Source: Massilia mucilaginosa
Lineage (GTDB): Bacteria > Pseudomonadota > Gammaproteobacteria > Burkholderiales > Burkholderiaceae_D
Assembly (NCBI RefSeq): GCF_011682145.1
Contig: NZ_WHJH01000002.1
Location: 1 to 64,000, forward strand
DNA length: 64,000 nucleotides
Direction of reading: 5' to 3'
Under the pieces are notes generated by a model that was not told the DNA's origin, made no database searches, and saw only the letters and a list, made by a program, of their open reading frames with translations. Positions 1-64,000 of the stretch are shown piece by piece (within the stretch, counting starts at the first letter, position 1; each line of letters opens with the position of its first letter). Made by a program: the position numbers and the translations under genes.

Positions 1-88
1 CAGACGACAAACCGCCACCGGCAAAATCGGCTCGAACACTGTGAGCGGGAATGGATGCAAAACGGAGCTGCTCTGAGGTAGAATTCAT
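1..88 (-). mobile_element. IS1380-family transposase, 5' end only (cut by window edge)
   Basis: An open frame starts at the ATG at 88 and runs off the left edge, giving 29 residues. It opens MNSTSEQLRF and later reads VRADFAGGGLSS, which matches the usual N-terminus of IS1380-type DDE transposases (a VxAxFxGGxLSS stretch). About 100 bp of noncoding DNA separates it from the xth stop codon. I could not place the terminal inverted repeat or a TTAA target duplication, so the element boundary is unknown. The family assignment rests on motif recall from a short stretch. Confidence 0.7.
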
Positions 89-189
89 GTCGGGCAAGGT
101 GGCGTTTTTGTTGATAGCTGTGTTTCTAGATAACTCACATTTTATCAATCACTTACGGCATTCTTGCCCTTTTTTATGCAAAATTCAGG

Positions 190-960
190 CTAGAGGCGGT
201 AATCGATGATCAGCGGTGCGTGGTCGGAAAAGCGCTCATCCTTGTAGATGAACACTTCCTTGGCCTGCGCCGCGATGCCGGGCGTTGCCACGTGATAATC
301 GATACGCCAGCCCACGTTCTTCGCGTACGCCTGGCCGCGGTTGCTCCACCAGGTGTATTGCTCGGGACGCTTGTCGATGCCGCGATGCACGTCCACGAAG
401 CCGACTTCATCGAAAATCTTGCTCAGCCAGGCGCGCTCTTCCGGCAGGAAGCCCGAATTCTTCTTGTTGCCCTTAAAGTTTTTCAGGTCGATCTCGTGGT
501 GGGCGATATTCCAGTCGCCGCAGATGACCACTTCGCGGCCTTCGGCGCGCAATTCGAGCAGGTGCGGCAGGAACAGTTCCATGAAGCGGAACTTGGCTTC
601 CTGGCGTTCCGGCGAAGAAGAGCCGGACGGGCAGTAGACCGAAATGATGGTCAGGTTGCCGAAATCGGCGCGCACGTAGCGGCCTTCGGCATCGAATTCG
701 GGGCTGCCGAAACCGATCCGCACGGTGTCTGGTGCGACCTTGCTGTAGATGCCGGTGCCCGAGTAGCCCTTTTTCTCTGCGTAATGAAAATGACCGTGAT
801 AGCCGCCCGGCGTCAGGAATTCCTCTGTCATGTCGGGCAACTGCGCCTTGAGCTCCTGGACGCAGACGAAATCGGCGGTCTGGTTCGCCATCCAGTTGAA
901 AAAGCCCTTCTTGTGGGCGGAGCGGATCCCGTTCAGGTTCGCGGAAATAATTTTTGGCAT
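190..960 (-). CDS. xth: Exodeoxyribonuclease III (Xth/ExoA family AP endonuclease)
   Basis: 256 aa. It cleaves DNA 5' to abasic sites and has 3'-5' exonuclease and phosphatase activity in base excision repair. The endonuclease/exonuclease/phosphatase fold motifs are all visible: ISANLNGIRSA at the start, QELKA with the metal-binding Glu, YSGTGIYSK, GDWNIAHHEIDLKN, and the C-terminal SDHAPL catalytic His. A longer frame exists upstream, but the start at 960 (MPKIISANLNG) is the family start and leaves a 67-bp promoter gap to the divergent pyrE. The stop lies close to the IS1380-like sequence, so its 3' flank has probably been rearranged. Confidence 0.95.
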   Translation of the reverse strand: MPKIISANLNGIRSAHKKGFFNWMANQTADFVCVQELKAQLPDMTEEFLTPGGYHGHFHYAEKKGYSGTGIYSKVAPDTVRIGFGSPEFDAEGRYVRADFGNLTIISVYCPSGSSSPERQEAKFRFMELFLPHLLELRAEGREVVICGDWNIAHHEIDLKNFKGNKKNSGFLPEERAWLSKIFDEVGFVDVHRGIDKRPEQYTWWSNRGQAYAKNVGWRIDYHVATPGIAAQAKEVFIYKDERFSDHAPLIIDYRL

Positions 961-980
961 GGTTCCAGGGGGTGAGGAGG

Positions 981-1000
981 GTGGCGTAAAATAGCGCCAC
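981..1000. promoter_or_regulatory. Possible pyrE promoter within a small palindrome
   Basis: GTGGCG and CGCCAC arms flank an 8-nt loop that contains TAAAAT, a plausible -10 for pyrE. No convincing -35 was seen. It lies in the only gap between divergent xth and pyrE, so both promoters must be in or near it. Confidence 0.35.
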
Positions 1001-1027
1001 TTTTCTATATGAACAAATGAGGTCGTC

Positions 1028-1690
1028 GTGAATAATTTGCGCCAACAGTTTATCGCGTTTTCGGTGTCGGCGGGCGTGTTGCGCTTCGGCGAGTTCACCA
1101 CCAAGGCGGGCCGCCAGTCGCCGTATTTCTTCAATGCCGGCCTGTTCCATGACGGCGCCACCCTGGCCCAGCTGGCCCAGTTCTACGCCCAGACCCTGAT
1201 CGACTCGGGAATCGAATTCGACATGCTGTTCGGCCCGGCCTACAAGGGCATCACCCTGGCGTCGGCCACGGCGGTGGCGCTGGCGGGCAAGGGGCACAAC
1301 ACCTCGTTCGCCTATAACCGCAAGGAAGCCAAGGATCACGGCGAAGGCGGCACCATTGTCGGTGCGAAACTGGCGGGCAAGGTCGTCATTATCGACGACG
1401 TGATTTCGGCGGGCACCTCGGTACGCGAATCGGTCGACATGATCCGCGCCGCCGGCGCCGAGCCGTGCGCCGTGCTGATCGCGCTCGACCGCATGGAGCG
1501 CTCGGGCGCGGATGGCGCATTGTCGCCGAGTTCGGCGGTGCAGCAGGTCAGCCAGGAGTTCAATATTCCGGTGGTGTCGATCGGCAACCTGGAGGATTTG
1601 TTCACCTACCTCAATGCCGCCGGGGCCGATCCGGAGATGGCGCAATACAAGGATGCGGTGTCGGCGTATCGGACGCGCTACGGGGTGTAA
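1028..1690 (+). CDS. pyrE: Orotate phosphoribosyltransferase
   Basis: 220 aa, GTG start (GTGAATAATTTG) matching the family N-terminus. It converts orotate and PRPP to OMP in de novo pyrimidine synthesis in the cytoplasm. The type I PRTase PRPP loop VVIIDDVISAGTS is clear near residues 120-135, and the orotate-binding region FGPAYKGI lies at about 78-85. Length and N-terminus (FSVSAGVLRFGEFTTKAGRQSPYFF) fit the proteobacterial enzyme. It is divergent from xth and appears monocistronic, followed by a degraded minus-strand gene. Confidence 0.97.
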   Translation: MNNLRQQFIAFSVSAGVLRFGEFTTKAGRQSPYFFNAGLFHDGATLAQLAQFYAQTLIDSGIEFDMLFGPAYKGITLASATAVALAGKGHNTSFAYNRKEAKDHGEGGTIVGAKLAGKVVIIDDVISAGTSVRESVDMIRAAGAEPCAVLIALDRMERSGADGALSPSSAVQQVSQEFNIPVVSIGNLEDLFTYLNAAGADPEMAQYKDAVSAYRTRYGV

Positions 1691-1726
1691 GACCCGGTTG
1701 CCATGCGTGGAAGCCGGGCAGTGTTT

Positions 1727-1964
1727 CAGCCCGGCTCGGTTTGCTGCCGGCGTGCCGTGAACAGGTAGCCCTGGTCGATGTTGTGCTGAAAACGGTACCT
1801 CGACGCATTCTCTTGACTTCATGGTCGGCGTCGTATTGATCGAGGAGGTCGAGCAGATCCGGATTATCGGGTGCGACCGTTGCGATACGCATGATCTTGC
1901 GTTCGGCCATGGGAAAGGTTTTGTAGAGATGGTTTACGATGAATTCGATTGCGCCTGCGATGTT
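1727..1964 (-). pseudogene. Frameshifted partial paralogue of the gene immediately upstream (1934-2365)
   Basis: From 1964 downward the minus strand encodes NIAGAIEFIV..LLDQYDADHE, which aligns with NAIAYIVDKYY..LLDAYEIEH of the neighbouring gene. Near 1800-1817 the similarity jumps frame and continues as RYRFQHNIDQGYLF, matching GWYFDQEFERGYIF, and ends at a TGA at 1727. The N-terminal half is absent: the segment is joined directly to the 3' end of the intact gene. This looks like a tandem duplicate that collapsed by deletion and then took a frameshift. Translation in a single frame would give a nonsense C-terminus running into pyrE. Confidence 0.7.
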
Positions 1965-2365
1965 GGTGCTGCGGCTGTGTTGCGCGACTTGCAGGTGAAA
2001 ATGTAGCCCCGTTCGAATTCCTGATCGAAATACCAGCCTCTTTTCACTTGCCACAAGCCGTGCTCGATCTCGTACGCATCCAGAAGATCTTCCAGGTTCT
2101 CGTCATCAGTGTCGATAATGACTACTCTGGCGATCAAGACGCGTTCGGAGTCGTCACAGACAGCGTAGTATTTGTCGACGATGTACGCGATTGCGTTCGG
2201 ATGTCCATCTCCATCGGACCAGGTCGACGAGACGATCAGATTCCAGGATTCGCTTGGTGACCATCGTTTCAGCAGCCCCCAAAAAGTCAGCTCGCCTTTT
2301 TTCGCAGATACCTCGCGTTCGATGATGGCCAGTTTGTTCAGTAAGCAATCCAATTTTTCGCTCAT
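1934..2365 (-). CDS. Unknown small acidic protein, translationally coupled to a HEPN gene
   Basis: 143 aa, family not recognised. The sequence is acidic with no signal peptide or membrane segment. A central part, NAIAYIVDKYYAVCDD.., is followed by LEDLLDAYEIEH and a WYFDQEFERGYIF motif. The last 15 residues (NTAAAPTSQAQSNSS) are read from DNA that belongs in another frame to the decayed paralogue, so the natural C-terminus may have been replaced at the duplication junction. Its ATG overlaps the TGA of the upstream HEPN gene (ATGA at 2362-2365), which implies coupled translation. Codon use and base composition are less GC-rich than the flanking housekeeping genes, which suggests acquisition. 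Confidence 0.6.
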   Translation of the reverse strand: MSEKLDCLLNKLAIIEREVSAKKGELTFWGLLKRWSPSESWNLIVSSTWSDGDGHPNAIAYIVDKYYAVCDDSERVLIARVVIIDTDDENLEDLLDAYEIEHGLWQVKRGWYFDQEFERGYIFTCKSRNTAAAPTSQAQSNSS

Positions 2366-2757
2366 AAATTCCTCACAAGAAACGATGCGGAGGCTACCCG
2401 TGCGCGCGCTATCTCTTCACTGACGAAACCTGATGGGCGATAGCGATCCTCCGCCGACCACTCGGAAATGTTGGACCAGTATTGATCATATTTAGTTCGG
2501 ACTTTTCTTTGAAGGCCGGTCAAGTCGAGCAGTGTTTCAAGGTGATGAGTGCGAAGTGATGTATATTTTTCGAATTCTTTGCGCGTGTCGGGATATCCCA
2601 TCCAATCCAGGTGCACGCAAATCCTCGCTTTTAGTATCAGTTCGACAGCGTAGCCGCTGAGGTACGATGATCCGTCGAATTGTCGTGCGATAAAGAGGGC
2701 GGTGGCCTCGTGCAGACGCGTGCGGGCGAGATCTTCAAGGTCGGCGATGGTAAGCAT
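2362..2757 (-). CDS. HEPN-domain protein
   Basis: 131 aa. An alpha-helical HEPN fold is suggested by the FDGSSYLSGYAVELILKARI stretch (residues about 28-47) and the THHLETLLDL helix further on, as in HEPN proteins that pair with MNT nucleotidyltransferases or act as RNases. I do not see the R-x4-6-H catalytic motif, so RNase activity is doubtful. It is the first gene of a two-gene unit with the overlapping unknown gene downstream. No nucleotidyltransferase partner is present. The gene is AT-richer than its surroundings. Confidence 0.7.
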   Translation of the reverse strand: MLTIADLEDLARTRLHEATALFIARQFDGSSYLSGYAVELILKARICVHLDWMGYPDTRKEFEKYTSLRTHHLETLLDLTGLQRKVRTKYDQYWSNISEWSAEDRYRPSGFVSEEIARARVASASFLVRNL

Positions 2758-2835
2758 GATGGGTGGTCGTCAGAATAGCGATCACCCAGTCTGACTGTGA
2801 AAAACGAACGCTTGTTTGCGCGCCCTCAATCGCGT

Positions 2836-3378
2836 TCAGCTCTGCGGTAAATCCTGCGCAACGCCGGCCGCGCCCGCCAGTGCCTGCTCGCGGCAGAGGC
2901 GGTCGACCGTTTTCAGCAACACCGGCATGCGGTGCGGCCCGTGCATGGCGGCGATATGTTCCCTGGCCTCTGCCAGCTCCAGCCCGATGCAGGTGATGAA
3001 CAGCGCCTTGATGCTGTCGCCCCGCAGCAGTTTGTAGTCGTCGCCGATGCCGGCATACGAGGTTTTCGCCACGCCGATGACCTTGGCCTTGCCGTCCAGC
3101 GCGTCGTACAGATGCTTGCCCAGTCCCGCGTGGGAATGCCCGTCGAGAAACACGAAGCCGTCGATGACGATGGTCTCGGGAAGCTGCTCTAGCTCATCGA
3201 GCAGGGCGAGAATGCATGGCAGCTCGCGCTTGTAGAATTCCCCCGGAACGTACTCGCCGACGCCGGGCTGCTTCTTGCTGAACGCCGCCACTGGCGTTAC
3301 GTCATCCCAGCGCGCGAACAGCAGACCGGCGGCATAGCCGCAGTCCTGGTCATATTGCACATCCACGGCAAGAATCAT
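2836..3378 (-). CDS. Endonuclease V-like nuclease
   Basis: 180 aa. Resembles endonuclease V (deoxyinosine 3'-endonuclease): an N-terminal AVDVQY strand with D6, YVPGEFYKRELP with E52, VIDGF with D73, then GLGKHL and VIGVAKTSY. These are the positions of the Asp-Glu-Asp metal site in the family. The protein is shorter than the about 220-residue classical Nfi, and the usual DGHG..HPR segment is altered (DGFVFLDGHSHAG), so it belongs to a divergent subfamily. A role in repair of deaminated adenine, or RNA cleavage, is inferred. Confidence 0.75.
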   Translation of the reverse strand: MILAVDVQYDQDCGYAAGLLFARWDDVTPVAAFSKKQPGVGEYVPGEFYKRELPCILALLDELEQLPETIVIDGFVFLDGHSHAGLGKHLYDALDGKAKVIGVAKTSYAGIGDDYKLLRGDSIKALFITCIGLELAEAREHIAAMHGPHRMPVLLKTVDRLCREQALAGAAGVAQDLPQS

Positions 3379-3536
3379 CTGTCTGTCATCCCGGATTGTC
3401 GTGCGCCTGGCGCCTGGCGCGGATGCGTTCGATGGACGAATCGATGGTCATGGCCGGGGAAGGGGAATGCGGGCAAGGCGCTGCCCGATGGGAACAACGC
3501 CATCCCCGCGCACTGGCGGAGATGGCGCCATGGCGC

Positions 3537-4997
3537 TTACGCTGCCAGTTTCTTCTTGAGCATCTCGGTCAGTTCGGCCGGGTTGGCCTTGCCTTTGGAC
3601 GCCTTCATGGCCTGGCCGATCAGCGCGTTGATGGCCGCTTCCTTGCCGGCGCGGTATTGCTCGACCGATTTGGCATTGGCTGCCAGCACGTCGTCGACGA
3701 TCTTTTCCAGCGCGCCGCTGTCGGACATGGTCACCAGGTCTTTTTCCTTGATGACCACGTCGGCGATGTTTTCATCGGTCGATCTGGCGTCCCACATGCC
3801 CGCGAACACTTCCTTGGCGGACTTGTTGGAAATCGTGCCGTCGGCGATGCGCTTGATCATCACGGCCAGTTGCGACGCTTCCACCGGCGAATCGGCGATG
3901 TCGACGTTTTCGCGGTTCAGGGTCGAGGCCACGTCGCCCATCAGCCAGTTGGCCACGGTCTTGGCTTGCTCTTTGCCGGTTTTGGCAACCACGGCTTCGA
4001 AGTACGAGGCCATCGCTTTCGACGAGGTCAGGAACAGGCTGTCGTATTCCGGCAGGCCGTAGTCGCTGGCAAAGCGGGCGCGCATGGCGGCCGGCAGTTC
4101 CGGCATGTCGGCCTTGACGCGTGCGATCCACTCGTCGGAAATGAGCAGCGGCGGCAAGTCCGGATCGGGGAAGTAGCGGTAATCCTGGGCGTCTTCCTTC
4201 AGGCGCATCAGGCGCGTTTCTTTCTTGTCCGGATCCCACAGGCGCGTGGCTTGCTGCACCGGGCGGCCTTCTTCGATCTCGCCGATCTGGCGCCGCACTT
4301 CATAGGCAATCGCTTCTTCCATGAAACGGAAGGAGTTCAGGTTCTTGATCTCGCAGCGCGTGCCCAGTTCCGTCGTGCCAGCCGGACGCACCGAGACGTT
4401 GACGTCGCAGCGGAACGAGCCTTCCTGCATATTGCCGTCGCATACGCCCAGCCACACGACCAGGGTGTGCAGCGCCTTGGCGTACGCCACCGCTTCGGCC
4501 GCGCTGCGCATTTCCGGCTCCGACACGATTTCCAGCAGCGGCGTGCCGGCGCGGTTGAGGTCGATGCCGGTCATGCCGGCATAGTCTTCGTGCAGCGACT
4601 TGCCGGCGTCTTCTTCCAGGTGGGCGCGCGTCAGGTTGACGGTCTTGGTCTGGAACTGGCCATCTTTTTCGAAGCCGAAGGTGATCTTGCCGCCGATGAC
4701 GACCGGATCGGCGAACTGGCTGATCTGGTAACCTTTCGGCAAGTCCGGGTAAAAGTAGTTCTTGCGCGCAAACACCGATTCATGCGCGACTTTGGCGTCC
4801 ACCGCCAGGCCGAAGCGGATCGCGCGTTCGACCGCGCCGCGGTTCATTACCGGCAGCACGCCCGGCAGCGCCAGGTCGACCGGGCTGGCCTGGGTGTTCG
4901 GCTCGGCGCCGAATTGAATCGCACTGCCGCTGAAAATCTTGGAGTTGGTCGTGAGCTGCACGTGGTTCTCAAGACCGATGACGACTTCCCATTGCAT
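3537..4997 (-). CDS. gatB: Asp-tRNA(Asn)/Glu-tRNA(Gln) amidotransferase subunit B
   Basis: 486 aa. The kinase/tRNA-recognition subunit of the GatCAB complex, which converts mischarged Asp-tRNA(Asn) or Glu-tRNA(Gln) to the amidated form. It starts [15 protein letters not shown] at 4997; a longer frame upstream lacks family similarity. The N-terminal cradle domain contains [10 protein letters not shown] and [17 protein letters not shown]-type motifs, and the C-terminal YqeY-like tail ends in [14 protein letters not shown]. It is the last gene of gatC-gatA-gatB, 57 bp after gatA. Confidence 0.97.
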
Positions 4998-5054
4998 AGT
5001 GTTCTCTTTTCTTGTCAGGTTGCCGGTGCGCACCTTGTGCGCACCCGGCGAAAA

Positions 5055-6530
5055 TCAGATGCCGGCCGGCGCGCGGGTGTGCCAGTCGGTCGCCAGTTGG
5101 TACTGGTGGGCAATATTGAGCAGCTTGGCTTCGGCAAAGTAATTGCCGATGATTTGCAGGCCCACCGGGCGCTTGCTGTTCTTCTCGCCCTGGCCGAAGC
5201 CGCACGGCACCGACATCCCCGGCAAACCGGCCAGGCTGGTCGACAGGGTAAAGATGTCGGCCAGGTAGTTGGCCACCGGGTCGTTGGCCTTGTCGCCCAG
5301 GTCCCAGGCGACGCTCGGCGCGACCGGCCCCATGATCACGTCGCAGGTATTGCCCAGCGCGGCCTGGAAGTCGTCCGCGATCAGGCGCCGGATCTTCTGG
5401 GCCTGCAGGTAGTAGGCGTCGTAATAGCCGTGGCACAAAACATACGTGCCGACCAGGATGCGGCGCTGCACTTCCGGGCCGAAGCCTTCGGCACGCGACT
5501 TGCGGTACATGTCTTCCAGGTCCTTGTACTCGCTGGCGCGGTGGCCGTAGCGCACGCCGTCGAAGCGCGACAGGTTGGACGACGCTTCGGCCGGGGCGAT
5601 GATGTAGTAAACAGGGATCGACAGCGACGTCTTCGGCAGCGAAATGTCAACCAGGGTCGCGCCCAGTTTCACAAACTCGTCGAGCGCGGCGCGCACGGCC
5701 TGTTCCACGTCGGACGCCAGGCCTTCGCCGAAGTATTCTTTTGGCAAGCCGATGCGCAAGCCGGTGAGCGGCGCGTTCAGGTCGCGCGTGAAGTCTTCGC
5801 GCACATTGCCCTGTTCGGCCGTCAGGCTGGTGGCGTCGCGCGCGTCAAAACCGACCATTTCATTGAGCAGCATCGCGCAGTCTTCGGCCGTTTGGGCGAT
5901 CGGGCCACCCTGGTCGAGCGAGGAGGCGAACGCGATCATGCCGAAGCGCGAGACGCGGCCGTAGGTCGGCTTGATGCCGGTCACGCCGCAAAACGCGGCC
6001 GGCTGGCGGATCGAGCCGCCGGTATCGGTGGCGGTGGCGGCCGGCGCCAGGCGCGCGGCAATCGCCGCGGCCGAGCCGCCCGAGGAGCCGCCCGGCACCG
6101 CCAGCGTATCCCACGGATTCTTCACGGCGCCGAAGGCCGAGTTTTCATTCGACGAACCCATCGCGAATTCGTCGCAATTGAGTTTGCCCAGGGTGACCAT
6201 GCCGGCATGGTTGAATTTGTCGACCACGGTGGCGTCGAACGGGCTGACATAATTGGAGAGCATCTTCGAGCCGGCGGTCGAACGCCAGCCCTTGGTGACA
6301 AAAATATCCTTGTGCGCGATCGGAATGCCGGTCAGCGGGCCGGCATTGCCGGAGGCGAGCCGCAGATCGGCGGCTTCGGCTTGTTCGAGCGACAAGGCTT
6401 CGTCGACCTGCAGGAAGGCGTTCAGCTCGCTCGCTTTGGCGCGTTGCAGGAAGTGGGTGGTCAGCTCAAGGGCTGAGATCTGCTTCGCGTGCAGGAGCGC
6501 GGACAGCTGTTGAATGGTTTTTGTATGCAT
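5055..6530 (-). CDS. gatA: Asp-tRNA(Asn)/Glu-tRNA(Gln) amidotransferase subunit A
   Basis: 491 aa. The glutaminase subunit of GatCAB; it releases ammonia from glutamine for transfer to the aminoacyl ester. The amidase signature is complete: K74 in PIAHKDIF, S149 in [11 protein letters not shown] and S173 in [11 protein letters not shown] have the family spacing for the Lys-Ser-Ser triad. It lies between gatC (66 bp upstream) and gatB. Confidence 0.97.
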
Positions 6531-6596
6531 GGCGGATGCTCGGCTGACGTAATTGCTCGGTTGCCCGATTGGGCGCGTAAAAAGGGCAGGGCGACC

Positions 6597-6899
6597 TTAT
6601 TCGATCACTTTCGGCACCAGGTACAGCCCGTCCTGGGTCTTCGGCGCCGGCGCTTGATAGGCGTCGCGCGCGTTTTCCTCGGTGACGACGTCGTCGCGCA
6701 GGCGCAGCGGCAGCTTGCCCAGGATGGCGGCGAGCGGGTGCGAGAGCGGCTCCACGCCGCGCGTGTCGACGTCCTTCATCTGCTCGGCCAGGGCGAAAAT
6801 GCCGTTCAATTCCACCAGGGCAATCTCGGCGTGGGCGGCATCCATCTCGAGCTGGGCCAGTTTGGCGATACGTTCTACTTCTGAAAGTGTCAGGGACAT
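6597..6899 (-). CDS. gatC: Asp-tRNA(Asn)/Glu-tRNA(Gln) amidotransferase subunit C
   Basis: 100 aa. A small belt subunit that wraps GatA and GatB and stabilises the complex. The start at 6899 (MSLTLSEVERIAKLAQLEM) is the family start; upstream in-frame residues are dissimilar. GVEPLSHP and LREDxV-like (LRDDVVTEENAR) motifs and the C-terminal LYLVPKVIE are typical. First gene of the gat operon, divergent from mreB. Confidence 0.96.
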   Translation of the reverse strand: MSLTLSEVERIAKLAQLEMDAAHAEIALVELNGIFALAEQMKDVDTRGVEPLSHPLAAILGKLPLRLRDDVVTEENARDAYQAPAPKTQDGLYLVPKVIE

Positions 6900-8270
<1,371 letters not shown>

Positions 8271-8376
8271 AAGCGAGCAGGCCGCGCTGCGCTCCGCGCG
8301 CGCGGCGTTGTGTCGGCTTGCACTGCCGGCGTGGCCGGCGTACCGTTCAGATCTTCGGCTTGCAATGCGTTGGGAT

Positions 8377-8430
8377 ACCAGGGACAGACCCAGTTGAACA
8401 ATGCATGCAAGCCGGAGGTCTGACCCTGGT
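8377..8430. repeat. Imperfect inverted repeat between mreB and mreC
   Basis: ACCAGGGACAGACC (8377-8390) pairs with GGTCTGACCCTGGT (8417-8430) with one mismatch around a 26-nt loop. The GGTCTGACCC core is related to the GGGGTCAGAGC repeats at 20687-20879. It lies within an operon, so it could act as an attenuator or mRNA processing/stability element, or be an inert REP-like insertion. Confidence 0.65.
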
Positions 8431-8484
8431 GCCGCATCACCCGGATGTTGCCGCGCCCAGCTTTCGTTCCGCTTATTGGATTTC

Positions 8485-9582
8485 ATGGAATACAGTCCTC
8501 CGCCACTCTTCAAGCAAGGCGCCCCAGCCCGGGTCAAGGTGACGGTTTTCGCGTTTATTTCGATCGCCTTGCTGATGATCGATGCCCGCGTCCAGATGTT
8601 GTCCTCGGTGCGCCAGGTGGCCGGCACCGTGTTGTACCCCCTGCAGATGGCAGCCCTGATGCCGCGCGACGCGCTGGCCAGCATGGGTGGCTATTTCTCT
8701 TCCGTTTCCTCGCTCAAGCAGGAAGTGCGCGACCTCAAGATCGAACAGGTCGCGGTCGCCGAAAAACTCCAGCAAGCCCAGCTTCAGAGCGCCGAAAACG
8801 CGCAACTGCGCAAACTCATGGGCGCGCGCGAGCATGTGCCGGTCAAGACCATGCTCGGCGAAATCCTGTACGACGCGCGCGACAGCTCCTCGCGCAAGGT
8901 CGTGCTCGACCGTGGCAGCCAGCACGGCGCCGCGCTCGGGCAGCCGGTGATCGATAACGCCGGCGTGGTCGGCCAGATCACGCGCGTGTTCCCCTTCACC
9001 TCCGAAGTGACCTTGCTGACCGACCGCGAACAGGCCATTCCGGTGCAGGTGCTGCGCAACGGCCTGCGCAGCGTGGCTTACGGACGCGGCCAGTCCGGCA
9101 CGCTCGACCTGCGCTTCGTCGCGCCCAACGCCGACATCCAGGTCGGCGACGTGCTGATCACCTCGGGCCTGGACGGCGTGTACCCGGCCGGCCTGGCCGT
9201 GGCCAAGGTCAGCAAGGTCGAAAACAGCGGCGCCGGCGCCTTTGGCGGCGTGGTGTGCCAGCCGCTGGCCGGCATCGACCGCAACCGCCACCTGCTGATC
9301 CTGACGACGCTGCCGGAAGTGCCGCAGCGCCCGGCCGAAGAGCCGCCCGTCCCGGCCAGGAAACACCTGCAAAAGATGGCGCCGATCAAAGAGGGCGCCG
9401 TGCCGATTGCCAGCGCCGTCCCCGCCGCCACCGCCACCGCCGCCGCGCCGAAAACGGCTGCGCCGCCGGCCCCCGCCGGCAAGACGGCGGCCGCGCCGGC
9501 GCGCGCGCCGGTGCCGGCCACTGCGCCGCCGCCGGCAGCACCCGCGGCACCCGCGCCCGCACCCAAGGATACGAACCGATGA
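8485..9582 (+). CDS. mreC: Rod shape-determining protein MreC
   Basis: 365 aa. An inner-membrane protein with one TM helix near residues 18-36 (VTVFAFISIALLMIDA), then a coiled coil (about 65-105) and the periplasmic beta domain (about 110-280) that contacts PBP2. The start is at 8485 (MEYSPPPLFKQGAP), a family-like N-terminus; a longer frame from 8401 begins inside the intergenic repeat. The last about 65 residues are Pro/Ala-rich and low-complexity, an extension beyond the conserved core. The stop overlaps mreD (ATGA). Confidence 0.95.
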   Translation: MEYSPPPLFKQGAPARVKVTVFAFISIALLMIDARVQMLSSVRQVAGTVLYPLQMAALMPRDALASMGGYFSSVSSLKQEVRDLKIEQVAVAEKLQQAQLQSAENAQLRKLMGAREHVPVKTMLGEILYDARDSSSRKVVLDRGSQHGAALGQPVIDNAGVVGQITRVFPFTSEVTLLTDREQAIPVQVLRNGLRSVAYGRGQSGTLDLRFVAPNADIQVGDVLITSGLDGVYPAGLAVAKVSKVENSGAGAFGGVVCQPLAGIDRNRHLLILTTLPEVPQRPAEEPPVPARKHLQKMAPIKEGAVPIASAVPAATATAAAPKTAAPPAPAGKTAAAPARAPVPATAPPPAAPAAPAPAPKDTNR

Positions 9583-10091
9583 ATCGCCCGCATTACATCC
9601 TGCTGCCCGTCAGCCCGCTGTTCATTACGTTCAGCCTGACCTGCGCCTTCATGCTCAACCTGCTGCCCTGGGGGCACTGGATGGGCGCACCCGACTTCGT
9701 GGCGCTGGTGCTGGTCTTCTGGGGCATCCACCAGCCGCGCAAGGTCGGCATCGGCGTGGCGTTTTTCATGGGCCTGCTGATGGACGTGCACGAGGCGACC
9801 CTGCTCGGCGAAAACGCGCTGGCCTACACCTTGCTGTCCTACCTCGCCATCATGATCCACCGGCGCGTGCTGTGGTTCCCGGTGCTGACCCAGGCGCTGC
9901 ACGTGTTTCCGCTGCTGCTGGCCACCCAGGCGATCCAGGTGGTGGTGCGCGTGATCGTGTCGGGCAAATTCCCCGGCTGGATGTACTTCATCGAAAGCGT
10001 GGTGGCCATCGCCCTGTGGCCCGTGATTACCTGGATGCTGCTGGCGCCCCAGCGGCGCGCCGTCGACCGCGACCACACGCGCCCGATCTGA
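9579..10091 (+). CDS. mreD: Rod shape-determining protein MreD
   Basis: 170 aa, about five to six hydrophobic TM segments (for example FITFSLTCAFMLNLLPW and FVALVLVFWGIH). The integral membrane partner of MreC in the elongasome. It starts MNRPHYILLPVSPLF at 9579, overlapping the mreC stop by 4 nt. The family motif GLLMDVHEATLLGENALAYTL is present in the middle. Confidence 0.93.
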   Translation: MNRPHYILLPVSPLFITFSLTCAFMLNLLPWGHWMGAPDFVALVLVFWGIHQPRKVGIGVAFFMGLLMDVHEATLLGENALAYTLLSYLAIMIHRRVLWFPVLTQALHVFPLLLATQAIQVVVRVIVSGKFPGWMYFIESVVAIALWPVITWMLLAPQRRAVDRDHTRPI

Positions 10092-10106
10092 TCGTGCGGC
10101 TGCGTC

Positions 10107-12089
10107 ATGACTGAATTAACCAATAACGACCGCGAAATCCACCTGTTTCGCCTGCGCGTGGTGGCGCTCGTCGCACTCGTCTTCATCTGTTTCGGCCTGC
10201 TGGTGGCGCGCCTGGTCTGGCTGCAGGTGGCCAGGCACGACGATTTTGCCGCGCTGGCCGAAGACAACCGCATCGCCATCGTGCCGATCGTGCCCAACCG
10301 CGGCCTGATCGTCGACCGCAAGGGCGTGGTCCTGGCGCGCAACTATTCGGCCTACACGCTCGAAATCACCCAGTCCAAGCTGCGCAACACGCTCGACTCG
10401 GTGATCGACGAGCTGTCCACCCTGATCGAGATCGAGCCCAAGGACCGCAAGCGCTTCAAGTCGCTGCTGGCCGAGTCGAAGAACTTCGAGAGCGTGCCGC
10501 TGCGCACCCGCCTGACCGACGACGAAGTGGCGCGCTTCGCCGCCCAGCGCTTCCGCTTTCCCGGAGTCGAGGTGCAGGCGCGCCTGTTCCGCCAGTATCC
10601 GCTGGGCGAAACCGCCTCGCACGTGATCGGCTACATCGGCCGCATCAACCAGAAAGAAGCCAAGGAGCTCGAAGAGCGGCCCGACAGCGCGAACTACAAC
10701 GGCACCGACCACATCGGCAAGGAAGGCCTGGAAAAGAGCTACGAAGCGCAGCTGCACGGGCGCACCGGCTACCAGAAGATCATCCGCACCGCCAGCGGGC
10801 GCGCGGTCAGCATCCTGTCGCGCACGGAAGCGACCGCCGGCAGCAACCTGATCCTGTCGATCGACATCGAACTGCAAAAGATCATCGAAGAAGCCTTCGG
10901 CGAGTACCGCGGCGCGCTGGTCGCCATCGAACCCGAGACCGGCGACATCCTGGCCTATGTGTCGCGCCCCGGCTTCGATCCGAACCTGTTCGTCGACGGC
11001 ATCGACTCCCAGAGCTGGAACGAACTCAATACCTCGCTCGACCGCCCGCTGATGAACCGTCCGCTGCAAGGCACCTATCCGCCCGGTTCGACCTTCAAGC
11101 CCTTCATGGCGCTGGCCGCGCTGGAACTGGGCAAGCGCACCCAGGGCCACACGATCTCGGACGCCGGTTACTTTACCCTGGGCGGACACACCTGGAGGGA
11201 CGACAAGGTGGGCGGGCACGGCATGGTCAGCCTGACCGATTCGATCATCGTCTCGTGCAATACCTACTACTACCAGCTCGGCAACGACCTTGGCATCGAC
11301 GCCATCCACGACTTCATGAAACCGTTCGGCTTCGGCCAGAAGACCGGGATCGACCTGGAAAACGAAAAGGTCGGGGTGCTGCCGTCGAAAGACTGGAAGC
11401 GCAACCGCTTCTCCAAAAACAAGCCGATGCAGACCTGGGTCGGCGGCGACACCGTCAACATCGCCATCGGGCAGGGCTTCAACAGCTACACCATGCTGCA
11501 GCTGTCGCACGCGGTGGCCACCCTGGCCAACAACGGCGTGGTGATGAAGCCGCACCTGGTCAAGATCGTCGAAGACAGCACCACGCGCGCGCGCACCCTG
11601 ACGGTGCCGAAGGAAAGCGCGCGCATCCCGCTGCGCCAGGAGAACATCGACTTCATCAAGCGCGCCATGGTCGGGGTCTCCGAGCGCGGCACCGGCAAGA
11701 CCGTGTTCGCCAACGCCGGCTACGTCTCGGCCGGCAAGACCGGCACCTCGCAGGCGGTGGGCCTGCGCCGCGGCGAAAAGTACAACGCCAAGAACGTCAA
11801 CGAACGCCTGCGCGACAATTCGCTGTACATCACCTTCGCACCGGCCGACAAGCCGCGCATCGCGGTCGCGCTGATCGTCGAAAACGCCGGTTTCGGCGCC
11901 GCTGTGGCGGCCCCGATCGCGCGCAAGGCGCTCGACTACTACCTGCTGGGCAAGCGCCCGGCCGGCAAGGACGGCGCCAAGGTGCCCAAGGAAGACGTGG
12001 AACTGCTGCCGCTGGAAGAACTCAAGACCGATACCGCCACCGACATGCCATACAAGCCGGGCGCCGAAACGCCGGCGCCGAAGGAGTAA
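10107..12089 (+). CDS. mrdA: Penicillin-binding protein 2 (elongation transpeptidase)
   Basis: 660 aa. A class B PBP that cross-links peptidoglycan during lateral wall growth, paired with RodA. Short cytoplasmic N-terminus, one TM helix (about 17-38), PBP dimerisation domain (about 60-230), then the transpeptidase domain with S328-T-F-K331 as the active-site SxxK, an SCN motif (VSCNTYYYQLG) and KTGTS near residue 544. A charged Lys/Pro-rich tail follows. It lies 15 bp after mreD and just before mrdB. Confidence 0.97.
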   Translation: MTELTNNDREIHLFRLRVVALVALVFICFGLLVARLVWLQVARHDDFAALAEDNRIAIVPIVPNRGLIVDRKGVVLARNYSAYTLEITQSKLRNTLDSVIDELSTLIEIEPKDRKRFKSLLAESKNFESVPLRTRLTDDEVARFAAQRFRFPGVEVQARLFRQYPLGETASHVIGYIGRINQKEAKELEERPDSANYNGTDHIGKEGLEKSYEAQLHGRTGYQKIIRTASGRAVSILSRTEATAGSNLILSIDIELQKIIEEAFGEYRGALVAIEPETGDILAYVSRPGFDPNLFVDGIDSQSWNELNTSLDRPLMNRPLQGTYPPGSTFKPFMALAALELGKRTQGHTISDAGYFTLGGHTWRDDKVGGHGMVSLTDSIIVSCNTYYYQLGNDLGIDAIHDFMKPFGFGQKTGIDLENEKVGVLPSKDWKRNRFSKNKPMQTWVGGDTVNIAIGQGFNSYTMLQLSHAVATLANNGVVMKPHLVKIVEDSTTRARTLTVPKESARIPLRQENIDFIKRAMVGVSERGTGKTVFANAGYVSAGKTGTSQAVGLRRGEKYNAKNVNERLRDNSLYITFAPADKPRIAVALIVENAGFGAAVAAPIARKALDYYLLGKRPAGKDGAKVPKEDVELLPLEELKTDTATDMPYKPGAETPAPKE

Positions 12090-12091
12090 CG

Positions 12092-13204
12092 ATGCGCATC
12101 AACGAACGGCGCTCGCTGTGGCGGCGCGCCAAGCCCTACCTGCTGGTGTTCGACGCGCCGCTGGCGATGATCATCTTCCTGCTGCTCGGCACCAGCCTGA
12201 TCACCATGTACTCGGCCGGGGCCGACTTCCCCGGCCGCGTCGAAGGCCAGTTGCGCAACATGATGATCGCCTTCGTGGTCATGTGGCTGGCGGCCCAGGT
12301 GCCGCCGCAGACCTTGATGCGCCTGGCCGTGCCGATCTACACGGTCGGCGTGGCCCTGCTGATCGCGGTCTTCATGTTTGGCATCATCAAGAAGGGCGCG
12401 CGCCGCTGGCTGCACATCGGCTTCGACATCCAGCCCTCCGAGATCATGAAAATCGCCATGCCGCTGATGCTGGCCTGGTACTTCCACCAGAAAGCGGGAC
12501 TGGTGCGCTGGCACTCCTTCATTATCGCCACCGTGCTGCTGGCCGTGCCGGTCGGCCTGATCCAGCTGCAGCCCGACCTGGGCACCTCGCTGCTGGTGCT
12601 GGCGTCGGGCTTTTACGTGATCTTCCTGGCCGGCCTGTCGTGGAAGGCGCTCGTTGGCCTGTTCGTGGCCGGCGCCGCCAGCCTGCCGGTGGCCTGGTCG
12701 CTGATGCACGACTACCAGCGCGAACGGGTGATCACCCTGATCGATCCGTACGCCGACCCGCTGGGCAAGGGCTTCCACATCATCCAGTCGACCATCGCGA
12801 TCGGCTCGGGCGGGGTCGGCGGCAAGGGCTGGATGAAGGGCACCCAGACGCACCTCGAATTCATCCCCGAGCGCACCACCGACTTCATCTTTTCGGTGTT
12901 TGCCGAGGAGTTCGGGCTGATTGGTTTCCTCGGCCTGCTGCTCCTGTATCTGCTGCTGATCGGGCGCGGCCTGATGATCGCGGCCAATGCACCGACCTTG
13001 TTTTCGCGTTTGCTGGCCGGCGCCATCACGATGATCTTCTTTACGTACGCCTTTGTGAACATGGGCATGGTCAGCGGCATCCTGCCGGTGGTGGGCGTGC
13101 CGCTGCCGTTCATGAGCTATGGCGGGACCGCTTTTGTGACCCTCGGACTCGGGGCAGGTATACTGATGAGTATCCAGCGGCATCGCAAGCTGGTGCAAAC
13201 CTGA
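12092..13204 (+). CDS. mrdB: Peptidoglycan glycosyltransferase RodA (SEDS family)
   Basis: 370 aa, about ten TM helices. It polymerises lipid II glycan strands in complex with PBP2. It starts MRINERRSLWRRAKPYLL at 12092, 2 bp after the mrdA stop, with AAGGAG just upstream. SEDS signatures are present: the QPDLGTSLLV loop with the conserved Asp, TDFIFSVFAEEFG, and the C-terminal PFMSYGGTAFVTLG. Confidence 0.97.
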   Translation: MRINERRSLWRRAKPYLLVFDAPLAMIIFLLLGTSLITMYSAGADFPGRVEGQLRNMMIAFVVMWLAAQVPPQTLMRLAVPIYTVGVALLIAVFMFGIIKKGARRWLHIGFDIQPSEIMKIAMPLMLAWYFHQKAGLVRWHSFIIATVLLAVPVGLIQLQPDLGTSLLVLASGFYVIFLAGLSWKALVGLFVAGAASLPVAWSLMHDYQRERVITLIDPYADPLGKGFHIIQSTIAIGSGGVGGKGWMKGTQTHLEFIPERTTDFIFSVFAEEFGLIGFLGLLLLYLLLIGRGLMIAANAPTLFSRLLAGAITMIFFTYAFVNMGMVSGILPVVGVPLPFMSYGGTAFVTLGLGAGILMSIQRHRKLVQT

Positions 13205-13217
13205 CCACGGAGCCACG

Positions 13218-14231
13218 ATGGCGGTATCAAAAACGCTACCCACTTCCATTGCGCTCTGCGCACTGGCCTTCTTTCTCACCGCCTGCGGCACCGATTCGGA
13301 AGGGCACCGGCGCATCTTGCCGTTCCCGTCGCCGGGCGCCAAGCCGGCCAAGCATGGCGAGCTGCCGACCCTGCCGCGCGCCGGTTCCGGGCGCGGCGGC
13401 TACTACCAGGACGATGGGCCGGGCGACAATCCGCCGCCCAACCTGCTCGACGTGCCCGACGCCGTGGTCAAGGCCGAGCCGTTGGCGCGCTACGCCAACC
13501 GGCCCTATGTCGTGTTCGGCAAGACCTACACCCCGATGCTGCACGAGCAGCCGTTCCGCCAGCGCGGCGTGGCCACCTGGTACGGCAAGAAATTCCATGG
13601 CCAGAAAACCTCGTCGGGGGAGCTGTATGACATGTACAAGATGACGGCTGCCCATCCGACCCTGCCGATTCCCTCGTACGCGCGCATTACCAGCCTCGAT
13701 AGCGGCAAGCAGGTGGTGGTGCGCATCAACGACCGTGGCCCGTTTCATTCGAGCCGCGTGATCGACGTGTCGTACACGGCTGCACTCAAGCTTGGCTTGC
13801 TCGGCAAGGGCAGCCATACGGTGGAAGTGGAGCGGCTGCTGCCCAACGCGCAGGAGCGCATCGCCACCATCCGCCGCCTGGCGCCCGAGCCGGACGGGGA
13901 AGTGAGCACGATGGCGGTGGACGTGCCGCCGCCTGGCGAAAGCAGCGCGCTGACCCTGACCGCGCCCGCGCCAGTTGTGGCCCAGACCCCGGCGCCGCAG
14001 CAGGGTGGATTCTATCTTCAGCTGGGGGCCTTCAGCCGCGCCGACAAGGCGGCCGACGTGCGTGCGCGGATCGCGGCCACGGGCGGCGCGCTGTCCGGTG
14101 TCGAAGTGGTGCAGGGCGGTGCGCTGCACCGCCTGTTCAGCGGTCCGTTCCCGAGCCGGGACGACGCCATGCAGGCGCTGCGCGAGTTGCCGTCGACCCT
14201 GCGCCTCAAACCGATCGTCGTACAGCGCTGA
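13218..14231 (+). CDS. rlpA: Septal ring lytic transglycosylase RlpA, lipoprotein
   Basis: 337 aa. Signal peptide with lipobox LTAC near residues 20-23, so an outer-membrane lipoprotein. Proline-rich spacer, then an RlpA double-psi beta-barrel domain (about 110-205; GVATWYGKKFHGQKTSSGE and VRINDRGPF with the catalytic Asp region), and a C-terminal SPOR domain (about 255-337; GFYLQLGAFSR) that binds denuded glycans at the septum. It closes the mre-mrd operon, 13 bp after mrdB. Confidence 0.94.
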   Translation: MAVSKTLPTSIALCALAFFLTACGTDSEGHRRILPFPSPGAKPAKHGELPTLPRAGSGRGGYYQDDGPGDNPPPNLLDVPDAVVKAEPLARYANRPYVVFGKTYTPMLHEQPFRQRGVATWYGKKFHGQKTSSGELYDMYKMTAAHPTLPIPSYARITSLDSGKQVVVRINDRGPFHSSRVIDVSYTAALKLGLLGKGSHTVEVERLLPNAQERIATIRRLAPEPDGEVSTMAVDVPPPGESSALTLTAPAPVVAQTPAPQQGGFYLQLGAFSRADKAADVRARIAATGGALSGVEVVQGGALHRLFSGPFPSRDDAMQALRELPSTLRLKPIVVQR

Positions 14232-14261
14232 TCATATATCGATCGTTTCCGCTCAACGTAA

Positions 14262-14306
14262 ACCGTCATTCCCGCCAAGGGGGCCGCCGAGGCCGGGAAT
14301 GACGGT
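14262..14306. terminator. Palindromic repeat between convergent genes, possible bidirectional terminator
   Basis: ACCGTCATTCCCG (14262-14274) pairs with CGGGAATGACGGT (14294-14306), a 13-bp perfect stem around a GC-rich loop. It sits between convergent rlpA and the SPOR gene and has no strong T run. Same family as the palindromes at 29785, 35271 and 62619. Confidence 0.6.
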
Positions 14307-14362
14307 GTTGAATGTGCTGGAAAAAACTGGCTGCGTGACCCCGATCAGGGCAAGTACGCGAA

Positions 14363-15136
14363 TTATCTACAGCTGCGCGCCGGGTGGTCCGGAAACTTGG
14401 CCACGACCGCATCGACCTTGGCCTTGGCGGCCGGTTCGAGCGCGCGGAAGCGATACGCCATTTTGGTCGCCTGGCTGGTGCGTCCGGCCACCTTGGCGCC
14501 GGCCACGCCCTGCTTGGTCAAGGTTGCCAGCAAGGTCTGGGCCGATGTCTCCGACTTGAACACCCCGAGTGAAATCGCGTACTTCATCGGGCTGTTGTCG
14601 TTGATGATGAAGTAACTGGTGATGCCCAATTCCTTCAGCTCGGCCGCCTTGCGGTCGGCCGCTTCCTTGCTGCCCGGCGAAGGAATGAACACGATATGGC
14701 TGGTCACCTCCGGCACGGCGACGTTCTCGCGCGTCTGGCGCTGGCCCAGCGCCAGCGGCGCCAGCATCGCTTCGAAGCGGCGCGCTTCCTGCGGCGAAAA
14801 ATTGCCGACCAGGGTGCAGGCGATCAGCTCCGGCTTCGGTTCCGGCTTGGGCGCGGGCGCTGCCGGCTCGACCGGCACTGGCGCAGGCGCTGTCGGTTTG
14901 GCCATCACCAGCACGGGTGTCGGCGGCGGCGCCACCGGTTCGGCGTCCGCGGCCGATTCGGGTTCCGGCGGCGCGACGGGGCGGGCGGCGACCAGCTTGA
15001 TGTTCTCGGTGCCGAGCTGGTTGCGCATGCGGCCCGGCTCGCGCTCGTTCTCCCTGAAATTGCCGAGCATGCCCTGGCCGTACGCGAACAGCACGGCGTT
15101 GATGGCAAGGAGGGTCCAAAATATGAATTTCAACAC
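14363..15136 (-). CDS. SPOR-domain membrane protein
   Basis: 257 aa. N-terminal TM helix (KFIFWTLLAINAVLFAYGQG), a long Ala/Pro-rich periplasmic linker (about 60-110), then a region with TLVGNFSPQEARRFEAML and a C-terminal SPOR-like repeat (YAISLGVFKSETSAQTLLATL). Probably anchored in the inner membrane and binding peptidoglycan. GTG start at 15136 overlapping the coaX stop by 7 nt, so translation is likely coupled; this position after coaX is common in beta-proteobacteria. Exact role unknown. Confidence 0.8.
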   Translation of the reverse strand: MLKFIFWTLLAINAVLFAYGQGMLGNFRENEREPGRMRNQLGTENIKLVAARPVAPPEPESAADAEPVAPPPTPVLVMAKPTAPAPVPVEPAAPAPKPEPKPELIACTLVGNFSPQEARRFEAMLAPLALGQRQTRENVAVPEVTSHIVFIPSPGSKEAADRKAAELKELGITSYFIINDNSPMKYAISLGVFKSETSAQTLLATLTKQGVAGAKVAGRTSQATKMAYRFRALEPAAKAKVDAVVAKFPDHPARSCR

Positions 15137-15882
15137 GGGCTATCCTGGAATGGCGAAGACGTGACGGTGGAATGAAGGCCGATCAGGACGATATTATCGA
15201 CGATCCGGTGGCCGATCGAAAGGCGCAGCACGGGAGCGATGTACTGCGCCGCGCCGCCCGAGACGATGCAGGCGCTCGCGCCATGCAGCGCACAGGCGCG
15301 TTCGATGGCGCCCGCCTGCGCCGACAGGCAGCCGGACAGGATGGCGTCGGCGGTATTGTCGGCAAAGCCGGCCGGCAGCGCGGCGCCGGGCGCCACCTCG
15401 GGCAGTTGCGCGGTATTGCGCGCCAGCGAGCTGGCCATCAGCCCCAGGCCGGGCAGGATCATCCCACCCAAGAACACGCCGTCGGCGCTGACCGCGTCGA
15501 TGGTGGTGGCGGTGCCGCAGGTGGCCACGATGACGGCCTGGCCGGGCGCCAGCGCGCGCGCGCCGAGCGCCGCGGCGAAGCGGTCGCACCCGAGCTGGGA
15601 CGGATTGCGGTACGCGTTGCGCAGGCCGGCCAGCTGCGCCTTCGAGGCAAACCAGGTAACGTCGGTGGTGGGCATCATCAGCCGCAGCTGGTCGTGCAGC
15701 TTGCTGCCGGCCACGTTCGACACCAGCGCGCGCGTGATGCCCTGCCGCGGCCAGGCGGCCGGCAGGTGATTGAGATCGGCGTGAGTGACGGCGCCGCTGG
15801 CGAGCCACGTGCCGGGCGCGGCGCCTTCTTCGGCCAGCGCCCACTTGATGCGCGTATTGCCGGCGTCGATCAAGAGCAGCAT
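15130..15882 (-). CDS. coaX: Type III pantothenate kinase
   Basis: 250 aa. It phosphorylates pantothenate, the first step of CoA synthesis. The ASKHA-fold phosphate motif LLIDAGNTRIKWAL opens the protein; GCDRFAAALGA carries the catalytic Asp, and VATCGTATTIDAVSADGVFLGG is the second phosphate loop. It follows birA by 1 nt and overlaps the SPOR gene. The birA-coaX pairing is standard in this class. Confidence 0.96.
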   Translation of the reverse strand: MLLLIDAGNTRIKWALAEEGAAPGTWLASGAVTHADLNHLPAAWPRQGITRALVSNVAGSKLHDQLRLMMPTTDVTWFASKAQLAGLRNAYRNPSQLGCDRFAAALGARALAPGQAVIVATCGTATTIDAVSADGVFLGGMILPGLGLMASSLARNTAQLPEVAPGAALPAGFADNTADAILSGCLSAQAGAIERACALHGASACIVSGGAAQYIAPVLRLSIGHRIVDNIVLIGLHSTVTSSPFQDSPC

Positions 15883-15883
15883 G

Positions 15884-16666
15884 TCAGGCCTCCCGCAGCG
15901 ACACGTCGCCGGCCACGATGGCGACCCGGCCGGCGGCCGTGTCGAGCAGCAGGCGCGCGCCGTCGTCGACGCCGGCGGCCACGCCTTCGTGCAGGGTCAC
16001 GCCGCGGTCGATGATCACCACCGGCACGCCCTGGTAGGCATGCAGGCGGTTCCAGCGCGCGCAAAAGGGCGCAAAGCCGCCCTGCGCGAACTGGTCCAGG
16101 TTGTCCGCCAGCGCCACCAGGAGCTGCGCCATCAGCGCATTGCGGTCCATCTGCGCCAGCCACGGGGCGGCGGCCACGCTGCGGCCGATGCGCTGTTCGA
16201 TTTCATCGGGCACGAGCAGATTGAGGCCGATGCCGATCACCGCCCATACGCCGCCGCTTGGGGCGGCCTGGGTTTCGATCAGCACGCCGGCCAGCTTGGC
16301 GCCGTCGCGCAGCACGTCGTTGGGCCACTTGAGCTGGACCGGCACAGCGAGCGCGCCGAGGGCGTCGGCCAGCGCCACCCCGACCGCCAGCGGCAGGCCG
16401 GCCAGCTCGCGCAGCGGCCCGGCGAAATGCCAGGCCAGCGAAAACGTCAGCGCCGTGCCGGGCGCGGACAGCCAGCTGCGGCCGGCGCGTCCGCGTCCGG
16501 CCGTCTGGTGCAGGGCCACGCGCAGCAGCGGGCGGCGCAGGCCGGCGGCGCGTGCCAGCAGGTCGGCGTTGGTCGATCCGGTTTCGGTAACGACTTCGAT
16601 GTCGACCGTCGCCGCGCCGAAGTGGCGCGCGATCGCGCCGGCATCCATGGCGAAGGTCTCGTTCAT
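15884..16666 (-). CDS. birA: Biotin--[acetyl-CoA carboxylase] ligase, class I
   Basis: 260 aa. It attaches biotin to the BCCP subunit of acetyl-CoA carboxylase. It starts MNETFAMDAGAIARHF at 16666, overlapping the SDR stop (ATGA); the longer frame upstream is not conserved. Motifs: ETGSTNADL, QTAGRGRAGRSW (biotinyl-AMP loop), KWPNDVL and WAVIGIGLNL. It has no N-terminal helix-turn-helix, so it cannot act as a BirA-type repressor. The C-terminal SH3-like domain ends in GRVAIVAGDVSLREA. Confidence 0.95.
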   Translation of the reverse strand: MNETFAMDAGAIARHFGAATVDIEVVTETGSTNADLLARAAGLRRPLLRVALHQTAGRGRAGRSWLSAPGTALTFSLAWHFAGPLRELAGLPLAVGVALADALGALAVPVQLKWPNDVLRDGAKLAGVLIETQAAPSGGVWAVIGIGLNLLVPDEIEQRIGRSVAAAPWLAQMDRNALMAQLLVALADNLDQFAQGGFAPFCARWNRLHAYQGVPVVIIDRGVTLHEGVAAGVDDGARLLLDTAAGRVAIVAGDVSLREA

Positions 16667-17436
16667 GGCGTCGCCTCGCGCGCCTTGTGCGGTGCGTTGA
16701 CGAAGAGCAGGTCGTAGACCACGTCGGGCAGCAGCCGCAGCAGCTTGGCCACCACGCCCATCTGCCACGGGATGACGCGGTAAGTGGTGCCGGCGGCGAT
16801 GGTCCTGGCGGCCCTGGCGGCGAAGCGCGCGGGCGTCATCAGGAACGGCATCGGATAGGAATTATGTTTGGTCATGGGCGTGTCGATGTAGCCCGGCGCG
16901 ATGGTCACCACGCGAATGCCGTGCGGCTTGAGTTCGAGCCGCAGCGACTCGCAGTACACGCGCACCGCCGCCTTGGACGCGCTGTAGGCGCCGGCGCCGG
17001 GCAGGCCGCGCACGCCGGCCACGCTGCCGATGCCGACCAGGCGGCACGGCGTGTCCTGCGCTTTCATGGTGGCGACGAAGGGCGCGAAGGTGGCCACGGT
17101 GGCGCCGACGTTGGTGGCGATGATGGCGTCGAACACCGCCATGTCTTCGCTGTATTCGGTCAGGGTGCCGACCGAAATGCCGGCGCAGGCGATGACGATA
17201 TCGGCCCCGCCGCAGCGGGCGATGAAGTCGGCCGCCGCGGCGCCGAGCGCGGCGCGGTCGGTCACGTCCAGCACGTACACGGGGTGGCGTTCGGGGTTCG
17301 GCAATTGCGCGCGCAGGGCATCGAGCGCGTCGCGGCGGCGCGCCACCAGGCCGACCGTGGCGCCGCGCGCGGCGTATTCGCGCGCCAGGGCGGCACCGAG
17401 TCCGCTCGACGCGCCGGTGATGAACACGCGGTTCAT
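16663..17436 (-). CDS. Short-chain dehydrogenase/reductase
   Basis: 257 aa. NAD(P)-dependent SDR of classical type: cofactor loop GASSGLGAALA at residues 7-17, ACAGIS (NAG variant), catalytic Ser region GIGSVAGVRGLPG, and YSASKAA with the catalytic Tyr and Lys. The substrate is unknown. The downstream end overlaps birA by 4 nt, so it is part of the argS-to-SPOR operon rather than an isolated gene. Confidence 0.9.
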   Translation of the reverse strand: MNRVFITGASSGLGAALAREYAARGATVGLVARRRDALDALRAQLPNPERHPVYVLDVTDRAALGAAAADFIARCGGADIVIACAGISVGTLTEYSEDMAVFDAIIATNVGATVATFAPFVATMKAQDTPCRLVGIGSVAGVRGLPGAGAYSASKAAVRVYCESLRLELKPHGIRVVTIAPGYIDTPMTKHNSYPMPFLMTPARFAARAARTIAAGTTYRVIPWQMGVVAKLLRLLPDVVYDLLFVNAPHKAREATP

Positions 17437-17455
17437 GGGGCGCGTCCAGGCATGG

Positions 17456-18124
17456 CTATTTCTTTTCCGCAGCCGCTTTCGCGACCAGGTGATCCATCAC
17501 TTGCAGGGCCATCTGATGCTGTTGCGCTTCAGTGGCGTCAGCCGCGGCGACGCTGGCCTGGGTGGGCGAGGTCAGGTAGCGCCCGGCGATGGCGATCTTG
17601 GGCCAGTCCTGCACCTTGTAGGCGGCCACCATGGCGTTGGCGCGTCCGAGCTTGGCCTGGATGCCGAAGGAGCGGTAGGCAGTCGTAAAGGCGGCGCGCT
17701 CGATGCCGGCGCCGGCGGCCCAGTCGAACACCTGCTCGTCGTTGCCGAAGCGCTGGCGCTGTTCGTGCATCGCGGTAAACACCTTGGGGTGGTACTGCGG
17801 CGCGATGCCCATCGATTCGAGCGTGTAGTACAGGCGTTGCTGCGGCACCACAGCCGGCGTGTGGCCGAGGTGGACGCGCTTGAAGACGATCTTGTCGCTG
17901 TTCTTTTTCACCCACTCGGCCAGCACCGGCTCGAAACTGGCGCAGTGCGGGCAGTAATAGGCGAAAAACTCGGTGACTTCGATTTTCTGGCCGGCGTCGG
18001 TGTTCTGCGTCTCGGCCAGGGTGAGGTATTCGGCGCCGCTGGCCGGCTGCTCGGGCGAGGCGGACGCGCCGGCGCTCGAGCCGCACAGCGCCAGGGCGAG
18101 CATGATCTTGAAAAGAGTAGGCAT
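17456..18124 (-). CDS. dsbA: Thiol:disulfide interchange protein DsbA
   Basis: 222 aa. A periplasmic oxidase that introduces disulfides into exported proteins. Signal peptide at residues 1-22 (MPTLFKIMLALALCGSSAGASA), then a thioredoxin fold with an inserted helical domain. Active site C58-P-H-C61 in FFAYYCPHCASFEP, and a cis-Pro region at LTSPTQAS. It lies 20 bp upstream of the SDR and 16 bp downstream of the SPOR gene in one directional run. Confidence 0.95.
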   Translation of the reverse strand: MPTLFKIMLALALCGSSAGASASPEQPASGAEYLTLAETQNTDAGQKIEVTEFFAYYCPHCASFEPVLAEWVKKNSDKIVFKRVHLGHTPAVVPQQRLYYTLESMGIAPQYHPKVFTAMHEQRQRFGNDEQVFDWAAGAGIERAAFTTAYRSFGIQAKLGRANAMVAAYKVQDWPKIAIAGRYLTSPTQASVAAADATEAQQHQMALQVMDHLVAKAAAEKK

Positions 18125-18140
18125 CTGCGTGGGTCCGTGG

Positions 18141-18806
18141 TTATTTCTGGTTGCGTACGATGGCGACGTCGATGCCGGCGTCGACCAGCTTGGCGCGCGC
18201 CTTGTTCATCGACTCGACCTGGCCGAAGGGGCCGATGCGCACCCGGTGCAGCACGCCGCTGTCGTTGGCGCGCTCGCTGATGACCGCCTCGAAGCCGAGC
18301 AGCGCCAGCTTGGCGCGCGTGTTTTCGGCGTCGCCCACTTCGCGGAAAGCGCCGGCCTGCAGGTAATAGGTGATCTTGTCCTCGGCCGGTTCGGCGGCGG
18401 ACGACGGCGTCACGTTCTGCGCGGTCGGCGCGGCGGCCACCTGGGTTGGCGCCGGCTTCGGTGCCGGCTCCGGCGCGGGTTTCTCTTTCATGTTGGCGAT
18501 GGCCGCGCCCAGCGGATCGGCTTCGGCCGGCGTGGCCGGTTTCGGTTTCTCGGTGATCTGCTTGTTGGCCGCGCGCGCCGCGTCCTTGTTCCCGTAGAGC
18601 GGCTTGTTCGGATCGGCCGCCTGGCCGGCGGTCGGTTCCGTCATCTTGCCGGCCTTGCCGGTTTTATCGGTAAACGGCGTCGCACCCTTGGTGATCGCCA
18701 GCGCGACCGCGACAGCGATCACCAGGCCCACGATCAGGCCGATGACGATGCCGGTGAGGGTATTGCCTTGCTGGTGCTTGAGCGAGAAACGGGAATCGCG
18801 TGTCAT
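18141..18806 (-). CDS. SPOR-domain protein (FtsN-like topology)
   Basis: 221 aa from the ATG at 18806 (MTRDSRFSLKHQQGNTL); a TTG at 18818 is an alternative. Short cytoplasmic N-terminus, one TM helix (TGIVIGLIVGLVIAVAVAL), a Lys/Pro/Ala-rich spacer, and a C-terminal SPOR domain (YYLQAGAFREVGDAENTRAKLALLG). The topology is that of FtsN-type division proteins that bind denuded septal peptidoglycan; the argS-SPOR-dsbA order is typical of betaproteobacteria. Identity with FtsN itself is not shown. Confidence 0.87.
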   Translation of the reverse strand: MTRDSRFSLKHQQGNTLTGIVIGLIVGLVIAVAVALAITKGATPFTDKTGKAGKMTEPTAGQAADPNKPLYGNKDAARAANKQITEKPKPATPAEADPLGAAIANMKEKPAPEPAPKPAPTQVAAAPTAQNVTPSSAAEPAEDKITYYLQAGAFREVGDAENTRAKLALLGFEAVISERANDSGVLHRVRIGPFGQVESMNKARAKLVDAGIDVAIVRNQK

Positions 18807-18830
18807 TGGAGCTTTCAATCGAAGAAACGG

Positions 18831-20540
18831 TTACATTTTTTCCGGCGCCGACACGCCGATCAGGGCCAGGCCGTTGCGCAGCACCTGGCGCGTGGCGACC
18901 ATCAGCGCCAGGCGCGCCAGCTTGAGGGCCTCGTCGTCGACCAGCACGCGCTCGGCAAAATAGAAGCTGTGCAGGTTGGCGGCCAGGTCGCGCAGGTAGA
19001 ACGCCACCTGGTGCGGACCGAGCTCGGTTTGGGCGCGCGCCAGCGTTTCCGGATACGCGGCCAGGGTCGCCAGCAGGGTCATCTCGGTCGGCGCGGTCAA
19101 GGGCGCCAGGTCGGCATTGGCCAGCGACGCGATCTCGCCGGTGAACTGCTCGAGCATGCGGCAGATGCGCGCGTGGGCGTACTGCACGTAATACACCGGG
19201 TTCTCGTCCGAGGTTTTCAGGGCGATGTCGACATCGAACACGAATTCGGTATCGGCCTTGCGCGAGATGAGGAAGAAGCGCACCGCGTCGCGGCCCTTGG
19301 CGATGTCGCCGTCGCCCGACCATTCGATCAGGTCGCGCACGGTCACGTAGGAACCGGCGCGCTTGGAGATCTTGACCTCTTCACCGTTCTTCATCACGGT
19401 GACCATTTTGTGCAGCACGTAGTCGGGGTAGCCCTGCGGGATCTCCATGCCGACCGCCTGCAGGCCGGCGCGCACGCGCGCGATGGTGCCGTGGTGGTCG
19501 CTGCCCTGGATGTTGATGGCCTGGGTGAAGCCGCGCTGCCACTTGACGATGTGGTACGCCACGTCCGGCACGAAGTAGGTGAAGCCGCCTTCGGACTTGC
19601 GCATCACGCGGTCCTTGTCGTCGCCGTAGTCGGTGGTGCGCAGCCACAGCGCGCCATCCAGTTCGTAGGTCTTGCCGGCCTTGATGAGCGCCTCGACCGC
19701 CTTCTCGACTTTGCCGTCGGCGTACAGGGACGACTCCAGGTAGTAATTATCGAACTTCACGCCGAAGGCTTGCAGGTCGATATCCTGCTCGTTGCGCAGG
19801 TAGGTGACGGCGAACGGGCGGATCGAATCGAGGTCCTCGACCTTGCCGCTGGCGGTGGCGGGCAGGCCGTCGCTGGCCGAGACGGTTTTGCCGGCCAGGT
19901 AATCGTTGGCGATATCGGCGATGTAGTCGCCGTTGTAGGCCGACTCCGGCCATTCGGCGTCGCCCGGCTTGAAGCCGCGCGCGCGCGCCTGGACCGAATT
20001 GGCCAGGGTAGCGATCTGCACGCCGGCGTCGTTGTAATAGAACTCGCGGGTGACCGCATAGCCCTGGGCGTCGAACAGGGCGGCGAGGGCGTCGCCCAGC
20101 GCGGCCTGGCGGCCGTGGCCGACGTGCAGCGGGCCGGTCGGGTTGGCCGAGACGAATTCGAGGATCACCTTCTTGCCGGCGCCGGCATCGCTGCGGCCGA
20201 ACGCCTGGCCTTCGGCGAGGATGGCCTTGACCACCGACTGCTTGGCGCAAGCGGCAACGCGCAGGTTGATGAAACCGGGGCCGGCGATATCGGCGCTGTC
20301 GATGAGCGCCTTGCCGGCCGGGTTTTCGAGCAGGGAAGCGACGATTTTCTGGGCCAGTTCGCGCGGGTTCATCTTGAGCTGCTTGGCCAGCTGCATGGCG
20401 ATATTGCAGGCGATGTCGCCGTGCGACGGATCGCGCGGGCGCTCGAGGACGACTGACGGCGTGATGCCGGTGCCATCGAGGACAGGGGCGAGGGCGGCCT
20501 GGAACAGGGCGGCGATTTCTTGTTTTTGTGAGGCGAGCAT
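18831..20540 (-). CDS. argS: Arginyl-tRNA synthetase
   Basis: 569 aa, class I synthetase. The HIGH-type motif is [17 protein letters not shown] near residues 124-140. The N-terminal Add-1 domain covers residues 1-110, and the C-terminal DALR anticodon-binding domain contains [13 protein letters not shown] and ends PEKM. Family-typical length. Likely first gene of the minus-strand run argS-SPOR-dsbA-SDR-birA-coaX-SPOR, whose gaps never exceed 24 bp. Confidence 0.97.
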
Positions 20541-20686
20541 GAGAGTTGATCTGTAGAGTGGTCGAGCGGTGGCAGTGCCACGGGCAATAGTGGCTCAATT
20601 ATACTGGTTTGCCGCCCCTCTGAGTCCGCCCTCGCAGCCCATCGACAACGCCCCCGCCCGCAACAGTCCCCCAGCCGGGGTCCGCC
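20541..20686. other. argS upstream region
   Basis: Start of the 468-bp gap between divergent argS and rsmB. It holds the argS promoter region (TTATACTGG near 20600 on the plus strand is AT-rich amid GC-rich DNA) and a first weak copy of the GGGGTC repeat near 20675. No gene was seen. Confidence 0.4.
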
Positions 20687-20879
20687 CAACCGGGGTCAGA
20701 GCTCTCCAACCGGGGTCAGAGCTCTGATTAGCAACGAAATTACGTCGAGCATTGGTTTTGGCCCTGACGAATCCGCTTGAACGCCATGCGCAGGACCGCA
20801 GTGCCCGGGAAGCCACCTTTGCGCGCGCATTAATGTTGATTCAAGTAAAAATATTTCTATTTAGAGCTCTGACCCCGGT
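20687..20879. mobile_element. Repeat-flanked element with a possible RAYT transposase remnant
   Basis: CAACCGGGGTCAGAGCTCT occurs twice directly (20687-20705, 20707-20725) and once as a perfect 19-bp inverted copy (20861-20879). The about 135 bp between, read on the minus strand from the ATG at 20831, begin MARAK and in a shifted frame give LPGHC, weakly like the first residues of REP-associated tyrosine (Y1) transposases. The rest is eroded. It looks like a MITE or REP-type element left by such a transposase. The RAYT link is tentative; the repeats are certain. Confidence 0.6.
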
Positions 20880-21008
20880 TGTAGGACTTTATGTTGAACA
20901 GTCGTTGGGCGTTGGAAGAATGTGTTGTCATAAAGGATCGTTTAAGCCTGTGCGGGGGCTAAACCGGTACAATTGCGCCTTTATTAAGTAGCTGAGCTGA
21001 CCCCGACC

Positions 21009-22430
21009 ATGACGAACAAGCGCCCGACGCTCTCCATCAAACCCGCCGCCGCCAAGACCACCAAGCCGGCCGCGCCGCGCATGCGCGCGAGTTATGAGGT
21101 CAAACCGGTGCTCCAGCCCGGCTACCGCCCCGACTTGAAACCCGATTCGCTCGCGCTGTGCCTGCTCGGCGCGGCGAACGCCGTGGCCCAGGTGCGCGCC
21201 GGCGCCGCCTTGCCGCAGGCGCTCTTGACCGCCTTCGGCGTCACCGCCGCCGCGCCCCAGGCGCGCGGGGCGATCCAGGATATCGCTTACCGCACCATGC
21301 GCCAGCTCGGCCGCAGCGAAACCCTGCTCGGGCTGATGACGTCCAAGGCGCCCGAGCCGCCCATGCTGGCCAGCCTGCTGTGCTGCGCGCTGACCCTGAT
21401 CGATACGCCGGACGGCGCCGAGCCGCCCTACGAAGTGTTTACCGTGGTCGACCAGGCCGTCACGGTCGCCAGTTCGCATCCCGACATGGCGCACGCCAAG
21501 GGCATGGTCAACGCCGTGCTGCGCCGCTTCCTGCGCGAGCGCGAAGAGCTGCTCAAGACCGCGCTGATGCAGCCGGTGGCGCAGTTCAATTATCCGCAGT
21601 GGTGGATCGATGCCGCCAAGGCTGCTTATCCGGGCAACTGGCAAGCCATCCTGGCGGCCGGCAATGCCCAGCCGCCGCTGACCTTGCGCGTGAACCAGCG
21701 CAAGACCACGGTCGAGGCATACATCCAGTTGCTGGCCGACGCCGGCATGGGCGCCACGCAAATCGGCCCGTCCGCGGTGCGCCTCGACAAGGCGCTGGGC
21801 GTGGCCCTGATTCCCGGTTTCGACGAGGGCCTCGCTTCGGTGCAGGATGCCGGCGCCCAGCTGGCCGCGCCGCTGCTCGATGTGCAGGACGGCATGCGCG
21901 TGCTCGATGCCTGCGCGGCGCCGGGCGGCAAGACCTGCCACCTGCTGGAACTGGCGCAGCTGGACCTGACCGCGCTCGACTCGGACCCCAAGCGCCTCGA
22001 GCGCGTCGGCGAGAACCTGGAGCGGCTCGCTTTGAGCGCGACCCTGAAAGCTTTCGAAGCCCAGACCAGCGTCTGGTGGGACGGCCAGCAGTTCGACCGC
22101 ATCCTGGCCGACGTGCCGTGCACGGCGTCGGGCATCGTGCGGCGCCACCCGGACATCCGCTGGTTGCGGCGCAAGGGCGACGCTCTCCAACTTGCAACAC
22201 TTTCGGCCAAAATTCTCGACAACCTTTGGCAGATGCTGCGCCCGAATGGTAAATTGCTGTTCGTGACATGTTCGCTCTGGCCCCAGGAATCGGAGGCGCA
22301 GGCCGCCGCATTCGCGGTGCGCCACAACGCGACCCGCCTCGCCGCGCCGGGACAGTTGCTTCCGACCGGCACCGCCGTGCAGGATCATGACGGTTTGTTC
22401 TACGCCCTGTTTCAAAAAAACGCGACGTAA
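21009..22430 (+). CDS. rsmB: 16S rRNA m5C967 methyltransferase RsmB
   Basis: 473 aa. SAM-dependent methylation of C967 in 16S rRNA. Lys/Ala-rich N-terminal extension (1-45), NusB-like helical RNA-binding domain (about 50-190), then the Rossmann methyltransferase: DACAAPGGKTCHLLEL (SAM loop), ALDSDPKRL, and VPCTASGIVRRHPDIRW with the catalytic Cys. The C-terminus LFVTCSLWPQESEAQ holds the second conserved Cys. First gene of the run through the NtrY-like kinase. Confidence 0.95.
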   Translation: MTNKRPTLSIKPAAAKTTKPAAPRMRASYEVKPVLQPGYRPDLKPDSLALCLLGAANAVAQVRAGAALPQALLTAFGVTAAAPQARGAIQDIAYRTMRQLGRSETLLGLMTSKAPEPPMLASLLCCALTLIDTPDGAEPPYEVFTVVDQAVTVASSHPDMAHAKGMVNAVLRRFLREREELLKTALMQPVAQFNYPQWWIDAAKAAYPGNWQAILAAGNAQPPLTLRVNQRKTTVEAYIQLLADAGMGATQIGPSAVRLDKALGVALIPGFDEGLASVQDAGAQLAAPLLDVQDGMRVLDACAAPGGKTCHLLELAQLDLTALDSDPKRLERVGENLERLALSATLKAFEAQTSVWWDGQQFDRILADVPCTASGIVRRHPDIRWLRRKGDALQLATLSAKILDNLWQMLRPNGKLLFVTCSLWPQESEAQAAAFAVRHNATRLAAPGQLLPTGTAVQDHDGLFYALFQKNAT

Positions 22431-22473
22431 CGGGTCCTTCGACTATGCGAACTTTTAAGGCTCTGGCCCTCCT

Positions 22474-23049
22474 GTGACATTACGATTTTTCCGACTCCTG
22501 GCCTGCCAGCTGCTGCTGATGTTCGCGTCCGCGTGCGCGTTCGTGCCGGCATGGGCGGCGGACGTGGTCGATGTCACGCATGCGCATATCGAGGCGACCG
22601 ACGATGGCTACCGCCTCGCGGCCAGCTATGCGTTCGATCTGAACGAGGGCCTGGAAGACGCCATCAAGCATGGCGTGCAGCTGTACTTCACCACCGAAAT
22701 TGAACTGACCCGCCCGCGCTGGTACTGGTATGACGACAAGGCGGTTTCGGCGCGCCAGACCATCCGCATCTGGTATAACGTACTGACCCGCCAGTACCAT
22801 GTGTCGACCCTGGGCAGCATGGCGCAGAGCTTTCCGACCCTGGAAGACGCGATGGTGCTGATCCGCCGCCCCAGCCGCTGGGTGATCGCGCCGAAAACCG
22901 CGCTCAAGCGCGGCGAAACCTATAACGTCACCCTGCGCATGTTCATGGACCGCCAACTGCTGCCCAAGCCGATGCAGGTCAACGCGCTCAATAATTCCGA
23001 CTGGCGCCTGGCTTCCAAGAACAAGACCTTCCCCTACACGGCGGAATGA
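22474..23049 (+). CDS. DUF4390 domain protein
   Basis: 191 aa, GTG start. Signal peptide (residues about 1-28, LACQLLLMFASACAFVPAWA), so probably periplasmic. The DUF4390 body has VTHAHIEATDDGYRLAASYAF, LYFTTEIELTRPRWYWYDD and RQYHVSTLGSMAQSF. The rsmB-DUF4390-ntrY order is conserved in betaproteobacteria. Function unknown; the context links it to the envelope sensor kinase 33 bp downstream. Confidence 0.88.
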   Translation: MTLRFFRLLACQLLLMFASACAFVPAWAADVVDVTHAHIEATDDGYRLAASYAFDLNEGLEDAIKHGVQLYFTTEIELTRPRWYWYDDKAVSARQTIRIWYNVLTRQYHVSTLGSMAQSFPTLEDAMVLIRRPSRWVIAPKTALKRGETYNVTLRMFMDRQLLPKPMQVNALNNSDWRLASKNKTFPYTAE

Positions 23050-23082
23050 ACAAAGCGGCGCAATGAAAAAAGTGGAACCAGC

Positions 23083-25380
23083 GTGAAACAGGTCTTGCGC
23101 TATGCGGTGATGGTCGGTGCCGCCGTCGTCAGCATCCTGCTGTTCCTGCTCGCCTCCGCCTCCGACAATTCGGGCTTCTTCGACCGTTACTACACCTGGC
23201 TGCTGGGCCTGAACGCGGCGGTGGCCGGCGCGCTGCTGGTGTTCGTGGTGGTGGCGCTGGCGCGCCTGTATTCGCGCTACAAGAGCGGCAAGTTCGGCTC
23301 GCGCCTGATGACCCGCCTGGTGCTGCTGTTCGCCGGCATCGGCATCTTGCCGGGGCTGGTGATCTTCCTGGTCTCGGTGCAGTTCGTGTCGAATTCGATC
23401 GAGTCCTGGTTCAACGTCAAGATCGAAGCGGCGCTCGAATCGGGCGTGAGCCTGGGCGTGGCCGCGCTCGACCAGGCGCGCAGCGAACTGGGGGAGATCG
23501 GCGAGATCAGCGCGGCCACCATCGCCGGCCAGGAAGAAGTGGCGGCGCACGATATCCTCACGCGCCTGGTGCAGGACCAGGAAGGGATGCTGAGCGTGGT
23601 GATCATCGGCCAGGATGGCAAATTGATCACCAGCGCGGCCGCCCCGCGCGTGGACCTGAAGGCCGACATGCCGACGCCGGCCATGCTGTTGCAGGCGGTG
23701 ATGCCGGGCGGGTACTCGGTGGCCGAGGGCGGGGTCGAGCGCGATTTCAAGGATGCCAGCGGCAACCACGGGGCCGCCTCGAGCGCGCTCGATGGCGCCA
23801 CCAGCCTGCGCCTGCGCGTGGTGCTGGCCATTCCCGAGCCGCCCGGGGCCGCGCCGCGCTTTTTGCAGCTGATCCAGGCGGTGCCGGTCAAGCTGGCGAT
23901 CAATGCCGAGGTGCTGCGCACCGCGTACAGCGAGTACCAGGAGCGCTTCGTGGCGCGCACCGGCCTGCGCAAGATGTATATCGAGACGCTCACGCTGACC
24001 TTGCTGCTGGCGATCTTCGGGGCGATTGCCAGTGCCTTCGTGATCGCCGGCAAACTGGCGCAGCCGCTGCTGGTGCTGGCCGAGGGCACGCGCGCGGTGG
24101 CCGAGGGCGACCTGTCGCCGCGCCCGATCGTGGCCACCTCGGATGAACTGGGCACCCTCACGCAATCATTCAATACCATGACCGGCCAGCTGTTCGAGGC
24201 GCGCAGCGCGGTCGAGCGCAACCGCGCCGCCCTGCAGAGCGCCAAGGCGCACCTGGAGTCGGTGCTGGAAAATATGTCGGCCGGGGTGATCGTGCTGGAC
24301 GCCGACTCGAAACTGGTCAGTTCGAACGAGGCGGTCGAGCGCATCCTGCAGCACGACGTGGCCGGCCACATGGGCATGGCGCTGGCCGCGATCGACGGGC
24401 TCGAGGTGTTCGCGCAAGCCATCGCCAAGGCCTTTTCGACCCAGAGCGCGCAGAGCGCGGCCGGTTCGGCGCGCAAGCGCAGCCACTGGCAGCAGGAGAT
24501 CGAAATCCCGCGCCGGCTCGGCACCAGCGACGACCATGACATCACCCTGCTGGCGCGCGGCTCGCGCCTGCCGGTGGGTGCCGGCAGCGGCTACATCGTG
24601 GTGTTCGACGATATTTCGGATGTGATCTCGGCGCAGCGCTCGATGGCCTGGGGAGAAGTGGCGCGCCGCCTGGCGCACGAGATCAAGAACCCGCTCACGC
24701 CGATCCAGCTGTCGGCCGAGCGCATGCAGATGAAGCTCGAGTCGCGCCTGCAAGGGACCGACCGCGACCTGCTCAACAAGGGCACGGCGACCATCGTCAA
24801 CCAGGTCGACGCCATGAAGCGCATGGTGGACGACTTCCGCGACTATGCCAAGGCGCCGCCGGCGGTGCTCGACAAGCTCGACCTGAACGCGCTGGTGGGC
24901 GAAATCCTGCATATGTACCTATCCGGCGACGAAAGCGATATTATTCATGCTGAGCTTGCCGATAACCTGCCGTCGGTGATGGGCGACGCCACCCAATTGC
25001 GCCAGGTGATCCATAACCTGCTGCAAAATGCCCAGGATGCGATGAGCGAGCGCGGGCCGGATGCACCGGCGGCGCGCATCGATATCACCACCGAGGCCAT
25101 TCATTACCAGGGTGCGAACGGGGCCGGGACCGCGGTGCGCTTGTCGATTGTCGATAACGGACCGGGATTCGCCCCTAAAATCCTGTCGCGCGCATTCGAG
25201 CCGTATGTCACCTCGAAAGTGCGCGGAACCGGGCTGGGACTGCCGATGGTGAAGAAAATCGTCGATGAACACGGCGGCAAGATCGAGATACAGAACCGGA
25301 GTGACGGAACTGGCGCGTCAGTGTTGATTTTACTGTTAAAGTTAGCACCGGCCAGCGTTGTGGCACAAGCGTTGAACTAA
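23083..25380 (+). CDS. NtrY-like membrane sensor histidine kinase
   Basis: 765 aa, GTG start. Four predicted N-terminal TM segments with a periplasmic loop (about 120-290), a HAMP region (about 325-375), a PAS-like segment (about 395-490), HisKA with H532 in RRLAHEIKNPLTP, and HATPase with N, G1 and G2 boxes (NLLQNAQDA, DNGPGF, GTGLGLPMV). Resembles NtrY of NtrYX, which senses nitrogen or redox/envelope signals. The partner receiver gene is 71 bp downstream. The signal is not deducible. Confidence 0.9.
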   Translation: MKQVLRYAVMVGAAVVSILLFLLASASDNSGFFDRYYTWLLGLNAAVAGALLVFVVVALARLYSRYKSGKFGSRLMTRLVLLFAGIGILPGLVIFLVSVQFVSNSIESWFNVKIEAALESGVSLGVAALDQARSELGEIGEISAATIAGQEEVAAHDILTRLVQDQEGMLSVVIIGQDGKLITSAAAPRVDLKADMPTPAMLLQAVMPGGYSVAEGGVERDFKDASGNHGAASSALDGATSLRLRVVLAIPEPPGAAPRFLQLIQAVPVKLAINAEVLRTAYSEYQERFVARTGLRKMYIETLTLTLLLAIFGAIASAFVIAGKLAQPLLVLAEGTRAVAEGDLSPRPIVATSDELGTLTQSFNTMTGQLFEARSAVERNRAALQSAKAHLESVLENMSAGVIVLDADSKLVSSNEAVERILQHDVAGHMGMALAAIDGLEVFAQAIAKAFSTQSAQSAAGSARKRSHWQQEIEIPRRLGTSDDHDITLLARGSRLPVGAGSGYIVVFDDISDVISAQRSMAWGEVARRLAHEIKNPLTPIQLSAERMQMKLESRLQGTDRDLLNKGTATIVNQVDAMKRMVDDFRDYAKAPPAVLDKLDLNALVGEILHMYLSGDESDIIHAELADNLPSVMGDATQLRQVIHNLLQNAQDAMSERGPDAPAARIDITTEAIHYQGANGAGTAVRLSIVDNGPGFAPKILSRAFEPYVTSKVRGTGLGLPMVKKIVDEHGGKIEIQNRSDGTGASVLILLLKLAPASVVAQALN

Positions 25381-25451
25381 GAATAAAATCGCGGCTGTGA
25401 GCGGTATGCGCTGCATGCCATTGGAGCGGGAAAAAAGAGGAAGGCAAACAC

Positions 25452-26171
25452 ATGGCAAACATTCTCGTAGTTGATGATGAAATGGGTATCCGGGAGTTAC
25501 TCTCGGAAATCTTGGGCGACGAAGGCCATGCAATCACGCTCGCTGAAAATGCGCAGCAGGCGCGCGATGCGCGCGCGGCGGGAGCACCGGACCTGGTGCT
25601 GCTCGATATCTGGATGCCGGACACCGACGGCGTCACCCTGCTCAAGGAGTGGCAGCGCGACGGCCTGCTGACCATGCCGGTCATCATGATGTCGGGTCAC
25701 GCGACCATCGATACGGCGGTCGAGGCAACCCGGATCGGCGCGCTCAACTTCCTCGAGAAGCCGATCGCGCTGCAAAAGTTGCTCAAGGCGGTGCAGCAGG
25801 GCCTGACACGGGCGCAGGAAGTGGTGCGCGCGCCGGTGATCGCGCCGCGTCCGATGCTGGCGCCCCAGCCCGAGGAAAGCCCGATGACGGCCTCGGCCAT
25901 GTTTTCGGCGCAAACCCCGCAGTCGGCCATCGCGCCGCGCATGGGCGGCATGCCGAACGGGGAAGGGCACGGCTTCAACCTGAGTTTCGACCTGCCGCTG
26001 CGCGAAGCGCGCGACGCCTTCGAGCGCATGTACTTCGAGCATCATCTGGGGCGCGAGGGCGGCAGCATGACCCGCGTGGCCGAAAAAACCGGGCTGGAAC
26101 GCACCCACCTGTACCGCAAGCTCAAGCAACTCGGCGTCGAGCCGGGCAAGCTGGCTAAAAAGAACGGATGA
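25452..26171 (+). CDS. NtrX-type response regulator without AAA+ domain
   Basis: 239 aa. An N-terminal receiver (1-120; D8/D9, phosphoacceptor D52 in LLDIWMPDTDG, K103 region EKPIALQK), a Pro/Ala/Met-rich linker (about 130-175), and a C-terminal Fis-type helix-turn-helix (LERTHLYRKLKQLGV). The sigma-54-interacting AAA+ ATPase of classical NtrX is missing, so it cannot activate sigma-54 promoters in the usual way. RBS GGAAGG lies just ahead of the start. Overlaps the next gene by 4 nt. Confidence 0.9.
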   Translation: MANILVVDDEMGIRELLSEILGDEGHAITLAENAQQARDARAAGAPDLVLLDIWMPDTDGVTLLKEWQRDGLLTMPVIMMSGHATIDTAVEATRIGALNFLEKPIALQKLLKAVQQGLTRAQEVVRAPVIAPRPMLAPQPEESPMTASAMFSAQTPQSAIAPRMGGMPNGEGHGFNLSFDLPLREARDAFERMYFEHHLGREGGSMTRVAEKTGLERTHLYRKLKQLGVEPGKLAKKNG

Positions 26172-26584
26172 GCTCACCCCCTGCGCGCCGCAGCGCCCTG
26201 ACCCTGGTCACGGGCGGCTCGGCGGCGCAGCGCGAGGCGGCCATCGCGGCGCGCCTGGCGCAGTTGTCATCCGGCGCCGGCCCCCAGGCGGCCGCTGCCG
26301 GCCAGCCGCACGGCGTCAGCGCCGTCCTGCTCGAAGGGTTGCCGTCCGGCCAAACCCTGCTTTCTCCTTCCGACTCCCTGCCTGTTCACCGAATCGCACC
26401 CGGATGCCTGTGCTGCACCGGCAATCTCGTTTTGCGTGTAACATTAAACCGGATCCTGCGTCTGCGCCCCGACCGGCTGTTCATCGGGCTGGCCGCCACG
26501 GACCACCTTGATCAGTTGCGATCGTGGCTGCAAGACCCGCCATACGATCAGCTGTTGGAACTGACAGCGGACCTGCGCACTTGA
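26168..26584 (+). CDS. CobW/P47K-like protein with a degenerate P-loop
   Basis: 138 aa. The middle carries PGCLCCTGNLVLRVTLNRIL, like the GCxCC metal-binding motif and following helix of COG0523/CobW GTPases, and RLFIGLAATDHLDQLRSWL fits the strand after it. The N-terminus VTGGSAAQREAAI replaces the GxxGxGKT/S Walker A, so nucleotide binding is doubtful, and the protein is far shorter than the about 300-residue family. ATGA overlap with the response regulator suggests coupled translation. Function unknown. Confidence 0.6.
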   Translation: MSSPPARRSALTLVTGGSAAQREAAIAARLAQLSSGAGPQAAAAGQPHGVSAVLLEGLPSGQTLLSPSDSLPVHRIAPGCLCCTGNLVLRVTLNRILRLRPDRLFIGLAATDHLDQLRSWLQDPPYDQLLELTADLRT

Positions 26585-26653
26585 AATCGGTCCGCATAGC
26601 CCCACCTGTTCTGTTGAGCACAGTGGAAAGTCTGATCGAGCGAAGGAGCAATA

Positions 26654-26911
26654 ATGAACATGATTTACAACAGTGAACAGTACAGTGTGGTCGAATTCGG
26701 CGTCGATCACAATCTCGAAGCCCTGCGCTTCGGCGGCTATGAAATCGTCGACAAATCCGGTCGCCGGGAAGCTTTTATCGGCGGCAAACTTGCGCAATCG
26801 TTCAGGCGCGACGTCAACAACCTGATCGCCAGCGAACCGACCATGGAAGAGATCGATGACTTCCTGGGTTCGTACGACTCGCTGATGAGCCAACCGGTGC
26901 TGCTGCACTAA
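26654..26911 (+). CDS. DUF3567 family protein
   Basis: 85 aa. MNMIYNSEQYSVVEFG at the start and GGYEIVDKSGRREAFIGG in the middle are typical of DUF3567, a small soluble family restricted mainly to betaproteobacteria. GGAGCAATA lies just before the ATG. Function unknown. Standing 70 bp after the CobW-like gene, it may share its transcript. Confidence 0.88.
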   Translation: MNMIYNSEQYSVVEFGVDHNLEALRFGGYEIVDKSGRREAFIGGKLAQSFRRDVNNLIASEPTMEEIDDFLGSYDSLMSQPVLLH

Positions 26912-27113
26912 TTCTTGCGCTAATTCCCGCAGGGCGGCAGGCCGTCCGCCGCCTGTTGCGCGGGCTCTCTGCCACTGCCGGGCCGGATCGCCCGCGCCTG
27001 GCCCTCGTGCCGCAGCAGGCAGCTGCCGCCGGGGGCCGCCATGTCGGCGACGCGCCCGTTTTTCCCACCGGCCAGCGCCTCAGCTTGCCTCACGAACATG
27101 GTATTCTTGCGCC

Positions 27114-27887
27114 ATGTGCCAACTCCTCGGAATGAACTGCAATGTCCCTACCGACATTGTTTTTAGCTTTACCGGCTTCGCCATGCGTGGCGGCCGCACC
27201 GATACCCACCACGATGGCTGGGGCATCGCGTTCTTCGAAGGCGCCGGCGTGCGCCATTTCGTCGACCACCAGGCGGCGGTCGAGTCCCCTGTGGCCGAAC
27301 TGATCAAGCGCTATCCCATCAAATCCCGGAATGTGATTGCGCACATCCGCAAGGCGACCCAGGGTCATGTTGCCTTGGAAAACTGCCACCCCTTCGTGCG
27401 CGAACTGTGGGGCCGCTACTGGGTGTTCGCCCACAACGGCGACCTCAAGGAGTTCGCGCCGACCCTGAACGGCCCCTACCGCCCGGTCGGCAGCACCGAC
27501 AGCGAACAAGCCTTTTGCTTCCTGCTGCAGGAATTGCGCGCGCGCTTCGGCGACACGCCGCCCGCGCTGCCGGTGCTGCGCGCGGCATTGCAGGAACTGG
27601 TGGCCGCGGTGGCCGTGCACGGCACCTTCAACCTGATGCTGTCGGACGGCTCGGCCCTGTTCGTGCATTGCTCCACCAAGCTGCATTACGTGGTGCGCCA
27701 GCATCCGTTTGTCACCGCCAGCCTGTCCGATGAAGATGTCAGCGTTGATTTTTCTCAAGTCACGACCCCGGCAGACCGGGTAGCCATTATCGTCACCGAA
27801 CCCCTGACCACCAACGAACAGTGGACCGCCTTCGCTCCCGGCGAGTTCAAAGTGTTCGTGGATGGAATGTCAATACAGGAGCGCTAA
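27114..27887 (+). CDS. Class II glutamine amidotransferase (YafJ-like)
   Basis: 257 aa. N-terminal nucleophile hydrolase fold: MCQLLGMNCNVP puts Cys2 as the nucleophile after Met removal; RGGRTDTHHDGWGIAFF, HIRKATQGHV and WVFAHNGDL are the conserved glutaminase motifs, and GSTDSEQAFCFLL follows. No synthetase domain is attached, so the acceptor is unknown; the YafJ/EgtC group includes gamma-glutamyl hydrolases. 203 bp separate it from DUF3567 without any further gene. Confidence 0.88.
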   Translation: MCQLLGMNCNVPTDIVFSFTGFAMRGGRTDTHHDGWGIAFFEGAGVRHFVDHQAAVESPVAELIKRYPIKSRNVIAHIRKATQGHVALENCHPFVRELWGRYWVFAHNGDLKEFAPTLNGPYRPVGSTDSEQAFCFLLQELRARFGDTPPALPVLRAALQELVAAVAVHGTFNLMLSDGSALFVHCSTKLHYVVRQHPFVTASLSDEDVSVDFSQVTTPADRVAIIVTEPLTTNEQWTAFAPGEFKVFVDGMSIQER

Positions 27888-27957
27888 GTATTTCCTCCAC
27901 GCACTGGTATTAATTAGGTTACATTACCGGCTGTTATTATTGATATTTACAGGACAG

Positions 27958-29238
27958 ATGAGCCACAACTCCGAATCCGACCTAATGGCGCAACAGATGC
28001 CAGTGCGTGATTTCTACCTGGGGCGCCAGCCGATCCTCGACCGACAACAAGGTTTGTACGGTTATGAAATGCTTTTTCGCAATGCGGCAGGCGAATCGGC
28101 CGAGATCGACAACGATGTGGCCGCCACCGCCACCGTGATAGCCCATACCGCCCAGCTGGGCCTGGAAAAGGTCATCGGCGATGCGCTCGGTTTCCTGAAT
28201 GTGGACGCCGAAGTGCTGATGAGCGACATTTTCGTTTTCCTGCCGCGCGAGCGGGTAGTGCTCGAAATCGTCGAGAGCATGGTGGTCAACCAGGCCGTGC
28301 TCGACCGCATTGCCGACCTGACCGCCCATGGCTTTCGCTTTGCGCTCGACGATGTGCGCGTCGATGCGCCCGAGGTGCAGCAGCTCTTGCCGATGGTCGA
28401 GTACGTCAAGCTGGACGTGCGCGCCATGCCGCTGTCCGGGCTGATGGCCGCCGCGCCGCGTTTCAAGCGCGACAAAAAGAAGCTGATCGCCGAGAAAGTC
28501 GAATCGCGCGAGGAATTCGACATGTGCCTGGGCCTGGGTTTCGATTACTTTCAGGGATACTATTTCGCCCGGCCGGCCGTGATCAGCGGGCGCAAGCTGT
28601 CGCCGTCGCAGCTGGCCGTGCTCGAATTGATGGGCCTGGTCACCTCGGACGCCGACAATATCGAGATCGAACGCGCGGTCAAGCGCGACGTGACCCTGGC
28701 CCTCAACCTGCTGCGACTGGTCAACACGCCAGCCATCGGCATGCGCCACCGCATCGATTCGATCAGCCAGGCGGTGACCATTCTCGGCCGCCGCCAGCTG
28801 CAGCGCTGGCTGCAGATCATGCTGTACGCCGAGCCTTCGCGCGGCGGCAACAGCATGACGCCGCTGCTCTTGCTTGCCACCACGCGCGGGCGCCTGCTCG
28901 AACTGCTGGCGCAGCGCCTGCGTCCCGGCCAGCGCAACGTGGCCGAGATCGCCTTCACGGTCGGCATCATGTCGCTGATGGATGCCTTGTTCGGGATGCC
29001 GATGACGGTCATCGTCGAGCAGATTCCCGTCATCGACGAGGTCTCGCACGCGCTGCTGCGGCGCAGCGGTTTTTTTGGCGACCTGCTGCACCTGGCCGAA
29101 TGCATCGAGCGCATGGAAGAGTCCGACGACCAGGTGCTGCCCGCGCTGCGCGAACTGGCGATTTCCAGCGAAGAACTGATCGAACTGGAAGTGGCCGCCT
29201 TCGAGTGGAGCGACAAGGTGGTGCGTTACGCGATCTGA
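27958..29238 (+). CDS. EAL/HDOD signalling protein (YuxH type)
   Basis: 426 aa from the ATG at 27958 (MSHNSESDLMAQQMP); a longer frame upstream overlaps the previous gene and is not convincing. N-terminal EAL-like domain (about 15-215): VRDFYLGRQPILDRQQGLYGYEMLFRN, with EAL replaced by EML, and DDVRVDAPE / YVKLDVR. Key catalytic residues for c-di-GMP hydrolysis look incomplete. The HDOD domain (about 220-420) includes LALNLLRLVNTPAIG and AVTILGRRQLQRWL. Probably a non-catalytic scaffold or c-di-GMP effector. Confidence 0.85.
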   Translation: MSHNSESDLMAQQMPVRDFYLGRQPILDRQQGLYGYEMLFRNAAGESAEIDNDVAATATVIAHTAQLGLEKVIGDALGFLNVDAEVLMSDIFVFLPRERVVLEIVESMVVNQAVLDRIADLTAHGFRFALDDVRVDAPEVQQLLPMVEYVKLDVRAMPLSGLMAAAPRFKRDKKKLIAEKVESREEFDMCLGLGFDYFQGYYFARPAVISGRKLSPSQLAVLELMGLVTSDADNIEIERAVKRDVTLALNLLRLVNTPAIGMRHRIDSISQAVTILGRRQLQRWLQIMLYAEPSRGGNSMTPLLLLATTRGRLLELLAQRLRPGQRNVAEIAFTVGIMSLMDALFGMPMTVIVEQIPVIDEVSHALLRRSGFFGDLLHLAECIERMEESDDQVLPALRELAISSEELIELEVAAFEWSDKVVRYAI

Positions 29239-29305
29239 GCCTGATTCCGCGCCTGAAGCGGGGCGGGACCGTCGTGTTGGCGGCGGCCCCGCCCTGATTC
29301 ACGAT

Positions 29306-29674
29306 TCACGGACTGCCGGCCCATTGCCGGTGCAGGTCCGGGTCGCTGCGCAGCTCCCACAAGGCCAGCACGATGACGGCGATGCCCACGATGAGGCTGT
29401 TGCTCATCATGGGGCCGCGGTCGGCCATGGCCGGGATCCACGGCGACACCGCCACCCACACCCCCGCCAGCAGATTGACCACGACGGCCCAGGCATAGGT
29501 TTTGACCAGGTCGAACGCGGCGAGCAGGGCGATGACCGCGCCCGCGATCCAGGCATTGATTGCCTGTGGGGAGTCACTGGGATAGGCCAGTGCCCAGGGT
29601 GAGACGAACAGCCAGAGACCGAGCAGCAGGATCGCCTGATCCTGCCAGCGCCTGGCAGAGGGGTGGATTTCCAT
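29306..29674 (-). CDS. SPW-repeat membrane protein
   Basis: 122 aa, four TM segments. Two copies of the SPW motif: LLGLWLFVSPWAL (about residues 17-29) and LLAGVWVAVSPWI (about 68-80), each in a helix pair. This is the PF03779 SPW_repeat family, of unknown function in bacteria. It stands alone, convergent with the EAL/HDOD gene. Confidence 0.82.
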   Translation of the reverse strand: MEIHPSARRWQDQAILLLGLWLFVSPWALAYPSDSPQAINAWIAGAVIALLAAFDLVKTYAWAVVVNLLAGVWVAVSPWIPAMADRGPMMSNSLIVGIAVIVLALWELRSDPDLHRQWAGSP

Positions 29675-29784
29675 ATTGCCTCCTGAACGCGAATTCCGGC
29701 GCGAAGAGCATTGCGCGGGAGCTGCGCCGTCACTCCCGTCGCTACAGGGAGTTAGGCAGGCAAACAGCGGAAAAGTTCACGTCA

Positions 29785-29826
29785 CGTCGTTCCCGCGCCG
29801 AGGGCCGCCTTGGCGCGGGAACGACG
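29785..29826. repeat. CGTCGTTCCCGC-type palindrome
   Basis: CGTCGTTCCCGCGCC (29785-29799) pairs perfectly (15 bp) with GGCGCGGGAACGACG (29812-29826), loop GAGGGCCGCCTT. Located downstream of metH and upstream of the SPW gene. It may terminate metH transcription, though without a T run. Same family as 35271-35308 and 62619-62683. Confidence 0.7.
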
Positions 29827-29875
29827 AGGTTGGTGGACAGAACGATGGGAGGTGTTGTACTAGTAGCGACGCCCC

Positions 29876-33655
<3,780 letters not shown>

Positions 33656-33756
33656 GATTGTGCTTTCAAAAGGCGGGTCGGAACCGGTGTGGACCGGGTC
33701 TAAAATTATACGTCATCGTGCCCGTTTGGTTTCCCGGAGGGCAATTGATGAGTTCG

Positions 33757-33807
33757 CTTTGTATCGTTTTGTATTTAAATAGTGACTTGATACAAGACGA
33801 TACAAAA
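33757..33807. promoter_or_regulatory. 18-bp near-perfect inverted repeat, candidate operator of the BrnA-like gene
   Basis: CTTTGTATCGTTTTGTAT (33757-33774) and ATACAAGACGATACAAAA (33790-33807) pair at 16 of 18 positions around a 15-nt AT-rich spacer, giving four GATACAAA-type half-sites. It lies in the metH/BrnA divergent region 88 bp before the BrnA-like ATG. A ribbon-helix-helix dimer-of-dimers site is the natural reading; low GC makes a transcription terminator unlikely. Confidence 0.65.
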
Positions 33808-33894
33808 CGCGATGTGTCTGCAATCTTTGCGTTACATGCGAAGACGACAATCGCTTCGATGACGCCGCAGTGCGTCTTTACGGGGAACACATAC

Positions 33895-34134
33895 ATGAAC
33901 GATGATTTTCAAACCAGCTGGTCCGAGCCAGCATCCATGCAGCAAGGTGACGCCAGCACCGTGCAGCGCCCACCAGTTGCCGCACCGCTCAAGCAGATCG
34001 TGACGATCCGCCTTGATGTCGACATGCTGAAATGGTTCAAGTCCGCAGGTCCGGGTTACCAGACCCGCATCAACCAGATCCTGCGTGAACACATGGAAGC
34101 TCAGCAAGCTGAGCGCGACGCAGCTCAGCAGTAA
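33895..34134 (+). CDS. Orphan BrnA-like ribbon-helix-helix antitoxin
   Basis: 79 aa from the ATG at 33895, with GGGGAA 10 nt upstream; an in-frame ATG at 33859 is possible. The C-terminal half IVTIRLDVDMLKWFKSAGPG and YQTRINQILREHME is the BrnA antitoxin RHH domain (PF14384). The N-terminal 40 residues are polar and unconserved. No BrnT toxin gene is adjacent: metH diverges on one side and fmt converges on the other. Likely a solitary DNA-binding regulator, with the palindrome upstream as its own operator (inference). Confidence 0.85.
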   Translation: MNDDFQTSWSEPASMQQGDASTVQRPPVAAPLKQIVTIRLDVDMLKWFKSAGPGYQTRINQILREHMEAQQAERDAAQQ

Positions 34135-34148
34135 GCTGGTGGGAAGGC

Positions 34149-35105
34149 TCAGTCGAGGCTGAGTCCGTCCAAAGGGAATCCCTTAAGAAACTCGGCCGCA
34201 GGCAAGCGCTTGCCGCCGGGTTTTTGCAGTTCCGTCAGGCGCAAAGTGCCTTGTTTACAGGCGACGATGATGCCGTGCTGGGCGTCCGCTGCCAGTACCT
34301 GTCCCGGTGGCGCATCGCTGCCCGCTTCCAGCGCGTCGGCGCCCCAGATCTTGATGACTACCCCGTTGAGCTCGGCGTGCGCGCCGGGGAAGGGGTTGAA
34401 GGCGCGGATCTTGCGGCCCAGTTCGTTTGATGACAGGGAAAAATCGAGCGCCGCTTCTTCCTTGCCGATCTTGGCGGCGTAGGTCACGCCCTCGTCCGGC
34501 TGCGGCACCGGGTGCAGGGTGCCGGCGGCGCGCGCGTGCAGGGCGTCGACGATCATGCGCGCGCCCAGCGCGGCCAGGGTGTCGTGCAGGGTGGCGGTGG
34601 TGTCGGTCGGCAAGATCGGCACCCGTTCCATCAGCAGCATGGGGCCGGTGTCGAGGCCTTCTTCCATGTCCATGATGGTCACGCCGGTCTCCAGGTCGCC
34701 CGTTTCGATGGCGCGGTGGATCGGCGCGGCGCCGCGCCAGCGCGGCAGCAGGGAACCGTGGATGTTGATGCAGGGCTTGATGTCGAGCGTGCTGCGCGGG
34801 AGAATCAATCCGTAGGCGGCGACCACCATCACGTCGTAATCGGTGGCCAGCAGGCGCGCGTGGGCGCTAGCGGCCTGGGCGGCGCGTTCGGGATCCTTGC
34901 TGTCGAGGCGCAGGGAGAGCGGTTGCAGCACCTCGATGCCGTGCGCCAGGGCGTATTGCTTGACGCTTGATGCGTGCAATTGCAGGCCGCGCCCGGCGGG
35001 GCGGTCGGGCTGGGTCAGGACCAGCGGAATCTCGAAGCCGGCCTCATGGAGGGCCTGGAGGGCGACGGCGGCGAACTCCGGCGTGCCGGCGAAGATGATT
35101 TTCAT
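34149..35105 (-). CDS. fmt: Methionyl-tRNA formyltransferase
   Basis: 318 aa. It formylates initiator Met-tRNA. N-terminal Rossmann domain with [17 protein letters not shown], the [16 protein letters not shown] motif (catalytic Asn-His-Asp region, [16 protein letters not shown]) and DTGPMLL; the C-terminal OB-like domain starts near residue 205. Downstream partner of def, but separated from it by a 255-bp repeat-rich spacer rather than the usual short gap. Confidence 0.97.
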
Positions 35106-35168
35106 GGGATTCCTGGGTTAAACAGTTCAAAGTACAAACGGACTGGCCGCCATCAGCGCCAGATAAAA

Positions 35169-35277
35169 CAGTAGCGCCAAAACCGGCGGCAGCGCTAAAA
35201 CCGGCGGCAGCGCTAAAACCCACAGCAGCGCTAAAACCCGCAGCAGCGCCAAAAAACGATCGCAACGCTAAAAACCG
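35169..35277. repeat. 18-bp tandem repeat between def and fmt
   Basis: Units begin at 35169, 35187, 35205 and 35223 (18 bp each), then 35241 (20 bp) and a partial unit at 35261. Consensus CRGCAGCGCYAAAACCSR. Variation between units is mostly in the first and last bases. It lies in the transcribed gap between def and fmt. Too regular and short for CRISPR, and there are no spacers. Confidence 0.85.
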
Positions 35278-35308
35278 TCGTTCCCGCCTGCGCGGGAACG
35301 ACGGTTTT
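35271..35308. repeat. Perfect 17-bp palindrome with a 4-nt loop
   Basis: AAAACCGTCGTTCCCGC (35271-35287), loop CTGC, and GCGGGAACGACGGTTTT (35292-35308). A-rich on one side and T-rich on the other, so it could work as a bidirectional intrinsic terminator and separate def from fmt. This is the most canonical member of the palindrome family found here. Confidence 0.8.
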
Positions 35309-35360
35309 GCGGTTTTGAAGAGAACGGCGACGGCTGGCCGCCCGCGGCTGGCCGCCCGCG

Positions 35361-35903
35361 TTAATGCCGGCGACCCGCCGCCCGCAATGCCGCTTCGCGT
35401 TCGATTCCGCGCTCTTCCTTGAGCATCTTGGCCTTGATCCGGTTGCGCTTGAGCGGTGACAGGTATTCCACGAACACCTTGCCCATCAAATGGTCCATTT
35501 CGTGCTGGATGCAGACCGCCATCAAGCCGTCTGCGCTCAATTCGAACGGCTTGCCGCTGGCGTCGAGCGCGCTGACCTTGATCTGCGCGGGACGCTCCAC
35601 GCCGTCGTAAATGCCCGGCACCGACAGGCAGCCTTCATCGTAGACTTGCTTTTCAGCACTGGCCCAGACGATGGTGGGATTGATGAACACGCGCAGATCG
35701 TCCTTGGTCTCGGACGTATCGACAATGATCAGTTGCTCGTGCACGTCGACCTGGCTCGCGGCCAGGCCCACGCCGGGCGCGTCGTACATGGTCTCGGCCA
35801 TGTCGGCCACCAGTTTGTTGATGCGCTCGCCGAATTCGGTGACCGGCTTGGCCACCTTGTGCAGGCGTGCGTCCGGGTAGCGGAGAATATTCAGTATTGC
35901 CAT
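35361..35903 (-). CDS. def: Peptide deformylase
   Basis: 180 aa. It removes the formyl group from nascent N-terminal fMet. All three motifs are visible: GVGLAASQV (motif 1), EGCLSVPG (motif 2 with the metal Cys) and HEMDHLMGK (motif 3, HExxH). Start [14 protein letters not shown]. Divergent from the LysM-dprA operon across 283 bp that must hold both promoters. Confidence 0.97.
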
Positions 35904-36186
35904 AGGTCTAGTAATTTCGATAACAATTCGGTGATAATTTCAAGTGCTCATACGCATAAGAATTCTAAAACACAACAAAAACACAACAGACCCGCAACCG
36001 GGTTGAGCATGGTTTTTCTTGCTAGTTCAAGGATTTATGTGCAGAATTTGATCCAGTTCGGCAAGCCTTATCATCGATATCGTCGATAGGGTAGCGTTAA
36101 ATCGCGCTGTCTCTTGCGCTGTGGCTGGCAAGGTGACGTGTCCAGCTAGCAATTCCGTGTTAATGCCGCACTTTACGGACATCTCA

Positions 36187-37290
36187 ATGAAAAATTTTAG
36201 CACAGTCGGCGTCCGCGTAGCGGTTGTGGCGCTTTTTGCGGGACTGCTCGCAGCCCCGACCCAAGCGGCCACCTGCGAATTCCGGCCCAATGCCCCTGAC
36301 CAGCATGTGGTGGTCAAGGGCGATACCTTGTGGGACATTTCCGGCAAGTTCCTGCAGCATCCATGGTGCTGGCCCCAGGTGTGGGGTTTGAACAAGGCGG
36401 AAATCCGCAATCCGCACTGGATTTATCCGGGCCAGATCGTTTACTTCGACCGCAAGAACAACCGCTTGTCGCTGTCCCGTCCGGGTAGCGGCGATGGCTC
36501 GGGCAGCGCCAATGGCGTACTGCGCCTGTCGCCCCAGATTCGTACCGAAGGCCTGGGCAAGGATGCGATCCAGGCCATCCCGGCCGGCGTGATCGAGCCC
36601 TTCCTGTCGCAGCCGCTGATCGTCGAAGAAAACGAGCTGCAGGGCTCGCCGCGCATCGCCGCGGCCCAGGATGGCCACGTCTACCTCGGCCAGGACGACA
36701 AGATTTATGTGCGCGGCGACCTCAAGGGCGGCAGCTCGTTCCAGGTCTTCCGTCCGGGCACCCCGCTCAAGGATCCGGAAACCGGCAAGCTGCTCGCCTA
36801 TGAAGCGGTGTACCTGGGCACGGCCAAGCTGTTCGCCGAAGCCAAGCCGGGCGTCGATGTGCACACCTTCATGGTGGCCAGCTCCAAGCAGGAAATCGGC
36901 GTGGGCGACCTGTTGATTCCGGCACCGCCGACCGTCATGCGCAACTACATGCCGCACCCGCCGGATCAAATGGTCGACGCGCGCATCCTGGGCATCTACT
37001 CGGGCGTGACCCATGCCGGCCAGAACCAGGTGGTCAGCATTAATCGCGGCAAGGTTGACGGAATCGATGTCGGCACCGTGCTCCAGTTGTACACTCTGGG
37101 CAGAACGGTGCCCGATCCGGGCGCGCCGAAAAAAGGCGTCCTGGGCACCGAGAAAACGATGATCAAGTTGCCTGACGAGCAGTCCGGCACCCTGTTCATT
37201 TTCCGTGTGTTCAACCGGGTGTCGTACGGCTTGATCATGCAGGTAACCGAGCCGGTCAAAATCGGCGACGTGGCCAGATCACCGGAGTAA
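36187..37290 (+). CDS. LysM-domain exported protein
   Basis: 367 aa from the ATG at 36187 (MKNFSTVGVRVAVVALFAGLLAA), which gives a clean signal peptide ending near TQA-AT. LysM domain at about 35-85 (VVKGDTLWDISGKFLQHPWCWPQVWG ... HWIYPGQIV); the rest is a beta-rich region with no recognised domain. It sits directly upstream of dprA (8-bp gap) in a conserved betaproteobacterial arrangement. Peptidoglycan binding in the periplasm is inferred. Confidence 0.88.
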   Translation: MKNFSTVGVRVAVVALFAGLLAAPTQAATCEFRPNAPDQHVVVKGDTLWDISGKFLQHPWCWPQVWGLNKAEIRNPHWIYPGQIVYFDRKNNRLSLSRPGSGDGSGSANGVLRLSPQIRTEGLGKDAIQAIPAGVIEPFLSQPLIVEENELQGSPRIAAAQDGHVYLGQDDKIYVRGDLKGGSSFQVFRPGTPLKDPETGKLLAYEAVYLGTAKLFAEAKPGVDVHTFMVASSKQEIGVGDLLIPAPPTVMRNYMPHPPDQMVDARILGIYSGVTHAGQNQVVSINRGKVDGIDVGTVLQLYTLGRTVPDPGAPKKGVLGTEKTMIKLPDEQSGTLFIFRVFNRVSYGLIMQVTEPVKIGDVARSPE

Positions 37291-37297
37291 AACCGCC

Positions 37298-38428
37298 GTG
37301 CAAGACACGGACCCCGCCAACCCCATCAGCCAGGCCGAGCGCCTGGCTGCCTGGGTACGCCTGGAGCAGACGCCCGGCGTGGGGGCCGTGACGGCGCAGC
37401 GCCTGCTTGAGCGCTTTGCCACCCCGCAATCCATCTTTAGCGCTTCCTACCTGGCCTTGCGCCAGATTGTTTCCGACAGCGTCGCCTGCGCCTTGTGCGA
37501 GCCGATGCCGGACGCCTGCGCGGCCTACCTCGACATTGTGCGCGACTGGCTGGCCGACCCGCATCACCAGCTCCTTACCCTTGACGACCCCGCGTTTCCG
37601 CCGTTGCTGCGCGAGCTGGCCCTGCCGCCGCTGCTGTTGTACGCCTGCGGCCGGGTCGAGCTGCTGTCGGCGCCGGCCGTGGCCATCGTCGGCAGCCGCA
37701 ATGCGACCGGGCAGGGCGCGGCCAATGCGCGCGCCTTCGCCAGCGCGCTGAGCGCGGCCGGGCTGACCATTGTCTCCGGCCTGGCGCTCGGCATCGATGC
37801 CGCCGCCCATGAGGGCGGCTTGCGCGGCCCGGGCTCGACCGTGGCCGTGACCGGCACCGGTGCCGACCGCATCTATCCGCGCCGCAACGAAGCGCTGGCC
37901 CGGCGCATCGCCGACGAAGGCTGCATCGTCAGTGAGTACCCACTCGGCACGGGACCGACGCCAGGCAACTTCCCGCGCCGCAACCGCTTGATCAGCGGCA
38001 TGTGCTGCGCCGTGCTGGTGGTGGAGGCGGCGGCCGGCTCCGGCTCGCTGATCACCGCCAGGCAGGCGCTCGAACAGGGCCGCGATGTGTTCGCCATTCC
38101 CGGCTCGATCCACGCGCCGCTCTCAAAAGGCTGCCACAGCCTCATCCGCGAAGGCGCCACCCTGGTCGACTGCGTCGACGACATCCTGGTTCCGCTGCGC
38201 GTGGCGCCGCTGGCGACCCTGGCGCGCCAGCCCGACCCCACCGCCTCCCTGAGCGCGGCCCAGCGCGCGCTGCTCGACGCGCTCGGCTTCGAGCCGGTCG
38301 GCGCCGATGCGCTCGGCCTACTTGCCGGCAGGGAGGCGGGCGCGCTGGCCGCCCAGTTGCTCAGCCTGGAACTTGCCGGTCATCTCGAACGGTTGCCGGG
38401 GGGATTGTTCCAGCGCGTGCAGCGCTAG
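37298..38428 (+). CDS. dprA: DNA processing protein DprA (Smf)
   Basis: 376 aa, GTG start. It binds incoming single-stranded DNA and loads RecA during natural transformation. N-terminal SAM-like helices (about 10-75), Rossmann-like domain with AIVGSRNATGQGAANARAFA, IVSGLALGIDAAAHEG, PRRNRLISGM and AAAGSGSLITARQALEQGRDVFAIPGSI, then a C-terminal winged-helix DML1-like domain (about 310-376). Full length. Confidence 0.96.
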   Translation: MQDTDPANPISQAERLAAWVRLEQTPGVGAVTAQRLLERFATPQSIFSASYLALRQIVSDSVACALCEPMPDACAAYLDIVRDWLADPHHQLLTLDDPAFPPLLRELALPPLLLYACGRVELLSAPAVAIVGSRNATGQGAANARAFASALSAAGLTIVSGLALGIDAAAHEGGLRGPGSTVAVTGTGADRIYPRRNEALARRIADEGCIVSEYPLGTGPTPGNFPRRNRLISGMCCAVLVVEAAAGSGSLITARQALEQGRDVFAIPGSIHAPLSKGCHSLIREGATLVDCVDDILVPLRVAPLATLARQPDPTASLSAAQRALLDALGFEPVGADALGLLAGREAGALAAQLLSLELAGHLERLPGGLFQRVQR

Positions 38429-38505
38429 AAAACCGGGCCGGCGCCGCGCAAACGGTGCGCGGACGGGACTTGTGTCTTAGCGAGCTTAACTGATAGAGTA
38501 GAGCC

Positions 38506-38970
38506 ATGTTCGATATCCTGGTCTACCTTTACGAGACGTACTACCGCCCCGATGCCTGCCCCGAGCCGGCCGCGTTGGCGCGTAAACTGTCCGCTGTCGG
38601 TTTCGACGATGTCGAAATTTCGGAAGCGCTCGTGTGGCTGACCGACCTGACCGAAATGGCGGGCGACGAAACGGCCCTGGCGTTCACCTCGAGCGGCACG
38701 CGTTTTTACGTGCAGCGCGAATACGACGCCCTGGGCAGTTCCGCGGTCGGCTTCATCCAGTTCCTCGAAAGCGCGGGCGTGCTCAGCCCCGCGCAGCGCG
38801 AAATCGTGATCGAACGCGCGCTGGCGCTGGAAGAGTCGCCGGTGGGCCTGGGCAAGCTCAAGATCATCGTGCTGATGCTGCTGTGGAGCCAGGGCAAGGA
38901 ACCGGACGCGCTGATGTTCGACGACCTGTTCGGCTCCGACGACGAGCAGGCCCCGCGCTTGCTGCATTGA
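38506..38970 (+). CDS. smg: Smg family protein (DUF494)
   Basis: 154 aa. [19 protein letters not shown] is the hallmark N-terminus; all-helical, acidic, ends LLH. The dprA-smg-topA/topB order is conserved in proteobacteria. Biochemical role unknown. Confidence 0.93.
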
Positions 38971-39212
38971 GTCCGGCCGGCGCCGCGCGCGCCTCGTTTC
39001 CCTTCCACGCAACGCTTTTCCCCCGCTGCCGGCACGATTGTGGCCTTCGGCATGCAGTGGCTACTTGCGGATTTCCCGACAACCCGCTTATCATTGGCCG
39101 CTCTATCGGGTTGTTACAATTTCGATATCGGGTTGGCAAAATGCCGCCTGCTGCGGCCAAGCATGTATGATGCGCGGGCCGAACCACTTAATATAGTACG
39201 ACGAGAAAACCT

Positions 39213-41888
39213 ATGACCAAAACCCTCATCATCGCCGAGAAGCCCTCCGTCGCGAACGATATCGCCAAGACGCTGGGCGGCTTCACCAAGCACGATGAGT
39301 ACTTCGAATCGGACGAGTATGTCCTGTCGTCGGCCGTCGGCCACCTGCTGGAAATCGCGGTGCCGGAAGAGCACGACGTCAAGCGCGGCAAGTGGAGCTT
39401 TGCCCACCTGCCCATGATTCCGCCGTATTTCGCGCTCAACCCGATCGCCAAGACCGAGGCCCGCCTCAAGGTCTTGAACAAGCTGATCAAGCGCAAGGAT
39501 GTCACCCAGCTCATCAACGCATGCGATGCCGGGCGCGAAGGCGAGCTGATTTTCCGCCTGATCGCGCAGAACGCCAAGGCCAAGCAGCCGATCAAGCGCC
39601 TGTGGCTGCAATCGATGACGCCGGGCGCGATCCGCGACGGCTTCACGCAATTGCGCAGCGACGAAGAAATGCTGCCGCTGGCCGACGCCGCGCGCTGCCG
39701 TTCCGAAGCGGACTGGCTGATCGGCATCAACGGCACCCGCGCCATGACCGCCTTCAACTCGAAGGAAGGCGGCTTCTACCTGACCACCGTGGGCCGCGTG
39801 CAAACGCCGACCCTGTCGATCGTGGTCGAGCGCGAAGACAAGATCAAGAAATTCATCTCGCGCGATTACTGGGAAGTGCGCGCCGAGTTCGTGTGCGCCG
39901 CCGGCGTGTACGAAGGGCGCTGGCTCGACCAGGCCTTCAAGAAGGACGAGAACGACCCCGAGAAGCGCTCGGAGCGCCTGTGGAGCAAGGCTGCGGCCGA
40001 CAGCATCGCCATGGCCTGCAAGGGCCGCCAGGGCAATGTGACGGAAGAATCGAAGCCGACCACCTCGATGGCGCCGGCCCTGTTCGACCTGACCAGCCTG
40101 CAGCGCGAAGCCAACGGCCGGTTCGGCTTTTCGGCCAAGAACACGCTCGGTCTTGCCCAGGCGCTGTACGAAAAGCACAAGGTCTTGACCTACCCGCGTA
40201 CCGATTCGCGCCATTTGCCGGAAGACTACATCAACACCGTCAAGGACACCATGGTGAGCCTGGCGGAGAACAATAACTACCACCAGTTCGCCAAGCAGAT
40301 CACCGACAAGGGCTGGGTCAAGCCGAACAAGCGCATTTTCGACAACACCAAGATCTCGGATCACTTCGCGATCATCCCGACCACCCTGGCGCCGAAGAAC
40401 CTGTCGGAGCCGGAACAGAAACTGTACGACCTGGTCACGCGCCGCTTCATGGCGGTATTCTTCCCGCCTGCGGAATTCCAGGTCACCACCCGCTTTACCG
40501 AAGTGTCCGGCCACCAGTTCAAGACGGAAGGCAAGGTCATGACCAATCCGGGCTGGCTGGCGATCTACGGCAAGGAAGCCTCGACCGACAGCGACAAGGA
40601 CGACAACACCGGCGGCAACCTGGTTCCCGTCGCCAAGGGTGAAAAAGTGCAGACCGAAAAAGTCAGCCCGAACGCCCTGGTCACCAAGCCGCCCGCGCGC
40701 TATTCGGAAGCGACCTTGCTCTCCGCCATGGAAGGCGCCGGCAAGCTGATCGACGACGACGAACTGCGCGACGCCATGGCCGGCAAGGGCCTGGGCACGC
40801 CAGCGACGCGCGCGGCCATCATCGAAGGCTTGCTGGGCGAGCGCTACCTGTTGCGCGAAGGGCGCGAACTGATTCCGACCGCCAAGGCATCCCAGCTGAT
40901 GACCTTGCTGCGCGGCCTCGGCGTGAACGAACTGACCGCGCCGGAACTGACCGGCGAATGGGAATACAAGCTGTCGCAAATGGAGAAGGGCAAGATTTCG
41001 CGTGACGAGTTCATGCGTGAAATTGCCCAGATGACGCAAATCATCGTCAAGCGCGCCAAGGAATACAACAACGACACGATTCCGGGCGACTACGCGACCC
41101 TGCACACGCCCTGCCCGAACTGCGGCGGCGTGGTCAAGGAAAACTACCGTCGTTTCGCCTGCACCAAGTGCGAATTCAACATGAGCAAGACGCCTGGCAG
41201 CCGCCAGTTCGAGATTGCCGAAGTTGAAGAGTTGCTGGAGAAGCGCACGATCGGCCCGATGCAGGGTTTCCGCTCGAAAATGGGGCGTCCATTTGCCGCG
41301 ATTTTGCGCATCGTGCGCGATGAAGACATCAAGAATTGCAAGCTCGAGTTCGATTTCGGCCAGAACGACGAAGGCGGCGAAGATGGCGAGGGTGTCGACT
41401 TCACCGGCCAGAGCGCGCTCGGACCGTGCCCGAAATGCGCCGGCGGCGTGTTCGAGATGGGCCTGGCGTATGTGTGCGAGCACAGCGTGGCCAAGCCGAA
41501 GACCTGCGATTTCCGCAGCGGCCGCATCATCTTGCAGCAGGAAATCCTGCCTGAGCAAATGGTCAAGCTGCTCAACGACGGCAAGACCGACCTGATGCCG
41601 GGTTTTGTATCGCAGCGCACGCGCCGTCCGTTCAAGGCGTTCCTGGTCAAGGGCAAGGATGGCAAGATCAGCTTCGAGTTCGAAGAGCGCAAGGCCAAAG
41701 CGCCGGCCAAGGGCAAGGCGGCGGCGGTAGCCGATCCGGAAGGCGGCGACGAGGCGGCGCCAAGCACGGCGAAGAAAGCCGCGCCGGCCAAGAAAGCGGC
41801 GGCTAAAAAAGCGCCTGCTAAAAAGGCTGCCGCCAAAAAACCGGCAGCGAAGAAAGCCGCCGTCAAGAAAGCTGTCGCGGAAGAATAA
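39213..41888 (+). CDS. topB: DNA topoisomerase III with a lysine/alanine-rich tail
   Basis: 891 aa. Type IA topoisomerase that decatenates and relaxes DNA through a covalent tyrosine. Toprim (LIIAEKPSVANDIAKTLG, DAGREGELIFRLI), active-site Y327 in LTYPRTDSRHLP, and two zinc-ribbon-like segments (CPNCGGVV..CTKCEF near 632-655; CPKCAGG..CEHS..CDF near 740-770). Residues about 830-891 are a KKAAAKK/PAKK repeat tail like histone H1, likely a nonspecific DNA clamp. GAAAACCTATG at the start has only a weak RBS. Confidence 0.95.
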   Translation: MTKTLIIAEKPSVANDIAKTLGGFTKHDEYFESDEYVLSSAVGHLLEIAVPEEHDVKRGKWSFAHLPMIPPYFALNPIAKTEARLKVLNKLIKRKDVTQLINACDAGREGELIFRLIAQNAKAKQPIKRLWLQSMTPGAIRDGFTQLRSDEEMLPLADAARCRSEADWLIGINGTRAMTAFNSKEGGFYLTTVGRVQTPTLSIVVEREDKIKKFISRDYWEVRAEFVCAAGVYEGRWLDQAFKKDENDPEKRSERLWSKAAADSIAMACKGRQGNVTEESKPTTSMAPALFDLTSLQREANGRFGFSAKNTLGLAQALYEKHKVLTYPRTDSRHLPEDYINTVKDTMVSLAENNNYHQFAKQITDKGWVKPNKRIFDNTKISDHFAIIPTTLAPKNLSEPEQKLYDLVTRRFMAVFFPPAEFQVTTRFTEVSGHQFKTEGKVMTNPGWLAIYGKEASTDSDKDDNTGGNLVPVAKGEKVQTEKVSPNALVTKPPARYSEATLLSAMEGAGKLIDDDELRDAMAGKGLGTPATRAAIIEGLLGERYLLREGRELIPTAKASQLMTLLRGLGVNELTAPELTGEWEYKLSQMEKGKISRDEFMREIAQMTQIIVKRAKEYNNDTIPGDYATLHTPCPNCGGVVKENYRRFACTKCEFNMSKTPGSRQFEIAEVEELLEKRTIGPMQGFRSKMGRPFAAILRIVRDEDIKNCKLEFDFGQNDEGGEDGEGVDFTGQSALGPCPKCAGGVFEMGLAYVCEHSVAKPKTCDFRSGRIILQQEILPEQMVKLLNDGKTDLMPGFVSQRTRRPFKAFLVKGKDGKISFEFEERKAKAPAKGKAAAVADPEGGDEAAPSTAKKAAPAKKAAAKKAPAKKAAAKKPAAKKAAVKKAVAEE

Positions 41889-41928
41889 TCCGCCGCACCC
41901 CGCGCGGTGCCAGGTCTGACATTCGGAC

Positions 41929-41986
41929 ACGGGCCCGGCTGTAGAAATCGCGATTGCGGTTTCTACAGCCGGGCCCGTTTTCTTTT
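41929..41986 (+). terminator. Strong intrinsic terminator after topB
   Basis: A perfect 19-bp stem: ACGGGCCCGGCTGTAGAAA (41929-41947) and its complement (41960-41978), 12-nt loop, followed by TTTTCTTTT. Located 41 bp after the topB stop. Confidence 0.93.
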
Positions 41987-42097
41987 GTTGAGCCAGATAC
42001 CGCGTCGCAAAGGTAGCGCGTCAGACAGAGGTGAGGTGGTCACAAATTGTGACCACCTCAAATGGATCGTATGCACGGCTAGAAAAGGCGGCATCAA

Positions 42098-42140
42098 ATG
42101 CAACCATGTTGCATTATCTAATGATGCTGGTATATCATTA
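42098..42140. promoter_or_regulatory. Two palindromes upstream of the TonB receptor gene
   Basis: ATGCAAC-cat-GTTGCAT (42098-42114, 7-bp arms) and TAATGAT-N8-ATCATTA (42119-42140, 7-bp arms). They sit 43-85 bp before the start codon in an AT-rich promoter region. Their size and spacing fit dimeric metal-responsive repressors of the Fur family, but neither matches a consensus I can state with confidence. Confidence 0.5.
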
Positions 42141-42182
42141 TCGCAGCAGCCATTGTCATCCCCGTATCCTGGAGTATCCACT

Positions 42183-44288
42183 TTGCATTTCCGACGTTGT
42201 TTTCCGCAGCCGCCCGCGCTGCCATTGCCTCTGCTCACCCGTGCCGTTTTGCTTGGCTGTGCCGCCGGCGGCAGCGCCTTCGCCGCCGCCGACCTGCCTG
42301 CACCGGCCGGAGAAACCCAAGTCGTCGAAATCCGGGCCAGCAAGGACGACGAGCGCAGCGCCGCAGGCACCAGCGCGCGCGCCTTGCCTGGCACCGTCAC
42401 CACGATCACCGCGGAAGATCTGGCCACGCTCAATCTGGGGCGCGACATCTCCAACATTTTCCGGCGCGTGCCTGGCGTGGTCGCCAATAACATCGACCAG
42501 GGCGATACCGGCAACGGCTTTCGCATGCGCGGCTTCGCCACCCAGGGCACGCACGGCGCCGATACCGCCATCAGCATCGACGGCGTGCCGCAGAATATCC
42601 CGTCGAGCCAGGGCGGCGCCGGCCACGGACCGGCCTTCCTCGAATGGATGACCGCCGACATGATCGACGCCATCGACGTCGTCAAAGGCCCGGTGTCGGC
42701 CCTGTACGGTGACCAGAACCGCGCCGGCTCGGTGATCATCACCACCCGCGAGGGCGGCGCCGCCACGCCATCGAGCGCCGCGCTCACGCTCGAAAGCCAC
42801 GGCGGGCGGCGCGGCTCGCTGACTCTCTCCAGCGAGTACGGGAACGTCCGTTCGCTGCTGGTGGCCGACCGTTACCGCAGCGACGGCTTCCGTCACGGCG
42901 GCGGCAACGACCGCGAAAACCTGTTCTGGAAGCTCTCGACGACCATCGGCGACGGCATCTACAGCCTGCGCGCCAGCTACTACCGTTCGGACTACGCGGG
43001 CGCCGGCTACCTGTCGCTGCCGGCCATGCAGGCCGGGCTCGATCCGCATTCGGTGCAGTACAACTTGCCCGGCTTCGGCGACGCCCACCGCACCTCGCTG
43101 GTGTTCAACCGCGCCCCCGCACGCGGGCAAGCCGGCTGGTTCGCCACGCTGTATGCGGAAGACTTCGAACGCAGCCGCGCCATCACCACCAGCACCACCC
43201 AGCACACCTTCGGCTACGACGAGCGCACCATCGGCGGAGCGCGCGCCGGCAATACCTGGGTCATCGGCGAGAGCGCCGTGCTGACCGTCGGCGCAGACAC
43301 GCGCAAGGACCGGGGCGACGCGCTGCGCCGCCAGTACCACCTGCGCCAGCCGACCGCGAACTACGTCAACAACCAGCATCTCGACCTGCTTGCCTACGGC
43401 GCGTTCGTGCAGGGCCAGTACCGCGTCCTGCCGACGCTCAAGCTGCATGCCGGCGCGCGCTACGACCGCTTCGACTACGAGATCGCAAACCGCAAGCTGC
43501 CGGCCGCATCGACCGCCTACCGGGGCTCGGTGGTCACGCCGAAATACGGCGCCATCTGGACCGTGCTCCCCGATCTGGAATTGTTCGCCAACGTCGCGCA
43601 GGGCTTGCGCTCGCCCGCCGCGGAACAGATCAGTTCGAGCGGCAGCCTTGGCCCGCTTGGCGCCAAAAGCGGCAGGATCAACCCGGACATCGATCCGAGC
43701 AAGGTGCGCTCGCACGATGCCGGCTTCAATGCCAGGGTGGCGGGCGGCTGGCGCATCTCTGGCGCCCTGTACGCGATCGAGAACGACGACGAAATCGTCA
43801 ATAGCGCGCCCGACGTTTTCGTTTCGTCGGGGCGGACCACGCGCAGGGGCCTTGAGATGGACGTGCGCTACCAGCCGACCAGTACGTTCAGCGCTTACCT
43901 GAGTTACGGCCGCATCCTGCGGGCGCGGCTCGACAACCCGGCCCCCGGCGCAGGCGCGCTGCTGTCGGTGCCGGCGCATACCTGGAAGGCGGGCGCGCAG
44001 CACCGCAGCGCGGCCGGAGCGGGCAAGCTGGCCGTTAACGGCGACGTGTACGTCAGCGCGCGCAATCCGTACTACACCGGCACGCCGCCGGTGCAGCGCG
44101 ACATGCCGACCTTCGTGCGCTACGACCTCAAGGCCACCTACGATATCGGCAAGTTCCAGGGCGCGTTGTCCGCCACCCTGCAGCCGCACCAATTCGCCAG
44201 CGACATCGCCTACGGCACTGCCGCCGGCCTGGTGGTGTCGACCGTGCCGCGCGCGCAGGGCGGGGCGTCGCTGCGCTACTTCTTCTGA
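42183..44288 (+). CDS. TonB-dependent outer-membrane receptor
   Basis: 701 aa from a TTG at 42183, supported by TGGAG 9 nt upstream and a signal peptide right after it (LLTRAVLLGCAAGGSAFAAADL); the upstream in-frame ATG would run through the terminator region and the operators. Plug domain about 45-165 (LPGTVTTITAEDL, VPGVVANNID, MRGFATQG, VVKGPVSALYG), then a 22-strand barrel ending in ASLRYFF with the terminal Phe. Probably imports a chelated metal or siderophore-like ligand; the substrate is unknown. It overlaps the convergent hydrolase gene by 13 bp. Confidence 0.9.
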   Translation: MHFRRCFPQPPALPLPLLTRAVLLGCAAGGSAFAAADLPAPAGETQVVEIRASKDDERSAAGTSARALPGTVTTITAEDLATLNLGRDISNIFRRVPGVVANNIDQGDTGNGFRMRGFATQGTHGADTAISIDGVPQNIPSSQGGAGHGPAFLEWMTADMIDAIDVVKGPVSALYGDQNRAGSVIITTREGGAATPSSAALTLESHGGRRGSLTLSSEYGNVRSLLVADRYRSDGFRHGGGNDRENLFWKLSTTIGDGIYSLRASYYRSDYAGAGYLSLPAMQAGLDPHSVQYNLPGFGDAHRTSLVFNRAPARGQAGWFATLYAEDFERSRAITTSTTQHTFGYDERTIGGARAGNTWVIGESAVLTVGADTRKDRGDALRRQYHLRQPTANYVNNQHLDLLAYGAFVQGQYRVLPTLKLHAGARYDRFDYEIANRKLPAASTAYRGSVVTPKYGAIWTVLPDLELFANVAQGLRSPAAEQISSSGSLGPLGAKSGRINPDIDPSKVRSHDAGFNARVAGGWRISGALYAIENDDEIVNSAPDVFVSSGRTTRRGLEMDVRYQPTSTFSAYLSYGRILRARLDNPAPGAGALLSVPAHTWKAGAQHRSAAGAGKLAVNGDVYVSARNPYYTGTPPVQRDMPTFVRYDLKATYDIGKFQGALSATLQPHQFASDIAYGTAAGLVVSTVPRAQGGASLRYFF

Positions 44289-45307
44289 TTATCCGCGTCA
44301 GCCATTCCCTTCAACAAAGCCGCATGAAACGCGTCCGGGTCCTGCATCTGCGGCGCGTGACCGAGCTTCGGGAATGACATCAGGGTCGCTTTGGGAATGT
44401 TTTGCGCGGCCTGCTTCATCAGCATCGGGTAGTTCCCGAGCCTGGGGCGCAGTTCCGGCGGGGCCAGGTCCTTGCCGATGGCGGTATTGTCCTTCTCGCC
44501 GATCAGCAGCAGGGCCGGCATTTTCAGCAGCGGAAATTCATACACGACCGGCTGCGTGTAGATCATGTCGTATAGCAGCGCCGAATTCCACGCCACGATC
44601 TGCTTGCCCGGACCGCGGTTCATCCCGGCCAGCATCTGCACCCATTTCTGGTACTCGGGTTTCCATTGATTGACGTAGTAGGTCGATTTTTCGTACTCGC
44701 GGATGCGCTCGGCCGTGGTCTTCAATTCGCGCTCGTACCAAGCGTCGACGTCGATCGACGGCACGCCAGCCGCCTTCCAGTTTTCCAGCCCGATCGGATT
44801 GACCAGCACCAGCTGCGTCGTCTGCTCCGGGTACATCAGGCCATAGCGCACCGCCAGCATGCCGCCGGTGGAGTGCCCGATGACGGCCGCCTGGCGCACG
44901 CCCAGCGATTCGAGCAGCGCACGCGTATTGGCAGCCAGTTGCTGGAAGGTGTACTGGTAATGCGCCGGTTTGCTGGACTTGCAAAAGCCCACCTGGTCGG
45001 GCACCACTACCCGGTAGCCGGCATCGGCCAGCACCTTGATGGTCGATTCCCAGGTGGCGCCGCAAAAATTCTTCCCATGCAGCAGGACTGCCGTGTTCCC
45101 GTTCGGCGTGGCCGGTTTCACGTCCATGTAGGCCATGTGCAGCTTGGCTTTTTGCGAGGTGAACGCGAATTTCCGGACTGGCTCCGGATAGCTGAAGCCT
45201 TCGAGTTCGGGGCCGTAGCTTGGCTCGTCGGCGGCGTGCGCGCCGGGCAGCGGTGCGAAGAGGGCGGTCGCGCACAGCAGGCGCGACATACTGAAACGGG
45301 CAGGCAT
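44276..45307 (-). CDS. Exported alpha/beta hydrolase
   Basis: 343 aa. Signal peptide (MSRLLCATALFAPLPGAHAADE), so periplasmic or secreted. Alpha/beta-hydrolase core: LLHGKNFCGATW oxyanion region, nucleophile S146 in GHSTGG, acidic region GEKDNTA, and the catalytic His in KLGHAPQMQDP. The start at 45307 has AGGAAG 7 nt upstream. Convergent with the TonB receptor. Esterase or ester-siderophore hydrolysis is possible, but the pairing is only by position. Confidence 0.88.
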   Translation of the reverse strand: MPARFSMSRLLCATALFAPLPGAHAADEPSYGPELEGFSYPEPVRKFAFTSQKAKLHMAYMDVKPATPNGNTAVLLHGKNFCGATWESTIKVLADAGYRVVVPDQVGFCKSSKPAHYQYTFQQLAANTRALLESLGVRQAAVIGHSTGGMLAVRYGLMYPEQTTQLVLVNPIGLENWKAAGVPSIDVDAWYERELKTTAERIREYEKSTYYVNQWKPEYQKWVQMLAGMNRGPGKQIVAWNSALLYDMIYTQPVVYEFPLLKMPALLLIGEKDNTAIGKDLAPPELRPRLGNYPMLMKQAAQNIPKATLMSFPKLGHAPQMQDPDAFHAALLKGMADADNQKK

Positions 45308-45389
45308 CGGAAGACTTCCTTGGCGAGTGGCGGAGTGGCGAGTCTAGCCTGGAACGCCATCGGGCGTCGTCGCGCTGTTTCAGGACGGC

Positions 45390-46544
45390 TCAGGGAGATT
45401 CGCCCGAAAAGGACTGGCGCTCGCGCAGCGTCTCCAGTTCGCGCGCCAGGTTGTCGCGGGCGCGCTCGTTGTACAGGTCCGCGAAATACGCATCCGGATA
45501 CAGCGTGCCCGCGTTGGCCTGCGCGTGGAAATGGACCAGGATGCGTTCGCGGCCGGCCAGGTAATCGGCCTCCTCGACATGCAGGTACTCGGCCCGTACC
45601 GCGCGCGCGTAGCCATCGTATACATCGGCCGCCTGGCCCAGGATCGCCAGGTCCACGCCCTGCATCACATCTTGCAGCGCATGGCGCGATGCCACCGGCG
45701 CCAGGTGCTCGGTGGCGCGGATCAGGCCCGCCACCTCGGCGGCCACCGCGCTACCGTCGAGGTTTGAGCCGAGCCACAGCTGCGCGCTCTGCTCTTCGTT
45801 CGATCCGCTGCCGCTGCCGCCACCATACACCGCATCGTGGAACCAGAATGCCTTTTTCAGCACCGCCATCTGCGCCGCGCTGGCGCCGGCATTGGCCGCC
45901 CACACCGTGATCTCGGTCAGCCCGTGCACCAGGTGATCGAGGTTGTGATACGGCCGCGCGCCCGAGCCGTAGGCGCTCTCGCCGGTCAGGCGCGCGAACC
46001 AGGCGGCGGCGTTGGCATCGTCCGCCGGCCACAGGCTGTCCCAGTCCTTGCGCAGCCAGTCGAGGATCCAGGCCGCGTAGGCCGGCGCCGGCATGAACTG
46101 GCGCGTGGTCCAGTGCCAGCCCACCGGTCCCTGCAAGCCGCGCACGAAACTCGAACTGACCGAGCCGAGGTCGCGCGGCGGCATCACGAACAGCGTTTTG
46201 GCGCCGTGCAGCACATCGACGTTGGCTTGCTGGATCAGGTTTTCGTAATCGAAGTCGGAGGTGTTGCGGATGCCGCGAATCAGGAAGTCGATGCCCAGCC
46301 GCTTGGCCGCGCGCGCCGTGTAGTCGCCGCGTACCAGCACCACGCTGACATTGGTCCACCCCTGCGCGGCCACGCTGCGTTCGACGATCTCCTTGCGCGA
46401 AGCGGCGTGGAACTGCGGTTTCTTGAACGGGTTTTCAGAGATCAGCACAACGACTTCGTCGGCCAGTTCGCGCGCTTCGCCGATCACCCACAGGTGGCCA
46501 TTGGTGATCGGGTCGAGCGTGCCGGAGAATGCGATTTTTTTCAA
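45390..46544 (-). CDS. Pantetheine-phosphate adenylyltransferase (CoaD) fused to an HD-superfamily phosphohydrolase domain
   Basis: 384 aa. Residues 1-158 are CoaD-like: SGTLDPITNGHLWVI (nucleotidyltransferase T/HxGH motif), NPFKKPQF, GIRNTSDFDYE and SVSSSFVRGL (ISSTxVR counterpart). Residues 160-384 match the COG4339-type predicted metal-dependent HD phosphohydrolases: YHNLDH (199-204), FWFHDAVYG with H236-D237, NEEQSA (249-254), ATEH (277-280), VDLAIL with D298, VRAEY and NLARELETL. Ordinary CoaD is about 160 aa. It follows coaE by 3 bp. Probably makes dephospho-CoA; what the HD part cleaves is unknown. Could be a second, specialised copy rather than the housekeeping CoaD. Confidence 0.88.
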   Translation of the reverse strand: MKKIAFSGTLDPITNGHLWVIGEARELADEVVVLISENPFKKPQFHAASRKEIVERSVAAQGWTNVSVVLVRGDYTARAAKRLGIDFLIRGIRNTSDFDYENLIQQANVDVLHGAKTLFVMPPRDLGSVSSSFVRGLQGPVGWHWTTRQFMPAPAYAAWILDWLRKDWDSLWPADDANAAAWFARLTGESAYGSGARPYHNLDHLVHGLTEITVWAANAGASAAQMAVLKKAFWFHDAVYGGGSGSGSNEEQSAQLWLGSNLDGSAVAAEVAGLIRATEHLAPVASRHALQDVMQGVDLAILGQAADVYDGYARAVRAEYLHVEEADYLAGRERILVHFHAQANAGTLYPDAYFADLYNERARDNLARELETLRERQSFSGESP

Positions 46545-46547
46545 GGT

Positions 46548-47153
46548 TCAGCTCCACAGGTCGGTGTATCGGTGATGCAGTTGCAAGGTCAGGGCGCGCA
46601 CATCGTCCAGGGTGCCGTCGTTGTGGACCACGTCGTCGGCATGCGCCAGGTAGCCGGCGCGCGGCAGCTGCATGGCGATGATGCTGGCCACCTGCGCGCC
46701 GGTCCAGTCGGGATTGCGCAGGGCGATGCGGGCGGCACGGTTCTGATCCGTCGCATCGATCACCAGCACGCGCGCGGCGGGCAGGGCCTGGTCCATCGCC
46801 AGCGCCGACTCCCACACCACGTAGGGCGCCTGCTGGCGGCGCGTCCAGTCGTCGGCCAGCGCCAGCACCGCCGGGCGCAGGATGCGTTTGAGTTCCTCGT
46901 TGGCGGCCGGGTCAAACGCGAAGATGCTGCGCAGGGTGCCGCGCGCCAGGCTGCCGTCCGCCGCCATCGCCTGCGGGAAGGCGCGCGCAATGTGCATCGT
47001 GGCCGGATGCGCCGGGTCCTGATGCACCGTGCGCGCCAGTGCATCGGCGTCGATGCAGGGCACGCCCAGCGCGTGGAAAGCGCGCGCGAAGGTCGACTTG
47101 CCGCTGCCGATCCCGCCGGTCAGCACCAGTACCTTGGGGGGAGTTGCGTTCAT
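46548..47153 (-). CDS. coaE: Dephospho-CoA kinase
   Basis: 201 aa from the ATG at 47153 (MNATPPKVLVLTGGIGSGKST). It phosphorylates dephospho-CoA at the 3'-OH, the last CoA step. P-loop GGIGSGKST, CIDADALARTVH, and a helical lid rich in Arg. The middle (GTLRSIFAFDPAANEELKRIL) fits the family, but the rest is divergent. Adjacent and upstream of the CoaD-HD gene, so one transcript would give the last two CoA steps. An operator-like palindrome (47173-47190) lies 20 bp upstream of its start. Confidence 0.9.
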   Translation of the reverse strand: MNATPPKVLVLTGGIGSGKSTFARAFHALGVPCIDADALARTVHQDPAHPATMHIARAFPQAMAADGSLARGTLRSIFAFDPAANEELKRILRPAVLALADDWTRRQQAPYVVWESALAMDQALPAARVLVIDATDQNRAARIALRNPDWTGAQVASIIAMQLPRAGYLAHADDVVHNDGTLDDVRALTLQLHHRYTDLWS

Positions 47154-47172
47154 CGTGTGGTCCGTTCGATTG

Positions 47173-47190
47173 TTTGGTTGCTCACCCAAA
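47173..47190. promoter_or_regulatory. Operator-like palindrome upstream of coaE
   Basis: TTTGGTTGCTCACCCAAA. It matches the site at 47231-47248 at 14 of 18 positions, with conserved TTTGGT and CCAA ends. Located 20 bp ahead of the coaE ATG. Probable binding site of the divergent TetR regulator. Confidence 0.65.
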
Positions 47191-47225
47191 TTGCCAGGCT
47201 AGCGAAAAGCGCTCCAGAAAACAAG

Positions 47226-47248
47226 TATAATTTGGTCGTTCAACCAAT
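47226..47248. promoter_or_regulatory. tetR -10 box and operator-like palindrome
   Basis: A perfect TATAAT (47226-47231) abuts TTTGGTCGTTCAACCAAT (47231-47248), sharing one base. Its sequence twin lies at 47173-47190. A repressor bound here would occlude RNA polymerase, consistent with autoregulation. No good -35 was seen. Confidence 0.65.
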
Positions 47249-47264
47249 TTAAGTGAAATCACGC

Positions 47265-47873
47265 ATGTCGAGAAAGCCGAATTCGGAGCAGCGCCGCGCG
47301 CAGATCGTGCAAGCGCTAATGGACACGATGGCCGAACATGGCTACGACAAGGCCACGATACAGCTGATCGCGCGCCGCGCCGGGCTCACTCCCGGCCTGC
47401 TGCACTACCATTTTCACAGCAAAGCCGATATCTTGCTGGCGCTGGTGAAGGCGCTCGCCACCGGTGCGCAGCAGCGCTACTTCGCGCTGGCGCAGGATGC
47501 GCCCGACCCCGGCCAGCGCCTGAACGCGTACATCAACGCGCGCCTGGGACTGGGCGACGGGGCGGATGCGGGCGCGGTGGCGGCGTGGGTGGTGATCGGG
47601 GCGGAAGCGGTGCGCCAGCCCGAGGTGCGGGCGGCCTACCAGCAGGCGGTCGATACCGAGCTGGCGCTGCTGCGCGAGCTGCTCTCGGCCAGCCTGGCCG
47701 CGCAGCGCAAAAGCACGGCCAACGTGCAGGCGCTGGCGGCGGCCTTGCTGGCGATGATGGAGGGGACCTTCCAATTGGCCAGCGCGGCGCCGGCCAGCAT
47801 GCCGGTGGGGTACGCGGCGCCGATGGCCATGCAACTGGTGCGCCGCTTTATCGAGGCCGAAGCGCCGGCCTAG
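47265..47873 (+). CDS. TetR-family transcriptional regulator
   Basis: 202 aa from the ATG at 47265 (MSRKPNSEQRRAQIVQAL); a GTG at 47253 is an alternative. N-terminal TetR helix-turn-helix (GYDKATIQLIARRAGLTPGL, LHYHFHSKADIL), then a ligand-binding helical domain. Divergent from coaE/CoaD-HD with paired operator-like sites in the gap. The 3' end overlaps the convergent gene (CTAG, 47870-47873). The ligand is unknown; CoA or an acyl-CoA is an attractive guess from the neighbours. Confidence 0.9.
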   Translation: MSRKPNSEQRRAQIVQALMDTMAEHGYDKATIQLIARRAGLTPGLLHYHFHSKADILLALVKALATGAQQRYFALAQDAPDPGQRLNAYINARLGLGDGADAGAVAAWVVIGAEAVRQPEVRAAYQQAVDTELALLRELLSASLAAQRKSTANVQALAAALLAMMEGTFQLASAAPASMPVGYAAPMAMQLVRRFIEAEAPA

Positions 47874-48364
47874 CCGTCCACGGCGGCGACGCGCCAGCCG
47901 CTTCCGGCCTCGGGCGGCAGTGTCGCCGCATCGCCTCTGGCGATACCGAATTGCGCCATGCCGCCGGGGTGGCCGTAGGCCCACGCGCTCCATTCGCTGC
48001 CGGTCATCAGCCAGGCCAGCGCGCCATCGTCATTGTGCAGCCGCTGCGCGCGTACCGGGCCGGCGTCGATGCGCACCCACAGTTCGCGGTAACTGCCGTC
48101 GATGCCGATTTCTTCCACCATGTCGGGGCCGTCGAAGCGCATGGTTCCCGCATCGATCTCCGGTCCGAGCGCGGGAAAGGCGATCTCGGGATGCCATTCG
48201 CAGCGCGCGCCTTGCACCACGGTGGCGCCGGCGAAGCCGCGCGAGTCGATGTGCCAGCGCGCCGACTGGAACCACAGCACCAGGGTGGTGCTGTCGCTGC
48301 TGCCATCGGTGCGCCAGATGCCTTCGCGCCGCCACACACCCTGGTACGGGGCCGGCACGTTCAT
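47870..48364 (-). CDS. Unknown soluble protein, last gene of the sensory operon
   Basis: 164 aa from the ATG at 48364 (MNVPAPYQGVWRREGIWRTDG), overlapping the kinase stop (ATGA). Rich in Trp with a likely beta-barrel pattern (LVLWFQSARWHIDSRGF, ELWVRIDAGP, EWSAWAYGHPGG), no signal peptide. I do not recognise the family. Position and overlap suggest a function with the upstream signalling proteins, perhaps ligand binding. Confidence 0.65.
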   Translation of the reverse strand: MNVPAPYQGVWRREGIWRTDGSSDSTTLVLWFQSARWHIDSRGFAGATVVQGARCEWHPEIAFPALGPEIDAGTMRFDGPDMVEEIGIDGSYRELWVRIDAGPVRAQRLHNDDGALAWLMTGSEWSAWAYGHPGGMAQFGIARGDAATLPPEAGSGWRVAAVDG

Positions 48365-49539
48365 GCGCGCGATCCGGCCAGCGGCAAGGCCAGGCGGAAC
48401 GCCGCGCCTTGATTCGGCGCGCTCTCGACATCGAGCGAGCCGTCGTGCGACTCGGCCAGCTGGCGCGCGATGTACAGGCCCAGTCCCAGGCCCTCGCGCA
48501 CGTCCTTGGTGCCGGCCCGTTCGAACGGCGCGAAGATGCGCAGCTGGTCTTCCGGCGCGATGCCCACGCCCTGGTCGCGCACCACGATCCAGGCATGCCC
48601 GTCGCGCACTTCCAGGCTGATTTTCACCGGTTTGCTGCCGCCGTAGCGCAGCGCGTTGGTGAGCAGGTTGATGATGATCTGCTCCACGCGGAACTCGTCC
48701 CACACGCCGGCCACCGGCTCGGGCGCGTGCAGTTCGATGGTGCCGCCGGCAGCCTCGGTGCGCTGCGACAGGTCGCTGACGATACGCGCCAGCAGGGCCG
48801 AGAGCTCGGTTTCGGCCGGACGGATCGACAGCTTGCCGCTGCGGATGCGCGAGACGTCGACCATGTCGTTGATCAAGCGGATCATGCTCTGGATCTGGCG
48901 GCCGTCGCGCGCCACCATCTTGCGCATGTTCTCTTCGCTGAAGGCGGCCATGTTGCCCTTGTCGAGCTGCATGCCGCGCAATTGCGTTTCCAGGAACAGG
49001 GTGTTGAGCGGCGTGCGCAGTTCGTGCGCGACCATCGACATGAAGTCGTCGCGCATCTTCACCGAGCGTTCCAGCTCGACCTGGGTGGCGCGCAGCTCGC
49101 GCCGGCTTTCTTCCAGCTCGGCCACCTGGCGCTTGACCTCATTGCGCTGCTGGCACAGGGCCACGAACACATTGACCTTGCTCTTGACGGCCGCGATGTC
49201 GAGCGGCTTGTAGAGGAAGTCGACGGCGCCCGTCTCGTAGCCCTTGAAGGCGTAATTGAGTTCGCGCCCGGCCGCGCTGACGAACACGATCGGCACGTTG
49301 CGCGTGCGTTCGGTGCCGCGCATCAGTTCCGCCAGTTCGATGCCGTCCATCCCGGGCATCATGACGTCGAGGATGGCCAGCGCGAAGTCGTGTTCGAGCA
49401 GCAGCGACAGCGCCGCCTCGCCCGAACTGGCCTGGTAGACGATGCGGTCGTCCTGTTCGATGATCTTGCTCAGCGCGAGCAGGTTCTCGGGCAGGTCGTC
49501 GACGATCAGGAGCTTGATTTTTTGTTGGTCGCTCTTCAT
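48361..49539 (-). CDS. Receiver-histidine kinase hybrid
   Basis: 392 aa. An N-terminal receiver (1-125; D58 in ILDVMMPGMDG, K111 in YKPLD), a coiled coil (about 130-165), HisKA with H172 in MVAHELRTPLN, and a HATPase ending near residue 390 (N box NALRYGG, DQGVGI, GLGLGLYIA). It has no sensor or TM domain, so it takes phosphate or contacts from other proteins, probably the large hybrid kinase of this operon. Overlaps its neighbours by 4 nt on both sides. Confidence 0.92.
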   Translation of the reverse strand: MKSDQQKIKLLIVDDLPENLLALSKIIEQDDRIVYQASSGEAALSLLLEHDFALAILDVMMPGMDGIELAELMRGTERTRNVPIVFVSAAGRELNYAFKGYETGAVDFLYKPLDIAAVKSKVNVFVALCQQRNEVKRQVAELEESRRELRATQVELERSVKMRDDFMSMVAHELRTPLNTLFLETQLRGMQLDKGNMAAFSEENMRKMVARDGRQIQSMIRLINDMVDVSRIRSGKLSIRPAETELSALLARIVSDLSQRTEAAGGTIELHAPEPVAGVWDEFRVEQIIINLLTNALRYGGSKPVKISLEVRDGHAWIVVRDQGVGIAPEDQLRIFAPFERAGTKDVREGLGLGLYIARQLAESHDGSLDVESAPNQGAAFRLALPLAGSRA

Positions 49540-50150
49540 TGGATCTCCATCATCGCGGTCATCAGCGCGCGGATTGCGGGTACGGGCAGTACGGCGTCGG
49601 GTGCGCGCAGCCGGATCGCGGCCGAGGGCATGGTCGCGATCTCGGCGTCTTTCGGGTCCTGCACCACGGTCAGGCCGCCGCAGGCGGCGATGCGCGCCAT
49701 GCCGGCGGCGCCATCGGCGCTGGCGCCGGTGAGCAAAATGCCAAGCAGGCGCTGGCCCCAGGCGTCGGCGGCCGACTCCATGAGGATGTCGATGGCCGGG
49801 CGCGAGAAATGCACCGGGTCTTCCTGGCTCAGCGAAAAACTGAAGTCGCGTTCGACCGACAGGTGATAGCCGGGCGGGGCGAAATACACGCTGCCGGCTT
49901 CCACCATCATCTTGTCGTCGGCCTGGCGCACCGGCATCGCCAGGTGCTGCTGGAAGACTTCGGCCAGGCGGCTGTCGCGGTCGTCCGGCAGGTGCAGCAC
50001 CACCATCACCGAAAAGCCGAAGTGCTTCGGCAGCACCGGCAGAATGCGCAGCAGGGCGTCGATGCCGCCGGCCGAGGCGCCGATCACCACGGCGTCGATC
50101 CTGCGCCCGGCCAGCAACTCTGCGTTCGAGTCGGCATGCACGGCGTTCAT
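49536..50150 (-). CDS. CheB-type methylesterase without receiver domain
   Basis: 204 aa from the ATG at 50150 (MNAVHADSNAELLAGRR). The CheB catalytic domain alone: VIGASAGGIDALL with the nucleophile S26, VVLHLPDD with the His, and LLTGASADGAAGM with the Asp. Lacking the receiver, it is not switched by CheA in the classical way. Its partner cheR is immediately upstream with a 4-nt overlap. No chemoreceptor gene is in the operon, so the target may be non-chemotactic. Confidence 0.9.
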   Translation of the reverse strand: MNAVHADSNAELLAGRRIDAVVIGASAGGIDALLRILPVLPKHFGFSVMVVLHLPDDRDSRLAEVFQQHLAMPVRQADDKMMVEAGSVYFAPPGYHLSVERDFSFSLSQEDPVHFSRPAIDILMESAADAWGQRLLGILLTGASADGAAGMARIAACGGLTVVQDPKDAEIATMPSAAIRLRAPDAVLPVPAIRALMTAMMEIQ

Positions 50151-50974
50151 GGCGCCACCTTGCGGAAGATGCGCTCGGCCTTGACCAGCGGCTCGAAGGC
50201 GTCGGCGTGCGCCGAGAAATCGAGGCTCTCCTTGCTGCCCAGGCCCAGGAAGCCGCGGTGGCACAGGGATTCGTGGAACAGGCCGAGCGCGCGGTCCTGC
50301 AGCTTGCGGTTAAAGTAAATCATCACGTTGCGGCAGCTGATCAAATGGGTTTCGGAGAACACGCTGTCGGTCGCCAGGCTATGGTCGGCGAAGCTGACGT
50401 TTTCCACCAGGCTGCGGTCGAACAGGGCGCCGTCGTAGGCGGCCGTGTAGTAGTCGGAGAACGCGGCGCGTCCGCCGGCCATCTGGTAGCTGGCGGTGTA
50501 GGCGCGCATGCGGTCAAGCGCAAACACGCCCTTGCGCGCCCGTTCCAGCGAATGCGGGTTGATGTCGGTGGCGTAGATGATCGAGCGCTCCAGCAGTCCT
50601 TCTTCCTTGAGCAGGATCGCCATCGAATAGATTTCTTCGCCGGTGCTGCAGCCGGCGACCCAGATCTTGAGCGAAGGGTAGGTGCGCAGGTGCGGCACCA
50701 CATGTTCGCGCAGGGCCTGGAAATACGACGGGTCGCGGAACATCTCGCTGGTCGGAATGGTCAGGTACTGCAACAGCTGCATGAAGGCGTCCGGATCGTG
50801 CAGCACGCGCGCCTGCAGTTCGGAGATGCTGGCGCAGTCCATCTGGTGCAGGGCATGATGCACGCGCCGCTTTTGCGAGGCGCCCGAGTAGTCGCGGAAG
50901 TCGTAGCTGTACTTGAGATAAATCGCCTCCATCAGCAGGCGCAGCTCGATGGTGATGCTGTCGGGTGCATTCAT
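50147..50974 (-). CDS. CheR-type protein-glutamate O-methyltransferase
   Basis: 275 aa from the ATG at 50974; the GTG one codon upstream is also possible. N-terminal helical CheR domain (about 1-75), SAM-dependent methyltransferase with IWVAGCSTGEEIYSMA, IYATDINPHSLERAR and LISCRNVMIYF. No TPR or pentapeptide-binding extension. Its start shares one base with the upstream stop (TGATG), indicating coupling. Confidence 0.92.
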   Translation of the reverse strand: MNAPDSITIELRLLMEAIYLKYSYDFRDYSGASQKRRVHHALHQMDCASISELQARVLHDPDAFMQLLQYLTIPTSEMFRDPSYFQALREHVVPHLRTYPSLKIWVAGCSTGEEIYSMAILLKEEGLLERSIIYATDINPHSLERARKGVFALDRMRAYTASYQMAGGRAAFSDYYTAAYDGALFDRSLVENVSFADHSLATDSVFSETHLISCRNVMIYFNRKLQDRALGLFHESLCHRGFLGLGSKESLDFSAHADAFEPLVKAERIFRKVAP

Positions 50975-53900
50975 CACAGCCGCTCCATGCTCGGCAGCCA
51001 GACCCGCAGCAGCGAGTACAGGCGGTCAAGGTCGATCGGCTTGGCCAGGTAGTCGGAGGCGCCGGCCTTCATGCACTGTTCCTGGTCGTCCTTCATGGCC
51101 TTGGCGGTGATGGCGATCACCGGCAGCTTGGCGAAGCGCGGATCGGCGCGCAGGCGGCGCGTCGCTTCCAGGCCGTCCATCCCCGGCATCATCACATCCA
51201 TCAGCACCAGGTCGATGTCGGCAATCTGGTCGAGCCGTTCGAGCGCTTCGAAGCCGTTGCGGCCGACTTCGACGATGATGCCTTTCTGTTCCAGCGCGCT
51301 GGTGAGCGAGAAGATGTTGCGCACGTCGTCGTCGACCAGCAGGATGCGGCGCCCGTCGAACACGCGGTCGCGGCTGCGCACGGTTTTCAGCATGCTCTGG
51401 CGCTCGGCCGACATTTGCGATTCGACCTTGTGCAGGAACAGCGTGACTTCGTCGAGCAGGCGCTCGGGCGAACGCGCACCCTTGATGATGATCGAGCGCG
51501 AATATTTGAGCAGTTCGGCTTCTTCGGCGCGGGTCAGGTTGCGCCCGGTGTAGACGATCACCGGCGGGAACGAGACGATTTCTTCAAACGCCATCTTGCG
51601 CAGCAGTTCGTGGCCCTGCATGTCGGGCAGCTTCAGGTCGATGATCATGCAGTCGTAGATGCCGGCCTGGAGCAGCGCGAAGGCTTCGCCGCCGGTGGCC
51701 ACCGCGGTGATCTCGACATCGGCGTCGTCGATCAGGTGGACCACGCTCTCGCGCTGGCGCTCGTCGTCCTCGACCAGCAGCACGCGCTTCATCTTCTGGG
51801 TGAATTTGCCCTCCAGGGTCTGGAACACCTGCTTGAGGCGCTCGCGCGTGGCCGGCTTGATCACGTAGCCGATCGCGCCCAGCTGCATGGCCGCTTCGGC
51901 GCGGTCGTTGGCCGAGACGATGTGCACCGGGATGTGGCGCGCGCGCGGATTGTCCTTGAGCTTTTGCAGCAAATCGAGTCCGGAGCCGTCGGGCAGGCCG
52001 AGGTCGAGCAGGATGGCGTCTGGCAGGAAGTCGTTGGCGGCCTGCAGGCCGTCGCCGGCGCTGTGCGCCACCAGGCAGCGGTAGTGCATTTCGTGCGCCA
52101 GGTCGAACAGGATGCGCGCGAACGCGGCGTCGTCTTCGATCACCAGCACTGTGCGTGCGGCCGCGATGCCGTTGCCGCGGTCATCGGCGAACACCGGTGC
52201 GCGCAGGGCCGGCGCCGGCGCGACGATGGTGCGCGCGGCCGCCTGCATGCTGCTGGCGGGCGTTTGCGGCAGGCCCGGGGTAGCGGCCGGCAGGGTTGCC
52301 GGGACCAGCAGGGTGAAGGTGCTGCCCTTGCCGGGCGCGCTGGCGATCGCGATCGAGCCGCCCAGCAGGGCCGCCAGGTCGCGCGAGATCGACAGGCCCA
52401 GGCCGGTGCCGCCGTAGCGCCGGCTGGTGGTGCCGTCGGCCTGGCGGAAGGCTTCGAAGATGATCGCGTGCTGGTCGGTCGCGATGCCGATGCCGGAGTC
52501 GCGCACCACGAATGCCAGCATGCCGTCCGGGCCCGCTCCGATCGTCAGCGAGACCTCGCCGCTATCGGTGAACTTGATCGCGTTCGAGAGCAGGTTCTTG
52601 AGGATCTGCTGGAGGCGCTGGGCGTCGCTGTGCAGGGTGACTGGCGCGCCGGCTTGCACCTGCGACGTGAACGTCAGCTGCTTCTGGCCGGCCAGCGGCG
52701 CAAAGGTGTGGCGCATGGTGTCGGCCAGGTCGGTCAGGGCGATGTCTTCGGGCGTCAGTTCGAGCTTGCCCGCTTCGACCTTGGAGATGTCGAGGATGTC
52801 GTTGATCAGGTTGAGCAGGTCGTTGCCGGCCGCGTAGATCGTGTTGGCGAACTGGATCTGCTCCGGCTCCAGATTGCCTTTGGCGTTCTCGGACAAGAGC
52901 TTGGACAGGATCAGGGAGCTGTTGAGCGGGGTGCGCAGCTCGTGCGACATATTCGCCAGGAATTCGGACTTGTATTTGCTGGCGCGCTGCAGGTCGAGCG
53001 CGCGCTCTTCCAGCTCGTTCTGGATCACGCCCAGGGCGCTGTTCTTTTCATCGAGCGCGTTGGCCTGTTCGGCCAGGCGTTCGTTGGTCTGTTCCAGTTC
53101 GGCCTTCTGGTTTTCGAGGATGGTCTGGGATTCTTCCAGCACGCGCGACTGCTCTTCGAGTTCCTCGTTGGCGGTGCGCAGTTCTTCCTGCTGCACCTGG
53201 AGTTCTTCGTTGAGCTGCTGGGTTTCGGCCAGGGCGTCGTGCAGGCGGCGGCGCGCCAGCGCCGCTTCGATGGCGCGGCCGATGTTCGGCGCGACCAGTT
53301 CCAGGAACTCCAGGTCGCGCTTGCGCGGCTCGTTCAGGAAGCCGAATTCGGCCACGCCATTGGCGGCGCCGTCATTGTCGACCGGGATCAGGACCAGGTG
53401 GCGCGGGCTGCCGCTGCCGATGCCGGAGCTGACTTTCAGGTAGTGCTCGGGCAGGTTGCCCATCACGATCGGGCGATTGGACACGAGCGTCTGGCCGACC
53501 AGGGTGTCGGCGCCATTGAAACGTACTTCGCGCTCGGTTTCTTCGCGGCTCATGCCATAACCGGCGATGCGGCGCAGGCTGCCGTCTTCGTCGCGCGCGT
53601 ACAGGGCGGCCACGGCCGCGCCGGTGTATTCGGCCATGAAATCGAGCGTGGCGCGCCCGAGGCTGGTCAGGCTGTTGTGGCCGATGCTGCGTTCGGCCAG
53701 CTGGGTCTGTCCGCTGCGCTGCCAGGCCTGGCGCTCGAGCGCTTCGCCATGGGTGCGGTGCTGATCGATGGCGTCGCCGAACACGTCCGACAGGCGCATC
53801 AGTTCGCGCCGGCCGAAGTAGGCCAGCAGGCCCGACAGCAGCAGGCTGACCAGCAGGTACAGGGCCACGCCCCAGCGCGTCACGCTCTGGGCGCTTTGGT

Positions 53901-54441
53901 TACGCTGTTGCAGCAGGCGCTGTTCGACCGCCAGGAATTCGTTGAAGGTGGTGCGGATTTCATCGAAAGCGACCTTGCCGCGCCCGCTGCGCACCAGCGT
54001 AATGACGTCGCTGTTGGCGCGCCGCAGCGCAATGGCGTTGGTGGCGTAGACGTTCCACTGTTCCTGCATGGCCGAGATCTGGCGCAGGCGCTCGACCTGG
54101 GGCGGATTGTCCGCCACCAGCTTGGTCAGCGTATCGAGGGTGGCTGCGCTTTTTCCTTTTGACAGGGTGTAGGGCGCGAGGAAGGCTTCGTCGTTGCTCA
54201 GCAAATAGCCGCGCAGGCCCGATTCCTGGTCGACCGAGAGCTTGGCCGCCTCGTTGGCGTGGCCGATCACTTTTTCACTGTGTTCCACCATGCTCAGGAC
54301 CGACAGCAGGTAGGTAATGACGGCAACGAAAATCAGCGCACTGCCGACGCCGATCGCCAGCGGCAACGCAACGTTGCGGGCGAGGATACGGCGAAAGCCG
54401 GTCTGGTCCATCGTTTTGACGCTCGGCATGCTATCTTCCAC
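50974..54441 (-). CDS. CHASE3-GAF hybrid histidine kinase with three receivers
   Basis: 1155 aa. Two TM helices (about 22-42 and 185-205) flank a periplasmic CHASE3 domain (about 43-180; DQESGLRGYLLSNDEAFL). Then GAF (about 240-395), a long coiled coil (about 400-485), HisKA with H500 in NMSHELRTPLNSS, HATPase (about 600-720), and three receivers near 775-885, 895-1010 and 1025-1145 (LLDLGLPDGSG, IIDLKLPDMQG, LMDVMMPGMDG). First gene of the operon; the start is ATG 54441 or 54429. Its likely partners are the CheR, CheB and receiver-kinase downstream. Confidence 0.94.
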   Translation of the reverse strand: MEDSMPSVKTMDQTGFRRILARNVALPLAIGVGSALIFVAVITYLLSVLSMVEHSEKVIGHANEAAKLSVDQESGLRGYLLSNDEAFLAPYTLSKGKSAATLDTLTKLVADNPPQVERLRQISAMQEQWNVYATNAIALRRANSDVITLVRSGRGKVAFDEIRTTFNEFLAVEQRLLQQRNQSAQSVTRWGVALYLLVSLLLSGLLAYFGRRELMRLSDVFGDAIDQHRTHGEALERQAWQRSGQTQLAERSIGHNSLTSLGRATLDFMAEYTGAAVAALYARDEDGSLRRIAGYGMSREETEREVRFNGADTLVGQTLVSNRPIVMGNLPEHYLKVSSGIGSGSPRHLVLIPVDNDGAANGVAEFGFLNEPRKRDLEFLELVAPNIGRAIEAALARRRLHDALAETQQLNEELQVQQEELRTANEELEEQSRVLEESQTILENQKAELEQTNERLAEQANALDEKNSALGVIQNELEERALDLQRASKYKSEFLANMSHELRTPLNSSLILSKLLSENAKGNLEPEQIQFANTIYAAGNDLLNLINDILDISKVEAGKLELTPEDIALTDLADTMRHTFAPLAGQKQLTFTSQVQAGAPVTLHSDAQRLQQILKNLLSNAIKFTDSGEVSLTIGAGPDGMLAFVVRDSGIGIATDQHAIIFEAFRQADGTTSRRYGGTGLGLSISRDLAALLGGSIAIASAPGKGSTFTLLVPATLPAATPGLPQTPASSMQAAARTIVAPAPALRAPVFADDRGNGIAAARTVLVIEDDAAFARILFDLAHEMHYRCLVAHSAGDGLQAANDFLPDAILLDLGLPDGSGLDLLQKLKDNPRARHIPVHIVSANDRAEAAMQLGAIGYVIKPATRERLKQVFQTLEGKFTQKMKRVLLVEDDERQRESVVHLIDDADVEITAVATGGEAFALLQAGIYDCMIIDLKLPDMQGHELLRKMAFEEIVSFPPVIVYTGRNLTRAEEAELLKYSRSIIIKGARSPERLLDEVTLFLHKVESQMSAERQSMLKTVRSRDRVFDGRRILLVDDDVRNIFSLTSALEQKGIIVEVGRNGFEALERLDQIADIDLVLMDVMMPGMDGLEATRRLRADPRFAKLPVIAITAKAMKDDQEQCMKAGASDYLAKPIDLDRLYSLLRVWLPSMERL

Positions 54442-54553
54442 GTAAAAGGTGGAAGTTTATACGAAAAGAAATATTTGACGCGCAAGATTCGGGGTGGCCT
54501 TGTACATGTGCTAGTGCTGCCGCATGCCTTTGCACGAAAACTCAGAAACACAA

Positions 54554-54592
54554 TTTCCGCAACTGAACGATCCTGTCGCTCAGTTGCGGAAA
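54554..54592 (-). terminator. Hairpin downstream of the ABC/M1 operon
   Basis: TTTCCGCAACTGA (54554-54566) pairs perfectly with TCAGTTGCGGAAA (54580-54592), 13-nt loop. It lies just past the stop of the permease/aminopeptidase gene. The T-rich stretch after it is weak. Confidence 0.6.
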
Positions 54593-54605
54593 GACAGCGG
54601 ATCGG

Positions 54606-57600
54606 CTACTGCTCCACCTCGATCATATTATCCCCCGGCTTGCGGTCGATCAGCTTGTTGTCCGGATCGATCCCGGCCTTGTACGGTCGCGTGCCCACGA
54701 CCATGGTCACGCTGACGGTATTGCCGTCGACCACGCGCCGTTCGCGCAGCAGCGGCTTGCCATCCTGGTCGTCGACGCCCAATTCGATCACGTCTTTCAG
54801 CGGCACTTCGGTCTCGTCGCCCAGCTTGCCGGCGCGCTGCTTGACGACGCTGGCGCGCATCCGCACCTCGTACTTGCCGTCGGCGCGCCTGGTCGCGCTG
54901 GCGCTCGTGGCGCGGTTCTCGTAGAGCACAATGCGCTCGAACAGGTCGTCGATCAGGTAGGCATGCTCGGGAGGCGTGGCGCGGCGCAAGCCATCGGTCA
55001 GCGCCAGCACGCTCGGATACGGCGCGCCATGGAAGGCGTGGCTGGTCAGCAGATCGTGCAGCACGGCATTGACCTTCGCTTCGCCCAGCACGTCCTGCAG
55101 CAGGTACATGGCCAGCGCGCCCTTGTGGTAATGGATGTAGCTCTGGTGTTCGTTCTGCGCCAGCGGCAGCTCGTACTTCGTTTCCAGCGCCCGTCCGATC
55201 AGGTATTTGTCCAGGTTGTAGCTCAGGAAGCGGCGCATGCGCTCGGGGCCGACGTGCTGCTTCATGACCATCAGCGCCGCGTATTCGGACAGGGTTTCGC
55301 TCAGCACCGTGGCGCCGCGCGTGTTCGAGGGCACCAGCTGGTGTCCCCACCACTGGTGCGCCACTTCATGCGCCGCCACGTAGAAGGGGTAATCGATATC
55401 CTTGGGATTCTTGTCGTCGACCCGGGCGATGAAGCCGACGCTCTCGGAAAACGGGATGGTGCCGGGGAAGGACTGGGCAAACGCGGCGTAGCGCGGAAAC
55501 TCGACCACGCGCAGCACCTTGTGCTGGTAGGGGCTGAAATGCTTCGAATTGTATTCGAGCCCGGCCTTGACGCCGCGGATCATGCGCTCGACGTTGAAGT
55601 CGTGGCCCGGGTGGTAAAACACGTCGATCGTCACATCCTGCCAGCGGTCGTGCCGCACTTCGTAGCGGGCCGACTGGAAGGCGTAGAAGTTGAGGATCGG
55701 CTTGTCCATGCGGTAATGGAAGTAGCGCCGTCCGGCCGAGATCCATTCCTTTTCCAGGGTGCCGGGGGCAATTGCGAGCTGGTCCGGGCTGGTGCTGATG
55801 ACGGCGTTGAAATCGATCCAGTCGGCATCAATGCCCAGGTAGTTGTGCGCCAGCCCGGCCGGATCGCGCGGCGCGCGCATCGGCGCGTGCGGCCCCAGGC
55901 CATGGCGTTTGCGGTCGCGGTCGTTCTCCAGCTCGGCCATCGGCTGGTAGCCGATGCGCGGCAGCCGGTCGTTGTTGAAGAAGGTGCCGTTGCTCAGCAC
56001 CGGCGTGTCCGATTCCAGGCCGAGGATGCCGCGCGCTTCGAACTCGACATCGAATTCGAGCGCCAGGCGTTGTCCCGGCAGCAAAGGAGTGCTCAGCTGG
56101 TAGCCGTAAAAGCCGTGCTCGCGGTCGCTGATCAGCGGCGTGATTTTCTGGCCCAGGCGCACTTTCAGGCTGGACAGGCGGTCCTGGCTGATGAAGACCC
56201 GCTCGATCGGGCGCGTTCCCTTGTTGTCGAGCTGGTAGACGCCGGTCACCGTCAGGCGCCGCTGTTCGGGCACGATCGCCACTTTCAGGTCGACCGCGGC
56301 GATCTTCGGCTGCGCCAGCGCCGCGTATTTCTTGTAGCGCAGCTCGTACTGGGCGCGGGTCCGGTCTTTTTGCCAGGCGGTCTGGTAATCGCCTTCGATA
56401 TGCAGGTTGTAGTAGAGCAGGCAGCCAGTGCCGAGGAACACGGCCAGCCCGGCGCCGAAGGTGGCCATGACCGGCAGGCTCAGGTTGCGGTGCGCCAGCT
56501 GGATCCGGCTGCCCAGTTCGGCATTGCAGCCGCGCGGCCAGAACACCAGCGAGGCCACCATCAGCATCAGCGCCGCCCCGCCCCAGTACAAGGCGAACCA
56601 GCGTTCGCGCACCAGAAAGTGGCCGTAGCCGTTCATGTCGGAATACATGAAGGAGGGCGAGGTGCCGTACAGCAGCATCGGATGGTCGAGGCCGAGCGAG
56701 CCGAAGGTGATCGTGGCGAAGTAGTACAGGATCATGGCGAAGTAGGCCAGGTACTTCTGGTTGATCAGCACCTGCAGCGCGATCGCCAGCACCGCCACCA
56801 GCACGTATTGCGGCAGCTGGATCAGGAACAGGCTTTGCAGGTACAGGCCGATGTCGATGGCGAAGTAGCCGCGGAACAGCTGGATCAGCATGCCGGATAT
56901 CATCACCAGCACCAGCATCAGCACTTGCAGGCCGATCAGGGCGAACAGCTTGGACAGCATCGGCAGCCAGCTCGGCAGCGGCAGGGCGTCGAGCATCTGG
57001 CCCACGCGCGCCTCGCGTTCGCGCCACACCAGCTCGCCCGCATAAAAGGTGGTGACGACCAGCATGAACAGAGAAAACGCCGCGCTGATCAGTTCCAGCA
57101 CCTGGTAGGTCACCGGATAGGTATTGGTGCCGTACATCGAGCCGAGGTTGACCGAGGCGCCGAACACGGCCAGCACGCCGGCCAGCGCGATCACGGCGAA
57201 GTAGACATCCTTGACCGATTCGCGCAAGTTGAGCCAGCTCGACTTGAGCGCTAACTGCGCCAGGCTGCGCTGCAGGAAGTCGGGCGCTTGCTGGGTCGCC
57301 ATGGCCACGTTGGACAGGCGCGCGGCGATCTCGCCTTCCGCACGCCCGGCCGGGCGGCCCTCGGCGCTGCCGATGAAGTGGAAGCGCCAGTAGCCGAGCA
57401 GCAGCACCACCAGCGCAAAGCCGCACCACAGCGCGCGGTTGAGCAGGTACACGCCGCCGAAGGGAATCTCGCGGCTGTTGCGCTCGGCGATGGTCCAGTA
57501 CTCGGTGATGCGGATCAGGGCGGTGGTGCCGAAGGGGTCGATCAGCGCGGCCAGGGTCTTGTAGTCGAGATCGCGCGCCAGCGAGGGCGCGACGATGTAG

Positions 57601-58172
57601 CCGATCATCATCACCACGCTGGCCACGTACACCGGCAGCATGCGCCGCGTCAGCGCGGCCAGCACGAAGAAGATGGCGCCGAAGATGAAGATGTTGGGGA
57701 GGGTCAGGAACAGGTAGGGCCGCAGATACATCCACAGTCCGGCCTGGCCCAGCCGGTCGGGTTCGATGCCGGGAATGAAGGTGCCCAGCCAGGCGCCCAG
57801 CACGATGCTCGAAAACACCACCGCCAGGGTCAGCGCGGCGCCCAGAAAGCGCCCGAACACGTAATCGTGCTTGGCGATCGGCGCGCTGAAGAAAAAGTGG
57901 TGCATGTCGTATTCGAAATCCTGCTGCACCGAGCGGCCCATCATGGCCGCCATCACGATCACGCCCAGACAGCCGAGGAAGGCGACGGTCAGCGCGATCG
58001 AGCGCGGGGCATTGATGAACAGGCGCCCGCCGAAGGTGATGTGGGCTTCCTTGAAAACCCCGCCGGCGGCCGCCATCCACAGCAGCGCCAGCGCGAAAAA
58101 CATGCCGAAGTAGACCCAGGTCGAGAGCAGCTTGAGCCGCTGGCGCGCTTCGAACAGTGCGATTGCCAACAT
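54606..58172 (-). CDS. ABC-2 permease fused to an M1-family aminopeptidase
   Basis: 1188 aa from the ATG at 58172 ([21 protein letters not shown]). Residues 1 to about 560 are two blocks of about six TM helices, an ABC-2 exporter permease; residues about 610-1188 form an exported M1 peptidase. The zinc site is H935-E-V-A-H939 in [13 protein letters not shown] followed by the ETLSEY Glu helix, one residue further than in classical M1. The ATPase is the next gene upstream, with an 11-bp gap. Processing and export of a peptide by one membrane machine is plausible; the substrate is unknown. Confidence 0.92.
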
Positions 58173-58183
58173 GGACGCCACCT

Positions 58184-59074
58184 TCAACAGTTGCTGGCCG
58201 CGACGTGGCGTCCGGCGATGGTGGCGAAGTAGACGTCTTCGAGGTCGCCGGCGGCGGGCGCGAAGCCTTCGCCCGGATCTTGTTCGGAATACACGTGAAT
58301 CAGGGTGCGGCCGGTCAGCAGGCGGGTCGAGATCACCGCGTGCTCCTGCTGGAAATGGGCCAGTTCGTGCTTGGCGACGAAGCGCGCCCAGATCTTGCCG
58401 TCGATATCGTCGATCAGCTTTTGCGGCTCGCCGCACAGCAGCACATGGCCCTTGTTGATGATCGCCATGTTGGCGCACAGATCCGACACGTCGGACACGA
58501 TGTGGGTCGACAGCAGCACGGTCTTGTCGTCGCCGATGTCGGAGAGCAGGTTGTGGAAACGCACCCGTTCCTGCGGGTCGAGGCCGGCGGTGGGTTCATC
58601 GACGATGATCAGTTGCGGGTCGCCCAGCAGGGCCTGGGCGATGCCGAAGCGCTGGCGCATGCCGCCGGAAAAAGTGCCGAGGCGCTGGTTGCGTACTTCG
58701 AACAGATTGGTTTGCTGCAACAGCCCATCGACCACTTCGCGGCGGCGGCTGCGCTGCGACAGGCCCTTGAGGACGGCAAAATGGTCGAGCAGTTCGTAGG
58801 CGGTGACCTTGGGGTAGAGGCCGAAGTCCTGGGGCAGATAGCCGAGCAGGCGGCGGATATCGTCCTTGTCGTCGAGCACGTCGAGGTCGCCGAAGAAGAC
58901 CGAGCCGGCGTCGCATTCCTGCAAGGTGGCGAGGGTGCGCATCAGGGTCGACTTGCCCGCCCCGTTCGGGCCGAGCAGGCCGAACATCCCGCTGGGGATG
59001 GTGAGGGTAACTTTATCCAAGGCAACTACGCCATTGGCGTAGGTCTTGGATAAATTCCTGATGCGTAATTCCAT
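58184..59074 (-). CDS. ABC transporter ATP-binding protein
   Basis: 296 aa from the ATG at 59074 ([20 protein letters not shown]). Walker [10 protein letters not shown], signature FSGGMRQR, Walker [13 protein letters not shown], switch His in STHIVSD. The C-terminal 70 residues fit the DrrA/CcmA-type exporter ATPases. It drives the permease-peptidase encoded 11 bp downstream. Confidence 0.94.
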
Positions 59075-59241
59075 GCCTGACTCCTGATACGGTCGCTGTA
59101 TGTACGTCCGGCGGGTAGCGGGGCGTACTTTAGAGTTGCATTGTATAAAATTTGAGTGAGCCCGGGCCGCGCATTGCGATGCGCGGCGGTTTGATGGGCT
59201 CAGATTGCATAAATGGGGGAGTGGGAATTGGTTGAGTAGGG

Positions 59242-59308
59242 CCCGCCTGCGCGGGAAGTCTTTTCTGCCAGTGGCAGGAAGTCTTTTCTGCCAGTGGCAG
59301 GAAAGACG
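59242..59308. repeat. Palindromic repeat carrying a tandem 23-bp duplication
   Basis: A CCCGC-ctgc-GCGGG hairpin core (from about 59242) is followed by AAGTCTTTTCTGCCAGTGGCAGG twice in tandem (59256-59278 and 59279-59301) and then AAAGACGG. Each 23-bp unit contains a CTGCCAGTGGCAG hairpin. It lies within the 272-bp gap between the ATPase and the NatB-like permease; the rest of the gap holds no gene. Confidence 0.85.
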
Positions 59309-59346
59309 GTCTGGAGGCTGGTGGTCAACAATGACGCTTTCGCAAC

Positions 59347-60543
59347 TTAATTCCGGAACAACACGTCTTCGCGGTTGAACCACCACCTGCACCACGCCAG
59401 CAGCGCCCCGGCGATCAAGGTGGTGGACAGCAAAATCGCCGAAAACATGCGGTAGTCCATGGTCCCCTTGACCAGTTCCTTCATGGCCAGCGACACATTG
59501 GTCAGCGGCACCATGGACCAGAACCAGTTCAGCTCCACCCCCGGCATCATGGCCACCACGATCGGCACGATCAAGAGCATCATCAGCGGCGAAATCATGC
59601 CCGACGCTTCCTTGTAGCTCTTCGCATAAATCGAAATCGACAGCAGAATCGAGGCAAAGATGGCCGCCGTCGGCACCAGCATCAGCGCCACCATCGCCAG
59701 GTCGCGCGCGCCGATCGCCCGCACCATCTGCGCCAGCCCGCCTTCGAGCGAGCCGCCGAACACGGCCAGCAGCAGCCCCATGCTGGCCACCATCAGCAGC
59801 GCCGAGGTCAGCCCCACCGTAAACAGCACCAGGAACTTGGCCAGCACCAGCGCCGTGCGCGAAATCGGCGCCAGCAGCAGGGTTTCCAGGGTGCCGCGCT
59901 CCTTTTCGCCAGCCCCCAGGTCGATGGCCGGGTACATGGCCGCCATCAGGCACACCATCAGCAAGATGTACGGCAGAAAGCCGCCCACCAGCGAGCCCAC
60001 CCGCTCGCGCGTGCCGGCGGTCGACAATTCTTCGAGCTCGATCGGATTGAGCGCAAAACGCAGCTCGGCCTGGCTCATGTTCATGGCCGACAAGGCTTGT
60101 TCGCGCAGCGCCCGGTTGTGCGTCTCGATCACCGCCGCCACCCGCTTGTGGGTCATGTCGAGCGCCACGGCATTGTTGTAGTGCAAAGTCACTCGGGCCT
60201 GGCGGTGCGCCGCCATGGCTTCCTCGAACCCGGCCGGAATGACGATGGCGAAGGTGATGCGGTCGCTGTCGATGGCGGCCTTGATCGCGCCTTCATTGGC
60301 CATCGACACCTCGCGCAAGCCTTTTTCGCGCTTGAAACGCTCGCTCAGGCCGGGTGCATGTTCCTTGCCGAACACGGCGTAGCTCAGTTCCTTGTGCTGG
60401 GCCTTCTTGAAAATGGTCGACGACAGATACGCCAGGCCGCCGAAAATCATCGGCATGGCGACGATCGGCAGCAGCAGGGTGAAGATGAAGGTCTTGCGGT
60501 CGCGCAGCAGTTCCAGCAGTTCCTTGAAATACACGGTCCACAT
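59347..60543 (-). CDS. ABC-2 permease, NatB-like
   Basis: 398 aa. MWTVYFKELLELLRDRKTF at the N-terminus, first TM (IFTLLLPIVAMPMIFGGL), a large extracytoplasmic loop (about 45-175), then five TM helices with EKERGTLETLLLAPISR between them. This is the NatB/CcmB-type layout of Na+ or drug efflux permeases. Its ATPase is 3 bp upstream. Confidence 0.88.
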   Translation of the reverse strand: MWTVYFKELLELLRDRKTFIFTLLLPIVAMPMIFGGLAYLSSTIFKKAQHKELSYAVFGKEHAPGLSERFKREKGLREVSMANEGAIKAAIDSDRITFAIVIPAGFEEAMAAHRQARVTLHYNNAVALDMTHKRVAAVIETHNRALREQALSAMNMSQAELRFALNPIELEELSTAGTRERVGSLVGGFLPYILLMVCLMAAMYPAIDLGAGEKERGTLETLLLAPISRTALVLAKFLVLFTVGLTSALLMVASMGLLLAVFGGSLEGGLAQMVRAIGARDLAMVALMLVPTAAIFASILLSISIYAKSYKEASGMISPLMMLLIVPIVVAMMPGVELNWFWSMVPLTNVSLAMKELVKGTMDYRMFSAILLSTTLIAGALLAWCRWWFNREDVLFRN

Positions 60544-60546
60544 GGC

Positions 60547-61326
60547 TCAGCCTTCCTGGTTGACGATGTGCACGAAGGCGTCGACCAGGTCGTGGCTGCC
60601 GCCCAGCTCGCGCAGCTCGGCCACGCTGCCGTTGAAGGCGCTGCGGCCGCGGTTGATGATGCAGACCTTGTCGCACAGTTTTTCCACCTCGTGCAGATGG
60701 TGGGTGGAAAAGATCAGGGGAATCCGCAACGCCTTGTAGCTGGCGATAAATTCGAGCAGCACCCGCGCCGACATCACATCGAGCCCGGTGGTCGGTTCGT
60801 CCAGAATGACCACCTGCGGCTCGTGCACCACGGTGCGGGCGATGGCGCATTTCTGCTTCATTCCGGTCGACAAGTCATCGGCGCGCTTGTGGGCGTAGGC
60901 GTGCATGTCGAGCTGCTCGAACAGCGCGTCGCAGCGTTGTTTGAGGCGCTCCGGCGCCATGCCGTGCAGGCGCCCGAAATATTCCACATTCTCGCGCGCG
61001 CTCAAGCGTCCGTACAAACCGGTGCTGCCGGACAGGAAGCCAACCCGCTGGCGCGCCCGGATCGGATCGGCCACGATGTCGATATCGTCGATGAAAGCGC
61101 TGCCGGCGTCGGGGCGCAGGGCGGTCGAGAGGATGCGCAGGGTGGTGGTCTTGCCGGCCCCGTTCGGGCCAAGCAGGCCCAGCACTTCGCCGGGCGCGCA
61201 CGAAAAGCTGACATCGCGCACCGCATGGAACCAGCCATCGCTCTCGCGCACGTCGCGCTGGCGCGCGCGCCGCTCCTTGTGTACCGTCGCGGCGAAGCGC
61301 TTGGCCAGGTGTTTCACCTCGATCAT
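60547..61326 (-). CDS. ABC ATP-binding protein, NatA-like
   Basis: 259 aa from the ATG at 61326 ([20 protein letters not shown]). Walker [11 protein letters not shown], signature [12 protein letters not shown], Walker [14 protein letters not shown], switch His in [10 protein letters not shown]. Paired with the NatB-like permease 3 bp downstream. The substrate is not evident; Na+ efflux is the usual family guess. Confidence 0.93.
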
Positions 61327-61407
61327 CGGGTTCCTTCTCTCAAAGCGTGAGGGTAGCAGCACAAATTCACCGCCGCAAGCGCGGCAGCCTGCCCAATCGG
61401 GCAAGAA

Positions 61408-61893
61408 ATGTGGATAATGGGCCTTATGGACAGTGCCATCAAAGAAAAAATTCTTGCCGTCGCCAGCAGCGGGCGCAACGCGGCCGAATGGACCGCGTAC
61501 TTCCGCGTCACCCTCGGCCTGTACTACCTGGCCGGGCTGATGACCTCCGAAACCATCGATTTCAAGAAGGTCGACCGCGCCTTCAACCAGTTCATTTACC
61601 ATACCATCGGCAAGGGCCACACGATTACCAGCGTGCTGCAGTTCATGAGCGGGGCGAAAGTGGTGCCGGTGGTGTCCTCAAGCCGGTTTATCGCCGCGTT
61701 CAGCGCGCATTGCCCGGACGTGCCATCCGACACCATTCCCTTTCTGTTGCAGCTGAACCTGGGCGTGGCGAAAAACATTTCCGGCATCGATGCCGGGGGG
61801 CCGCTGCTCGACTGGATCGAGGCGCAGGCGCCGCCGCCGGCGGCCGAGGGCGGCCCGGCGGCCGGCGCCCCGGCCATGCCGGAGGTCCTATAA
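61408..61893 (+). CDS. Unknown protein upstream of coq7
   Basis: 161 aa from the first ATG; ATGs at 61417 and 61426 are alternatives ([16 protein letters not shown] is the most natural N-terminus). A soluble, mostly helical body with [18 protein letters not shown] and a [12 protein letters not shown] stretch, and a Pro/Ala/Gly-rich tail (about 137-161). Family not recognised. The stop is 28 bp before coq7, so they may be cotranscribed. Confidence 0.6.
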
Positions 61894-61921
61894 TGGTGTT
61901 TTATCGCCACCGGGGCAGCGC

Positions 61922-62566
61922 ATGTCAGCACAACGATCCATCCATCCACTCGACCAGCTGATCGTCAGCATGGACAAGGCCCTGCGCGTGATCGCGGGCG
62001 TGGCCTCGGCATCGCGGCCGACTCCGGCGGCGCATGCGGACGACGGCCAGCTCGATGATGCCGAACAGCGCCTCAGCGCCGGCCTGATGCGCGTCAACCA
62101 CGTGGGAGAAGTGTGCGCGCAGGCGCTGTACAACTCGCAATCGCGCTTTGCCAAGACCGAGGACATGCGCGCACAGTTCGCCGAAGCGGGACGCGAGGAA
62201 GAAGACCACCTGGCGTGGACCGCCCAGCGGCTGGCCGAGCTCGGTTCGCGGCCGAGTTTGCTCAATCCCCTGTGGTATGCGGGCGCCTACGCGCTCGGTA
62301 CGGTGGCGGCGCAACTGGGCGACGCGCGCAGCCTGGGCTTCGTGGTCGAGACCGAACGCCAGGTGGAGGCGCATCTGAACAGCCATTTGGATTTGCTGCC
62401 GGCGCAGGACGCCAAGTCGCGCGCCATCGTGGACCAGATGCGCATCGACGAGATTGCGCACGGCGCGGCTGCGCAGGCGCTGGGCGCGGTGGCGGTGCCG
62501 CCGCCGGTGCGCGGGGTGATGACGGCGATGGCGAAGGTGATGACGACGACCGCGTATTACGTTTAA
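61922..62566 (+). CDS. coq7: 2-polyprenyl-3-methyl-6-methoxy-1,4-benzoquinone monooxygenase
   Basis: 214 aa from the ATG at 61922 ([21 protein letters not shown]). Di-iron hydroxylase of ubiquinone synthesis: a ferritin-like fold with two ExxH-type ligands in [38 protein letters not shown] and RIDEIAHG. Family-typical length. Confidence 0.94.
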
Positions 62567-62618
62567 CTGCTGTCAGCGTATTATTGCGGTTCTGCTATTG
62601 GCACTGCCACCCTCAAAA

Positions 62619-62683
62619 CCGTCGTCCCCGCCGAGAGTCGCCTTGGCGCGGGGAGTCGTTTCTGCCAGTGGCAGGAACGACGG
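62619..62683. repeat. Composite palindromic repeat able to form a three-way junction
   Basis: The outer stem CCGTCGT (62619-62625) / ACGACGG (62677-62683) encloses two hairpins: CCCCGC (62626-62631) / GCGGGG (62648-62653), and TTTCTGCC (62659-62666) / GGCAGGAA (62670-62677). The loop of the first, CCGAGAGTCGCCTTGG, resembles that of 29785-29826, so this is the same repeat with an inserted CTGCCAGTGGCAG module. Located between convergent coq7 and the OsmC gene. Confidence 0.8.
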
Positions 62684-62720
62684 CTAAACAGCTGGAGGCT
62701 GGAACAATGGCAGCGCTGTT

Positions 62721-63143
62721 CTATCCCTCGATAATCTCGAACGAATGCGTGATCTCGGCCATCTTGGCCAGCATGATCGACGCCGAGCAATATTTGTCGT
62801 GCGACAGGCTCACCGCGCGCTCCACCGCGCCCGGTTTCAGGTTCTTGCCGGTCACCGTGAAGTGAAAATGAATTTTGGTGAATACCTTGGGATCGGTCTC
62901 GGCGCGTTCGGCCTTGAGCGTCACGTCGCAGCCGCGCACGTCTTCCCGTCCGCGCTTGAGAATGAGCACCACGTCATACGCCGTGCACCCACCGGTTCCC
63001 AGCAACACCATTTCCATCGGCCGTGGCGCCAGGTTGTGGCCGCCGCCCTCGGGCGCGCCATCCATGCTGACCATGTGGCCCGATCCCGTTTGCGCCCGAA
63101 AACTCATGCCCGACGGGCCATTCCAGCTGACTGTGACTTCCAT
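62721..63143 (-). CDS. OsmC family protein
   Basis: 140 aa. MEVTVSWNGPSGMSFRAQ at the start, MVLLGTGGCTAYDVVLILKRGRED in the middle with the first conserved Cys, and KYCSASIMLAKMAEITHSFEI near the end with the second. This is the OsmC/YhfA thiol-peroxidase-like fold. Peroxide reduction or a related role is inferred. Confidence 0.92.
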   Translation of the reverse strand: MEVTVSWNGPSGMSFRAQTGSGHMVSMDGAPEGGGHNLAPRPMEMVLLGTGGCTAYDVVLILKRGREDVRGCDVTLKAERAETDPKVFTKIHFHFTVTGKNLKPGAVERAVSLSHDKYCSASIMLAKMAEITHSFEIIEG

Positions 63144-63220
63144 TCCATTCTCCGCTCATTGTTTCACTGTGTTTCCCCGGCCTATTGTAATGGAGCGCGG
63201 CCAGCCTTGCCGGCCAGCCC

Positions 63221-64000
63221 CTAGACCGACAGCACGTAGCGCTCGCTCTTCATGCGCCAGCTGGCGAATGCCACCGCGCCGAGCGCCGGCAGCATCGAAC
63301 TCAAGAAGGTCAGCACGAACGGCAGCGCGCCCAGTTCCTGGCCCTTGGCCAGTTCGCGCAGCAAGGTCTGGTTCGACAGCATCGGCACCACATACATCCA
63401 CATCGCCGTTTTCAATTCCAGCATCGACACCGCCAGCCCGGGCAGCATCGGGATCAGGGTCACCAGGCTGAGGATGCTCTGGGCTTCCTTGAACGAGCGC
63501 GCATTCATCGCCAGCGCAATATGCAGGCCGGCCGCCAGCAGGGACAGCGGCAGGGTGGCCACGCACACCCAGGCCAGCTGGGCCGAGGTGACCCGCCAGC
63601 TCATGCCGATTTCTTCCAGCGGCAGCCAGGACAGCACGCCATGCGCCAGCGCCAGTTCCAGGGTGATGCCGATCACGGCCAGCGAACCGGCCGCCAGCCA
63701 CTTGCCGGTGATCAGCGACCAGGGACTGGCCGGTTGCGCCATCAGCACTTCCAGCGAGCGCCGCTCGCGTTCGCCGGCGGTGCTGTCGACCGCCGCCGAC
63801 AGGCCGCAGATGAACGCCGGAAAGAACAAAAAGCCGAGAATCGCGCCGATCATCCCGGCCGAGCGCGCCGCCGAGCTGCCGGTGTCGTAGCGCTGCAGGC
63901 GAATCGGGGTCATGGTGGCGGGCGAGACCCCGTGCGCCAGCAGGCGCGCGCTGCTGATGCTCGAACTGTAGTGTTGCAGCACTTCCTCGACATCGCGCTG
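63221..64000 (-). CDS. ABC-2 permease, NatB-like, 3' part (start beyond window)
   Basis: The frame is open to the window end, so 259 codons of a longer gene are seen. The first visible residues are QRDVEEVLQHY; then a TM segment (AGMIGAILGFLFFPAFICGLSAA), GERERRSLEVLMAQPASPWSL between helices, and further TM helices to the C-terminal SERYVLSV. Same layout as the permease at 59347-60543 (compare GEKERGTLETLLLAP). Its ATPase is presumably outside the window. Confidence 0.88.
   Translation of the reverse strand, partial: QRDVEEVLQHYSSSISSARLLAHGVSPATMTPIRLQRYDTGSSAARSAGMIGAILGFLFFPAFICGLSAAVDSTAGERERRSLEVLMAQPASPWSLITGKWLAAGSLAVIGITLELALAHGVLSWLPLEEIGMSWRVTSAQLAWVCVATLPLSLLAAGLHIALAMNARSFKEAQSILSLVTLIPMLPGLAVSMLELKTAMWMYVVPMLSNQTLLRELAKGQELGALPFVLTFLSSMLPALGAVAFASWRMKSERYVLSV

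Follow-up and report, generated by a model that had tools for sequence, protein, structure and literature searches.

COASY, the eukaryotic CoA synthase, is a PPAT-DPCK fusion. A second protein which joins a CoA-pathway enzyme to another domain is PANK4, whose DUF89 half is described as limiting CoA synthesis and acting on 4'-phosphopantetheine and, when isolated, on its oxidised forms (PMC9352595). AcpH is presented in another report as an HD-superfamily hydrolase with phosphopantetheine ester substrates (PMC8557913). Among viruses, coaD and coaE have been noted as abundant viral genes and auxiliary metabolic genes in snow viromes, in passages which describe no HD partner, fusion or module (PMC11097641), and a reported phage NAD+ reconstitution pathway (PMC12774641) provides a further basis for comparison.

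The window analysed here (64,000 nucleotides of Massilia mucilaginosa, contig NZ_WHJH01000002.1) contains a gene in which a CoaD domain is joined in frame to an HD domain, beside a separate CoaE gene. The arrangement differs from COASY in having an HD phosphohydrolase as a third part and in the window CoaE being a separate gene. As in PANK4, a CoA-pathway enzyme is joined to a metal-dependent hydrolase (predicted, for the HD half), but the pair is PANK and DUF89 there and the unrelated PPAT and HD here. AcpH and PptH are likewise metal-dependent hydrolases which act on phosphopantetheine esters, and AcpH shares its HD superfamily with the window HD half; however, profile comparison shows no similarity between the HD half and the host AcpH, and PptH is a metallophosphoesterase and not an HD protein.

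No description of the fusion or of the three-part module was found in the open-licence literature, in agreement with the initial annotation, which had known of no such system. A word search of a comparative study of 224 jumbo phages (PMC7824862) gave no word beginning with pantetheine and no CoaD passage, and a preprint on phage proteins which break down immune signals and thereby feed the synthesis of NAD+ (PMC13232231) gave no passage on CoA, pantetheine or an HD domain. In a paper on fungal gene transfer, the PANTHER entry PTHR21174:SF0, an HD phosphohydrolase subfamily, appears under the name 'Phosphopantetheine adenylyltransferase' (PMC11898892), a hint that a database already contains such a fusion or a name derived from one.

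Sequence and predicted structure of the fusion protein

The following features were assigned to the gene:

45390..46544, minus strand: CoaD-HD fusion gene, a single open frame of 384 aa with a TTG start at 46544, stop included at 45390.
46071..46544, minus strand: CoaD (phosphopantetheine adenylyltransferase) domain, residues 1-158, assigned by a TIGR01510 score above the cut-off, matches to solved structures and site comparison.
45393..46067, minus strand: HD phosphohydrolase domain, residues 160-384, assigned by a PHROG 19425 match and by columns invariant among fused and free-standing relatives.

An in-frame fusion of CoaD with an HD protein had been proposed in the initial annotation, and this was borne out by the uninterrupted frame and by the TIGR01510 and PHROG 19425 matches; the motifs which it named (NGHL, SSFVR, YHNLDH, FHD, NEE, ATEH and D298) are all present in the translation. 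The CoaD part scored 116.9 bits against the TIGR01510 pantetheine-phosphate adenylyltransferase equivalog (cut-off 103.3). It resembles canonical CoaD in exceeding this cut-off, in its PPAT fold and in its retained catalytic residues, and differs from it in being joined to HD, in being a second copy beside the host CoaD and in belonging to a separate group, with phage and plasmid members, in which the equivalent of Glu134 is replaced. The HD half matched PHROG 19425 'phosphohydrolase' (E 1.7e-19, profile positions 14-204 of 207), while no Pfam family was matched even at E 10, a single-sequence search of solved structures gave no match, and a profile search of PDB sequences returned mainly YedJ-type HD proteins at weak scores (best E 0.005).

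A confident AlphaFold2 model of the whole fusion was obtained (mean pLDDT 89.9, pTM 0.87), which comprises two domains, and the 50 matches listed for it among solved structures were PPAT/CoaD chains throughout. When the HD half was modelled alone (pLDDT 94.4), the best solved folds were those of class I cyclic-nucleotide phosphodiesterases, at weak values (E 0.033 or worse; TMq 0.51-0.64). These proteins (PDE4, PDE9, PDE10 and others) were its nearest folds among the 50 listed, with a match probability of 0.99-1.00, but share 11-17% identity with the HD half and give no sequence-profile match, and the likeness is taken as a hint and not as an assignment. Against viral models, phage HD proteins were the best named matches. 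The HD half is predicted to be a metal-dependent phosphohydrolase of a poorly understood family.

Occurrence and gene neighbourhood in bacteria

The full-length fusion (counted as listed rows with E below 1e-130) was found in 74 of 294 sampled Oxalobacteraceae genomes, representing 9 of 44 genus groups, and was present in pieces only in genome G231, which is 48% complete. A GTDB scan with one genome per species confirmed 115 relatives, the best 80 of which were fetched as loci; the fusion frame was uninterrupted in all of these 80, at 373-394 aa. Their hosts were Massilia, Undibacterium, Duganella, Janthinobacterium, Rugamonas and Pseudoduganella, together with metagenome-assembled genomes (MAGs) labelled Rhodocyclaceae, Burkholderiaceae, Herbaspirillum and Myxococcales, the last of which is perhaps mis-binned. 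A stop within the matched stretch was flagged in 8 of the 74 full-length rows; in all 30 rows checked, which included 3 of the 8 flagged, the first stop came only after 371-388 codons and is therefore the terminal one. Among 274 genomes sampled at class level, the fusion was detected (E <= 1e-25) solely in the window's own genome, which makes it mainly a family-level trait; the same sample held one free CoaD of the fusion's CoaD group, in G766.

Both parts of the protein are under purifying selection: measured against seven relatives, dN/dS lies at 0.01-0.18 in CoaD and at 0.125-0.45 in HD. With 80 of 80 frames uninterrupted, 74 of 294 genomes positive and both halves under purifying selection, the probability of a sequencing or assembly artefact or a meaningless chance fusion is considered practically nil, and the family-wide survey (74/294 genomes) rules out a fusion confined to a single strain.

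A second CoA-pathway gene lies directly upstream of the fusion:

46548..47153, minus strand: coaE2, second dephospho-CoA kinase (PF01121, E 4.3e-34; TIGR00152, 86.6 bits versus 65.55).

The coaE2 stop is 3 nt ahead of the fusion start codon, and the P-loop GGIGSGKS is present in the product. A coaE2 gene was found directly upstream, at a distance of 1-5 nt, in 13 of the 80 fusion loci. Across the 294 family genomes it was detected (E <= 1e-40) in 14, every one of which carries the fusion, directly adjoining. The dN/dS of CoaE2 was 0.32-0.53 in four relatives; a value of 2.36 (L040) was dropped, as it looks like an alignment artefact, probably caused by a stop upstream of the real start.

Canonical versions of both enzymes are encoded separately in the host genome, CoaD with 186.7 bits (TIGR01510) and CoaE with 152.8 bits (TIGR00152), and the window pair is therefore accessory. 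In 58 of the 80 loci a sensor-kinase-like gene is the first to be met upstream in the same orientation, 28-483 nt away (within 139 nt in 55), often after a response regulator, a DegP-type-protease-like gene and an Hsp20-like gene (names assigned by eye). A stress setting is likely for this group of loci, and CoaE is dispensable there, since it is the sensor kinase and not coaE2 which stands upstream. Few loci share the other genes nearby: the alpha/beta hydrolase gene, on the opposite flank of the fusion, was found in only 1 of the 80, and the TonB receptor gene in 2, one of them a 41-residue piece. Four things had escaped the initial annotation: coaE2 (46548-47153), the phage relatives, the TetR control region described below, and the canonical pair of CoaD and CoaE which the host has separately.

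Active-site residues and the CoaD acceptor

The PPAT residues T9, D11, H17, K41, R90, R93, N108, S130 and S131 were found to be invariant in all 81 fusion proteins compared (window included), and S132 is kept in 80, with G in one; the TxDPxxxGH and SSS-type nucleotide motifs and the counterparts of E. coli K42, R88, R91 and N106 are thereby present. In the HD half, the conserved positions are YHNLDH (199-204), HD (236-237), E250, T278, D298, E319 and N365. The ligands H200, H204, H236 and D237 are identical in 81/81 proteins and D298 is kept in 80/81, the exception being L068 (D298N); the equivalents of the HD ligands were also invariant in all 24 rows of a wider alignment of fused and free-standing relatives. 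The fusion thus recurs across genera with conserved HD ligands, which the initial annotation had named as support, and of the three findings which it had named as contrary evidence (an interdomain stop, HD ligands lost in homologues, restriction to one strain) none was encountered, save for the single D298N. The CoaD half is very probably a working PPAT, and we hold it slightly more probable still that the HD half is catalytic.

The window fusion carries Gly136 at the position equal to E. coli Glu134, which we take to be an acceptor-side residue of PPAT. The equivalent position is occupied by G, A, S or N in 24 of 24 fusions and by G in 6 of 6 related free CoaD (counting L202, just outside the tree branch), compared with E in 17 of 17 canonical CoaD. 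As 7 of 9 other viral CoaD compared, L198 included, retain E, the replacement marks the CoaD group and not the module. Loss of E in the fusions means that the CoaD acceptor may differ. In that event the accessory CoaD and CoaE would act on a different phosphorylated acceptor and the module would make another nucleotide conjugate, an explanation to which the loss of the Glu134 equivalent in the fusions and related free CoaD lends weight, as do F for Y7 and L for F11 in the 23 bacterial fusions and the separation of this CoaD group from host CoaD (97/83). We nevertheless regard it as quite unlikely, given that all 9 CoaD parts tested (the host's own included) exceed the PPAT equivalog cut-off, that T10, K42, R88 and N106 (E. 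coli numbers), presumably further acceptor-side residues and those compared here, are retained in the bacterial fusions, and that a partner of the dephospho-CoA kinase type suits CoA. The phage or plasmid CoaD which scored above the TIGR01510 cut-off were P0002, L136, L195, L122, L198, L250 and L264. Replacement of Glu134 lowers confidence in the substrate of the CoaD half and not in its assignment to the PPAT family, and we know of no definition of that family which rests on this residue.

Linkage of CoaD, CoaE and HD in phages and plasmids

Relatives of all three parts were found together outside the bacterial chromosome, and all three pairwise fusions (CoaD-HD, CoaE-HD and CoaD-CoaE) exist. 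Four Variovorax plasmid records carry an identical CoaE-HD fusion (405 aa, annotated as dephospho-CoA kinase) which overlaps a free CoaD gene; at the one such locus inspected, DpdB and a type I-E CRISPR set are close by. In a viral contig of 292 kb (L237), CoaE-HD likewise precedes CoaD. Phage record LR756500.1 (462 kb) has its own CoaD-HD fusion, with CoaE about 26 kb away, and CoaD-HD fusions occur in three viral groups (L118/L122/L252, L250 and L278), while HD adjoins CoaD in L243 and L249. The COASY arrangement has its counterpart in CoaD-CoaE fusions, which are found in L198 (a 169-kb viral contig with an HD_4 protein, the fusion and an HD gene in a row) and in L274 and L275 (with HD before or after), and in L264 in the order CoaE-CoaD.

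For a count of these links, CoaD domains were collapsed at 90% identity into 51 groups, mostly viral (loci L118-L120, L122, L135-L203 and L235-L280), and were scored as linked when fused or when the genes were co-directional and no more than 700 nt apart. CoaE and/or HD were linked to 20 of the 51 groups (HD to 10 of these), and CoaD was alone in 31; since the sample was seeded with module members, these proportions are not population estimates. The links were of the adjacent type with CoaE (n=9), CoaE-HD (n=2) or HD (n=2), and of the fused type with CoaE (n=1), CoaE with HD adjacent (n=3) or HD (n=3). One of the groups comes from the plasmid, and certain others probably represent host CoaD lying at the edge of a prophage. 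When 19 records were searched whole, all three parts were found in 4 (the Variovorax plasmid, LR756500.1 and two contigs, those of L195 and L198). The TIGR00152 cut-off was missed by 3 of 5 phage or plasmid CoaE tested. No CoaE-HD fusion was detected at E <= 1e-20 in 250 sampled Burkholderiales genomes, which gave 6 HD-only matches, and the module protein P0001 gave no match as a viral query, while A3 was too poorly conserved to serve as one.

We consider the CoaD-CoaE-HD linkage real with high confidence. Repeated fusion of three domains in every pairing is classic evidence for a shared pathway, and the presence of CoaD and CoaE in the module would make that pathway the one from 4'-phosphopantetheine to dephospho-CoA to CoA.

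Free-standing HD relatives without CoaD or CoaE nearby were found at 9 genome loci (flanks of about 1.5 kb inspected), 3 plasmid loci and 4 phage loci, so that the HD family works elsewhere too. In a Stenotrophomonas phage such a relative adjoins ribonucleotide reductase genes, and one in a phage lies near a gene annotated as deoxycytidylate deaminase. These neighbours would suit a general nucleotide or cyclic-nucleotide phosphohydrolase, tied to CoaD and CoaE through a cassette of cofactor and nucleotide genes and not through one pathway; in phages it would possibly be a counter-defence or nucleotide-recycling enzyme. The same account draws on the class I cyclic-nucleotide phosphodiesterases as best solved-fold matches, on the YHNxxH...HD...D pattern of the HD half, which we take to resemble that of these enzymes, and on a cytidylyltransferase-NUDIX protein, presumably NadM-like by its architecture, near the CoaE-CoaD pairs of L136 and L244. 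However, direct fusion to CoaD or CoaE in several lineages, with adjacency in five more viral groups, is more specific than a loose cassette, and PADLOC matches are absent for the window proteins and weak for P0001; such a role is unlikely. The PADLOC search gave no match for the two window proteins and for 3 of 4 other module proteins, P0001 having weak matches over its P-loop only, and on these results a known anti-phage system was rejected.

The CoaD tree has a branch (97/83) which separates the 18 canonical CoaD from the fusions and the CoaD of Variovorax, L118, L135, L136, L195 and G766; the tree is midpoint rooted, with four long branches and an unsure inner order. This grouping with plasmid and phage CoaD led us to reject a recent duplication of the host CoaD. 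In the CoaE tree, a clade of Oxalobacteraceae-type CoaE2 (100/99) joins host CoaE at 84/84, while Variovorax and phage CoaE form a separate clade (97/99). The CoaE parts thus seem to differ in history, which suggests, though it does not prove, that the CoaE-CoaD-HD combination came together on more than one occasion. The HD tree, with its long branches, is of little help here; a single clade of CoaD-fused HD domains, uniting bacteria and the LR756500 phage, was not rejected (p-AU 0.16), so that one fusion event and several are both compatible with the data.

The viral members also bear on function, as a brake on CoA synthesis is hard to explain in phages, where supply rather than restraint is suggested. 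In a further account, the CoaE-CoaD-HD set would be the CoA counterpart of phage NAD+ reconstitution pathways: giant phages would rebuild or redirect the CoA pool, for example from 4'-phosphopantetheine released by the host, the HD part would process a CoA breakdown product or remove a dead-end product, and Oxalobacteraceae would have domesticated the set as a TetR-controlled or stress-operon enzyme. We hold this account to be decidedly improbable.

Proposed function

The explanation which we prefer overall, and to which we give about an even chance, is that of an accessory CoA module in which the HD half serves as a coupled brake or clean-up activity. The fusion would be the central piece of a mobile accessory module which carries out the final steps towards CoA, alongside the host CoaD and CoaE. 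Its CoaD half would convert 4'-phosphopantetheine and ATP to dephospho-CoA, which CoaE2, where present, would phosphorylate to CoA, and the HD half would cleave a phosphoester of the 4'-phosphopantetheine or dephospho-CoA type, these being the most likely substrates. A metal-dependent hydrolase tied to the CoaD and CoaE steps would most simply remove or reverse something made there, and could thus act as a flux brake or as a clean-up enzyme coupled to the synthetase, in the manner of the DUF89 half of PANK4. The HD half probably acts on a compound of the CoA pathway; that it is specifically a brake or clean-up enzyme is a more tentative proposal, made by analogy. In favour of the explanation as a whole are the three pairwise fusions, the links in 20 of 51 CoaD groups, the constant pairing of coaE2 with the fusion, the apparently different histories of the CoaE parts, the TIGR01510 scores, the invariant PPAT residues, the two operator-like sites and the precedent of PANK4. 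Points to the contrary are the 58 loci with a sensor kinase upstream, the free-standing HD relatives, the replaced Glu134, the difficulty of a brake in phages, the 3 phage or plasmid CoaE below the TIGR00152 cut-off and the 31 CoaD groups which are alone. The fusion, its conservation, the linkage, the catalytic residues kept and the arrangement of the control region are observations, while enzyme activities, HD substrate, direction of its effect and TetR binding are inferred.

Control or salvage of CoA intermediates had been one of two roles offered in the initial annotation, and remains the best class of explanation in the light of the coaE2 adjacency and of the pairwise fusions in phages and Variovorax plasmids; the other, repair of damaged nucleotides, gained no specific support.

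Salvage could also take the form of supply. The HD half would then free 4'-phosphopantetheine from a carrier like holo-ACP, or from another phosphodiester, and CoaD and CoaE would carry it on to CoA. Such a release is performed by AcpH, itself an HD-family enzyme (PMC8557913); the order of hydrolase, CoaD and CoaE would suit salvage, the solved folds closest to the HD half are, weakly, those of phosphodiesterases, and a calcineurin-like phosphoesterase adjoins the module in L244 (over the cut-off) and in L275 (below it). Against this, comparison of the HD family with the host AcpH (one AcpH sequence) gave an hhalign probability of 1%, and the host already owns an AcpH (PF04336, E 2e-62); a feeding role is accordingly rated as rather improbable. 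Kinship of the HD half with AcpH was rejected on the hhalign result and on the lack of a Pfam match at E 10.

Under the preferred reading, that of an accessory module with a coupled HD activity, bacteria and giant phages would adjust their levels of CoA or dephospho-CoA independently of the essential pathway, and the module would be a self-contained bacterial analogue of PANK4 control. An HD family for which no Pfam match or close solved relative was found gains strong functional context from the last two enzymes of CoA synthesis. CoaD and CoaE are known enzymes, and the HD half is the unsolved third part, which is directly testable.

Control region of the Massilia unit

Between coaE2 and a divergent regulator gene, two palindromes of the type TTGGTTGNNCAACCAA were identified:

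47174..47189, no strand: O2, operator-like palindrome TTGGGTGAGCAACCAA, from a pattern search.
47232..47247, no strand: O1, operator-like palindrome TTGGTTGAACGACCAA, from a pattern search.
47265..47873, plus strand: divergent TetR-family regulator gene (PF00440, E 1.5e-13; PF13977).

The ATG at 47265 is the likely start of the TetR gene (the mechanical start being GTG 47253), and coaE2 likely starts at ATG 47153, because the TTG at 47189 falls within an operator-like site. With one mismatch allowed, 0.10 matches to the palindrome pattern are expected in the window. Of the 80 loci, 8 have the divergent TetR gene next to the unit, and both sites are present in all 8 relatives, where they were partly read by eye and some arms differ by two mismatches. 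At L044, a TetR-type locus without coaE2, both operator-like sites directly precede the fusion gene. A promoter and terminator scan gave no match. In the Massilia group, control of the unit probably lies with its own TetR, acting at the two putative operators.

A slightly looser exact pattern, applied to the 7.7-Mb genome, returned only these two sites and one within an unrelated frame. A wider TetR regulon was thus discarded as a clue to function, the sites being confined to this promoter apart from the one in-frame match. This third match lies inside a reading frame which resembles a methyltransferase.

Genomic setting of the bacterial fusion

Two conserved, operator-like palindromes (window 47174-47247) were found to separate the divergent TetR gene from coaE2, the second dephospho-CoA kinase gene upstream of the CoaD-HD fusion, and a genome-wide pattern search returned one additional match elsewhere. 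Because two such sites lie here and the genome holds a single further match, TetR is probably a regulator dedicated to one promoter, with the palindromes as its candidate operators.

The fusion had a sensor-kinase-like neighbour in 58 of 80 loci (the best 80 of 115 relatives); in Duganella/Janthinobacterium-type genomes (L055-L117) this sensor kinase gene lies upstream of the fusion, as part of a small-heat-shock/protease/two-component cluster. The HD-domain metal ligand D298 was replaced in only one of the 81 proteins compared, the fusion of locus L068 (D298 to N), whose HD half is possibly inactive.

Related genes on plasmids and in phages

An 801 kb Variovorax plasmid carries a CoaE-HD / CoaD pair, near which DpdB, a protein of 7-deazaguanine DNA modification, and a type I-E CRISPR-Cas set are encoded:
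L119 8787-20477, CoaE-HD / CoaD pair and neighbourhood

Free-standing HD relatives were also seen. On a Burkholderia plasmid (L125 3019-5642) an annotated CoA pyrophosphatase lies two genes away from one; another (L127 4896-5540) is misleadingly labelled 'N-methyl-D-aspartate receptor NMDAR2C subunit' in its database entry.

CoaD was fused with CoaE, in both domain orders, in viral loci L198, L274, L275 and L264, a counterpart of eukaryotic CoA synthase. The following genes for further hydrolases adjoin phage CoaD/CoaE genes:
L244 2638-3432, calcineurin-like phosphoesterase
L275 5818-6420, calcineurin-like phosphoesterase (score below cut-off)
L198 4464-4982, HD_4 protein
L243 4515-5075, NUDIX protein

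Two genes each lie 0.8-1.2 kb downstream of a phage CoaE-CoaD pair:
L136 6714-7751, cytidylyltransferase-NUDIX protein
L244 5266-6312, cytidylyltransferase-NUDIX protein

From their architecture we take these two to be NadM-like; a putative NAD gene is thus grouped with CoA genes in both phage loci.
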